Assembly (NCBI GenBank): GCA_002189035.1
Contig: NEEC01000008.1
Coordinates: 3,162,001-3,226,000 of the forward strand
DNA length: 64,000 bases
Direction of reading: 5' to 3'
Origin: Utricularia gibba
Lineage: Eukaryota > Streptophyta > Magnoliopsida > Lamiales > Lentibulariaceae
A program made the translations under genes and the position numbers. Below are positions 1 to 64,000 of the stretch, piece after piece; position 1 is the first letter of the stretch, and each line of letters begins with the position of its first letter. Below the pieces are notes generated by a model. The model did not search any database. It was not told the origin of the DNA and was given only the letters and a program-made list of their open reading frames with translations.

Positions 1-768
1 GTCGACAAGGGCGTGGTTGAGCTCGCCGGAACCAACGGCGAGACCACAACACAAGGCCTCGACGGTCTTGCGCAGCGTTGCCAACAATACTACGCAGCAG
101 GTGCCCGCTTCGCCAAGTGGAGAGCTGTGCTGAAAATCGGCCCAAATGAGCCTTCACAGCTCGCTATAAACGAGAACGCCAATGGCTTGGCGCGCTATGC
201 CATCATTTGCCAAGAGAACGGTTTGGTGCCAATTGTCGAACCGGAGATCCTGGTCGACGGCCCTCACAGCATCGATAAGTGCGCCGATGTGACCGAGCGC
301 GTCCTCGCTGCTTGCTACAAGGCTCTCAACGATCACCATGTCCTCCTAGAAGGCACTCTCCTGAAGCCAAACATGGTGACCCCAGGTTCCGAGGCCAAGA
401 AAGTCACCCCGGAGATCATCGCCGAGTACACCGTCCGTGCTCTGCAACGCACCGTCCCTGCCGCCGTCCCGGCCATCGTATTCCTCTCCGGCGGACAGAG
501 TGAGGAGGAAGCCACAGTCAACCTCAATGCAATGAACAAGCTGAAAACAAAGAAACCTTGGAGCCTATCCTTCTCATTCGGGCGTGCGCTTCAGCAGAGC
601 ACTCTCAAAACCTGGGCAGGCAAAGAGGAGAATCTCCAGAAAGCTCAGGCAGCGTTCCTTACACGGTGCAAGGCTAACTCCCAAGCCACCCTTGGTACTT
701 ATGAAGGAAGCAGTGGCCTGAGCGAAGCTGCATCTGAGAGTCTCCACGTCAAGGACTACAAGTACTAG
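1..768 (+). CDS. FBA: Fructose-bisphosphate aldolase, cytosolic class I (3' part)
   Basis: The window opens inside the last exon, in frame from base 1, and the stop is TAG at 766-768. The 255 visible residues match the C-terminal two thirds of plant cytosolic class I aldolase, which cleaves fructose 1,6-bisphosphate in glycolysis and gluconeogenesis. Visible landmarks are the ARFAKWRAV stretch, EPEIL, the Schiff-base lysine segment [12 protein letters not shown], the [11 protein letters not shown] phosphate-binding loop, and a C-terminal tyrosine (HVKDYKY) of the kind that closes over the active site in this family. No intron interrupts this part. The 5' part lies outside the window. The call is very secure; cytosolic rather than plastid type is inferred from the C-terminal sequence. 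Confidence 0.97.
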
Positions 769-1028
769 GCATCGGGAGGCGGGTTTCGAGTTCATAACCA
801 ACTCCGGCGTGATCGGTTCTTTTCGAGTGTTGGTTGACATGTTCTGGGTTCCCTGTTTTCTCCTTTTGTTGATGGTGTGCCTGAGACACATCTGAGTCGT
901 TTGGAATGTGTTTTGCTCTGTTTTCATTCCTAAGATTACATTACCATAAAGAAGCATAAAACTCGACATGGGAACAGCGGACTCCTTACTACAACAACAA
1001 GCACATCTAATCATACAGTCCGAGTTGA
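769..1028. other. Convergent 3' flanks of aldolase and the DUF662 gene
   Basis: About 260 bases between two convergent stop codons. It should hold both 3' UTRs; a TTTTGCT/TTTCATT-rich stretch near 905-930 may be the aldolase polyadenylation region. No conserved coding sequence seen. Confidence 0.5.
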
Positions 1029-2064
1029 TCACGTTGGTCGCATAGTTTCAATGTTCTTGTTCAGTTCTTCAAGCTTCTTCAGCCTCAGATGCTCGCTCTC
1101 GCTCACCATCTGCACCAGCTTGTTTCAATAATTCTTGATGAGAAACCAGACAAAAGAAGGGCAGAAAAGGGATAATCTTGATGGCAAAACGACACTCACC
1201 TCCATCAATCTTGTGATGAGTTGTACCTTTTCTTTGTTTTTCTCATTGTAGGCATCGAGGGCTTCCTTGTAATCCTTCTCCTGTAGATACCAACGTTAAT
1301 CGGTGTTCTCCTTGCCGGATTGCTACAATGTTATATAAGAGGAGATATAACAAAAGGTACCTTCTTCTGGCAAATCTGTCCAAGAGGTTTCAGCTCCTTG
1401 TTTACCACGTCGATTTTCTTTCTGATGAGTGAAACCTCCTTCTTCATGGGATCAGCCAATGCATCTAGTTGCTGAGGTTCACAGACCATTCACTTAGTCA
1501 ATAAGTATATCAGGAGTAGGGGTTCAGATGTTGCAAGAACATAACCAGAGAGTAGTAGGTTTCCTGTTCATGTAAATGATCTAAAATCTAGCAGATCTGG
1601 TTAACATTGTAGCATTGTAGCATTGTAGCACCCACACGATTGAAATCAATATTTTCACCTCCCTGCCCCGATGAAGGGAAAAGAAACTGAAAGTACCCAT
1701 CAGTTAGAACTCCATTTTTACACCTGTTCTGCCTTAAAGAGTGAAATGAAGAAAGAAATTTAAGGTACCCACGAGATATAACCCCACAAAATTGCATAAC
1801 GTTCTGCCAAAGCCCAAAACTACGAACTTCTACCTCGCGAATGGTGGCGAGGCGCTTGGTTTCCTCCTCGATTCGCCCCAGCTGGGCCTGCACTTTCTCC
1901 TTAACCTCCATCTTCCTCTTCTCGATCTCCTCTTCCTTAGCCCTGAAACACATGAGCGCAGAATTCGACATCTCTTCGTCCTCCTTCGCCATTACACCAT
2001 TCAAGCTCGAATTCCCAGAAAGGAGGCCTCTAGCGACTTCCAAAGACGACTCTTTCTCCCCCAT
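1029..2064 (-). CDS. DUF662 / RAB6-interacting golgin-like coiled-coil protein
   Basis: Four exons on the minus strand: 1834-2064, 1361-1471, 1200-1280 and 1029-1118, all joined in phase 0, giving 170 residues. The start is the ATG at 2064 (MGEKESSLEVARG); it is followed by the family signature SSLNGVMAKEDEEMSNSAL and the charged helix FRAKEEEIEKRKMEVKEK. The remaining exons give LADPMKKEVSLIRKKIDVVN, KELKPLGQICQKK, EKDYKEALDAYNEKNKEK and KKLEELNKNIETM, all predicted coiled coil. This fits the plant DUF662 family, related to the GORAB golgin domain; the molecular role in plants is not settled. Length and exon pattern look intact. Codons of exon 1 are GC-rich compared with the AT-rich promoter beyond it. 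Confidence 0.9.
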
Positions 2065-4039
2065 ATAGAGAATAACCCTCACCGACTTGCTTCCTCCTCT
2101 AGAAACAGAGCTCCTTTGGTTTCGCTCTCTCTTCACACTACGGATCGCCGGCTTCTAGTTATCCCCGCCGCGCCGTCAACCCCCCGCGCGTTCATGGAGC
2201 TCGCCCCGTCCCTAATCCCATTTGTATTGTCGTCTTTGGAAACCCTAATGAAACACAACTCCACTCCAGTGTGGAGCTAATTTTAGTAAAGATCTGTGTG
2301 CCATAAACGTCCTGCATGCGGATGGGCCACGTGGCACAACTACTGTAATGAATGCGTGTGTGCTCCCATTGGGCCAGGACCATTTTGAACTTCATTTCTA
2401 ACGTTCGAATTCCGTACATTCTTCAACTACTTCCCATCTAGAGATAATCCCAAAATAAATAGTGTTTGGATGTTACTGTTTTTGTTTTATAATTTAGAGT
2501 ATAATTATTTTATAATATAAAAACGTTTATTGCTATAAATCAACTTTGTTATCAAATGTTTATTTAAAAAAACTTAGAATCATTTATTATTTTTGAAAAA
2601 CGATATAAATTCAACTTTAATGTTATAAGTCTAGAATCATTTCTAACTTATTAAAAATACTTATCAAAACGCAATTCTTGGTATACTTATTGCTCCAAAA
2701 CACATGAATGTGTTTGTTTTATCAAATTATATAGATTTCGAAATGGGATTATAAATTATAAGATATTTAGTTGGAAAGTTTAAATAAATTCGAAATTACA
2801 TGAATTTTTTTAATCTAATGTATATGGGTCTATTTAAAATCATATCTCGTTCTTTACTTAAAATCACTTAATCTCATTTTTAATGCCAATAAAATTAATT
2901 GTAATACATCAACTTTATTTAAACCCAAATAAATTAAACATATTTTATCTCATTCCCACCAACCAAACATTAGTAAAGTATATAAAAGTATCCATCCATG
3001 TAGGGCATTATTTAATTTCTAATTAAAAAATGAGATAATATTCAATTTAATTATTATTTATTTATAAATAGGATACAATTTGATTCCTAAAAAAATTATT
3101 TACATAAAATGGGATTTGAGTATTTCACTGAAAACATGAAATATAATTTATTCATGATATTTATGAGGAGATGGTACCACTAAATCTCATTTCATTCACA
3201 ATATTATCCTCTACAAAAAATAAATATAATTTATTTAGAAATTATCCATGAAAATTGGAGTTTGTGTTGTGTCGGTTGTAAGAAGAAGGGGTTGTATGTT
3301 GTAATGAATTGGTCAAAGCACGAGTCCACATGTCTTATCATCCCACCCTCATCTCCCTCCCACGTACCTACATTCTTAATACCTATCAGTACCCACTACC
3401 AGTTTTTCCCCATTTTTTTATCATTAAAAAATTAATATTTCTCACAAAAATATTCATTTTTCCCACATAGAAAACAAATACGTGGAAAAATGGATACTGA
3501 GAAATGGGGAAAATAAAAATAATAAATAAAAGGAGCAATTTAAAAAGCTATCTTTCGAGTCCATTCCTTCTTTGTTCTGTTCCCAAAGCTGCAGATGCAG
3601 GTACTGAGGCACCTGCAGTAGTAAACTCTATCTATCCATCAGCCTCATTTACTCTCTCTTTTTTCTTCTTTATTTTTTATTTTCCAAGAATATAAAAATA
3701 TGGGAAAAAAAGAATTGAAAGAAGAAAAAATGCACCCGACATTCTCATTTTGAGTGTATTATTGGATAATTTAGGAAGTTAGTGGGGAGGGGAGTACCAG
3801 AAATCGAATACGTTGCCCTAATTTAAAATCGAGTACTGAGTCTCTGTGTCTCTCCCCCACATAAACACACAGACTCTTAATTGCTCTGCGTTGTGTCGGG
3901 GACAGTTGTGTTTTTGCGAGCAAAAAGTTTCATTTTTTTGTCTTCTTCTCTTCCTCCTCTCCCATTGACCATTCCCCCATTTCCATTTTCAGTGTTTCTC
4001 AACTTGTGCTTCGCTTTTCTCAGCTCGGGAGTCTTCAAC
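2065..4039. promoter_or_regulatory. Divergent upstream region between the DUF662 gene and GRF
   Basis: About 2 kb shared between two genes transcribed away from each other. From about 2440 to 3540 it is strongly AT-rich with many A/T runs and no open frame of interest. The last 250 bases before 4040 contain CT-rich tracts and look like the GRF 5' leader. No gene, tRNA or clear transposon end was recognised. Confidence 0.5.
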
Positions 4040-5072
4040 ATGAACGTGGTTCAGCAGCAAGCAGGGCTCCATTTCAGCGTTTCCCAGTGGCAGGATTTCG
4101 AGCTCCACGCTTTGATCTTCAGGCACATCGTTAATGGCGCTGCTGTGCCTCCTGAGCTTCTTCATCTCCTCAACAAAAGCATCACCACCCCATCTTCGAC
4201 TGACTCCTCTTCTTCTTCCTTGTATTACGCTTCTAACCCTTTTCAGTATTTCCCTCATTACCATTCTGCGCGTAAGTTTGCTTTTTTTGGTTTTTGTTTT
4301 TGGTGTTCTTGTTGTGGGTATGGCTTTTTTGCTCATGTTTTTGGTTTCAGTGATGCAATCGGGTTACTGGGGGAAGGCGGCGATGGATCCGGAGCCGGGT
4401 CGTTGCCGGAGAACCGACGGGAAGAAGTGGCGGTGCTCTCGAGATGTGGTGGCTGGGCATAAGTACTGTGAGCGTCATGTGCACCGTGGGAAAAACCGTT
4501 CAAGAAAGCATGTGGAAACTCCCACTGCTTTGTTCGACAACGGCGCCGCCGACGACGATGACCGGAAAACTGCCGACTCCGCCGAAGGTGGCGGCGCAGG
4601 GACGGCGCAGTTTCGTTCCATGAATCTTCTCCAGTTCCAACAAAGGTGCACCAGTTTTTTTTTTTTTTTTTGTCGTGTAGGTTACATGCTACGTGCCAAC
4701 TTTTTTTACGAACCGGTAGTCTGTAGGGCGCCGGAGACAAAGTGTCCTTTCCAAGTGCTGAATGATTCCGGCGGTCGTGACCGGACACTGCGGCCGTTTT
4801 TTGACGACTGGCCGAGATCAGGCAACGAGCCGAACGATGGATCAAGAAGCTTGACGACCAATTTGTCCATTTCAGTGGCCGGGAACTCTGATTTCTCCCT
4901 GAAGCTTGGAACAGGGAACGAAGATGAGCCCCGTTCTCAGGCTGGAAGCAATGCAAGAGAAAGGAATTGGATCGCAACCTGGGAGTCGGCGAGCAACACC
5001 CTCGGCGGACCTCTGGCGGAGGCGCTCCGATCGTCGAGTTCCAATCCATACTCAGCTTCAGGAGCTACTTAG
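4040..5072 (+). CDS. GRF: Growth-regulating factor (QLQ and WRC domains)
   Basis: Plant transcription factor that promotes cell proliferation in leaves together with GIF coactivators. Three exons, 4040-4271, 4351-4645 and 4727-5072, give 290 residues. Exon 1 carries the QLQ domain ([16 protein letters not shown], then GAAVPPELL), the GIF-binding part. Exon 2 carries the WRC domain ([20 protein letters not shown], then [19 protein letters not shown]) with its Cys3His zinc ligands and basic nuclear-localisation residues. Exon 3 has the [11 protein letters not shown] element typical of GRFs and the tail [13 protein letters not shown]. The second intron (81 bases, poly-T rich) was set by phase: its acceptor at 4725-4726 keeps the frame, whereas an earlier AG at 4718-4719 does not. 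A miR396 target lies in the WRC coding sequence. Confidence 0.92.
4496..4517 (+). promoter_or_regulatory. miR396 target site in the GRF WRC coding region
   Basis: The sequence reads CCGTTCAAGAAAGC, one base (A), then TGTGGAA. Known GRF mRNAs carry CCGTTCAAGAAAGC-C-TGTGGAA here, pairing with miR396 with a single bulged base. The pairing bases are kept; only the bulge base differs. Post-transcriptional repression by miR396 is inferred from this match. Confidence 0.85.
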
Positions 5073-5375
5073 GAGGTTGGTTCCAAACCTGTCATCAAAC
5101 ATGGAAAAAAACTTCTACATCAGTTGTGTTACTTGCTCTGGTTTGCCCCTTTTAGCTGATCCTGCAAAATTTTCAATCCTTCGGCTCAAGTTTGAATCCA
5201 TGAATAAAGCATTTGTAGTGTACTACAACACATTGAAGTGATGACTTATTGGAGATGATAATCAATCCCTAGTCCCCTGATTTTACTGGCCCCAGACTCT
5301 CCCATCAGGCCATCTACTTTATGCAGCAGCATTCGCTCTGAACACCATGGAGAGTTCTGAAAGCATTCTGGGTAG
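5073..5375. other. Convergent 3' flanks of GRF and SBE2
   Basis: About 300 bases between two convergent stops, expected to hold both 3' UTRs. Nothing else seen. Confidence 0.5.
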
Positions 5376-8300
5376 CTACTGATCAGCCAAGGCGTAAACT
5401 AAAGCTGTTCTAGCGGGTGAGTAGACCATAAAGGATCGAGGCCGGTCGTTGTACCACCCGTCCTGTTCAGGTAAGCAAGGTTCTTGTTATATTCATGAGA
5501 AGAATGGAGTATTATGGGAAGAAGGAGAGCAAAATATGGTAGTAGTTACCGTGGTGAAGTATTCTGAGTCGTGACTGATTCTACCAAAGCCTCCGAACAT
5601 GGCATCATCTGAGTCCAAAACAATCTGAAAGACATTGGGTATTATTCCTGTTAGGATGTTTTGTGACGGTTATGGATTTGGTACAAACATGGAGCCGTAT
5701 ATACCTTGTATTTTCCTGGCTTCAAGCAGCCGACTCTGTAATCAGAGTAACTGTTGGTATAGTGGAAGTTGAACACAAAAACCAAGTTGCCCCTTTCAAA
5801 GATGATCACTCTGTCTCCCTCATCCTTCCTTGAAATGTACTGATGTTCCGATGTCATGAACTGCAAGAGGATTCTGAGGCTCAGTTTAAAGAGAGTAATA
5901 GAGCACCTTTCCCAAAAGCACCATGGTATTCATTTTAGATGACTGGAGAAAATAGGTTTTAGAAGGAAAACATACACCATAAGTTTCTTCGAGATGCTGC
6001 ATTGCTCTGTCGAACTCTTGCATACCCCGGTATCTCAAAAAGTGCGCATCGCCCTTTAGTAGCAAACAAGTTTCAAACATGAGACAACTGTAAAGCTAAA
6101 CTCTTGTACTAGCCACAAGTTTCAAACACATTATTTTGTAGTATAAGATTCAAATGCTGAACTAAGGATATCACTTGCCAGGTCGAATCTACGCCTGCAT
6201 TTGTCGAAGCTATTATTATTTCCGGGAATAAATCGACCATCGGGAAGACGTTGATCTGCTCTGGGGAAATCAATCCACTCTGACATGAGAGGCAGGTAGA
6301 ACGTTAGCAAGTGGTTCACCGATCCTACAGCAAAACATAGTAGAATTTTTCCAACTGTCTTCATGTACAGTGTTGTGCTTACCAGGATGCCCGAATTCAT
6401 TTCCCATGAAATTGAGGTATCCTTCTCCGCCTAAACCCATTGTGATGAGTCTGATCATCTTGTGCAAGGCTATTCCACGATCGATGGCAGGTGTGGCAGG
6501 TCGATCCAGTGACATGAAGTCATACATATCCTAGAATACGATTAAAACCAGCAAATGAGGTGGGAAGCATGACCTGGTATCACGCCATTGAAATTACCTT
6601 GTCCATCAACCAGAATGCAATGGTCTTATCTCCGACAAGTGCTTGGTCGTGACTTTCAGCATATGAGATGCACTTTTCCATCCACCTTCTGTTTGTAAGA
6701 GTGTGTACAATGTCTCCCATTCTCCAATCTTCATCCCTATTTCTGCATGAAATAACACAAAGAAAAGCATTAGGCTAAAAGATTCTCAGTGCGGTCGTGC
6801 CTATTGTCTCCAGCCTAAGCATTACAAGAGATCAGGTACCGTACTTTAGCAGTTCAATCCATTTATCTGCAATTGCCATGTGTAAACGATAATCAAACCC
6901 AACTCCACCATCTTCAACAGGAATGCAAAATGTTGGCATGCCGCTGACCTGTTTCAGTGCATGGCTTAAGTTAGCTTGTTGACCATGAACAACATTTTTG
7001 AAGCTAAAAAAATTCAACTAATTGCTTCAATCTTACATCTTCGCCAATCGTTATGGCATTGGGATAGAGTCCATGAATGAGATCATTAACGAGCATCAAA
7101 TACACCACAGCATCCACATCAGTTGCAAATCCAAAGTACTCATCGTAATTGCCAGTAAATGCCATCTTCGTGTATGGAAATAAAAAATTCAAACAAGATA
7201 ACTTGATATAATGCTGAACCAATTACTTCTATCGTAACAGTCATCCTCACAGAAATGCTAGTACCTGCAATCCATGGTGAGTATACATCATCGACGTCAC
7301 ACCATCGAATCTAAAACCATCAAACTTGTATTCTTCCAACCACCATCTTGCATTCGAGAGAAGAAACCTCAAAACCTAAAATTGCAAGATCAGATAGCTA
7401 TGGCAACCATATTTTCCAATGTCCAAAAAAAAAAAATTATAGTAAAATGCACATACTTCCCACTGTCCATAGTTGAATGTACGGGAATCCCACATCCAAT
7501 GATAACCCCGCGGTCCAGAGTGAAAGTAACAGCTATCCGTGCCATCAAACATATTCAACCCATCCAAAGTGTTATTTGATGCATGACTGCAGAGAACAAG
7601 CGTTTTCAACAAATGAAAAAAATGACTACCTTTTTCAATGGAATATTAAATAAAGAAGTAAATCAGTTACAGAACAACAAACCAACCATGACCAAAAATG
7701 AAAGTTGAAAGAAAATGAATGTCATGCAAAATCATTAAATAATGTGCGATGTGTGCATTTGTACCCATACCTGTGCACAATGTCCATGAGAACTACTAAT
7801 CCCAATTCATGAGCTCTGTCTATTAATGACTTCAAATCATCAGGAGTCCCAAAGCGGCTACTTGGTGCAAAGAAATTTGTCACATGATAACTGCAGCAAA
7901 TTGAGGAGTCAAAATTTTCCCAAATTTGGACAAATGGCAAATGGGAGACAAAAATGATATATCAAGAAGAAAAATATTGAGAGGTTGTTGGTTTTTCATG
8001 CCACAACCATTAACTAAAAATGCACACATTGCGATACATCTGAAATGAAAACTTATTACCCAGGAAAAGCTATAGCATGGTTGGTAAATCGTGTGTGTAT
8101 GTTTCTTAGAAATCAAATGAGATTAAAAAACAGATTTATTGTACACTGGAAAAAATTAAATTACCCAAAACTGGCATAATAGGAATGCTCCTGAATTGCC
8201 ATTATCTGAACAGCATTATAACCGAGTTTTGCAATACGTGGAAGCACTACATCTCTAAAGTTGGCATATGTATTGATAACGGGCTCCTGCATTAAATTTT

Positions 8301-10833
8301 GGTATGGGAGCATTACCATAAACATATAAAGTAAGTTTATTAAAAATGATACTTTTGAAATAAATAAGTTGCACTTTTCAACAGTCATAAAATTCATGAT
8401 AATGAGAAAAGATACGGGAACAACAGGCTACAGATATTAAACAAGGAATAGAAACCATACTGTACTACTCATTCCAACATGAGATTCGTATATCCTGAGT
8501 GATTTTGGTTTCTTTGGTTGGGGATGTTTGAAGACATACTTTTCCTGAAAAATAAATTAAACAAAATAGTCACGATCATTAAGGATAGACAAAGAATTTT
8601 CATCCAGAAAACCCAAAGAATAGTTAGGATCTCCAAATCATTAAATTCTGGGATATAACTAGAGAACGTATATACACAAACAAGCAAATCCTTTGGCGAA
8701 GGTACCTCTTCTGGTGGATCATAATAAATTCCATTAAAAGGAATTTCCCCAGGTGCTTGAACTGAGAAATTGATCCAAGCTGGAATTGAATCTTTTGTAC
8801 CCGAAGGAGTATCCATGCGAATCTTTGTAAATGTGTGAATTGGATTATTATCTCTTCAAAAGAGGTATGATAAAACTACGAGTTTTATATGCCAACAATT
8901 AGTTGTAATTAGTGATCTACCTTTACACGTGAACCATGGGGTATTGCTGGAGATCCATAAGAGTTATTTGGCAAAAAGACCTCCCACACACCAAATTCAT
9001 TCTGTTCATCATTACAGAGCAAGAACAATAACCGAAAAATCATGTTATAACAGATAAAGATACAAAAGCTTATATTTTGATGGATCAACTGATACTTACA
9101 CAGGTCATAACATTAGCATTAGGGTTCCAATTGTTAAAATCCCCAATGAGACTTGCTGACTGCAGAAATTTCAAAGCTGACATTAGAAAAGTGAAGCTTG
9201 CAGACAATGTTAAACCCAACAAATAAAATCCCAGTCAAAGTTAGAAGTGAGCAGCTCAAATTGTAAATTCCTTAATTATTGCATCAAATTCTGATTAAAT
9301 TCATGCAAGGTATTTTATAAGATAACATTTAAGTAAGAAGCCGTACGGATTCATGAGGACCATTTAATCGTATTAATCAAGAAAAAAGTGGAGTTTGAAT
9401 CACAAACGCTATCAGAAATATCATTTTCTGGAGACAAAGTGCCTAAAAAGCCATTGGATGTCAAGGAATCACAAAACAAGATATGTAGCACTGACCTTTG
9501 CCGCAGGTGCCCACTCTCTGTAAGTTATCCCTGTTTCACTGGAAATGGAAAAATAATTAGCAATCAGAATATGCAGATCATGAATTGAAAAATATTGGAT
9601 AAATTTAACAGTGAGGCTGCTGCATACCTTCGAGTAAAGCCATATTTCTCATAACCACGAGAAAACATTTCCAACCCACCCTCAGATTTTTCAATGGCAT
9701 CATGCAGTTTTCGATATTGGCTAAATCTGCAGAACAGAACAAAGATAAATAGAAAAGCTAAAATACGCATAAAATTAATGAAGTTAAACACATTACCGAT
9801 AATCCAGATGATGGCGATATGTGCGCAACATCGGATCTATCTCATATATCTTCTGGCCATTTCCTGTAGGACGGATGTTCATATCTCTGTTTCTGAAAGG
9901 TCCCTCCCTTACTGATTTATCTGAGTTCGCTGATATTCCTACAGCACTTCTGCCAGTATCTCCATCTACTGATTTTATGGCAGAGAAGTCATCCAACGTG
10001 TTCAATTCCACTGAGCTTATTTGATCAGCCAAGGTCTCCTGGCCTTCAGCTTTTATTTGTTTATCTACTTCCAAATTTTGTGCATCATCATATATCTGGC
10101 ACGAGAATCAAATTTGGAACACATTATCATAGACAATAGTTGTTGAGGGCTTCTCATGCAGTCATGGGCAGCGCAAATTTAATTGCAGGATGCATTCACA
10201 ATGGAAAATCAAAGCTGAAAATAACTATGCACGATTTACGTAACATTCTTGCCAGACTGGCAAAACTAGTAAAATTTTGTCGTCAACATTGTATTTACTC
10301 CGTATCAATCTAAGAAGAGGCACGAAAATGATTACGAACCACCTCAGGGACCTCCAACTCTTTTGTAGGCATTGGTGAATCAGCATCATTGGTTCCCGGA
10401 ACAAGGATCTTCTCTGATGCGGTTGCTCTAGAAGGTCTGGATTCATTAAATTTCCCACAAAGGATCGTCGTCCCTGCATTGAAACGATAAATGAGATCAT
10501 TCACGAAAGCCATTAAATTCCTACTACGAAGATTTCCTGTGTTCATTTCCAACCTCAAGGATTCACAAATCAACCAGGTATAGAAAATCCATACAACAAA
10601 TCCAGTAAAGACATATAATCATATACCCCAAACGCCACCATGATCTAAAAACATCAAATCCAATAGCGATCAAAGACAGTGAGAAATAAATGATTTTGAT
10701 TACGGGAATGGGATTGGTTTTTTTTCAAGTATAACCGGAAACCGGCATTTCCACCATCACCCAACCCTTCCCGTCCCCTCCTGCAAACAGACGGAAAAAC
10801 TGGCAAGCGCACTCCAGGCAAAGTATACACCAT
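5376..10833 (-). CDS. SBE2: 1,4-alpha-glucan (starch) branching enzyme, class II, plastid
   Basis: Makes alpha-1,6 branches in amylopectin in the plastid. I could place 22 exons, all phase-consistent, for 849 residues: 10704-10833, 10343-10473, 9797-10095, 9628-9726, 9496-9538, 9100-9159, 8921-9001, 8706-8822, 8461-8544, 8165-8286, 7771-7890, 7457-7586, 7265-7375, 7037-7165, 6845-6948, 6598-6742, 6383-6530, 6179-6279, 5976-6053, 5705-5860, 5550-5624, 5376-5462. The start [15 protein letters not shown] matches the class II transit peptide; a CBM48 domain follows ([19 protein letters not shown]), then the GH13 barrel. The catalytic triad is present: Asp in GFRFDGVTS (near 496), Glu in ITIGED (near 551), Asp in ESHDQ (near 619). 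[24 protein letters not shown] and a C-end at ALADQ support class II over class I. The intron after exon 18 needs a GC donor. It shares a promoter region with MDAR. Confidence 0.96.
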
Positions 10834-11351
10834 TTCTCTGTCAACCCTTCGGTGTACTCTGGAGTGAAGGCTCAAGGTTTTACACGATGCGATCTCCCGA
10901 AATCCAGGTGTCAACAGATCCTTATAAAGGTACGCAACTCTAGGTGGCAGGTGCCAACCTACACAAATCAAGGCTGCATGATATTTTGAAGAGTTGGGGA
11001 GGCACCGTTGTCACAAGGCCCACCTTCGCCTATTTTGGGCCGGGCCCCGCTCAGGGCTAGTTGGGCCCACCAGATCATAGGGGCTGGCCCGCCCGCTCTA
11101 CCTGCAGCCCGTGCAAAGAATAAGCCAATCGTGTGTTAGTAAATTATATTACCGAGGAGCAACGGTAAACAAAAGTAACGAATCACAATTAGACACGTTT
11201 CCTATTGGGTGCCACAATGCACTGCGTCAATTTCTCATCGCGCAATTACAGTTTCTTATTATTTCTTGAAACTTCCGGCCAATCTCATCGTCAGTCGGGA
11301 AGAGACGAACCGCGGAGCTTGTTTTTCATCAGTAGTTTGTAGATTGATCCA
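10834..11351. promoter_or_regulatory. Divergent promoter between SBE2 and MDAR
   Basis: Only 518 bases separate the two start codons. The middle (about 11010-11105) is GC-rich and carries several GGCCC/GGGCC and TGGGCC elements, including TTGGGCCCACC, which resemble plant site II motifs. No convincing TATA box was seen on either strand. A bidirectional promoter is an inference from spacing and orientation. Confidence 0.55.
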
Positions 11352-13891
<2,540 letters not shown>

Positions 13892-14090
13892 GTTCCATCC
13901 GTATGTTCTCCTCCATTATCGAAAACACAAGGTTGGTATGCCATCTACTTCATCTGCAAGCAGTCATATTCCTATTTCAAGTTCAATAAAGCTTGTGGCA
14001 CCTGCACCATGAATCCATAAACTACCTTTTTAAGTTACATATACATCTCCTAGAGGTAATGGGCACTGCTGCACAGTTATGATACAAAGT

Positions 14091-17000
14091 TCACTTGTGG
14101 AAGATGGAGAAATCGACTTCTTGGCAGCGCACCAAACCTGCAGCTCCGCCGTAACAGAGCCACTTCTCGCTACGTTTGTTCGGACTCCATCTCAGACTAC
14201 GCAGGAATAAGCTCGCTGGAGGGAAAACTAAGGCTTCCCTTGATTTGTCTTCTTCTTCTGCAAGTGGTTTCTCTGCAGAAGGACAATAGCAGCAATAATT
14301 ATCACTATGGATTTGCACCTATAGGGAGATGCAGCAGCAGAAAGCAAGTGTACACTACCTGAAGTACCCTTTTTCTTTCTTGTCTCTGGAAAGGGAGCAG
14401 ACCGTTTCATGCTTGGGAATCTCGCGGTGGATTTAGGACTAGAAGGAGTAGATACAACAAGGGTGGATTCCTCTTCAGACAGCGAGCCGCAAAGAAGGTG
14501 CTGTACACGATTCCGGGATGGATCTTTGATGTATCGACTTGTTGGGTGGAAGCAGTTCGTGGTTCCTTCCTCACCACAATATGCAACCGCACCTGAAAGG
14601 AAGCTAGGATAAGTAGGAAACCACAGACAAGTGCTTGGTTTTGGTTACGGGTGAGGGGTCGTGCCCGAACCTGTCAAACGTGAAGCTTGGATGCTCCATA
14701 TCGCAAACGACGAACACTCGAAACTGTGTAGCCCTTGCTTGGATGACCTGTTTTGTAAATCGAGTAGCCATAGTGCTCCATCATCCCCAGAACCAAAGAT
14801 GCATCTATACACAGCACATAGATGATGTAAACTAAAAGAGAGAAACTGTATATATCATTGATCAAGCGAACATGGTACCTTAGTTCTGGGAGCCAATCCA
14901 AACCGTATGTGATTCCATGAAGAGTATGGTCCCACAACGGACGGAATGGATCACTGGGCACATGGATTAATTAGTGTAGCACAAACATGTATAAAAATGG
15001 CATTTCCCTAATTTGAAGCATAATTTGCGTCCAGGGGCATAAAAGAAAATAAACTAGTGAATTTCCTGAATGGAATAAACTTATGCATCTATCAACACTC
15101 CTCATATGGCATTGACATACCGTATGTCCCAAAACTTGAAACCTCGAGGACCGGCTGTGGCAACAATATTTGCACTTTCAGGATCACTGCATAGTTCAAA
15201 AAACAAAAGGAGATTTTATGCACATCTTGCTCATTAATTATGGCAATGCACAAGGTGCTTGCAAGAGGGTATGTGGTTCTAGAGGGAGTGACAGATGAAA
15301 CTAAATATGATTTCATAAAAAAAAATTACAGATGAGACTAAGGTTTTCAGTTTGCATACCCTCGAACTGGTGTCCAGGCTAGTGTTCTAATAGGACCAGT
15401 GTCCGCCATAAAGGATAGCAAAGGCGTCGTTTCTGAAGTAAAGCAACACAGTTGGAAAACTCAGTTTAGATGGGACTTTCGAATATGCAGAAAGGGTTCT
15501 AATCAAAGTATAAACTAGTGAAAGCATAATAACAAGAGCGATAGAAGTGCACGAGACCTTCTGATGGATCAGTAATGCAAAACTTCCATAATGCAATCTG
15601 CAGTGTGAGAAGTAGTTAAGGCATTAACAGCAAACCCACAGTAGAGAATAAAATATGCCCGAAACTTGAGCAGAGAAAACACCTCCATTGACAAGTAAAA
15701 AAAAATAATGAGAAGAAAAATGGGAGACAAATTAAATGTTACCAAGCCATCATGACATCCAGCCAAAAGCATATCATACGGAGGCAAAGTGGACCACTCC
15801 AGTGTTAGAGGAATGCTGAAAGAATAGTGGAAGAAAATTAGGAAATACGAACAAGTAATTAGCCATCTTCATACGCATCAGAACGACTTCTTGAGAGAGC
15901 ATAAGCTTAAAATGGTGTGTTATTGCTTAATAACCTTTGCCTATTGCCACACTTCAGAACTGAACATCTGAACACAGGCTGCAGTTTGATGAATCGAGGA
16001 TCAGTACTCTCCTGATTAGCAGGATAAAAGAGTTTAAGTGCACGAGGATGCGGCACCTCCCACCTGCGAGAACAAAAATAACACTCTCTATTGAAAAACC
16101 AGAGTAGGAAAGAAAATCCCAATTGGGAACCAAAGACACAAGGTTCTTACACTTCTAGCGCACCATTTCCTAGCAAAACTGCGAGAAACCCCAATACTTT
16201 GGTAGATACAGGATTTCCTTCACTGACAGGTCGCCATTTAAGATCCCATGCAACCATTCCATCGTGTGCTAAGCACAACATCATTCTGGGTACCGCAATG
16301 TTTGAGGCAGTAGAGTCCTCCAGTGTAATGGCACTACTATGGATCTTACAAGTTGTGCCATGGGATTGTGTCATGCAATCACATATAGGGAAACAGGGTA
16401 GCGGATCCTCAAGGGGATCATTTTGTTCACAGTCAACAAGAACACACGAAGAGTTATGGGCAGCGAGATGCTTTTTCCATGGCTTTAATTTCTTCCTGCC
16501 ATCAGGAGCAGCAGACCTTGATGCACATGTTCTCTCAACATGAACAGGATCTTTGCGCATATTTACATCGTCATAATTTTGAACATGTTCACCAGCCATA
16601 CCCAGAAAACTTGATGTAGGTATGCCTGCACTGTATTCGATGCCGAGAGATTCAGTGAGTTGCCTATCAGCATTGATCGTATCAACAGTAGATGAGACTG
16701 CAGGGCATTCTATGGTGAGAATGTCAGGGGTTTTGCTATCAGCATCAATCTCATTACGAGGGCATTTCCTTGGTCTTCCCCGTGGCTTCGGTGCAGGCTT
16801 AGGACTGTCAGCATCAATCTCATTACGAGGGTATTTTCTTGGTCTTCCCCTTGGCTTTGATACTTTTATTTCGCTTGGCTGGCTTGCAGTTTTTTTCTTT
16901 GTCGACTTTTTATACGTATCTGAAGGCAAATCTTCTTTAAGACAGAGAGACAAAAAACACCATATCTGGATGGCACCTCTGCCAGTTAAAGGAGCACCAA

Positions 17001-17858
17001 GCTTGTGATATGAAGAGTTAGGAGGATGAGCAGCAATAGCAACAAACTACAAAAGAAATTTTCAAAAACAATTCTAGGTGTCATAAAAAACACCAAGAAT
17101 TGACCGCAGGCAAAAAAAAGGAAATCCGTCAAATAGGATCTTAAAAGAAAACATGACATGCAAAGATAGAATTTCAATGCTCATAAAAGCACCTCAGCAT
17201 TGACAGGACAATCCGCATCCTGATTGACCTTAGGGCACCAGTCTAATCCCCATACTGAACCACCAACATTCATCACAAAGTCTTGACTGCAATAAAAAAG
17301 CAACCTGTCATGAAAATATCGAGTGAAAGAAGAAGGATCGCATACATTATTCAAGAGTTTAATCTACCTGAATCCTTCGAATATCTTGTTTCCAGTTTGC
17401 TTCTCTTTCTGAGATATCTACAACAATATACCTTAAATTGTAACTTCAGAGCGCTCGCCCTTCTAATGAAAGATCGTACCTTGGAAACAGACGCAGAAGA
17501 AAACTGAGCCAAGGTAATCTCCCCACCTACATCCTGCTTTACTGAATCGTTCAAAAGAGAAAACTTTACAGCACGTGGTTCGTACGCAAAATCTTGCCAT
17601 TCTCTGCAAACACTACCTGGTAAACAAAAAATACAGGGAACACAAAACAAACTACACTGCAAAAAATAAACTATGTTACCTGACGTAGTCGACTGAATTA
17701 GACAGTCTTTCAATTTCTGCTTCATCAGCATCGATAATCGCAGACTCTCCGCACAGTACATCTATGCCATCGACTACTTTGAAGTGATTCTCCACAGAAT
17801 TGTCGAAGTTGGAAACAATGATTCGAGGTTGATCCTCCACATCAGCCTGGCTACTCAT
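14091..17858 (-). CDS. AT-hook and WD40-repeat protein, TFIIIC subunit GTF3C2-like
   Basis: Fourteen exons, all in phase, give 779 residues: 17680-17858, 17480-17603, 17368-17408, 17193-17286, 16151-17046, 15935-16063, 15743-15815, 15558-15597, 15360-15432, 15121-15186, 14879-14953, 14671-14804, 14359-14592, 14091-14272. The start is MSSQADVEDQPRI. Exon 4 has VWGLDWCP, a WD-like blade. Exon 5 (298 codons) has two AT-hooks, KPRGRPRK, near residues 210-217 and 233-240, then acidic and low-complexity sequence. Exons 5-14 form more WD blades (MVAWDLKWRP, LEWSTLPPYDMLLAGCHDG, TAGPRGFKFWDIR, FGSGDDGALWLLDLQ) and end with WLCYGGAAGLVRCQ. Arabidopsis At1g19485 has the same architecture. TFIIIC recruits RNA polymerase III to tRNA genes; membership in TFIIIC is an inference from the family. 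The AT-hook pair is a local tandem duplication. Confidence 0.85.
16741..16860 (-). repeat. 69-bp tandem duplication encoding the AT-hooks
   Basis: Two copies starting at 16741 and 16810 (offset 69 bases, 23 codons) are nearly identical for about 50 bases; each encodes a PRGRPRK AT-hook followed by CPRNEIDADS or YPRNEIDADS. The offset is a multiple of three, so the frame is kept. Confidence 0.85.
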
Positions 17859-20800
17859 TCAAAAAGTCCAAAATTTTAACTAGCTGTCAAATTAACGCCT
17901 CCTCGTCAGAATTCTCCGGCGAAGACGGAGGCAGGCAGCGCCACGGCGGAAGCAGAAGCAAAAAATGCCGGAGAAGAACAACGTAATGCCCAACTCCCCA
18001 ATCTCAAAACGAATGGGTCGATTTTCAGAGCCGAAACAACACGAGAAGACGCATTCGAATAAAAGCCCAGTAACAGCTTATTGAAATCCCCCCAGGCCCA
18101 ACTAATAAAAATCTATTTCGGAATAGTAGAATCGGGTCGGTTTTCGAACCGAAACCAACCGAATAATTTAATTTATTTTTAATACTTCATTCGAAAAATC
18201 AAATTAATTAAACTTATAGTTTATTTTAATATTTTCAAAATAAGAATTTTCGGAAAAAATCCATGATATTTACTGGATGATTTCCAAATTTGATCATACT
18301 GTCATATGTATGTGATAAAATTTATCATTCTTAATATTAATTTTATATTAATATTTAATATAAAATATGAAAATAATTAAATTGGATATTTATTAGAAAA
18401 GGAAAGTACAAAGTCACTTAAATAGTATTTATTGCCTGATAATTATGAATGTTTTAAATAGTTACTCGATTTTTTGTAGATGGCGCAGTAAAAAGGAGGC
18501 GGTAATTAAAGGAAAAGCGGTCAATGGGTACAGCTAATCATGTAATTCTGAAATTCCAAGCCACGTAAAATCATTACCCTCTGTAAAAAAAATAATAAAA
18601 ATAATAAATAAACAATTCACGTCAACCCGCTGTCGGCTTCCTTTGTTTAATCCAAAAAATCCTGATTAAATACTTTATATATTCCAGCATTTTTTAATAA
18701 TAAATTTGTAATAATAGCTTTTATTAAATTTAAATACGATAATATGCAGAAAAAAATTACCCTAGAGTTGATTTTCATGGGGGAGTGAGCTGAGCTGAGC
18801 GTCACGTGGTAGCAATTGCAGCCGTCACCCATCATTAGGGCTGCAGGGATTTGCAATTATTTTAAAAAAATTAATTAAAATATTTTCTCTCTGTAGCCTC
18901 CAGCGAAAAGAAGCGAAGAAGCACCAGCAGCCATGCCGACCTATGCATATAAATTTTATTTTTATTAAAAAAATATCGGTTATATAGTAAAAAAAACTGT
19001 AAGAAAATGATGCGTTGGAATGATGAAGTTCTCGTTGGAACAAAGCAGGTGGAGTGATGCGGACAAAAATGGCATGTTGGGGCATCTCATTTGCATCATT
19101 TTTATTACATACTTTGAACTACATTCTTATACTTCGGATACATTATAACGTACAGAGGGGCGAAAGAACTTGACCCAAGAAAGTATGTAATGAACCTTAG
19201 TGAATCTTAAATCATTTTAAGGACGAGGTAAATGTACATTTTATATAAATGGATCTTATCTAATTTTACATGAAGTTTTTTTTTCTCAAAATGAAAAACG
19301 TAAAATTGTAATAATTAAATGTTTATAAAGAATAATATCATAAAAAGATAATAAATCGATATATTTATAGTAACTATATTATTTGTGGAATAACTAAGAT
19401 TCCAAATTTAATTACAATGATACTAGTGTTTTAAAAATGGGTTTAACATATTTTTCATCAATTTGGATTGCATAGAATTAAATTTTGATTTGAAGCCATG
19501 AGTATCACCATAGTTTTTGTGACAATGAATGATGAAAACATTAGGAGGCATGAAACCAGACACAAAACAAAAACTCCATGGGGGGTGAAGATGATGACCA
19601 TGGGCATACCATTTAATGTACATTGCATGCAACTTCAAATCCATGATGATTAATTATTATAGTTTTTTTTTTTCTTTGTTTGTTTGAATTGGACCACGCC
19701 AGTATGATGATTATTACTATGGTTGCAGTAGGGCTAGCAGTTGTAATGGCAACTCAGATTATGATGAGATGAATGAATGAATGCTCCATGCTCATTGCCC
19801 TTTCCCATATTCCCTTTTGCCTTGGAATAATTTGATCATTTTTATTTTCTTTTTTATACGTTAAGTCAAAAAAATTAATATTCAAGATTGAGATTATGAG
19901 GGTATTGGGAGTCTAATGGTTTGAGGATTTGAGGCATAAAACTGTGATTAGTAGAGTGATTATTTGCAATTTAATATGTCATTACTGCCCGTTGGATAAT
20001 CTTAATTAATACCAGCTGGCAGAAGGAGTCCCCAATGTCCAAATCCGTCATTTCCTCTTGGCGAGCTAGGCTGCCCTGTCCTGCCCCTGCACCGGTAATC
20101 ATAGTACTAACTAACTAATCGCCGTAACAAAAAAAAAAAAGAAAAAAACATTTAAAAATTGTAACATTTTCCGTAACGGTCTGCCCACCGTATTTTATTT
20201 TAAATTATTTAGGGGAATTAGGAATATTTGAATAAATTTGGTCATTTTTTTATTAATATATATTAAAATAATTAGGAGAATGTACGGACGCCACGTAGTT
20301 CGTGAGTAAAATAAATAGATCCTCATGAAACAAAACAAAAGAGAATCGATGGTATGATGGGGCCGACTTCTCCATTGGTTCGGACCAATCCAAATCATCA
20401 TTACGAATCTTAGGCCCTAAAGGGGGGGGCCCGAGCCTACATGGCGGGATGGAGTACCGGAAATGCCCCCGGTCCATGACGCTGGAATTACGAAAAGGCC
20501 CTCCGCGCGCCAGCCCATCATTCACATGACGCTATCCCCTAAAAAGAAGGCTCCTTCATCATCATCACCTCCCAGAGTAAAAATGGAACCCCTACATTTA
20601 TTATTAAAAGCCTTCTTTCTTCCCTTCCATGCATGATTATTGCCAGTCTCCCTTTTTCTTTTTTGTTACACCTTATGAATGGATTCATTCATTCCTTCCT
20701 TCTTGTCCATCCCTCTCTCTCTCTTGAGCTCGCTCTGTGTGCATACATGTGCGTGTTTCCTCTGCTTTGCTGCACTATAAATACCCCCCCATTGGTGCAA

Positions 20801-20905
20801 TTCTCCATTACCCATTCCGCCTTCCAAGCTGCCGTCCCTGCTCTGTGTCGTGGTAAGGCTTTTGTGATTTGCTGCTTTGATTGGAATGGGGGTGTGAAGG
20901 AATGA
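17859..20905. other. Intergenic region between the GTF3C2-like gene and LITTLE ZIPPER
   Basis: About 3 kb, mostly AT-rich from 18130 to 20400, with long A/T runs and no conserved coding sequence. The 17880-18110 part is more GC-rich and contains GGCCCAAC, probably the upstream region of the minus-strand gene. The final 350 bases (20550-20905) have CT-rich tracts and a TATA box and are the LITTLE ZIPPER promoter and leader. Confidence 0.5.
20776..20783 (+). promoter_or_regulatory. TATA box of the LITTLE ZIPPER gene
   Basis: TATAAATA preceded by GCAC and followed by a C-rich stretch, about 120 bases upstream of the first ATG cluster. Spacing suits transcription starting near 20810. Confidence 0.7.
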
Positions 20906-21157
20906 ATGAATGAATGTATGGCAGGGGGAGAAGGAATGGAGAAGTTGAACTCGAAGCTGTACTTGGAGAACTGCTACATCATCCAAGAGAACGAGAGGCT
21001 GAGGAAGAAGGCCCAGATCCTGAACCAGGAGAATCAGGCGCTGCTCAATGAGCTGAAGCAGCGTCTCGCCGCCGCCGCGGCCGTCGCTGGAAACAAGATT
21101 CCTGATCTCAATCTCTCCGGCTCCTCCGCCGCGGTGGCGCCGAAGAAGGCGGCGTGA
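20906..21157 (+). CDS. ZPR: LITTLE ZIPPER (ZPR) leucine-zipper microprotein
   Basis: Single exon of up to 83 residues. The core EKLNSKLYLENCYIIQENER and LRKKAQILNQENQALLNELK is a leucine zipper nearly identical to Arabidopsis ZPR3/ZPR4. Little Zippers have no DNA-binding domain; they pair with the zipper of class III HD-ZIP factors (REVOLUTA, PHABULOSA and relatives) and block DNA binding, in a feedback loop that sets leaf polarity and meristem activity. After the zipper there is a short alanine-rich linker and the tail KIPDLNLSGSS, whose DLNLS is EAR-like (LxLxL is not complete). In-frame ATGs are at 20906, 20918 and 20936; the last begins the conserved part (MEKLNSK). The upstream ATGs lie in an AATG repeat, so the true start is uncertain. 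Confidence 0.92.
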   Translation: MNECMAGGEGMEKLNSKLYLENCYIIQENERLRKKAQILNQENQALLNELKQRLAAAAAVAGNKIPDLNLSGSSAAVAPKKAA

Positions 21158-22403
21158 GCTGCGGTGGCAGTGTCATTGCTTAGTTAGTTATCCATCTGTT
21201 ACATATGGAAGAGGTTGTTGTGTTTTGTCACTTGGAATATAAATCAGATTAATGACAAGGAAGAAATGTCGGAAATGTTAATTTCCATGTATTATAGTAA
21301 CATTTTCGAGCAAAATGAAATAATAAACAATTATTAAAAAAATAAAATTACATCAAATGGATAATTTAGAAAATAAATAGATATTTTTAATGGGAATTTC
21401 CCATTTGGGGTAGGTGGCCGGGAAATCTTACTTGGATCCGTAACGCTTGTTTGCTCCAATATCCGAATAAAACTATTTAATAAAAAGGGTAAAATTGGAA
21501 GCCATTTAAAAAATCAAATTCCTTTTTATATTAAAATACTTTAAATAAAAGATATCCTGCACATTTTGTTTTTAAAATTAGTTTTTTTTATTTATTATAA
21601 ACACATTATATTTTTTATTTTAAAAAGGTGAATTGAATTGAATATAAAATATTAAATATTTATCAAAAGTAGATAGATAATTTATAAAACAAGATGATAT
21701 AATTTAATATTATTCTTTTCCCCAAAGGAAAATAAAGTATTCTTAATGCGACATTATGATCCAAAATTCAAAGTGCATGAACAAGCAAACGAGATCTATA
21801 AATGTTTCGCGTGCATTCAGTCAATCAAAGCATGGCAAAGAGAATGTCTCACGTCTAAGTGACAAAAAAGTGAAAGTTACTGCTAAAAAGTCAAGTGTCC
21901 AAAACATTTAATATCTAAAAAAACATGTATCCAGAGATGATGTGCATGAGGGAACAAGTAGCTGAAGAAGTCAACCACCAAAAAAGGATCATGAAGAAAC
22001 TCCAACTCAATGTAATGTGGAAATGAATACATTAAAATCACTTGTTTTGTGTACATGAATGATTACACGAACCGCCTTAGCGGTTTCCCAGCTCAATCCT
22101 GGACAAAAAGCTTTGATTCATATATTTATGGAAGAAAAGCAAGTAGCTTATCGAGTCAGAGTAGCATGAATGAATAGATCTACCTCAGGTTACAGCCAAA
22201 GAAACAAGGGCCTGCTAAGGTTACACTTTTATGCATTATCCTATTCATGTTTCACCAGATTTTCGGGCCGTCAATTCAGAATCCTTGCCTGCAACTTTTT
22301 TCGCTTTAGATCTTGGAAACGAGAATAGGTAATGATAACAGTTAGTGGCATCAACTGGAAACAATGTTACCAGTGACTCCCAATGCTGTTTGTCTTCAAT
22401 ACT
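21158..22403. other. Convergent intergenic region between ZPR and FACE2
   Basis: About 1.2 kb, AT-rich from 21280 to 21740 (3' flank of ZPR), more mixed composition afterwards. No coding sequence recognised. The final 300 bases are probably the FACE2 3' UTR. Confidence 0.45.
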
Positions 22404-24617
22404 TTAGCTCCACCTGCAGTACTTATGCCAGCAGCTGCAAGAATATGTTTGATCGTTGTATAACTCTGGCCTCGACAATGGAAATAACATCCAGATAAAG
22501 CCCAGAAACCCCAATACAAATGCTGCGGTTACAATTCCTGAGAAGCAGTGAGCAATAATGTTAACTTATGCTGTGCCAACTTCTGAAATGCACCTAGAAT
22601 GGAAGTCCTGAAATGTCTAAGTACATCATGAAAGGCCAGGAAGAATTTGACTGTAATAGGCGTGGGTGACAACAAGAGTTTAGTAGATTTGCAGGCGGTG
22701 TCCACCTCATTTTAAATTGAATATTGTTTTTCTGGGGACTTATGAACCAAAATTGTTGTTCACACTCAAAATCATTAGTTTTAAAAGTTCTATCAATCCC
22801 TATGGACTAAATGTCCTCTAACACTTCGTCACACCCCTATGGATGCAGTGTACTGAGCTGTTTTGAATATTAATATTTCAACTGTGTTTCCTCTAAAGGA
22901 ACCACAGGTGAAAACAAATCATGGTTTTTTTTTTTTTTGTTGGTGCAAAATAACTTAAGCGAGTTGAAAGCCAGAGAAGACATAATTGTTTACAATAGTA
23001 ATCGCACGAATAAACCAAAGGCAAGAGATGCTTCAGAAACCATGAAGTTGAGAAGCGAAAGAATACTGATTGCAATGGGGAAGTATAAAAAACAGAATCA
23101 CCATAATATAAGAAATATTACCAGATCTACGAGACAGTACAACCGGCAAGCCCATAAAGTTGCAAAATATATGGGCTACAAGTGGCGCAGTGAGATGCCC
23201 TGTATCAGAGGACCCTTAGTGTAAGTAGCTAAATGATTCAGGTGAAGGTGTTTTATAAATGACTTCATCAGGGAGGGGTTGTTTGCCTGTACGAATAAAA
23301 AGGAATGAAGCATAGGCCCCAAAAATAACAGTGTATCCCAGCTGAAAACCTGAAGAGAAAATGAAATACTAATTTCGTACAGGTTCGCATATCACAGGAA
23401 ACATCCAAATAAAGAATAAAAACTTAAACGCTACTAGTTGAATGTGATTCCATGCAAAACACAATTCATTCACGGAATATGAAAGATCAAAATTTGGAGA
23501 AAGAAATATATACCTACACTTAGACAAGCTTTGGGTAAGCTGTGGTTCTTTTGGACATAGAACTCATATAAATGATTCAAGTGAGCTGCGACAAAAAATT
23601 AAATGTAAGTAAAGGAATTGAACCATCAAGAACACGCCAGATACTTACCTAAACTGAAAAACAAGGGGCACAAAAATACAACAGTATAGGTATCGAACCC
23701 TGCACAGAGTAGCAAAGGAATCATGCAAGCTCTGAATACCAACTCTTCTGTAAGTGGAGCCTGTTTTTAGCGAAACAAAAAGTAAATATCGTTGGAACAA
23801 CATGAACCTTTAGAGATTACACAAGTCTGCTTCAAAAAAGCATTGGAGAAAAGAAAGGCAAATTGATACAAAATAATCTTGCATATTAGGCAGCAACTGC
23901 CTAAGACAAAACTTTAACAGGATCACTCACCACAACATAGTTACGCCAAGATGAGATATTGGAAGTTAGTGAAACAATCCCTTCACCTATGCATGAAAAA
24001 AACCCAGATATACATGCATTCAACGAACTGCCCGGGCACCAAAACTCTCATTTTTAGCTTGGAGAACTGAAAGCAGCTTAGCAGCAAAGGAACCATAGTA
24101 CATGAAGGAAGTCAGGACAAGTGGAACGATCACAGCTTGAGACTGCTAATACAGAAAATTGGATTTACCAATCAGTCACCCTCAATCTGATATCCATAAA
24201 GCATACAAACAATCACAAAACGTACAAATAGGAAACCAAACATTCGACATGAGGAGAGTGCTCACACTATGATCGAATCTGATGCCATAAACTCCGAGGA
24301 AATGTAGAGCATTCCAACTTCTTATCTAAAAAAAATGACAAAAAAAAATCAAAACATATATTCAACCAATTGCTCCCTATCCACCAATAAAGAATAAATT
24401 TGCTTACGGGAAGGATGAACGCGCAGAGTATAACAGAGACGAGGGATGACACGCCGACGCATAAAAAGCGCCGAATCATAAACGACTTGAACGAATTGGG
24501 AGGCGGTAATCGAAGCACCAGTGAAGGAAAATACATGATTCCAACGTACAAAACTGCTAGAGCTGAGCAGGAACCTACCGCCGCCGCCTTTGTTATCTCG
24601 CCGCCGTTGAGTTCCAT
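22404..24617 (-). CDS. FACE2: CAAX prenyl protease 2 (RCE1/FACE2)
   Basis: Endoplasmic-reticulum membrane protease that removes the last three residues of prenylated CAAX proteins. Nine exons (24408-24617, 24266-24325, 24040-24142, 23931-23986, 23649-23760, 23514-23585, 23287-23349, 23122-23199, 22404-22537) give 295 residues. The start [10 protein letters not shown] precedes membrane segments ([59 protein letters not shown]). Catalytic residues of the Abi/CAAX family are present: EE in LTEELVFR (near 148-149), His in [11 protein letters not shown] (near 182-185), and HxxxN in AHIFCN (near 235-239). The protein ends [13 protein letters not shown], like the Cys/Trp-rich end in Arabidopsis. The intron after exon 7 has a GC donor, required to keep IRTGHL. 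Confidence 0.93.
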
Positions 24618-25231
24618 GGTCGTCGGTAACTGAAAGCCGCCTTTAACGTCAACAAAAGTCTTTCCACTTGCGTTCTCGACCCTCTCATGTGGGCCCACTA
24701 CAAAAAGCAAACCCAAATACGCCCCATCCTTCTAGCCCACTTATTCAAGGCCCAAACACTGTGGGCTTAACAATTTTATAATGTCAGTCCAAATGGGTTG
24801 ATTTGGGCCTCTTACCATTGTTGGGCCTTCGTAATGGGAGTTTGATAGCGTCGGTCAACTTTGGTCAAAATCATTGAACTAGTCAAGTTTCGTCTCTCTC
24901 ATGCAGGAAGGGTTCTTTTTGATGGTTTTCTAACACTGTTCCTGAGTTGCACTGTTGAACTACAGCTTCGGGTTGCCTGTTTTCTTACAATCGTTTTGCT
25001 TTGTGTCATCTGTCGTTAGTTTTTGTATATGGGCATGAAAACAATGGCATCTGCACAGTAACCATAAATGGTTAGGCAATCGAAAACGATAAAGCTCTTA
25101 CTTTTCTTTCAAGCTGCAGCACAGACACAGTCACACAGAGGAGCCCCATGACTGTACGGACAAGGTACAAGGGAAAAAAAAGGCACCAAGATTCCTTAAG
25201 GATTGCCCTTCTTTAGTCACACTCATAACCA
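24618..25231. other. Region between FACE2 start and PEBP stop
   Basis: About 600 bases: the FACE2 promoter (with GGGCC/GGCCC elements near 24700-24830) followed by the PEBP 3' flank. No coding sequence recognised. Confidence 0.45.
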
Positions 25232-26081
25232 CTACATGACACGTCCATTTTCCATGCTTTCTGGGAAGAAACACAGAGTTTTCGGCACCGTCCTCCTCGG
25301 AGCCGCCTCCCGGAGTCTTCTCCCGGCGGTCTCCCGCTGGCAGTTGAAGAAGACGGCCGCCACCGGGAGACCCAGGTCGTTGTCGGCGGCGAAGCGGCGC
25401 GTGCAGAACCCGTCCCTAGAAACCGGTATGCTTTTCACCGACTGCCGGGCCCTCTGCCTGAACAAAATGAATACGAACCGGTGTATCCCTATCGCCGGCT
25501 TAGGCTTCTCGTAGCCCACCATCGTCTTCCCTGCAAAACTAGTTCTAATTTTACACCTGAAAAGCGCAAATTCACACCATGTCATGTGACTCACCAAATG
25601 TAGCATTTGTTGTCCCTGGAATGTCGGTCACTAACCTGAAACGCCATTAGCATTCAGTAGGAAAGAAACAAAACAAAAAAAAAACAAACATATGAGAAGT
25701 TAGGGTTTCTTTCTCAAGCATCACACCAATGGAGTTTCTCCCTGAGATAAGGGTCACTTGGGCCAGGAACATCTGGATCTAACATGACCTAACATCACAG
25801 TACAAAGAAAAACAAACCCAAATTCAAACATGAAAAACCAAGAAGAATAAAAGATAAAAAAAAAAAAAATTCTATGTCATATGAGTTACTAAGGTGTAGA
25901 AGGTTCTCATGTCGCCGGCGTCGATCTCCACACGGGGGCGATGCCCAACTTCGGCAGGACGGAACTCCGAGCAGTTGACAACGTGCCTGTTGGAGTAGGA
26001 AATGTAGATTTTGCAAGTGGGGGTGAAGGAGTCCAGAACATCTCCCACAACCCTGCTGATCACAAGAGAGTCATAAGACAT
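25232..26081 (-). CDS. PEBP-family protein, TFL1/CEN/BFT clade, divergent
   Basis: Member of the FT/TFL1 family, which controls flowering time and meristem fate by binding FD and 14-3-3 proteins. Four exons, 25890-26081, 25727-25788, 25595-25635 and 25232-25530. The inner exons are 62 and 41 bases, exactly the ancestral FT/TFL1 sizes. The predicted protein is 197 residues, longer than the usual 170-180. The PEBP anion-binding motifs are kept: [12 protein letters not shown] and [12 protein letters not shown]. Exon 4 has Asp in SRDGF, as in TFL1-like repressors, and [17 protein letters not shown] as in CEN. The switch position (Tyr in FT, His in TFL1) is Lys 82 here (REKLHW). After RETAGRRL there are about 26 extra residues where relatives stop. 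The first exon (residues 24-60) is also unusually diverged. Floral repressor versus altered function cannot be decided. Confidence 0.88.
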
Positions 26082-26544
26082 TTCTGCAAACAGGTGACGC
26101 AACAGAGAAGGAGGTGCAGGAAGTGATTGGGCAGAAAACTCGTGGATGGGGGGCAGCTTTATATAGACTGGATGAAGAAGGCAATCGTGTATTAATCCAT
26201 TTAACACAGGGATCATCTTTACATACGCAATTAGAGTGATAAGATCTCCTACTTTTGCACTTAACCTCATTGCGGTTCTAAGTTTTGCCCTTCGCTCCAG
26301 TTTTCTGCTTTCAATTTATAATCGTAATTTTGCAAGTATATAGAAATAACCAAAGCAATGAAATAAATTGTTTTTAGAAAACAACAAAAATTGATTATTC
26401 TATACTTTTAAAAAATAAGAAAATTTGAAGACTTGCAACATGAAAACATAGCGAAAGTTATGTGTTGGGATGTCCTCCAACAGTCAAAATAAAATGAGAC
26501 ACAATAGAAATCTAAAAATACAATCATTTTTCTAAAATAAAAAT

Positions 26545-26577
26545 CTAAACCCTAAACCTAAAGTCTAAACCCTAAAT
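26545..26577. repeat. Short interstitial telomere-like (AAACCCT) repeat
   Basis: CTAAACCCTAAACCTAAAG followed by TCTAAACCCTAAAT: degenerate copies of the plant telomere unit. Another single copy (CCTAAACCCTAAA) lies near 26721. Confidence 0.65.
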
Positions 26578-26889
26578 AAGTTGCAAAACTCTTAGTAATG
26601 AATATGTCACATGAGGTTCATGCATTATCACATTAGCATCACTGCTTCTACGATTGTATTTAAGTGGATACTAGGAAAAACTGAAAAAAAAAGAGATACG
26701 AAGCACTACTATTTATGTTACCTAAACCCTAAATCTTGAACAAACATTTCCTATTTAAATCCCAGGTAGTGAATTTGCGAGTTAAAAAAGAAGAAAACCC
26801 TACTTCCCATTTCTGCTACTGACTATTCACCTTTCGCCCAACTCTATTCCTTCATGGTACAATCCACAGTCCCCATAAAAGACCCCAAC

Positions 26890-26916
26890 ACACAGTAACT
26901 AAAAATGTTACTGTGT
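26890..26916. repeat. Perfect 10-bp inverted repeat (hairpin)
   Basis: ACACAGTAAC, seven-base loop TAAAAAT, then GTTACTGTGT. No gene end nearby, so a terminator or target-site role is not supported. Confidence 0.6.
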
Positions 26917-28709
26917 TTACTGTCGTGTTGTTGTAAAAAAAGTTACTGTTTTTGTCTTGCGTAGAGCGAGCTGCTGCACTACACTTTGGAATGGAATGGA
27001 TGGTAGAGTAGTTGTTGGAGTCCTTTTTAGAAAAAGCAACACGTGAACCAACGAGAGTAGCCTGCCCGCTACACAAGCTGAAATGACTGATTAGTTGAAA
27101 GGGGAATAAAGGGAGTCTAGTTTTTTTTTTCTTTTTGTTATGTAATTTTAGACGAAATTAATAAAAATCAATGGCGTAATTAATTACTATATTGTATTTG
27201 TGGAATGCAATAATTTAATTGTATCAAACGGGTCGTTTGAATGATTGGGGTTATAATTCATTATTAAATAATTAAATCAGATTTCGTTTTTTTTTTCCAA
27301 AAAATAAAAGTTGGCGCGGGGGTGGTACTACTATCGTACTGTTTGATTCGGTTTTAGTGCGGAAAAAGGTGACTCTACTCCTAAAAAATCACCTACTTTC
27401 TGATCTTTTTCTTGGTCTTTAATAATTGAGGCATTTCTTGGTATGTTTTTTTACTTTGCATAAATAGTAACAGTTACTACTTTTGTTGCTACAAAATAGT
27501 GCACCTATTACTACTTATATGCACCCTGGCTTGCCATTCTTCCATTTCACTTTTAGAGTTCGTTTTTTAATAAGGTAATAGCATGTTAAGCATAATATAA
27601 TTAAATATGTATATAATTAATTGTATATAATATTTGATATTTGAAAATAAAAATTTAAGTATTATGAGTAATATAGAATTATGAAATTTATCCGTTTGTG
27701 ATAAAATTATTACACAAACACGTGAAAACAAAAGGTAGAAGATATTGTTTGGAAGGATTTGTCCCGAACGGATAAACATGAATCAACCACGTTTATTTTC
27801 GGACAAACATACGCTTATTCATTATTGCCTCCTCTACAGAGGAGCTAGGGAATGTCAGCACGCACCTTTTGACTCTAATGTCTGGCGCTGTTTTTCGATG
27901 AAGGCACTCGATTTCCCTCTAGGGCTCTTTAGGCTCTAGTGATTCTCACTGGAGCAAGAGGGCTTCTGTGACTGTGCGGTAATTCCCCAAGACTTAAACG
28001 GTAAATGATTCTTCTAAAGCTGTGTTTTAGTGGCATTAACCTCCATTTGACAGCAGAGTAGTGATAAAGTTTTATAAAAGCAGATGTTGGTCTAGCAATG
28101 ATGTTGCTGTGTAGAAAAAGAAAGTGATCCGGTGAGAATCAGGAACATCTTTTGTTTGTGGGAAGCATTATTTGTGCATGCACCTCTCCTCGATAAAGGG
28201 GATGGAATGGTAACATGGGTCTTGTTGTGTCACGAAACACCATCCCCATTCATGATACACGGTCCAGCTCTCAGCTTCCAATGTCCCGTTGTCTCTCTGG
28301 GCATCCCATGCACTGGCTGCCACCGCGACCCTGGAGAGCTTGCCAGCATCTCCATGGGTGAGGTACATGGCGAGGGAGTGGAACTGTTGGCCCTCACGCC
28401 CGGAAAACAATGCGTGGGCAGCAGGGTAAGTTTAGGCTAGGCTGCTCTCTGGGAGACAAGCAGAGCTGTTGTTTTGGCCATGGTTGATTTGGTGGTAAAC
28501 TGCGGTTTTTGTGCAATGGCATGGGATTTATTGGGTTGATTATCACGGGAGCTACTCTAATAACTGAACTATTACAGATGGTTCATGCTTCGGTACACAC
28601 ACAATGGAAAAGATTCAAATTCTACTTGGTATTTGAACAAGTTCGATTTTCGATTCTTCTAATGTTTGTATGAGCAAATGTTCTGTAAAAACTTCCATAA
28701 TTTAAAAGC

Positions 28710-31472
28710 TCACGCAAGTTCTTTGAATCGCTCTTCCCAGTCTCGAGCATCATAATAATCCCTGGCACTGAAGTTCCTCTCAGCCAAGTCCCGAGCACTG
28801 AGTAGCTGCAACACAAAGGTAGAGTAACTCCTTGATGAACTTCTAGATTTAAACCGTCTGATTTTGCAGAAACAAGCAATGTTCCTTCATGGAAATTTTT
28901 CGGGTTGCGATACGATACGAAACGATACACGAAAATAACATGAAATTTTTCTTTTTACCTTGCGCTGCAAGGATGGATCAGGAGAACTCAGGGACCTTGC
29001 ACATTTTTTCCTGGCACGGTTTCTTCTTACGAGTTTGGTGTTTGTGTCTTGTATAAATAACCATCTGACAAATGGGATCACAAAGAATAATCCAGAGTAC
29101 ACCTGCAATGTAAGTCCAATAAATGAAGTGCAGCAGTCCCCTAGTTCGTAGCAAACGTGTGCTTTGAAACTGTTGATGTAAATCAATGAAGCAATGGTAC
29201 CTGGAGGAAGGGATATACGAAGGAGATAAATGATACAAATCCATTCGAGTTTTCGGTTGTGGTGTTCCTTCAAGTGAAAGAAAAATCAACATCGCAGCAA
29301 GATATGGAAAGTACCCAAGAAAAAAAAGAAGCAAAGAAGTTTACTTTAGCATGGAACCAAGAACTATAACGCCAACCAGATTGAGACCTCCAAGAAAAAT
29401 AGCTGCTGCTCTCTGTGGAAGACTGGTTTTGCTGTGAACAGAGGAAAATACATATTTTTACCAAGAAATTGAGTGCTGTCATGAAACAAAGTTCTGGATT
29501 CACCTAAACTTCCACTTCTTTTCCAATAAGAAGGTCTCTTCTCCATCCCACCATTTTTCGTGATGCCTCCCATTGCTTGTGTGTCGTAGATGTGGAAAAC
29601 AGTACAAAATATTTCCCTGCAGTTACAGGTCAATATGGCATAATTATGTCAAAAAATACACGGTCACATGCTTGTCTCTGCACGCTCTGGTTTCACGCGA
29701 TAGCAAAATGGCCATGAGGAACAGGGAATACAGGTATATGTATCCATGCGTTAACGAGCACACGCACATACACAGATGCCGATAAATAGATATTGAAAAC
29801 TATGAAAGAAAGTGAACTGACATGCTCATCTACTTCTGGCTGGCCATCGAAGTGCAGCAGTACTGGCAGTATGTATGACTCATCATCCTGTAGAAAAGCT
29901 GTCTCAAAAAATCAGAAACTACAAAGCCCATAACACTGTTGAATACATGCTGCAAATTTAAAAAGGGGCAAATTTCGGTTCAATGCAAAGAACCAATAAT
30001 GCTATAGCACCTTTCCTACATCAATCTCAGGATCGAGGTATGGAGCAAGCTCCTCAGCGGTCACAACACCATCATTCAACGAAATGCATTCCCCTATCTG
30101 TGAAATCAACAAAGAGCATTTTGAAGGTGATGATTCTAGAGGGCATGATAGAAATGCGCTTACCAATTTCCATCTCCTTTTTTCAATCTTATGATTCGGG
30201 TCGCCATCACCAAAAACAAATGAGAAGACCTACAAAATGATGATATGCTAAGAAAAGGGAATCCACTCAAAGGTTTAAAACCAGCACTGAGAAGGTATCT
30301 TTACAGAATCAATGAAGTTCATGTCGCCAACAGTTTTTTTCAATCTTCGTCCTTGGTTAAATGGATCAAGATACCTAGATAAAGAAATGAAAAATGCTTG
30401 AATATCCCCCTTACGAACACCCATACAACAAACAAGCACTTGCATAATTACCAGAGCAAATCAATGGGATTGAAATAAAATGGGGAGACCGATTCAGAAA
30501 ACCTTCCTCTTCTCCCATGGCTATAAGTATCACTGTTACAAAATAGACAAGCACTCATAAAAGAACATTGATATCATGCAGGCAACTTGCTTACAACAAC
30601 GTATTTTTTTTTTAAAAAAGAACAATGAGATATTAGCACGTTTGCTATTTTCTTTTTGCTGCTATACATATGCAGCTTCAAAAGAGATTAAAACCAAAAG
30701 TCATGCAACATATTTGAAAATATGGGCTTCAAAAAATCATGACAGGAAGTACATTAATAGTACCGGTTGCTCGAGGCCAGAGCATCAATGCCGGTATACA
30801 CGAGAACAATGGATGATAGCAGAGCAATCCCAAAAGAAACCCTCAACAGGTACTCAGCTGCAATCTGTAACTCAAAATGAAACAAACTATAAATTCGATG
30901 GTCGTAAAGAAAAATGGAGTGGCAATCACCTCACCTTCCCCTTCCTCAGTAAAGGTTCAATTTTCATCCTAAATGACTTATCAGCAAGCTTCGACAAGTA
31001 GTCCTCGGAAAATACGTACAAAATGTCTCCTTCATCAGAAACCTAACAATTAATGACACGAAAGCCGTAAGGATACGGTCTTCAAACGCACCTAAGGATT
31101 ATCGATTACCTGTAGGAAGCCATTAGTATCAGCAGCAAGAGCTTGAAGAGCTCTTTGGGCATCACTCAACTTCAGCCCTGATTTACTTGCAACATCACCA
31201 ATTGTAGCTCTTCTCCCACTTGAATCAATAGCTTCAATAGCTCTTTCACGTACGCTCGAGTCCAATTCATCACTCTCAACAACTCCACCGAAATAATAGC
31301 TTCTGTTGCTGCTAGTAGACAACCAGAAACGGGTTTCAAATACCCATGATTTTCTGATCGGGGTGCGAATTAGGGATTGCGGGAAACTAGAAAAATGGGA
31401 CAGTGAGGGTTTAGCATAGAAATTTGAGAAGTGAGACTCAAAATTAACAACAAAATCAGCATGTAATGCCAT
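28710..31472 (-). CDS. At5g03900-like plastid membrane protein (iron-sulfur cluster biosynthesis family annotation)
   Basis: Thirteen phase-consistent exons (31110-31472, 30935-31042, 30764-30864, 30452-30532, 30305-30374, 30164-30229, 30011-30097, 29822-29887, 29504-29616, 29345-29431, 29201-29267, 28959-29102, 28710-28805) give 482 residues. It follows Arabidopsis At5g03900 along its whole length: a putative transit peptide, the helix-turn-helix-like RRATIGDVASKSGLKLSDAQ, GDILYVFSEDY, a membrane segment (FGIALLSSIVLVYTGI), YFNPIDLLWYLDP, FSFVFGDGDPN, DDESYILPVLLHFDGQPEVD, then GNILYCFPHL, a second membrane segment (AIFLGGLNLVGVIVLGSML), VYSGLFFVIPFVRWLF and the charged end DWEERFKELA. The biochemical role is not established; the iron-sulfur label is taken from database naming of the Arabidopsis protein and not shown by any cysteine motif here. 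Confidence 0.9.
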
Positions 31473-31668
31473 TAATAACGTCCCGAAGAGCCCTCCATTC
31501 TTTCATCGTTTAACTGCGTTCATTTTGCAGAGGCCGTCTTTCCTTTACGGATACCCAACAAAAACGCCATTTTTGTAACAGCGCCAAGTTCACTGATATT
31601 GAATAAAATTGTACACATACATAGAAAGTTTGCTCCTTTCTCCTAATATGGTGCAAGGGGTTGCAAGC

Positions 31669-33108
31669 TCAGCCTACTGATTTCGCAAGTCCCTTCATGA
31701 ACATATTATAAGTAGCAAGATCAGGAATAAATCCTTTATCCAACATCTCATTCAGCAAAACTTCTCCCTCCTTTCTTCGGCGTTCTCTAATACAACCCGA
31801 AATCAAGATCCTGAGCATCATCCCATCAGGGCAAAAACCTTTTTTTGAAGCTAAAATCCTTAACTTGTTTGCTTCCGATGTTTCTCCGACTCTGCACATA
31901 TCCTCAACAACACAACTAAATGTGACGTTATCTGGTAAAATATCCTTATCTATCATTTTCCTCAGCAAATCAACTGCCTTTCCAATCTTCCCTGACATCC
32001 GTAAACCTTCAATCAATGTTGTACAAGCAATCATGCTAGGTGTATAACCTTTGTTCCATAACTCATTCATGAACCCAAGTGCTCTTTCAGTGTTCCTGCT
32101 GTTGCAAAGCATCTCTATCAATGAGGCATATTCAAAATCCTGTGGCAAAACTCCTTTACCCATGAACTCAGTCATCAGATCAGCCGCTTCTATTACCTTA
32201 CCCATTCTGCATAGCCCATCAACCAAGATTTCACATGTGATATATGAGAATTCACACATGAGTTCAATCATCTCACGGGCTATTCCAATTGCTTCATCCG
32301 CTTTTCCTTCCTGAAAGAATCCTCTCATCAATGTGTTGAAACTGACAACATTTGGAGAACACCCCTGTTCTTTCATTTCCCTGAACATCTCCACCGCCAT
32401 CATAAATTGATCATTCTTACAATACCCACTGATCAAAATGTTGAACGTTGTTGTATCAGGTTTCACACGGTGACCGAGCATTTTCCTGTAAAACTCAACC
32501 CCTTTATCCAATTCCCTGTGCTTGATCAAACCATGGATTACAATATTGTACAAAGAAACGTCTGGTTTACCATCAATCAGCCTCTTCATCGTATCGAATG
32601 CGTGGAGTGCGTCATCAAATCTGCGCGTTTTGCAGAAAGCAGAAATGCAAACACGGAAAATGGATTCAATTTTGGAACAGGAAAAAATTCCATCTGCGCA
32701 GGGGCAAGGATTGCAAGAAATGAACTCTACAAGAACCGGGAGACAATCGATACGGTTAGTGGATACAAGAGATCGAACCATGTATTCATAAGTAGTGTGA
32801 TCATGACGAAATGAATCGAGAGTCGCGGCGTAACGGAAAAGATGGAAATCCAAGTGACTGAGCGTCGGGTGATGGCGGAGGCGGCACTTGAAGAAACGGA
32901 GGAGCTCATTCGGCGTTATATCAAGTGGGTTTTTCTTGATGTAGATTTCTAACAGGGATGAGAGATTTGTTAATTGGGCATGCGTTTCACCGGCGGTGGT
33001 CGGTGTCACTGCCGAGGTAGAAGGCGACAGCTCAGGGAATGGCAGAGGTCGCGGTATCGCTGCCGCCGGCTTGGAGGTGAACTTCCCAATCGACAGACTT
33101 CTCGACAT
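31669..33108 (-). CDS. Pentatricopeptide repeat protein, P type (At2g36240-like)
   Basis: Intronless, 479 residues, starting at MSRSLSIGKFTSKP, a Ser/Lys/Arg-rich organelle presequence; the frame extends upstream only through non-ATG codons. From about residue 160 there are eight or nine 35-residue PPR units (for example YNIVIHGLIKHRELDKGVEF, FNILISGYCKNDQFMMAVEM, FNTLMRGFFQEGKADEAIGI, YNMFMKGLAKSVG). No C-terminal E, DYW or SMR domain is present. P-type PPR proteins bind specific organelle RNAs to stabilise or process them; the target here cannot be read from the sequence. Closest remembered relative is Arabidopsis At2g36240. It lies 200 bases downstream of the plastid-protein gene start on the same strand, with no sign of co-transcription. 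Confidence 0.92.
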   Translation of the reverse strand: MSRSLSIGKFTSKPAAAIPRPLPFPELSPSTSAVTPTTAGETHAQLTNLSSLLEIYIKKNPLDITPNELLRFFKCRLRHHPTLSHLDFHLFRYAATLDSFRHDHTTYEYMVRSLVSTNRIDCLPVLVEFISCNPCPCADGIFSCSKIESIFRVCISAFCKTRRFDDALHAFDTMKRLIDGKPDVSLYNIVIHGLIKHRELDKGVEFYRKMLGHRVKPDTTTFNILISGYCKNDQFMMAVEMFREMKEQGCSPNVVSFNTLMRGFFQEGKADEAIGIAREMIELMCEFSYITCEILVDGLCRMGKVIEAADLMTEFMGKGVLPQDFEYASLIEMLCNSRNTERALGFMNELWNKGYTPSMIACTTLIEGLRMSGKIGKAVDLLRKMIDKDILPDNVTFSCVVEDMCRVGETSEANKLRILASKKGFCPDGMMLRILISGCIRERRRKEGEVLLNEMLDKGFIPDLATYNMFMKGLAKSVG

Positions 33109-33361
33109 TCCGCTGCTGATTTGTATGGCAGGGTTGCACAAAAAAAAAAGCGATCTTCACGCCTTATGGGTATCGTGGACTTAAGAGCGAGTTTTTGAAG
33201 GGTTTTACGAACATAAACCTCTCCATGTCAAGTACTGTATTTGTGAATATATTACCCAGGAGAGGGAACTAGTCACAAATAAACTAAAGCAGTACAATCA
33301 AAAGACCTTTTGATACCAGATGGAGTCCTTTTTTTGGTGACTAAGAAAACAGCTAATTCAC

Positions 33362-33808
33362 CTACGTTGTAGTCTCAAGGGCTGAGATTTGTCCTTTGCA
33401 AGACATGTAACAATCTTCGGTCTGGTCCCTATGCAGCTTTTGAAACGTATGTTCAGCTGGAAGTCGCCCTTGTTCTAGTATAGCCTGCAGTTCTTGTTTC
33501 CGGATAAAAAACTTAACCCTCACAACTGCAGCCCCTTCTTTGAATGTATCATCTGAAAAGCTCACCTTCTTTTTCTTTTTAGTTGTTGGGCAGGAACCTG
33601 TAAGAGGAACAAGATAGTAACTGTTACCATGCATCATTTCTTCATCTGGATGCAGGTGCTTCTGTGCCGGAAGGTTGTCGGATATTGCGTGGTGGGAATA
33701 CTCTGTTAGTACTTGATGAACCTTTATTGGGGAGCTGTACATTATGATTTCACCATCTTGTTTCACTACCCTGACTCTCTTCTCCTGAAGGACTAAGCAG
33801 TTTCCCAT
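33362..33808 (-). CDS. DUF4228 (PADRE) domain protein
   Basis: Single exon, 148 residues. It begins MGNCLVLQEKRVRVVKQDGE, matching the DUF4228/PADRE N-terminus, including the MGN start that is a myristoylation signal plus a nearby cysteine. Further family elements are the VLTEYSHHAISD stretch, a predicted PLxGSCPTTKKKKKVSFSDD basic patch and KFFIRKQELQAILEQG near the end. Members are plant-only, often induced by pathogens or abiotic stress; the biochemical role is unknown. Membrane attachment through the myristoyl group is an inference from the N-terminus. Confidence 0.88.
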   Translation of the reverse strand: MGNCLVLQEKRVRVVKQDGEIIMYSSPIKVHQVLTEYSHHAISDNLPAQKHLHPDEEMMHGNSYYLVPLTGSCPTTKKKKKVSFSDDTFKEGAAVVRVKFFIRKQELQAILEQGRLPAEHTFQKLHRDQTEDCYMSCKGQISALETTT

Positions 33809-35838
33809 GTTTGAGACAAGCAAAGGAAGATTAGAGGGACCGAATCAAAATTAAGTCTGGTGTTAGAATAAGGCTTTTGTGATTGCAGATATGTGGTACT
33901 TATAGAATAAGACATCCCTTTTTCTGTTGAGAATATGCTAGATAAAAATGTCGGTGCATTATGTTTGAAATTTTGCTCATTTATTCATGAATCCAACAAT
34001 ATTCCTTGTCATTCATCATGATACTGTAGATAGTGATCTCTGACTGTTGCTGGTGGATATGGAATTTTTGCTACAAATGTCGGGTTCTCACTGAGTGGAG
34101 CATCACGACATATCATTTTTTTACTGAGCACTTGCTACTCAAACTCCCTGCCATACGTTGATTTTTTCCTACAAATGATATGAGTAAAACGCAGCTCTTA
34201 CTATGCTTATGCATCATGTTTGCACAGAAACTCCATGCTTTTTTTGGTATATCTTAGTATTGGGTTATCCTATTTGGAACTCTTGTCTGTTGCTTTGAGA
34301 AAGGTATTGATTAAATGGAGTAGGAGACCTACCTGGAAGTGCAAATGAGAGAACTGTTGCATAACTGGCTGTGGGGCTTTAGATTGCATAGTGGTAAGTG
34401 ATGATAGCCATATGTTGTTTTGGCGTTCAAATTTTGGATTATAAGTAGAAGAATGTACTAAATGTGGGGATTGATATGACATACAAAAATACATCTTATT
34501 TGCGCACCATATCAAGACATCTTAAAGTAGATTTCATGAAAAGAGATTTGCATCTTAAGGATATTTATCTCCTGCATCATATTCTGATGCATATATTGTA
34601 CTTTATTAAAAAGAAAAACCTTGATACATATCTTGTTCTTGAAAAGTATTACAAAGACCTTTCACATGAAAAGTTTTCAATTTTATCATTCCATAGTAAA
34701 ACTCTTGAATTCCTATAAAGTTTACTGAAGAACTAAATCTTTGTAGCTGAATTCATGGGAATTAAGGCGAAGTTGCTGTGTGTATGGTTTGTTGCATTTC
34801 AGAAAAAGAGTTGATGGAGGTCCAAGCTCTTAATGATTGGCTTAAAGAGTGGATTTTTTTTCATTACGATGTTAGTTATACTTTATTTGTGTAAAACACA
34901 TGCATTTACAAGGGGAAAACATGGATTTAAGAAGCTAAAAGAAAAATGTCAGTGGAGCACTTGTGAAAGTTTCTGCAAGTGGCGCACCTGCGAGTACTGA
35001 TGCCCTGAGTAATGTTACCGAAAAAATGGAGTGGAAGTTCAGCAAAAGCGGTTTCTTTTTTTCTCGCGGTGGGTGTGTCTCTGAAGGTGGAAATGGATCA
35101 ATTTCATGTCAGTCTGCAGATAATGATACTATTACAGTGGGCCAATCCAATCCACCATTCGAAAATATGGCGTAGAATAGGTGCTGTACTGATGCCATAT
35201 GCCTTATAGGAATACGAACATTAAGTATCCTTGATTTCTATATACTTCTCTATGGATTTTTTTTTTCAATGGCAAGATTATATACTTCTCTCTGGATACT
35301 TTGTTATAATGTATCCTGTGGACCGTGTTTTGCATGTTGGAATAAAGTTATTAACTTTCACCAACCACACTCAGAATAAAGGAATGAAGAAGAAAATGTT
35401 GTTAAGGAAGAATTTGTTGAAGTGTAATGATCACTTCGGTTGCTAGTGAGCAAACCCCACTAAGGTGCTGGCTTTTGTGCCAAACACTGGGACCAACCCC
35501 TGTCTTGCTTGAGTTGGGCGGCTACCGCCAGGTTGAATTCTTGACACCCATTGTAACCAGGTTCAACGTTTCTAGAGCTTGTGTTACAAATTCTTTGCCT
35601 TAGATGGCTCAAGTATGCAAGCGTAGTGTAGATCAATTCTACTCTGTACATGCTAAGATTAATGTAGCTTGTTCTTTGCAAGCGTATCCCATGATTCATT
35701 GTTTTTCACTTGGAGTTTATGTATCAGAGCAAATGGTGGCTGTTTTATAGGTTGTTGTGTTATTTATATACAATAGCTCCAGAGCTCGTGGAGCTTGTAA
35801 TTTGAAAAATTGGTGGGGTTTGGTTCTTGAATGCCTCC
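33809..35838. other. Intergenic region between the DUF4228 gene and the MYB-CC gene
   Basis: About 2 kb with mixed composition. 34920-35180 is protein-like on the plus strand (a 70-codon frame from 34963 rich in Ser and Gly) but I could not place it in any family and no splice partners are evident. Elsewhere nothing recognised; the last 150 bases are the MYB-CC gene 3' flank. Confidence 0.4.
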
Positions 35839-37378
35839 TCAATTCCAACAGAAGCCATTTAAGTCCAGCTGGTTGCTCAGTGAAGGAGCAGTGTTTTCCT
35901 CATATGTGTTGAGGTCCAATGGTGAGGAGGAGAGAGACTGCAGTTTTAACCCCGATGCTATAGAGCCATTGCTTTCAGGAACGCCAATGCTCATTGTCAA
36001 ATTGCTTGAGTCTGTTTCTGCTGCAGATCCTTTTTCTGCATTGTTTCTTTCTGTTGAGAAGATATTTCTGCTCTCTTTCAGATATTCAGTAGCACCAAGA
36101 TCTGTGTTTTCAATCTTCTTCTCGTGCTGACTGTCCATAGGTGACCTGAAACTGACTGGTCTAAATCCCATCAGGCCATTGTAAGATTCTCTGTCCCTGA
36201 TAGAACATTCAAACGAGGTTGTGCAGCTGTCCATGGATTGAGCTACTGGCCGACTTAGTGTATTTTTCTGCAGGCAAATATCTTCGAGTTCTTTCATGCC
36301 TGGAAACGCTGAGGTGAGGTATTGTGTGGAAACTTCGGACACCAAATCAGACAAATGAACCTTTGCTTCCTCCAGATTGAGAGTCCCGAGATTCTGTGTC
36401 CCGATGGTTTCTTGTGCTTTTTCAAGTACAGACTGCAGATATTTTCCTTGAGCTTCTATCCTCAGCTGCAAGTGCCTCTGTACCTTAAGATGAGAGAACC
36501 TACTGATTAGCCTTTGAAAACTAGGAAAGTATTTTTTTTTTTTTTCAATTGAAGTGGAAACTATATCACTTAGCCATACTTCAAGCTGTTCGTGTAGCCG
36601 TCTTTGCACTTCAATCTGCATCTGTATTGCTTCTCCGATGTGAATATTTCTGAAATGGTGAACCCAATGTCAGTTCGATATACTGATAGTAGTGAGAAAA
36701 GAGATAAGATTGTTCAAACATACTGACTTGTTTGTGTGGGTTGGTGTGTTTTGGTTGCTGGGAGGTGTAGTACTTGTTGTTCTATCACCCGTGGCTGTAG
36801 TCATTTTTCGTTCCATTAAAACGATTGCAACATGATATAGCATTTCATTAGAATGGATATCACATGCTCTGTCATTGTAACATTCCTTACCAGCTTTGTT
36901 GCTCGAATTATTTGCTTGCCCACAGAGGCTTTTACTGAGCCTATACTTCTGGAAGTCCAAAAATGGAAATTTTGATAAGCAAAAAGTTCATGTGATGAGC
37001 CACATATTTATCATAGAATCTTTACCTGCAGGTGACTCTTCAAGTGGTATAAGGTTAAACCTTGGATCCCCATGAGTTTCATTACTGATTTTGGGGTAGC
37101 TTCTGAAAAGCATGAATGATCCAAATCAGCCGAGTCCAGTAAAATTTTTTTCTTTTCACAATGGAGCTTCGTGAAGTGTTTTCATGCTTACTCTCTGCTC
37201 CTCCCAGATGATTTACTGCTTCCACGAACCGTTGGTGGAGGTCGGGAGTCCATTTCAGCCTCGGCTTCGCATCAGTTGAAAGAACAAGCCCCAAGTCTCC
37301 AGAGCCATTCTTCATTCCTTGAACAAACAAGTGCCTTTCTGGGGTAAGGCTCTGTCCTGGATGGTGCTGATGGTACAT
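35839..37378 (-). CDS. MYR: GARP MYB-CC transcription factor, MYR1/MYR2 type
   Basis: Six exons (37192-37378, 37026-37102, 36891-36948, 36728-36794, 36580-36649, 35839-36483) give 367 residues. The start MYHQHHPGQSLTPERHLFVQ resembles Arabidopsis MYR1/MYR2. The GARP/MYB DNA-binding domain runs across exons 1-3: DAKPRLKWTPDLHQRFVEAV, NHLGGAEKATPKSVMKLMG, GLTLYHLKSHLQKYRLSK. The MYB-CC coiled coil follows in exons 5-6: IGEAIQMQIEVQRRLHEQLE, VQRHLQLRIEAQGKYLQSVL. The C-terminus is acidic and Ser-rich and ends QLDLNGFCWN, the hallmark of this subgroup. These factors act in phosphate and flowering control through P1BS-like sites; the specific role here is inferred. The loop is GIQGLTLYH where many relatives have GIPGLTLYH. 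The acceptor of exon 4 is the least certain boundary. Confidence 0.92.
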
Positions 37379-39066
37379 ATTTTTCCTGATAAAATTTAAA
37401 CCTAAATCGATGGCTTGTGTACAAGAGCATGTTCCTGGTAATGAAAATGTTTCTACTGATAAGAACTACCTTGATGCTTTCTAGATGGTCGACCACCTTG
37501 AATGATCAATGCTTCTTGAGACCTTGTTTTCTTCAAAGCCTTTCACAGGGAGAAGTGGGATGTCTTATGAGCATTTTATACAAGCCTTGAGGCATAGCAT
37601 CTTGAACAATGCCAGCAAATGGGACATGGGAACCCACGGGAACTACGACGACTTGACAAGAGATCATGCCCGTCGCTTTATTGCAATAAAAAACCAACGG
37701 ATACATCTGCAGCACCCCGGTAAAGTTCTCTCACTTAGAGTTCCTTTCAAAAAGATGAGACCTTATGGCAGATTCGAGAATGGATTCTTATCCGTCCTCC
37801 CCTTTCAGTTGTAGTCTTAGTCATCTACAAAGTTACAGGAACCTTATTCTCAGAATCTGCACCAGAATCTTTCTCAGTTAAAATTGCTTGAAGGAATCTG
37901 ATGATTCTGTTCTATAAGTAGCTTGACTAAGGCATCTCCTTAACACTGAACTGTTCTATAAGTTCTGTTCTATACAGAACTTACAGTTCATGTCTTCATT
38001 ATCATGATTAGAGTCATGCTTGCTGTGATTCTAAGAGTGTAACCAGTAGGTTCGATAACATGATCCACATTAGCTCCCACCAAGAGTTCTCCACAAATAT
38101 CATTTGATCCTAATGTGGTTGGATATTTATGCAGCTAGTAGGAATCTGCTGGAAAGTTGAGTGTGAAGGTTCCACGTCTTGAGTTGCTGGCATATGGATA
38201 GGTATGAATTTTGTCGAGAAGCAATGCATCAGCTGCTTGACTTACATCGAAGCATGATGTGCATCATTCACTCTTAGGCTTGTATTCTTCATCTAGTTAG
38301 CCATTGCTTCCTTGAAGTCCTCCATCTGCATAGCATTCACCTTCTCTGTGTTTGTGTTAAGAGCTTTGCCAAACTGCCACTTTTAAGAGAGCAGCTGAGC
38401 CTTGAGCCAGGATGGTCCTCTGAATCTGGATGAAAGGAACATTAGAGGCTATGAGAAACAGTGCTTTAGACAATGCGATCATTGACTAAACCTCATGTAA
38501 GACTGCTTCTTAGGTGAGGAGCGAAAACGACTCGGTGCGAATTGTATTCCGTTCCGGTGCAAAGAAAAAGAAAAGAACAAGACCATGAGGAGAACAATTC
38601 CTTGGAACAGAAAAAAAAAGTCTAGATTCTGAGGAACAGAATCTGAGAATGTTAACGCAAACTAAAGGCCTCAGAGAATCTTAGCCATTCCTTGAAACAA
38701 GGGCCATCAAAAATGGGTTCTCTGCTAGGTGTGCTAACTTACATTCTCTTTTATATCTTCTCCTGCGCAAGAATAGCTTTAGATGCTTTGGGGACAATGC
38801 TTGATTTTTTTATTACAGTGCAAGACATATCACACTAAATGTATTGTCAACTAACCAAAGTGGGACTCTCAACTTTTAAGTTTAGAGTTTACCACTTTTA
38901 GCATAATTAGTTCGCGCACTTGGGAACCTGAGATTGTGATAAGATTGCACCAGTGATACTATTCAAACCACCGAGTTGGAGAAAGGAAACAAAAAGTTTT
39001 AAGAGATGGCAGAGGAGAGCTACTGTCACTCAGTGATGCCAGACGAACCTCGCTCAAAGCAGCTAC
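37379..39066. other. Upstream region of the MYB-CC gene and 3' flank of RPA14
   Basis: About 1.7 kb. It contains the probable MYB-CC leader (37380-37500) and a patch of short direct and inverted repeats near 37905-37985 (CTGTTCTATAAG twice; AAGTTCTGT-TCTAT-ACAGAACTT as a hairpin). No coding sequence recognised. Confidence 0.4.
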
Positions 39067-39969
39067 TCAGTAGAACATGTGCTTGAATTCTCCATTAGCT
39101 AGTTTACAAATGCTATTGTAGCTCGCCATGTCTGCAGGTACACAAGGGGTGAGAAGAGAGCCCATAGTTTGCTTATAAAAATATAAACAAAGGTGAGGGG
39201 TTATTGAACGATGATAGCAAGTTTAGTACATAACGCGAGATGCCCACCCAATGAAACAGCTAGCGAACTACGATTTGCACACGTTCATGAGTGCTTGAAG
39301 CAGTTACATACTGGAAATCAAGTCATAAGAATGAACTCTATGATACTGGTGGATTTTGATATTGTTAAAATGGCAAGCAAAAACAAATCTTTCGACAAGA
39401 GTAGGTATTGGAACATCATTGGCAATCGAAACTGATAATATGAACTGATAGAGCAATGGTGAATCAAAAAGCCATAACCACATTCACAGTCTTATGAATC
39501 TTAAGTTCAAAATAGCAAATGCAAACACATCTATAGGCATTCCATCAAGAAATCCACATAAAAAGAGTGCTTAATAGTAAACCAACAGAATGAACTGCAA
39601 GGATTGTTGAATCAAGAAGCGATAAACGCATTTCAGAAAAAAGTAAAGGTACTAACATACAAAGCAAAAAACAACATCAACGGGGTGACAATGCAATGAT
39701 TTGATTACCTAGGTCATCTCCAAAATTAGTCCAAAACTCAGCCTCAATCGATTGGTTACTGTCAGCAACTCCGACGACTTCTACAAAAGTAGTAAGTGGA
39801 GCAGGTGGACGCCCTTTGATAACCAATTGTTTATCGTCCGTAGATTTCCCGATGACCGAGCCGCTCCATCGGATCTGATTACCTGAATTGCGGCTCTCAC
39901 TCTCCGACCTACGTGCATCCTCAGCAAATCTGCATTCACAAGCACCGCGGGATTCGAAGTATCCAACAT
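39067..39969 (-). CDS. RPA3: Replication protein A 14-kDa subunit, with an apparent frameshift
   Basis: Smallest subunit of the RPA heterotrimer that coats single-stranded DNA in replication and repair; an OB fold. Two exons, 39709-39969 and 39067-39131, separated by a 577-base intron. The first part reads MLDTSNPAVLVNADLLRMHV and GRRVRAAIQVIRSDG in one frame; from about 39863 downward the conserved continuation SVIGKSTDDKQLVIKGRPPA and PLTTFVEVVGVADSNQSIEA is in another frame. One base missing (or two added) around 39857-39866 breaks the reading frame. Exon 2 (MASYNSICKLANGEFKHMFY) joins in correct phase only if the lost base is counted. Everything else is well conserved, so either a very recent lesion or a sequence error is likely. 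Confidence 0.85.
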
Positions 39970-40290
39970 TTTTTTTCCGAGAAGTTCGGCTGATCAGAGA
40001 AACAGACCGCAGCAGAAGAAGAAAAACAATGGCGGCAATATTCCCGCGCTAAATCATATCCTCTTTAGAACAACTTGAGTTGGGCTTTTTTGGGCTGGAG
40101 CATGGACCTACATGAGTAACTGAAACCGGGCGAGGCTCATTTAGAATCCGGGTCAGATAGACAACAATAGGTCTAGAAGCCCAGTACAGTTCATATATGA
40201 AGAGGAGGCCCGACACCGCTTCGTCGCCTCGGCTAGGGTTTCTTCTTTTTACAAGCGAAGCCGTCCATCCTCTCAGTCGCCGCCGGAACC
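39970..40290 (+). promoter_or_regulatory. Divergent promoter of RPA14 and uS11 with site II and telo-box motifs
   Basis: 320 bases between two start codons facing away from each other. It holds TGGGCT twice (40081-40086 and 40091-40096), further GGCCC elements near 40180-40210, and a telo-box TAGGGTTT at 40234-40241 followed by a pyrimidine tract. This site II plus telo-box arrangement is typical of plant ribosomal-protein and replication genes. Confidence 0.75.
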
Positions 40291-41565
40291 ATGGTATGTA
40301 CGGTCGTAGCTGAACTAGTTGCTGACGATCCGCTTATTTTTGCTCTGCAGGCTTTTTTTTTCTTATCTGAATGTTGTGCGGATTCCTACCATGACGAACC
40401 TTTGATTCGTGCTGTTTTTTTTCTTTGAATGCTCTTTATATAAGGTCTCGAATTCACTTGAGAACTAGAGTTATATGTGTTTTAAAGCCCTTTGCTGCTC
40501 TTGATGAGATATGGAACTCCAGATTATCTTTGAAATTTATACGTTGTTACCTTGTTCTATCCTTTAGTTTGTTTGTCTGCTTCATTTTTTAGTCTAAGAG
40601 AAGAACCAGAGAGCCCAAAGAAGACAATGTCACCCTTGGACCTGCTACCAGGGACGGAGAATTGGTGTTTGGAGTGGCTCATATTTTTGCATCTTTCAAC
40701 GACACTTTCATCGTCAGTAATTTATTAACTGTATTCTCTTTAGACTGTTTGCAGCTCCGATTGAAACTCACCCAGTTCCTGCTGATTTATAATTATTTTG
40801 CAGCATGTGACCGATATATCTGGAAGGGAAACCATGGTTCGGATCACTGGTATGTTTTCGATCTTTTACTCGTGTGCGATGCTGTTCGTTAACCCAATAT
40901 TTTTTTACCACACTCCCGATAAACTGGTAACTCTTGCATCCGTGTGTGATGCATTATTTCTGGGGCAGACGATGAATCCCTTTTACGAAATGGGTAACTT
41001 GCATCTGAAACATCTTGATGCGTTATCACCTTGGAGAACTGATGCCCTTTTTCCTTTCTGCAAGATACTTTTTCATTTCTTACCCTGTGCGTTGTATGAT
41101 TGGTGATGTCCTTTTCCTAAATATATGTATCTCTGTGTTACACTGCATCCCAGGCGGTATGAAGGTGAAGGCTGACAGGGATGAGTCATCACCATATGCA
41201 GCTATGCTTGCAGCTCAAGATGTTGCCCAGAGATGCAAGGTAATGCAATGTGTGTCCCACTTGGGTGAGGTTTCTATTCATCACTAAGACAAAACACACA
41301 GGAATTGGGAATCAATGCGTTGCATATCAAGCTCCGTGCGACTGGTGGCAACAAAACTAAAACTCCCGGCCCAGGAGCTCAGTCTGCACTCAGAGCCCTT
41401 GCCCGCTCTGGCATGAAAATTGGTCGCATAGGTACTGCGTCTTTTACATTCCCTGGCTCAAAGCCTTCTGCTCAACAATCTCCTTTGCTTGTTTCAGAGG
41501 ATGTCACGCCTATTCCAACTGACAGCACCAGGAGAAAGGGTGGCAGAAGAGGTAGGAGGCTTTGA
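40291..41565 (+). CDS. RPS14: 40S ribosomal protein uS11 (RPS14)
   Basis: Component of the small ribosomal subunit platform near the mRNA exit. Six exons, 40291-40293, 40593-40712, 40804-40849, 41154-41239, 41302-41431 and 41498-41565, give 150 residues, the standard length. Exon 1 is only the ATG, followed at once by GTATGT, as in many plant ribosomal protein genes. The sequence [20 protein letters not shown], then [45 protein letters not shown] and [16 protein letters not shown] is near-identical to other eukaryotic uS11, ending with the basic tail [12 protein letters not shown]. Confidence 0.97.
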
Positions 41566-41987
41566 GCTCACAATCTGCTCCTCAACACAATCTGTTTTGG
41601 TTTCACTTGTCATCTTCTGGATTCTGCAAGCCTTTCATTTTGGACCTTTCCATTATGTGAGAGACTGCTTCTAAACAGTTTCAACTGCAAACTACGTAAT
41701 CAGTTTCTATTCAGAGCCACGTCTAGAAACAACAATTTGACTGAAAGAAAATACAATTTTAGAAGTTCAATATTCATGGAAGGTGTTATTAAGAAAAAAA
41801 AAAGTGATATGGCTTGCTGATTATCTTGTGCGGGTTTTTGTGCAAGGCCGTAAGGTTAACCATAAAGCATCACAGCGGAACTTGGCATATCAACTATTAT
41901 CGAAGGGAAAGTAGTAAATTTTTTCAATAATGAAGAATTAAAAGGAAAATGGTTAGATCATATATTATAAAAATAATAATAACATAC
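41566..41987. other. 3' flank of uS11
   Basis: About 420 bases before the tRNA gene. Includes the uS11 3' UTR; no coding sequence seen. Confidence 0.5.

Positions 41988-42067
<80 letters not shown>
41988..42067 (-). tRNA. tRNA-Leu (anticodon UAG)
   Basis: An 80-base class II tRNA on the minus strand. The seven-base acceptor stem pairs GACAGTT with AGCTGTC (one G-T pair), discriminator A. The D-arm (TGGCCGAGTGGTCTAAGGC), anticodon stem CCAGA/TCTGG with loop TTTAGGC (anticodon TAG), a short variable arm (TCCGAAAGGGC) and T-arm GGGTTCAAATCCC are all present. No intron and no encoded CCA. A T-rich stretch follows the 3' end on the minus strand, as a polymerase III terminator would need. Confidence 0.97.
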
Positions 42068-42337
42068 ACAAGTGGGATTACATCAGTTAACAATTTTAAT
42101 TATTCTTAAACCTTAGAATCTAAAAAGATTGACTTTCACTGTTTATATAAACGTGTACATGTTTGACCTTGCGTAATAGCAGATGCATTGGTAGGGATAC
42201 ACACAGCAGAAGTAATCAAAAAAACGATGAAACACGTAGAGCAGCAAACAGACCCCCATAAACGTTACTAGCTCCAAAACACCCTGAGACTAGCCATTGC
42301 TTCGTGTATAAAAGCAAGCAAGCAACCACAGTCATGA
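42068..42337. other. Spacer between tRNA-Leu and the NMD3 stop
   Basis: 270 bases, presumably the NMD3 3' UTR. Nothing else recognised. Confidence 0.5.
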
Positions 42338-43864
42338 CTAGCTCTCCATTGTATCATGCTCTTCATCACTTAGATCAAGATCTGCGAGCAGCTCCTCCAA
42401 TGGAACGGAAGGAACATCGTCCACATCACTACCAGACGCCACCTCTGTTGGCTGATACTCTGTATTCGAATACAGGGAAAGACCAAATCGTAGATCCGGG
42501 TTTTCCTCCAAGTCTCTGCAGAACTGCTCGTACTCTGAGTTCATCTTCTCGTCACCATCTTTACCTTTTGCAGAACTGTCGACTTCCATGGGCAGTGACT
42601 TCAGCTTCCAAGAGCGAGGCTTGCCATGCCTCTTTTGGCGCTTCTCCTCATAGCTCTTTTTAATCAATATTACATCAGGGAGAAAACGGCCCTTGTAGTT
42701 GTCCATTTCAATATCATTGCTATTGGCACCATATAAATCATAACCAAGAGCATAATCCCCAGGATTCAGAAGATGCCCCAGATGTGTCCTCACATCAAAT
42801 TTTATGTCATTCCTCCCAAAATCCGATACACGAGCTACCTGGGCATCAGCAAGACGGTACCTCAGACCACCAATGCTTACTTCAGATGAAACTGGTTCCA
42901 CATCCAAAACTATGTATTCAACAAGCTGTCGGCTTGACAGCAATGGCTTAAATGAGAATCTCCAGTACTGATCAGCATCTAAGTAGCTCTGCCTAAGTGT
43001 AAATGGATCCAGCAAAGCAATATTGTTGGTCACTTTGCTACACACTACAAGTGGACCGAGGTTCCCCAAAGCAGTGGAAACTCTGTTGGGAAGGAAAATC
43101 AAATCTTCACGGCAGATAGGGCTGATTTCAACTGAAAATGTGTACTTGTAATTGAAATGGTTGCTCTTTGGATCATGAGACACTAGTTTCTTATCATCAC
43201 GGCTCCTTATAGGAGTTACCTTTCTCAAGAACTCAATAAACTTCACACCATGGCTCCGATTATTGAAAAAGAAGTCAATTCCCTCATCCATTTGCTTAAT
43301 CCTGATAGCATGCTTTGCAGCATCGTGCTTTAGAATAAGCTGCTCCAGGTAGAAGAAAGTGCGCCTGTGTGAAACATGCTGACGAAGTTGCACTGCTGCA
43401 ACCCATTGATCAGGATTAGCTTGGACCCTGGAACACGACTCACATAATTGATCTTTTACTATATATTCAACGATATAAACATCTTCAAGAACTACTTTGT
43501 AAACTTCTTTTTGTACCCAAAGCTTGACTTTAATCCTCTTGGAGTGAGGTTCAGTCCAAATGAATTTTGCATCAACCACACGAACCTTGCTCAAGTCCTT
43601 CAACCGCTTCACACAGAAGTCCAACAGCACATTTGACTCTAACTGAGCTTTGATCCATGTTCTCGGTGGTTGCAAATAGCTTTCACAATCTTGGCAATGG
43701 TAAATGGTAACTATCTTCTGAAGGCCGTCTGTTATGTTATGCTCAGATCTTAAGCAATTTACACACATATTTGCAGCATTCGGTTGCATCGTAATGCCAC
43801 ACTTGCAACATAAGACGGTGCCCATGGTTTGTGGCACATAAAACATACCCGTGCTTTGCTCCAT
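42338..43864 (-). CDS. NMD3: 60S ribosomal export protein NMD3
   Basis: Adaptor that binds pre-60S subunits and recruits the exportin CRM1/XPO1. The coding region is a single exon of 508 residues. The start is placed at MEQSTGMFYVPQTMG (43864); an AG acceptor just before it (GACCAAG|AAATGG) and a donor near 44268 suggest a 5'-leader intron, which makes the upstream in-frame ATG at 43885 intronic. The N-terminal zinc-binding cysteines are present (LCCKCGITMQ, CVNCLRSE, YHCQDCESYLQPP), followed by the NMD3 core (WVAAVQLRQHVSHRRTFFYL, EQLILKHDAAKHAIRIKQMD, GIDFFFNNRSHG). The C-terminus is acidic and carries LEELLADLDLSDEE, resembling the leucine-rich export signal. Site II-like TGGGCC motifs upstream match ribosome-biogenesis genes. 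Confidence 0.96.
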   Translation of the reverse strand: MEQSTGMFYVPQTMGTVLCCKCGITMQPNAANMCVNCLRSEHNITDGLQKIVTIYHCQDCESYLQPPRTWIKAQLESNVLLDFCVKRLKDLSKVRVVDAKFIWTEPHSKRIKVKLWVQKEVYKVVLEDVYIVEYIVKDQLCESCSRVQANPDQWVAAVQLRQHVSHRRTFFYLEQLILKHDAAKHAIRIKQMDEGIDFFFNNRSHGVKFIEFLRKVTPIRSRDDKKLVSHDPKSNHFNYKYTFSVEISPICREDLIFLPNRVSTALGNLGPLVVCSKVTNNIALLDPFTLRQSYLDADQYWRFSFKPLLSSRQLVEYIVLDVEPVSSEVSIGGLRYRLADAQVARVSDFGRNDIKFDVRTHLGHLLNPGDYALGYDLYGANSNDIEMDNYKGRFLPDVILIKKSYEEKRQKRHGKPRSWKLKSLPMEVDSSAKGKDGDEKMNSEYEQFCRDLEENPDLRFGLSLYSNTEYQPTEVASGSDVDDVPSVPLEELLADLDLSDEEHDTMES

Positions 43865-45277
43865 TTCTTGGTCATAAAAAATCAACCAACGAATTAGGTA
43901 AGAAAATACATCAATATTTACATAGGGAGAAATTCATTCTATGAACCATGTACAAAAGATTATAATTTTCAGGCAAGAAAAACCTTAAACCCAATCAACT
44001 CAAAATTCCCAATTTTCACCCAACCAAAATGAAAGGAAGCTCAGCAAAAAAATAGTGACAGTTTTGATTAATAATACAAAAACCCAGACTGAACATGCAC
44101 AGAAAATCACGTAATAAAGGTTCATATTTCACAAACCAAATTCCAGGAAAGCGGCGGCAGCTTAACAAACAAAAACCCTGAAATTCCATCATCGGATTGT
44201 GTTAAAAACAAGATCAAAAACCCACTTGATTTCATTTTTACGAGAGAAAATCGAGGCTACTCACATAATTTTCCGGCCTTTCAAGATACTATTCTGTCGG
44301 AGACGGCGAGCAGCCGGCATAGAAGAAAGAAACCCTTGGGCCAAGCCCTTGGAGACACAGCTTTAAGGCCTGTCGATTGCTATTGGGCCCACTTAAAGTT
44401 GCACATGTACTACATTTGACAAGTATTTATTTTGTTTTCAAAAGATTGTATATAAAATTGCTAAGTTTTAAATACAATAAAGTAAATTTTGTTTGACATA
44501 ATTTCTTGAAAAATATTTATGAAAAAATAAAAATTTAAAATTTTTATTTATTATTTTTAAAAACGACTATAAATTTTTAATTTCAATAAAGTATAATTCC
44601 TCAATAAATTTCTGCTTTTTGGTTTTTTGTTATCCTACGTGTGCTAAATCGAATTGGGCTTTAAAATGGGCTGATCCTGAGCCTGGGCCTCTCGTTATCA
44701 TCCTATATCCAATTAGAAGTGAAACTGTCGATTGCAATTGACTAAACGAATAGTTAGATTATTTTCTTCTTCGTCGTGCGGTACAACTTCCGGTGAACTC
44801 TGGAGCACTGTGTTCTTGCCACCAGAAAGGGTAACCTTTTTTCTTGCTCCATTTTTTTTTTTAATTTCAGCCACAATCACAACTCTAGGTAGCTATTTTT
44901 ATCCTACTTCTCCATTTCGCTTTCGGATTCTCCACCTGTTTCTTTTATGCAATGGCAGGAATATCAACGTTTACAGTAGATTTTCAGCCGATCTGTTTTT
45001 GCTCTTACTGAAGGCGGATCCGTGCGCCGGGAGTAGTGGTTGCTGAAGTTTTCTGATTTTTCCTTCCCTTTTCTGGCGTATTGTGTTAAATCTGACTTGC
45101 ATTATGATCGCTTGTTGATTTTCTTCATCTTTGAAATCTGAAAAGCATCTGCATGACATCTGAAATATGTTATTGTTTGGAATGCGATTGTGCTGTTTAG
45201 CTTTTGTAGTGATGTGATCTGTAATTGTTTGGTCTTGAAGTTCCCTGTATGTTGATTCTGACCTTTTGTAGGCGACA
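43865..45277. promoter_or_regulatory. Divergent leader and promoter region of NMD3 and COG1
   Basis: About 1.4 kb. Minus strand: a probable NMD3 leader intron (about 43870-44268) and TGGGCC-type motifs near 44335-44390. 44400-44640 is AT-rich. Plus strand: COG1 leader, probably with an intron from the donor near 44830 (AAAGG|GTAACC) to the acceptor at 45269-45270. Exact ends are not provable from sequence alone. Confidence 0.5.
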
Positions 45278-48200
45278 ATGTCCACTAATCTTAATCAAAA
45301 TCGACTGGGAACCGGCGCAGTTCCGTGGAACCAGGATGCTGAGTCATTGTTCCGGTTGAAATCTATTTCAGAAATCAGAAATATAGAAGCAGCCACTAGG
45401 AAACAGATCCAGGATAAAAGTGAGGAGCTTCGTCAGCTGGTAGGAAGCTGCTACAGGGATCTGATTGACTCTGCTGATTCCATTATTCATATGGAGTCAA
45501 CCTGTAGATCCATCTCTAGTAATATATCTGGCATTCACCACGCGATTCTTTATTCTATATCATCACCTGAGGTTCCAAGGTCTCCACGGGTATCTTCTGA
45601 TTCAGTGGGAGCCCGAACTTATGGAATAGCTTGTCGGGTGAAGTATCTGGTTGACACTCCAGAAAATATATGGGGTTGTCTTGATGAATCAATGTTCTTT
45701 GAATCATCAGCCCGCTATATGCGTGCGAAATATGTACACCACAACTTGCTCAACTGCAAGAATAGCAAGAATGTTCTATCCAACTTCCCATTGCTGCAGC
45801 ATCAGTGGCAGATAGTGGAAAGCTTCAAGGTCCAGATCTCTCAGAGGAGTCAAGAAAGACTGCTAGACCACAGTAGTAATTTGGAGATCAGTGTATATGC
45901 AGATGCATTAGCTGCAGTTGCTGTAGTTGATGAACTTGAACCAAAACAAGTGCTCAACCTATTTCTAGATTCTCGAAAATCAATCATGTCTCAAAAGTTA
46001 AGCACCTGTTGTCGAGATGCAAATGCTGGTTCTGTGGACGTGATTTCTGTGTTCTGTGATGTCCTGAAGATAATTCAAGTGACTGTTTGTCAAGTGGGTG
46101 AGTTATTTTTGCAAATTTTAAATGATATGCCTTTATTTTATAAAACTGTTTTGGAGACACCTCCTGTTTCACAATTGTTTGGAGGCATACCAAATCCTGA
46201 AGATGAAATAAGACTGTGGACTTTATTCAAGGACAAGCTGGAATCGGATATGGTTTTATTAGATCGAGATTTTATTTCTAGGACTTGCTCTGAATGGCTG
46301 AAAAACTGTGGGAGGTATATCATGAGTGAGTTTCATGGAAGGTACTTGATAGATGTGCTTGGCAGTGGATATGAGCTGTCAATGGCTGAGAAGTCAATAA
46401 GGGACACCATGAACAATAAACAGGTATTAGAAGGCAGTTTAGAGTGGCTGAAAAGTGTGTTTGGATCTGAAATCGAATTACCATGGAAACGTGCACTTGA
46501 GCTTGTCTTGGGTGAAGACTCAGACATATGGAATGATGTCTTTGAGGAAGCCTTTGTTCAAAGGATGAAAACAATCGTGGATTCACAATTTAGCAAATTA
46601 AGTGGTGATGTTGATGTTTTGCAGTCTGTTCGATCAATAGTGAAGCCTCTCAGTGAGTCTACTGATTCTGAAGACTATTTTAAAAGATATCAAAATGCAG
46701 GTTCTGTGTGGTTCATGAATTCAGATAATAAAAAGTTTCTTTCTACTCCTGGATCAAAATTCCAGCAGCCAGTAGAAAATGATTTACAAAGCTGTTTCAG
46801 GTCTCACTTTGGTCCTGAAGTGAGCCATATTAAAGAAGCTGTGGATCAATGCTGCAAAAATGTTCTTGAGGATCTTCTTATTTTTCTTGATTCCACAAAT
46901 GCGCCAGTTAGGCTGAAACTTTTGATTCCGTTTGTGCAAAACAAATGCCACGGAACTTTATCAGGCATTTTAGCACACCTAAAGCTTGAGCTTGAAAGCT
47001 TATATGCGGACGTACAAAAAGAAAGTAAGGATGCTACCTTTGGACTCTCTCCTGCTGTTCTTGTTGAGAGATCAATATTCATTGGGCGCCTTATGTTTGC
47101 CTTTCAAAAGCATGCGAGGCATATTTTTGTCATCCTTGGACCACCAAGATCATGGGTGAGTGAAGATTTGGGTGCTGTGGGTAATCCATCGTCTTTTGGA
47201 TTCATGCAAGGGCAGCTGGCTACTGACTTACAAATTATCAATAGTCTGGGAAGGAAAGCTCCGGATTCCAGCGGGAAACGAACTTCTCTGTTGACTGCTG
47301 CACTCTTTGGAATGGATGATAATGCGGGTCAACAACTTGAAGAATTAAGACAGATCACACAAGAGCTTAGTCTTAAAGCCTATAATTTATGGATATTGTG
47401 TGTTTCTGGTGAACTGTCAAATATCTTCTCTAAAAACCTGAAAGACGATGATGCCTTGTCCTCAAGTTCTCCTGTTAGGGTAAGTTTGGAATGTAATTTT
47501 CTGATTTTGTGCTGTCATGGTATATCAATAATTTGCCTCATCCAAAAAGTATTTTTTAGGGAACGTAGTTAATGTTTTGCATTAGATCTTTCCTGTATGC
47601 TGGGAAAATATTGTGAGTAGAAGAGAAATATTTCCATGATTGCCAACAATTTCGGAATTGTGAAAAAATATTTTTTTATTTTTTATTGCAAAGCAGGGTT
47701 GGGAAGAGATTGTGTTGAAGCAGCAGGATCAGTCAAGTGAAGGCCAATCTGATATAAGGATTTCTCTTCCCTCTATGCCTTCTCTATATGTGACCTCATT
47801 TTTATTTTATGCATGTGGAGAAATCCATCGTGTTGGTGGCCATGTACTTGAAAAACAAGTTCTACAGAATTTTGCATCGATGCTTTTTGAGAAGGTAAAC
47901 TTTAGAGGATTGTAAGCAATGTTTCATGGATCCTGCATAATTCACATAGTGTTTTTAATAACTGGGATCTATAAGAAGGGTGATTTGGAGCTGCGTGGCG
48001 GTAGCAAACTCCCTCCTTCTGTGTAATGTTTTTAACATCAATATCATTGCACAGGTCTTGGGAATATATGAAGATTTTGTGTTAAACACCGAACCTGGTG
48101 GGTCTCCTATATCAGAGAAAGGTGCTCTGCAGATTTTATTCGATTTGAAGTTTGTGGCTGATATATTGTCCGTCGAGAATGCAAATAAAAATGCAAATGA

Positions 48201-49301
48201 AGAGTTGGCCGAAACCACAAAAACCAAATCTCCTTTCAGAAGGAAACAGAAGATAAAACGCTCTCAGACAATCACAGAGGAACGCATAAGCAAGTTGGTC
48301 AATTGTCTTTCAGAGAAACTTGATCCCATAGACTGGCTCACGTAAGTTCTGGAAAACTATTAGAGCTTGGCATGCAGCTATTTCTTTTTAACCATGGGTG
48401 GAGATCTGTATTACTGTTTACATGGAAAACTCCCAGAACTTTATTTTGTTTAGAAATATCCCAAGTGTGCAACTTGAACTTTAAGTTGCTTCTGTGGAAA
48501 GTTCAAGGCTGTTTGTACTCATCTAAAACGTGTAGCGATTAATAGTGGGACCATAAAAATGGTGGGAACAAGGCCTACATTTTGTATGATGGCTTCCATA
48601 TTTATATATTCATGCTTCTCATATCATTTTTTTATCAGGTATGAGCCTTATCTATGGGAGAATGAAAAGCAAGCGTATTTGAGGCATGCTGTCCTTTGTG
48701 GGTTCTTCGTGCAACTAAATAGGATTCATGTGAATATTGTGCAGAAGCTCCCCACAAACTCTGATTCCAATATCATGCGTTGCTCCAAGGTGCCTCGTTT
48801 CAAATATCTACCCATCAGGTCAGTGAAGCTCCCGCACTCACCGCATTGCATCCTGATACTTGTCATGTGTGTGACGTAACCGTCTAAAGCTTTATACCCA
48901 TGAACAGTGCCCCAGCCTTGTCAACTAGGAATGCTGTTGGGACCCCTGTGTCCTCGTCCGTGGATGATATTTACTCAAGAAACTCCTGGAGAAGCTTGAA
49001 AAACGATGAACTTTCTCGAAACAGCAACTTGAGTGATGACTCCAGCCTAGGTGTTGCTGCACCATTCCTCAAGTCCTTCATGCAGGCATGCATTTTACCC
49101 TGTGCTCTTATTCTCTTACTCACTTAGACACTTTCAAAATTCCCAGTGAAACGTTTTCAGGTTGGGAGCAGATTCGGAGAGAGCACCTTGAGGCTGGGTT
49201 CAATTCTAGCAGATGGGCAAGTTGGCAGATTTGGAGAGATCTTACCTTCTCAAGCTGCAGGGCTTCTATCTTCCCTCAAAGCCACACGATCCGATTCGTG
49301 A
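45278..49301 (+). CDS. COG1: Conserved oligomeric Golgi complex subunit 1
   Basis: Subunit of the COG tethering complex for retrograde vesicles in the Golgi. Six exons (45278-47479, 47697-47894, 48055-48341, 48639-48818, 48908-49085, 49161-49301) give 1061 residues, normal for the family. The N-terminus has the Vps51/COG1 motif [20 protein letters not shown], then [20 protein letters not shown] and coiled coil. Later landmarks are [44 protein letters not shown] and the end [20 protein letters not shown]. Exon 5 ends at ATGCAG|GCATGC, so the last intron has a GC donor; no GT in that area gives a frame that keeps the conserved KSFMQVGS join. The first exon is unusually long (734 codons). Confidence 0.95.
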
Positions 49302-49856
49302 TCACCTATTCAGTTCTCATGGAGAGGATTCATTCCTGATCTATCTCTTTACAGACAGACACTGTTACAAGATTTTGGACCCTCAATAAGAACATCTACC
49401 TCCATCTCAGTGTAATTAGATGCTACTCGTTACTGTATATATATTCTTTTCTTTTTATTCTTCCACCTCTTGTGTCCGACCACGCTCCTATTCAACAGCA
49501 CTCTCCCCGAGGGCACCAGGTAAATTTAATTTTGTTTCTTCATAACTGAGTTGCAGCTTCGGAAAAAGGCTTTCAAGTTTTAACATGGAGTTGCTTTTGT
49601 GATTTCAGTATGCATTGGCGCATGATCGGAGGATGATGATCAGGACTTCCTGAATGCAACCTTTTACCCAACTCCAGGGGGAGCTGCATTTGTTAGACAA
49701 AAGGTCGATACTCGCAACATCCCTCGTTTACGATTACTTGAGATATGGATATGTTTCTATGTCACAGATAGAAGCTTTTGTGTAAGGTAAAATGTGCTCT
49801 ACAAAACCCTGCGCATCAGTTGTTGAGGTATCCGCCAACGGTCCATACATTGTTTG
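49302..49856. other. Convergent 3' flanks of COG1 and the BLT-like gene
   Basis: 555 bases. A donor-like CACCAG|GTAAAT near 49520 and an acceptor-like TTTCAG near 49608 could mark a 3'-UTR intron of COG1. Otherwise nothing recognised. Confidence 0.4.
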
Positions 49857-51132
49857 TTACTCTTGATCACACGCATTAAGAACACGCAGTTTACACCTGC
49901 TACACCTCTCAGCTTGATGCTGCTTATTGTGAATTGGGCTGCTGCAACTCGGAGCTGGGAATGATCTTGATACCAGCAGTGCAGATTTCCCTCTGTTCCT
50001 CTCAAGGCAATCGCTTCTTCTTTCAGCTTCATCATGTCTCTCCCTGTCGAAATCGCCGTGCCACGATTCTCCGATCGGATCGGAGACAAATATTGGGGCA
50101 CCGCGCCATTGGCACAGTGCGGTATCTTTCCTGTGTGTGTTGAGCTGAACTGAGAAAAGATCACTCTCCCCTGACTGTCGACATTGTTCGACACTGTCGG
50201 CTCCTTCGGCTTGCTTATTGGAATCCCTTCTTGCTCCAACGAAAGCTTCCAGCTGCCGCTTTAGCTTGAGAAAAGCTGAACTCTTCACCCCATGTTGATT
50301 CTTTGGCTCAACATGATTCTTTTGTTCCTCTTCTTCCATCACTCTCCTTGCCCTCCTCTCAAGCTCCAGCTCCGACCTGAGCTTCTCCATCTCTTCCCGG
50401 AGCTTCTGATTCGCAATCTCCGATTTGCGCCTTGACTTCCTTTCAGCCTCTAGCTCACTTGCTATGCATACCATAGCTGCTTCAACGCCCTGCTGCTCCT
50501 TCTTCTTCCAGTATCCTTGCTTGTTATCCCATTTTGCTTCTACAATCTGCTCTTGTGCAGTGAGATCATTGACCTGGAGACAAGCCTTGTCGATCTCGGC
50601 ACCGATGGCCGAGATTAGCGACATGGCAGATGATGAAGGAGGATTAGACTGGCCCAGAACATGGCTGACTATATTCACCAGCTCCTTTGCAGTCGTCAGT
50701 GCATCACAAATCTCTTTCAGGTGACTGCAGCCACATGATCTGCTCATAGCCACAGACAGGGAAGGAGACTCCATCTGCAAATGGATTTGCTAACAACATT
50801 CATAAGCACAGATAGGTGGGGGAGTGAATCTGGAAATGCAAAAGCATACTACCTCCATGGAGCTGTGGCTGGTAAGAGAATCATCAAGAGACAGCAGTTT
50901 CTCTGGTCCTGATCTACCCTGTTTCTAAAAGATAATAGCTTTTAGAGGAAAACTTGCTAAATAGGTTGTGAAGTGCTGAGATTCTGGAAAAAGGAAAGGT
51001 GATCAGAGAGAAGGCAGAGTTTGAGTGCACCTTTGAGACATTGTGATTGGATTGGAATGTCCACTCCTGGTTCATCTTCTCCATCTCAGAAGCAATCTTT
51101 CTTGCATCCCATCTTCTTTTCTCCAGATCCAT
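49857..51132 (-). CDS. BRANCHLESS TRICHOME-like coiled-coil protein
   Basis: Three exons (51031-51132, 50853-50918, 49857-50774), all phase 0, give 361 residues. The N-terminus is MDLEKRRWDARKIASEMEKM; exon 3 has the family core HLKEICDALTTAKELVNIVS, then QEQIVEAKWDNKQGYWKKKE, and the long coiled coil EAAMVCIASELEAERKSRRK, LREEMEKLRSELELERRARR. This resembles Arabidopsis BLT (trichome branching) and related cytoskeleton-linked proteins such as At3g11590. The coiled coil is shorter than in most relatives. The C-terminal part (after about residue 255) is uncertain: a second open frame overlaps it at 49799-50239 and looks at least as protein-like, so the gene may carry a frame break or a missed intron here. 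Confidence 0.72.
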
Positions 51133-52526
51133 TTTCAGAGGCCAAAGTTTGAAAGACACAAACCCCCAAGTAGTAGTATAAGAAGAAGAAGAACAAGAGA
51201 AGGTAATGGCTGAGAAAATGCCATGTGGTGGATTCTACTGGCGGTTTTATACTTGCAATAGCCGACCTGACTTTAGAGCACATAGAAAATTACTGTCATT
51301 TGCAACTTATCAAGCTCGCAAATGGCTTGACGAAATCCATTGGAAGATGAGGGAGAAAACAGTTGATAGAATAATTTAATTAATTATGTATTTAAATTAT
51401 TCATATTTAAATAAATTTTATAAATATACATTTAGAATGATATTATGTTAAAGTTGATAAAAAAGTTATCGAACATAAATATTTAAAAATATGAATAAAA
51501 CTATTTCATACTATAATATATAGAGTCAAATGGTGCATGTGCAATAGTTTTATGATAAAAATATTTTAGTAAATCAATTTGTTTTTGAACTTCTAGATTT
51601 TATAAATCAATGCTTTTTTACTTTCCAAACAAAAATTCTAACAAATCAATTTACCACCTTTCTCTCTGTGTTGTTTGAACCACATTCTAGTTTCTTGCTC
51701 TGATCTTAGAACTCCGCCATCAAAACCTCCCTCTCGAAGCTCCGTCGTGCACAAGGTCGGGTTGGAATGAATTGGGATCTCGGGCGATATGGCTGGACAA
51801 CTAAATGATTCTAACGGAGAGGCAGAGGCGGCCCCTCGGCGCTGTTAAAGGAGCGAGGTATGTTCCGGGCTAGCGCTTTGTTGTTGCTGCGAAGCAAGTA
51901 GTGCACGTGGTTGGTATGCTGTGGGCTATGGGGCGAGAGTGTGCGCATTCGCTTGGATCGATCCGAGTCCCATCTGTCCACCTGAAGCATCACTTTCTTC
52001 ATAATTGCGCCAAGTGAGATACATCATACATTGTACTGAACCACCAAGTGAAGAAGAAAACCCCTTTCCTCTAATAAAATATAATTCAGTGCCACTATCC
52101 GCTACTGTTTCAGTTGGTCCACTAACTCACTTTCTGGTAAGGGGATTATACCATGGTCCCTTTTCACAAAACTGGGTCCATCTGCCCCCAAACTATCTTC
52201 AAACAAGGTGGTTTTTTGAATCTATGGAATTATATTGGTTATCTGATGTGAAATGAATATATTCAGTTCTCAAGTCTGGTTTTTTGAATCTATTATATTG
52301 TTTATCTGATGTGAAATGAATATATTCAGTTTCCAAGTTTGGTGTATTGAATTTGAACATGTTGATTCTAATCAGTGTCAAGTTAAAGGGATGGAGGAGG
52401 GTATAGTTTCAGTTGTTATAGGAGATGATGAGACTGGTTTAGAGTTTAGGATTCGGAGTTTGGGGAAGGTGTGAAAAGGGTATCATATGAAATCCATGTT
52501 ATTCATATTGGTAAGGAGAATGGTCT
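51133..52526. other. Upstream region of the BLT-like gene and 3' flank of the ILR1-like gene
   Basis: About 1.4 kb. 51360-51660 is AT-rich. 52205-52345 is a short tandem duplication. A few GC-rich bases at 51740-51960 have no recognised coding content. Confidence 0.4.
52205..52345. repeat. Tandem duplication, about 68-bp period
   Basis: GGTTTTTTGAATCTAT ... TTATCTGATGTGAAATGAAT ... ATATTCAGTT occurs from 52210 and again from 52278, with a degraded third start near 52338. The copies differ by a few bases and a short deletion. Confidence 0.8.
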
Positions 52527-54362
52527 TCAGAGACTGTTATAGGATCTGTCATGAAGATCGTTCAAAAAGGAGAGGGCAACTGCAGCGTGAAATGCAGCTC
52601 CGATGGGAAGAACGTCCTCATTGATCACCACGTGGGGGGAGTGCAAGCCTTGGTCCGGCTTCAGTGTTCCGTTTCTTGCACCGACCATGAAGATGGCGGC
52701 CGGCATTTTCTCGGAGTAGAAGCTGAAGTCCTCGGCCCCCATCACCATCGGGCAGAGCTGCATGTTCTGCTCCCCGAGTAGCCTCTCTCCGACTCCCTTG
52801 GCGTGCTCGTAGATCAAGGGGTGGTTGTTGGTGGCTGGATAAGGAACCAGGCGATCCTCCATGAAGTCCACTTCTGCAGTACACTGATGCACAGATGCTT
52901 GCATCTTGATCACCTGCAAGGATTCCGTGCTCCAAATGCGAATAAGCATCCAAGTTTCCGGGATCAGATGATGGCTATCAGGTAGTAGTTACCTCTGTGA
53001 TTCTCTGCTTGAGGTAGGAATGGCTTTCGGAATCCATGAACCTGAAAGTCCCCCCGAATTCGACAGTCTCTGGTATCACGTTGAATGCTGAACCACCTCG
53101 AACGTACCCGATTGAGATAACCTTCCAAACAGAAACAAGTAATTAAAAGAGTGTAAAAGAGATGACACAGAGATAAGAAGAAGGAACATACTCTAGCCTC
53201 AAGAGGATCAGTTTCTCGTGAAACGATGTGTTGCAGTGCAAGAATGGACATCGAAAGAGCAGGTGTAGGATCTCTAGTCCTATGAGGGGCTGACCCATGT
53301 CCACCTTTTCCAGTAATGACCACTGAAAATCGACCACTTCCGGCGAGGATCGGACCAGGTCTGGAGGTAATTGAACCAGTAGGTTGCAAGGGATCTACAT
53401 GTAGACTCAATATGCCTTCACCGCCATCCAAAGCTCCATCTTTCAGCATATGCAAGGCACCACCATAGCCCTCTTCCGCCGGTTGAAACACGAGTTTAAC
53501 CGAGCCCTTGCACACGCAAATTCGAAGTCAAAATCAGTGAAGGAAACAGCCAGAATGACATAGATTTACAACACAAGGATGGTACCTTTAATTTATCGCG
53601 ATTCTCTTGCAACAGCTTCGCTGCTCCAAGCAACATTGCGACATGCACATCGTGGCCACAAGCATGCATTTTCCCATCAATCTTACTCTTATGCTCCCAT
53701 TCCACTAGTTCCTATAAAGAGCACACCCTTTCTCAGTAATCTCCACGATTTGGGTGAATCAATACTGTAAAAGCAAGAACTTTGGGTTTTTTTAACCATA
53801 CCACAACATACAAATTCAATTACATGATACAACATGCGTCTTTCAGAGAGTCGTATGCATCAGGAAGCCCGTCTTAGGGCAGAAAAATTTGAACTTTACC
53901 AAATTTCGTCAGTTTCACGAGGGAAACAGCATGCCAACAGTAACGTCATATAACGATCGAAGAGAAACACAAAAACGATCAAGCCCACAAACAAGAATGC
54001 GAAAAAGAAGGCACCTGAATAGGAAGCGCATCCATATCTGCTCTGAGGCCAAACCACGGCTGGGTTCCAGACCCAATAGTAGCGATAACGCCCGTTTTCG
54101 CGACCGGCCATTCATAACGAATACCCATTAAATCAAGCTCATTTCTAATCAACTCACTCGTTTGATTCTCCTCAAATGCCAATTCCGGGTACTCATGGAT
54201 CCTCCTCCTCACCCTTTTCAACCAATCGAAAAACTCCACGTCCCTCGCCGATCCCAAGAGCTCCCTCGCGAGCGCGCCCACTTCCACCGAAGCCGAGACA
54301 TGGATCAGCGACGAGGAAGAAGAAAGAAGAAGTAGAAACAATGAGCAAAACCAGTACGGCAT
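52527..54362 (-). CDS. ILL: IAA-amino acid hydrolase ILR1-like (M20 amidohydrolase)
   Basis: Frees auxin (or jasmonate) from amino-acid conjugates, usually in the endoplasmic reticulum. Five exons (54015-54362, 53586-53711, 53192-53506, 52993-53121, 52527-52913), all phase 0, give 434 residues. A signal peptide starts the protein ([20 protein letters not shown]). Metal-site residues of the family are present: HACGHD with Cys near 134 and His near 136, PAEEG with Glu near 169-170, the HxxxPxR-type [14 protein letters not shown], and the C-terminal [12 protein letters not shown] with its histidine partner upstream. [24 protein letters not shown] and [10 protein letters not shown] are ILR1-like signatures. 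The C-terminus is [10 protein letters not shown]; no KDEL- or HDEL-type retention signal, unlike several relatives, so its location may differ. Substrate preference is not readable from sequence. Confidence 0.94.
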
Positions 54363-57300
54363 GGGGCTCTCTGTAATGGTACAACGACAGCAGCCGAGGG
54401 CTTGCAAACGATATATATTATTACAAGAGTGGAGGGCGAAAGATCCGTTTTGTTGCTGTCATCCTGGTGGCGACGGAATAGAACTGAAAGCAGTCTGTTA
54501 CCTGACCAGAAATGGGCAACCCTTCTATTGGGCCGGAGCCATCGATCATATAATATGGGCCCTTCAAATGGCCCACATATGAGGCTCACATACGCGGCCC
54601 ACACAAGTTGGTTTAAATTTGTTCCCAAGAATCCCCCCCCCCCGCCATCCCAAGGCGTGTTTGTTATTGATACAATAAAAAAAAACCAATTTCTTAACCA
54701 ATAAACCATTTTATTCAAGAATTAAAATACTTACTACCATATCACACAAAAAAACCTACAAAGAGAATTTATTCAAAAATATTCATTACACAACATATTA
54801 ATAATATATTTGATTCAAAATATCTTGAAAAATAAAATTATATATATTGTATGTTATGATCATATTCTCGATTTGTGCTAAATATATTGTATGGTACATC
54901 CTGATCAAAGATTGAAAATACTACATAAAACAATTTTTTTCACAGCAAACGTATATTACAACTATATTCTTAGTTTATACACAAAATATCTGAAATATAT
55001 TACATATATATATGTCGATATTAAAGAAAAAATACCCTAAACGCCAAAACACATGTATCTTATAATCGTATTCCTAATTCATATATAAAATGTGTGAAAT
55101 ATATTGTATGGTACATCCGAGCTAAAGATCTAAAATACTACACAAAACAATTTTTTGTCAAAGCTCATGTATATTATAAACATATTCTTAGTTTATACCC
55201 AAAATATGCAAAATATTATATATATATATGTCGATATTAAAAATAAAACACCCCAAACGTCAAGACACATGTATCTTATAACCATATTCTTAATTCATAT
55301 ATAAAATATATTGTATGGTACATGTCAAAATTGAAAATCCAAAATAACTAAAAAAATCATTTTTCTGCCAAATCACATATATTTTATAGCATATTTTTAA
55401 TTTGTATACAAAATGTGTGAACTATATTGTATGGTACAATAGGTATGCTTTAAAATGAAACATTAGGAAAACTAGACCATTAAATATGATATCCCATGGA
55501 CCTTGTTCAAATGTAACTTTGACTCTATTAGACAATAAAAATAAAAAATAATAATAAATTTAGAAAATAAAAGGCAAAAAACGACGACTTTGACAATTTT
55601 AGAGACATGGGTGGCAGGAACATTAATTTGGATAGGGAAATAAACTATTTATTTATTAAGTGGTTGAATTATCTGCATCACATTTTATATGAATATTATA
55701 ATTAAATTATTTTTAAATTTGAGTATAAACATAATGGGTGGAGAGTGTGGGTCCCTTTGCAAGCACGCCAACGAAAAAAAAGAAGAAAAAAAGTAAAACA
55801 AGACTTGATTTTCCCAAAGTCTTCTTTGTATTAAAAAAGTTTGGACATGTTCACATCGTGACATTTAAAACTTCTTCTTATACATTTTATTATTACAGAC
55901 ATAGAATGAGTGAAAAAGGATTCTTAGGAACCCCACATGCCTTCATATTCTTAGGCAAGGTTCAGATTCTATTTTTAATTTTTTTATTTTGAAAATATAC
56001 ACAAAAATTTGAAACACATTCAGAAAAATGGAAATCATCACAACTATGTGGTTGTGGGTTGTATAAATTAATTATTAAGAATTAAAACCATAGTTGACGT
56101 AAATAGGGGATTGATTTTAATGCGCATACAATATTTTATTGTAATGGAGCCGTACTCGTGGAATTGTCACAACTTGTGATTTTTCCTTTTTTTTTTTTTT
56201 TGCCTCAGAGGTAAAGATAAGGCGTGGGGAAATTCAATTTTGTAGGTGAAAAGGTAATTATTATTTATTACTTCACTATTTTATTTTGGGAATTGAGGGA
56301 AAAACTCCGCCATTTTATTTTCTAAAAAAACACCAGACACAATGGATAAATAAATGGTGCATTAAAGTACTAGAAGGAATAAGCAAAATCCAGTCCCCAA
56401 ATCCGACGTCACCCGTAGAAATTGAAGGCAATTTCGGTGAATCAATTATAAAAGTGAGCATACATCAAACATTATGTTAAAAAAATGATCATTCTCTATA
56501 TAATTTATTGATTGAGTGTGTATGAGAGAAATTGTAAGTTGCCATTTTTCTAAATGATTCCAATTTTTCCATTGAATTTATATTTTTCTAGACAAATTTA
56601 AATTTAATAAGCATATTTATTGAAAAAAAAAAGAAAAAAACATGTTTTAATTTTAAATCTGTATTTTATTTTAATCCATATAACTAAAACTTCAAAAAAA
56701 AACCGCACGTGTTTTAAATTTCAAGACTGACTAACCAATTAAATCAAAAATTGGATTTAATATTATTTGTTTTTTTTCAAAAAAAAAAGTGAGAAAATGG
56801 AGCCGAATGGGACTCCCTCTCCGACACGGTCGGCTTGACGAAGCGGCACTGCGCGCCTTCTTCCGGATGGTTGTCGCTGAAAGTGCGGACACAGGGTGAC
56901 GCACTGCTCCTCCCATTCAAATACCAACGAGTCAAGTACGCACCTCCCCTTCCGGTTGGTGAAAACATCATATTTTAAGAATGGGAGGAAAGCTAAGCTA
57001 CAAGGCCCCTAGCAGTACGGCTTCTTATTACAACCACAGACTCAGGTCAATAAAATTACCATATTTTAAAATGAGTACCAGAGTCTGTTGTCTTCACATC
57101 CCCAAAGGACTGCGGTCTATATGCACAAAAATCCGAGCCGAGCCGAGCCGGGGTCCATTTCTTAATTTCTGGAACTTCAGGGGCCCTGCTGCTATTATTA
57201 CTTCTTATGACCCCCCAACAGCAGATTCAACCTTTTCTCTTTACATTTGAATTGAATCCATTATTATAATAGATTGAACCGATTTCATTCATTTTTAATT

Positions 57301-58033
57301 ATATAATATATAAAAATATTCATGTAATCTGAAATGAAACCCTAATTTTCTCTTTTTATTTATTTCTATAATATAACCGTGGGGTAAAAGGAGTAAAAAT
57401 ATTAGAATGACTTCAGAATGCATAGGGCGATTATTTATTTATTTAGGGTTTTGGTGGGCATGGTGTCGTCTTGCGTCACGCCAATCCGTCTAAATTTAAT
57501 TCGAGTGCATCCATCCACGTCGTGGCAGTTCGTGCTTCATTTCACAACTCTCATTTTTCTAAAATTTGGTGTCACCGTTTCCTTTTTTTAGCTTGTCGCT
57601 TTCAGATCTTGAAAACAAAAAACACTATTAATGGAGTTTGGTTATTGAAACTTTATTTGGTAAATCCCACTACCTCTTCATTGACTTCATCTTCAATTAA
57701 TAAACCAGTATTTTAAAATCATATTCAATTCAAATTAATCCCATTCAATTTATTTTAGAATTCAAATTAATTCGGATGGTGTGTGATATGTATCATCTTC
57801 TATAGTTCTATGTATATATATATGTGATCGCCCTCCATTCCACAAAACCAACAACTTTCGTCGGAGCGGCCGAGATCGGAGACCGCAAGGCACGCGCCGC
57901 CGCCGTTGAGCTCCTAGAGGTTTCCGTCAACGGTATGTATCTACATGTGTGTTGTGTCTATATACCGGTATGCATGACACTGGGATGCTTGAAGCCTGAA
58001 GGGCTGTTGATCGATGTTGTTTTAGTCTTGAGG
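54363..58033. other. Large intergenic region with tandem repeat and a GC-rich islet
   Basis: About 3.7 kb. 54363-54660 is the ILR1-like promoter side with GGCCC motifs; a ten-C run lies near 54637. 54840-55440 is a degenerate tandem repeat of about 210 bases. 55440-56760 is AT-rich. 56790-56990 is a GC-rich islet with frames on both strands but no family match. 57800-57930 is probably the leader of the GIR gene, with a donor at CAACG|GTATGT and acceptor TTTTAG just before 58025. No transposase seen. Confidence 0.45.
54840..55440. repeat. AT-rich tandem repeat, period about 210 bp
   Basis: The phrase TATTGTATGGTACAT recurs near 54884, 55100, 55307 and (degraded) 55423; CATGTATCTTATAA and ATGTCGATATTAAA recur in the same order in each unit. 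About two and a half diverged copies. Confidence 0.8.
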
Positions 58034-58470
58034 ATGAGTCGAAGAAGCGAACCTAAGCTGGAGCTGCGGCTCAACATTTCGCCGCCGGGACCGAGCCAGC
58101 TGCAGGCTGCCTCGCCGACGCTATCGCTGTCGTCCACGTTGAGCTCCTGCCTGTCGTCGGAAATGAACAAGGGGGAGGCATCTTCTTCCCAATGGTAGCA
58201 ATTGTTTAATTTCTTCTGTAGAAAAAGATGAGAATCATCAATTTCTTTGTTCTAAAGACATGAATCGGGTTTGATTGCGTTTTGCCGAATAGGGATTCGA
58301 CGAGTCCGGAGGCGAAGTCGATGATGCTGGTGGGTTGTCCGAGGTGCCTGATGTATCTGATGCTCTCCGAGGAGGATCGGCGGTGCCCGAGGTGCAAGAG
58401 CACGGTGCTGCTTGATGTCCTGAATGACGCCGCCGCCGTGACCCGGAGCCGGACGTCAAAGAGCACCTAG
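58034..58470 (+). CDS. GIR1: GL2-interacting repressor (GIR1/GIR2-like)
   Basis: Small plant protein that bridges GLABRA2 to TOPLESS corepressors in root-hair patterning. Two exons, 58034-58194 and 58293-58470, join in phase (TG|G = Trp) for 112 residues. The start MSRRSEPKLELRLNISPP carries the EAR motif LELRL. A Ser-rich linker follows, then SPEAKSMMLVGCPRCLMYLM and the paired RCPRCKSTVLLD, a four-cysteine knuckle conserved in the GIR family. The 5' leader seems to have its own short intron. Family assignment is clear; the partner is inferred. Confidence 0.92.
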
Positions 58471-60642
58471 AAAGCTTGGAATATAGAACTGCTTTCAAGT
58501 ACTTCGTCTCTATAAAATAATAAAAAAGGTATATTTATTTTTATCTGTTTTTATTTCAATGAAATAATATTTTTTGTTTTAAAAATAAAAGCGAAAAATG
58601 AAATAAATGTACACTCAAGTAGTTCAAGGGCGACATTACAATTAAGCATACACATTATTGAAGGATGAGATGATACCATGCATGTGATGGTGTCATTGGA
58701 ACAATCTCCATGTGCATACATTCTACCTAAATATTCAAAATTAGTTTGAATATTAATATTCAAAAATGTTATTTGCCTATCAAATATGATTACTTTCAAC
58801 TATTCTAAATTTATTCTTCTATATTGTGGTATTTGCCCGCAAGCAAATGGAATTAGTTGATCTAAAATCTAAATCCTAAACCCGAAGTTATTTACAACTT
58901 AAGTTATAACATGTATCTCAAGCTACAATCCCATCCACAATTTCAATCTTTCAAAATCAAATTATGACTATCTCTAGACTATTCAAAATCTGGTATTAAA
59001 TAAAAATGTCTCGTACAAGATTAATATTAGCTAAGGCTATTATCCACTATTATTAATCATACTTTTACAAATGTGTTGTACACCGGTTACTTAGCTTTCT
59101 CAATTTGGTTTAGGTTTGTGATAACAAAGGGATGTGAAGTACAATGACACCAATGGTGGGTATCATCCATCCGGTCACTTTGTGTAATATCATGTCATAT
59201 CAACCCGGATGTAATAAACTAGCAACATGTCTATTCTAGTGATGTGCATTGATGGCAACATAGGTATCCATAACCCTAAAAGGGTTTTTCATAATATATA
59301 AAATATTTATACCTAAATATATATATACCGGTGTTTGATTAACTAGTATACATATTGCAGACTTGTATAATTATACCATTCATATACTTATTTTTTTAAT
59401 ATCTTTATGATATATACAAGTAGAAAAGAGGAGGATAAGGGTTAATTATATTTATATCACTGAAATACACATATTTCTATTTTTACATATTAAAAATTAT
59501 ATATAATTAAATATATATATATATACACATATATATAGCAAAATATATTATATTTAAATATACTAGTATTATAATATCAAACGATGTATAAACTTGATTG
59601 ATCCTTCGGTTCGAAAATCAACTATGGACTGCTCCCTCCGGCCCATCTTCAGAAAACGTGGGCCCTAGGCCCAAAATTAAATAAAGAGCGGCAGCCCATC
59701 TGTATGGTTTACGTCTTTCAACCCATGTTTAGATCTTAATCCAACTCTTATGATGAAAGTTTTCGCGACTCAAACAGTTCATTATAGTTCGATTACCATT
59801 TTTTAAACATTGATTTGTACGCTAATTTTTGTAGTGGGTGTGGGTCCTCCTCCATCCACGTGGCGTGAGATCTGGGGACATGTAGTAGTCATTCAAAGAC
59901 AAGTGTCAGTTGATTTGAAGGGAGTGCCATAAATGTTATGTTACGCATTTACTGAACCTATCTGCTCTCGGCATGCCCAACACCTCATTTAAGTTTGTAT
60001 GCCTTAAGACATGTTGAATGTCTTGTTCCTTCTTGTGGGGGAAAAGACATGTTGAATCCTAGAATTTTTTTTTCCCAATTTGATCATCATACGTTCGTTG
60101 TTCGGAACACGAAGAAGTTAGGGATTTACATTTTTCTAACATTGTTTTCGGAAAAATTATCTATAAATAGAAATGCTTCTGAATGGAAATTAATTCTAGG
60201 GTAAAATTCAATTATTTGTGAAATGGGATTTGGTAATTTTATTATTCTTATATTAAAAATAATTTTGAAATTTCATGGCCATGGATGCGGATACCCCCAC
60301 TGTGCCCATTGCACCCAGTCCCACGTATTAAAATCCCCCCACATGGCCACCATGTCGCCCATAGCATATGCAGATTCAAATTTCCCTCTTTCTTGAACTA
60401 CAATTTAATTTTGATGCCATTGTATTAGATGTTTTAATTCCGATTTGATCTTCGTTTTTTAGTTTTTTTTTTTTACGAATAATATGATGTTTGGTGATTG
60501 TGGATTAGAAATTTACAATTTTTAGATGAATTCATTTGTTTATTGATAATTTTTTGTGGAAAATGAAAATTGAAAAATATAAGTAATTTATGGTATGTAT
60601 CGCATCAATGATTCGGCTAAAAAAAAAATCGTTTTTGAGGGG
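58471..60642. other. Intergenic region between GIR and OVATE genes
   Basis: About 2.2 kb, very AT-rich (58500-59100, 59280-59590 with TATA dinucleotide runs) and no recognised coding sequence. GGCCC elements occur near 59640-59690. The end is the probable OVATE promoter and leader. Confidence 0.45.
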
Positions 60643-61445
60643 ATGAAGTTTCCGTTTCATTCCAAGGCCAACGAATCCTCCGCCGCCGCCACAGCATGGC
60701 GGTGGCAAGTCTGCGCATACAGCCCCAGAACCCTCTCCTTCGATTCCAGGATTTTCAAAACCACCAACGCCGCCGCCTTCCTGGAGGAGGAGTTGAGAGG
60801 AAATGCAGATTCATTCTCAGTGCTTTCATCGGAAAGTCCGACGGCAAAGCGCGATGGTTACGCAAGCCTAAGAGCTTTAATCGACGAATCTGAAGAAGAG
60901 GATGATTCCCATCCATCGCTTCCATCAAAAATCCTGGACGGGGGGACGAAGAGGAAGCATTTGAAGGCAAGGCAGATTCATTTTCTCGCCTCCCCTCAGA
61001 GATCTCCCCCGACAAGATAATTAAGTACGACGATCGGCTGTTCTTCCATCCGGTCGAAACGAGCTCGATCCTGGAAGAAGCCAAGATCTCCGACTTCAAG
61101 GCAAGGATCTTGGAGGTCGATTCGGTGAACCCTGTTCTTGATTTCAGGGGATCGATGATGGAAATGGTGGACGCACTCCAACTGAAGGACTCAGAGGGGT
61201 TCGAGAGACTGTTGGATTGCTATCTGAGAGTGAATGAAGAGAGGAACCATGAGTACATCATGGAAGCTTTCGTGGATTTGATGAGTCCGCTTCGTTTGTC
61301 CGCCATTGAAGACAACGCCTTTTCTTCCAAGTGCTGTTGCTTTTCTTCCCCTGTTTCCTCCTCTTCCTCCTCGTGCTCTTACACCGGCGCTGAACATGAG
61401 AAAAGCAGCGACCTTGGCTCTGGTTCTTGCAGCCTGAATGCTTAG
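60643..61445 (+). CDS. OFP: OVATE family protein, apparent frameshift in a G run
   Basis: OVATE proteins are plant transcriptional repressors that bind KNOX/BELL homeodomain partners and shape organs. The gene looks intronless. It starts MKFPFHSKANESSAAATAWR (OFP13/15/16/18-type start) and WQVCAYSPRTLSFDSR, then an acidic region LIDESEEEDDSHPSLPSK. In the first frame it ends at 61018-61020. After the six-G run at 60940-60945 the other frame continues the family sequence DEEEAFEGKADSFSRLPSEI and the OVATE domain: PVLDFRGSMMEMVDALQLKD, GFERLLDCYLRVNEERNHEY, IMEAFVDLM, followed by a Ser-rich tail to the stop at 61445. One more G would join the two. As read the OVATE domain is lost; a true slippage mutation and a homopolymer read error are both possible. 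Confidence 0.85.
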
Positions 61446-64000
61446 AGAGAGTTGTATTAGCCAGCTGATTAATTTAGCACTTCAGACTTAATTACTCTAC
61501 GTGCTTATTCCATGGTTGTTAATGGCTTTTATTCTCCCGGCTTCATCAGAGTGATTGGTTGAGTTTCGTGGTCTGGATTTTTAGGTTTTGATTAGGGTTT
61601 TGTGGTTTGGATTTAGGTCCTGATTAGGGTTTTTTGGTTTGGATTAAATGTATTTTCCAACCGCAGAATAACCAAAACTCCTATGCCATTTTAATGACAG
61701 GGCGACTTACTGTTTATGTTTTTACATCAACGGTAATGATGTGCTTTTTTGAAGGATTCAAGTTAAAATATTTTTTAAAAAAATCCTTTTTAAATTATTT
61801 TGAATTTTAAATATTCAAATAATTTACCTCTGGTCAGTCTGTCAAAGAATTTACTGTTCCTATTTTTTAAAACTTAAAACTATACGGCATTTTATATTTC
61901 CAATTAAAAAATAAATTCATCGAACGTAACTAAAGGACATTTCCAATTATATTAAGTACATCGATTCCGTGAAATTTTGAAATATCATTTTTAGAATCAT
62001 AATATAATTACATTTCATTATATTGAAAAATTGTCATTGAAAAATAATAATCGACCAAAGGTACAAGACAAAAGTACGCTTTGATGGACGTGAGAAGATA
62101 ATGTGGGGCACACAATGCAAATTTGAAAAATATTGAAACCCAATACTAATTTTTTAAAATAAAAAAAATCTACATATTAAATTATTATTTCTAGCCCAAA
62201 TAAAAACAAAATGGGCATGGATTGTGAGTTTCCCCATGGGCCTCTTCATACCCTTCTAATTAAATAATCATAAGCTATACATGATAAGATTTACCTGTGT
62301 TATTTTTTAAAAAATATACCTTATATATCATAAAAAAATTAAGGTTTTCTTATGGTTATGTATTTTCAAAATGATTTTTTGGAAAATGGGAATGTGAATT
62401 AAATTGAATTTATGTTATGTAAGTTTAAAAATAAATTGAAAAATGAGAAATATGTCCTATTATTTTTATTTTATAATCATTTATGAATGACATTATATAT
62501 AATACATTTCACCTCCAATCTATTGGAACCCTAGAAATAAAAAGTTGAAAAAGAAATTTAAAGAAATGGCTTAAAATAGAGAACAAAACACAAGTTATAA
62601 TTCGAATAAGAGTGAAAAAAATATTTTATTTTGAATTTATTTGTTATTTTGTTAATGGAAAATTTTAAAAATAAGAATGTGAGTGGAACATAGGGGTATT
62701 CTTATCTTCTAGAATTGAAGACTTTGCAAGAGCAAGGTTGGGTGGCTATGTGGAGGGTGTACATATTGAGTACAAACCCAAAATTCTTTGATCGCACAAG
62801 ATACTACAGTGGTTGCTACCCAGCTACTCCTCTACCACTCTACTGGTGTTGAGTGTTGTCTGTGCCCAGTGAAGTGGTTCAAATCCATGGTGAAAGTAGC
62901 GAGCAGGAGTGGCACCACACAAGCAACCTGCCTGCCCATTTGTCAGTCTTAGCTCAATTAATGCTTCAGCGAGCTATCTGTGATTCTTTTGATCTGTCTT
63001 GCGACCTGCGAACAACAAGCGGGTGCATGAGTTTCTGCAACTGTGCTACTGGGTGATGAATCAGATTCCCTTTTGATTCATCTGATCTCAGAACAGTAGC
63101 ATAAGTTCGAATCAGATTCCCATCTTAAGTCAGGCGCATTAGACTGAATCAGACCAAATTTGTTCTTGTAAAAGTTTGAAAAAATGTGGGAGAAGACGTG
63201 ATGGCCTCCCAACCCGCCATTTCTGTTCTCCCCGAGCTCGTGACAATCACAATCTCAGTTCATGGTTCCTCGACGCCATTGTAGCCAACACTAAAGTGAA
63301 GAAAGCAGCATTTTTTAATTACACTTTCCCCAAAAGAATAGGTTGCCATTTTCTTATTTAAAAGCGGGAAGATCCATCTGTATCTGACTCTCTGTGCTAC
63401 TTGTTTGGGCTTCATGGTGAAGGGATGCCAAGTGTTGTTGCAGAAAGGGTTAGTTTCTAAATAAGTGACACTATATAGTGATATCTGGTTTTCTCAAGGA
63501 GCAAAATATTGACTTCTGGTGCCATCAATTCACTCAGTGGCGTAATTGACCAAAAGTCTAGCCCCTGGTTAAAGAAGCCCCCAATTATTCACTTTGCTCA
63601 GAGGTAGAGAGTCAAGTGTTGTTTATTTTTAGGGTACCAACTTGCTCCAATACTGCGTATCAAACTTGACCATCCAAACCATCTTCGCTTCCATCCCTCC
63701 ATTTAGTCTTCACCATTCATAAAACTGCACCGAATTTCGATGGTATCGAGTTTTCCGTCGATTTGCAAAATTGGGGTTTTCTTGTTCTTTCGACACAATC
63801 GATTCCAAATCTGAAAAACGAGTAAGAATAGAACGTTCTCGGATTAGGATTTAGGGTTTTTCGATCAATGAAATGGTTTGAGTGGATATATTGTCATTGG
63901 ATTGAACACAATTGGAGAGTTTTTTTTTAAATAATAATTTTTATTTTTCAGAAAAGGCATTTTTTTAAGAGGTTTTAAGACATTCAGTAGTCAAAGATAG
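61446..64000. other. Terminal intergenic region
   Basis: About 2.5 kb. 61574-61645 has repeated TTAGGGTTT-like units in the OVATE 3' flank. 61740-62690 is AT-rich. 62700-63860 is less AT-rich and may hold a leader of a gene starting beyond the window (a donor-like CGA|GTAAGA lies near 63821), but no protein-coding exon is supportable. Confidence 0.4.
61574..61645. repeat. Short direct repeat with TTAGGGTTT units
   Basis: Two copies, period about 35 bases, each containing GATTAGGGTTTT and GGTTTGGATT. Resembles telo-box sequence but lies downstream of the OVATE stop. Confidence 0.65.

Follow-up and report, generated by a model that had tools for sequence, protein, structure and literature searches.

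A TFL1-subfamily PEBP gene of Utricularia gibba carries lysine at the FT/TFL1 switch position

In a window of 64,000 nucleotides from Utricularia gibba (contig NEEC01000008.1), we identified an intact PEBP gene of the TFL1 subfamily (TFL1/CEN/BFT), which is the antiflorigen class; its placement among TFL1, CEN, and BFT is tentative. The encoded protein has lysine (Lys82) at the switch position, which is Tyr85 in FT and His88 in TFL1. We consider it probable that the gene encodes a working TFL1-class antiflorigen, in which Lys82 may take the place of His88 in a charged contact with an aspartate.

The gene lies on the minus strand at positions 26081 to 25232 of the window and encodes 197 amino acids in four exons, with all introns GT-AG. 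Exon 1 (25890 to 26081; 192 nt) runs from the ATG at 26081 to a GT donor and encodes the N-terminal PEBP segment, which aligns with FT, TFL1, and CEN (query residues 1 to 65 matched). Exon 2 (25727 to 25788; 62 nt), bounded by an AG acceptor and a GT donor, and exon 3 (25595 to 25635; 41 nt) equal in length the corresponding exons of a CEN-like gene of this genome, on C505. Exon 4 (25232 to 25530) encodes segment B, including Asp138 (SRDGF), and a C-terminal tail, and ends in the stop codon. When reverse-complemented, positions 25735 to 25737 read AAA, which is codon 82 of the spliced gene, with the frame intact. In an alignment with the PDB sequences of FT, TFL1, CEN, and Hd3a, Lys82 pairs with FT Tyr85 and TFL1 His88, with no nearby gaps, and Asp138 pairs with TFL1 Asp144 and FT Gln140. 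The codon and the alignment thus bear out the preliminary description, which had reported lysine at the switch position together with a retained, TFL1-like aspartate in segment B.

Could the lysine codon be a base-calling or assembly error? Long-read errors are mainly indels, and in this genome the MFT-like copy and one FT-like copy have frame breaks beside homopolymers, as residual long-read indels would give. However, reaching AAA from CAY or TAY takes two or more base substitutions, and the reading frame is undisturbed on either side of the codon. A typical long-read indel therefore does not account for AAA, and we regard an error at this codon as very improbable.

The C-terminal tail (25232 to 25310, minus strand) continues for ~26 residues past the usual RETA-RR end of the family, which reads RETAGRR in this protein; the tail of the C505 gene is shorter. 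We considered a frameshift as the origin of the tail and rejected it: the remaining two frames lack an early stop as well. Only ~615 bases downstream of the PEBP stop codon (25232), on the same strand, is the start of another gene (24617). The first exon of this neighbor is present, and the gene is consistent with FACE2.

Assignment to the plant PEBP family and to its TFL1-like subfamily is based on several features. The protein matches the Pfam PBP domain (PF01161) with 41.3 bits, compared to a curated cutoff of 24, and its translation contains the DPDxP and GxHR motifs as DPDVP and GIHR. The arrangement of four exons, with 62 and 41 nt for exons 2 and 3, is that of the FT/TFL1 family. The top PDB matches were TFL1 (1wko; 5.1e-70) and CEN (1qou; 5.1e-69), with FT (6igg; 7.2e-59) behind them; Hd3a was also matched. 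In a tree of few references (four PDB sequences, for FT, Hd3a, TFL1, and CEN), the window protein and the C505 gene clustered with TFL1 and CEN and not with FT (support, 91/92), and the grouping was the same once a single row for Arabidopsis BFT (AtBFT) was added (94/94), a row that serves as a lead rather than a test. The acidic residue that marks the TFL1-like subfamily at the TFL1 Asp144 site is present as Asp138. Canonical TFL1/CEN proteins have His at TFL1 His88; since Lys82 replaces it here, we filed the gene under the TFL1-like subfamily rather than as a canonical His88/Asp144 TFL1. Where FT-like proteins have Tyr85, Gln140, and a conserved segment B (LGRQTVYAPGWRQN), the window protein has Lys82, Asp138, and a different segment B. 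It also lacks the Trp found at the switch position of MFT-like proteins, including the MFT-like protein of this genome. The tree grouping with TFL1/CEN and the retained Asp agree with the earlier description of the gene as a TFL1-type PEBP.

We searched the genome (516 contigs, 100.1 Mb) at the protein level and read the gene models by hand. Besides the window gene, the search returned eight plant-type PEBP genes through matches to their exons; C3:833696 matched the Pfam model only and was left out of the switch-residue comparison. Apart from the window gene, the TFL1 class has a single member in this genome, the C505 gene, and its switch residue is His. The MFT-like gene (C414 at 0.80 Mb) has Trp, and the FT-like copies have Tyr: one each on C317, C304, and C451 (at 2.65 Mb), a pair on C4, and a second, broken copy on C451 (at 4.26 Mb). 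An alignment with the PEBP proteins of the species had been proposed as a check of the lysine; among the plant-type PEBPs compared in the genome, only the window gene has Lys at this position, and the others have the expected His, Tyr, or Trp. No relatives of the window gene were found in viral and prokaryote contigs, as expected for a plant gene.

The FT-like and MFT-like copies showed further peculiarities. Two related FT-like genes, C4:2512622-2513390 (minus strand) and C4:2532399-2533172 (plus strand), lie ~20 kb apart on opposite strands (L012, L015, L016, and L017). Both have DADxP rather than DPDxP, FFGKR in segment B, and Trp or Phe at the 14-3-3 contact Arg130, and with 16 to 17 of 81 invariant sites changed, the pair is more divergent than the window gene. 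The FT-like copy at C451:4261790-4262546 (L018 and L013) is probably a pseudogene: its exon 1 is interrupted by an in-frame TGA, and the start of its exon 4 is disturbed. Frames break beside homopolymer runs in the FT-like C451:2652311-2653137 (L006 and L008) and in the MFT-like C414:802556-803063 (L002); these copies may be pseudogenes or may contain residual sequencing indels. The FT-like copy at C304:459884-460638 (L019 and L009) carries His where FT has Gln140, its segment B reads PPEWRHYF, and its activity may differ from that of FT.

We next consider how well the window protein is conserved outside the switch position. It keeps the pocket residues D71, D73, H87, H118, and R119 (FT numbering) and also R62, P94, F101, and R130 (FT numbering), which are the 14-3-3 contacts known from the Hd3a structure. 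Among the 81 sites that are invariant in the four references, 9 are changed in the window protein and 10 in the C505 gene, which has His. At sites common to TFL1 and CEN, the window protein differs at 28 of 121 and the C505 gene at 27 of 121. Both genes thus change often at such shared sites, which makes a departure at any single chosen site less remarkable than it first looks. Six of 11 sites that discriminate FT from TFL1 carry neither residue in the window protein. G40C and N143C (FT numbering) and the ~26-residue tail are further departures; they indicate some loosening in a gene that otherwise looks functional.

Published TFL1-like proteins from eggplant, mango, and Perilla have His at the switch position, but there are exceptions. 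A charged hydrogen bond between His88 and Asp144 of TFL1 has been proposed to determine TFL1 activity, and the equivalent of this bond in BFT is Tyr85-Glu141 (PMC4813128). AtBFT, with Tyr85 and Glu141, is a repressor (PMC4813128, PMC12073138, PMC4033272). The kiwifruit AcBFT genes delay bolting in Arabidopsis (PMC9616528), and AcBFT1, like AcCEN3, deviates from the His/Asp pair (PMC5441913). Soybean FTs that repress retain Tyr85, at a position that lies where the ligand pocket opens (PMC8107440). The AtBFT, AcBFT, and soybean FT cases show that activity does not hinge on the switch residue alone. A search of the text of papers returned no PEBP with Lys at the switch site.

Under the reading that we favor, the window protein would probably enter the 14-3-3/FD complex through its conserved contacts, like TFL1, and would compete with FT as TFL1 does. 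At the pocket rim, Lys82 stands in place of His88. With its acidic partner retained as Asp138 (Asp144 in TFL1), Lys82 may form an equivalent charged contact, and this contact may keep the protein repressor-like. Lys opposite the retained Asp would be conservative in charge, because a charged hydrogen bond with Asp144 is described for His88 itself (PMC4813128), and it offers the simplest route to preserving a TFL1-like rim, which is why we expect a working protein of the antiflorigen class. The idea of a Lys82-Asp138 bridge is weakened by a molecular dynamics (MD) study of an ancestral TFL1, in which His88 made no contact with its neighbors (PMC9556947).

The main rival reading is a hypomorphic gene, or one heading to loss, in which Lys82 reduces or removes antiflorigen activity. 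In its favor, His is retained by TFL1-like proteins in most of the species surveyed, other conserved sites of the window protein are altered (G40C and N143C) and a tail is added, and several PEBP copies in the genome have broken frames. However, the window gene itself has an intact frame and splice sites, its pocket and 14-3-3 contacts are preserved, its divergence does not exceed that of the CEN-like paralogue, and in a pairwise comparison with the C505 gene dN/dS is well below 1 (dN, 0.39; dS, 1.86); dS is near saturation, and the ratio takes in older history. We therefore judge reduced activity to be possible but unlikely.

The preliminary description had suggested that a charged residue at the pocket edge could abolish ligand access or give a new specificity. 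This suggestion is not supported: the pocket, the 14-3-3 contacts, and Asp138 are intact, the divergence matches that of the CEN-like gene that kept His, and the switch position alone was not decisive in the published cases. That Lys82 confers a new ligand or partner specificity is improbable; the site is at the ligand-pocket entrance (PMC8107440) and the residue is neither Tyr, His, nor Trp, but nothing else points to a new function, the anion-pocket residues are unaltered, and other substitutions at the site have no known new specificity. Likewise improbable is an adaptive change of ligand or partner choice, with Lys as a fourth switch state beside Tyr, His, and Trp, perhaps tied to the odd shoot architecture of bladderworts. 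An FT-like activator, for which the absence of His88 and the FT-like Tyr65 and Leu89 (FT numbering) could be cited, is very unlikely, because segment B departs from that of FT (Ser at W138 and at Y134, and Asp at Q140 and at N152) and the tree clusters the protein with TFL1/CEN.

The Lys82 gene offers a natural way to probe how strictly the Tyr/His switch holds. If the Lys version still represses, a charge pair with the acidic segment-B residue, and not histidine itself, would be what matters; otherwise, Lys82 is a minor sequence variant.

Compared with TFL1 of Arabidopsis (1wko) and CENTRORADIALIS of Antirrhinum (1qou), the window protein is 63 to 64% identical over 167 to 169 positions. Like both, it keeps the pocket, the 14-3-3 contacts, the segment-B Asp, and the GPSDPY/GPSDPF stretch; unlike both, it has Lys for His88, the C-terminal tail, G40C, and N143C. 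The CEN-like gene at C505:2704801-2705514 resembles the window gene in being TFL1-class and in its exon 2 and 3 lengths, segment-B Asp, and comparable count of departures, whereas it retains His, is 54% identical to the window protein, and occupies a separate locus. We asked whether it lies in a duplicated copy of the window region; none of three window neighbors searched for has a copy beside it, so a regional duplication is not supported. Like AtBFT (PMC4813128), the window protein is TFL1-like without His88 and retains the acidic partner (Glu141 in AtBFT and Asp138 here). In contrast, AtBFT has Tyr at the switch site, and in our small tree the window protein is nearer to TFL1/CEN.
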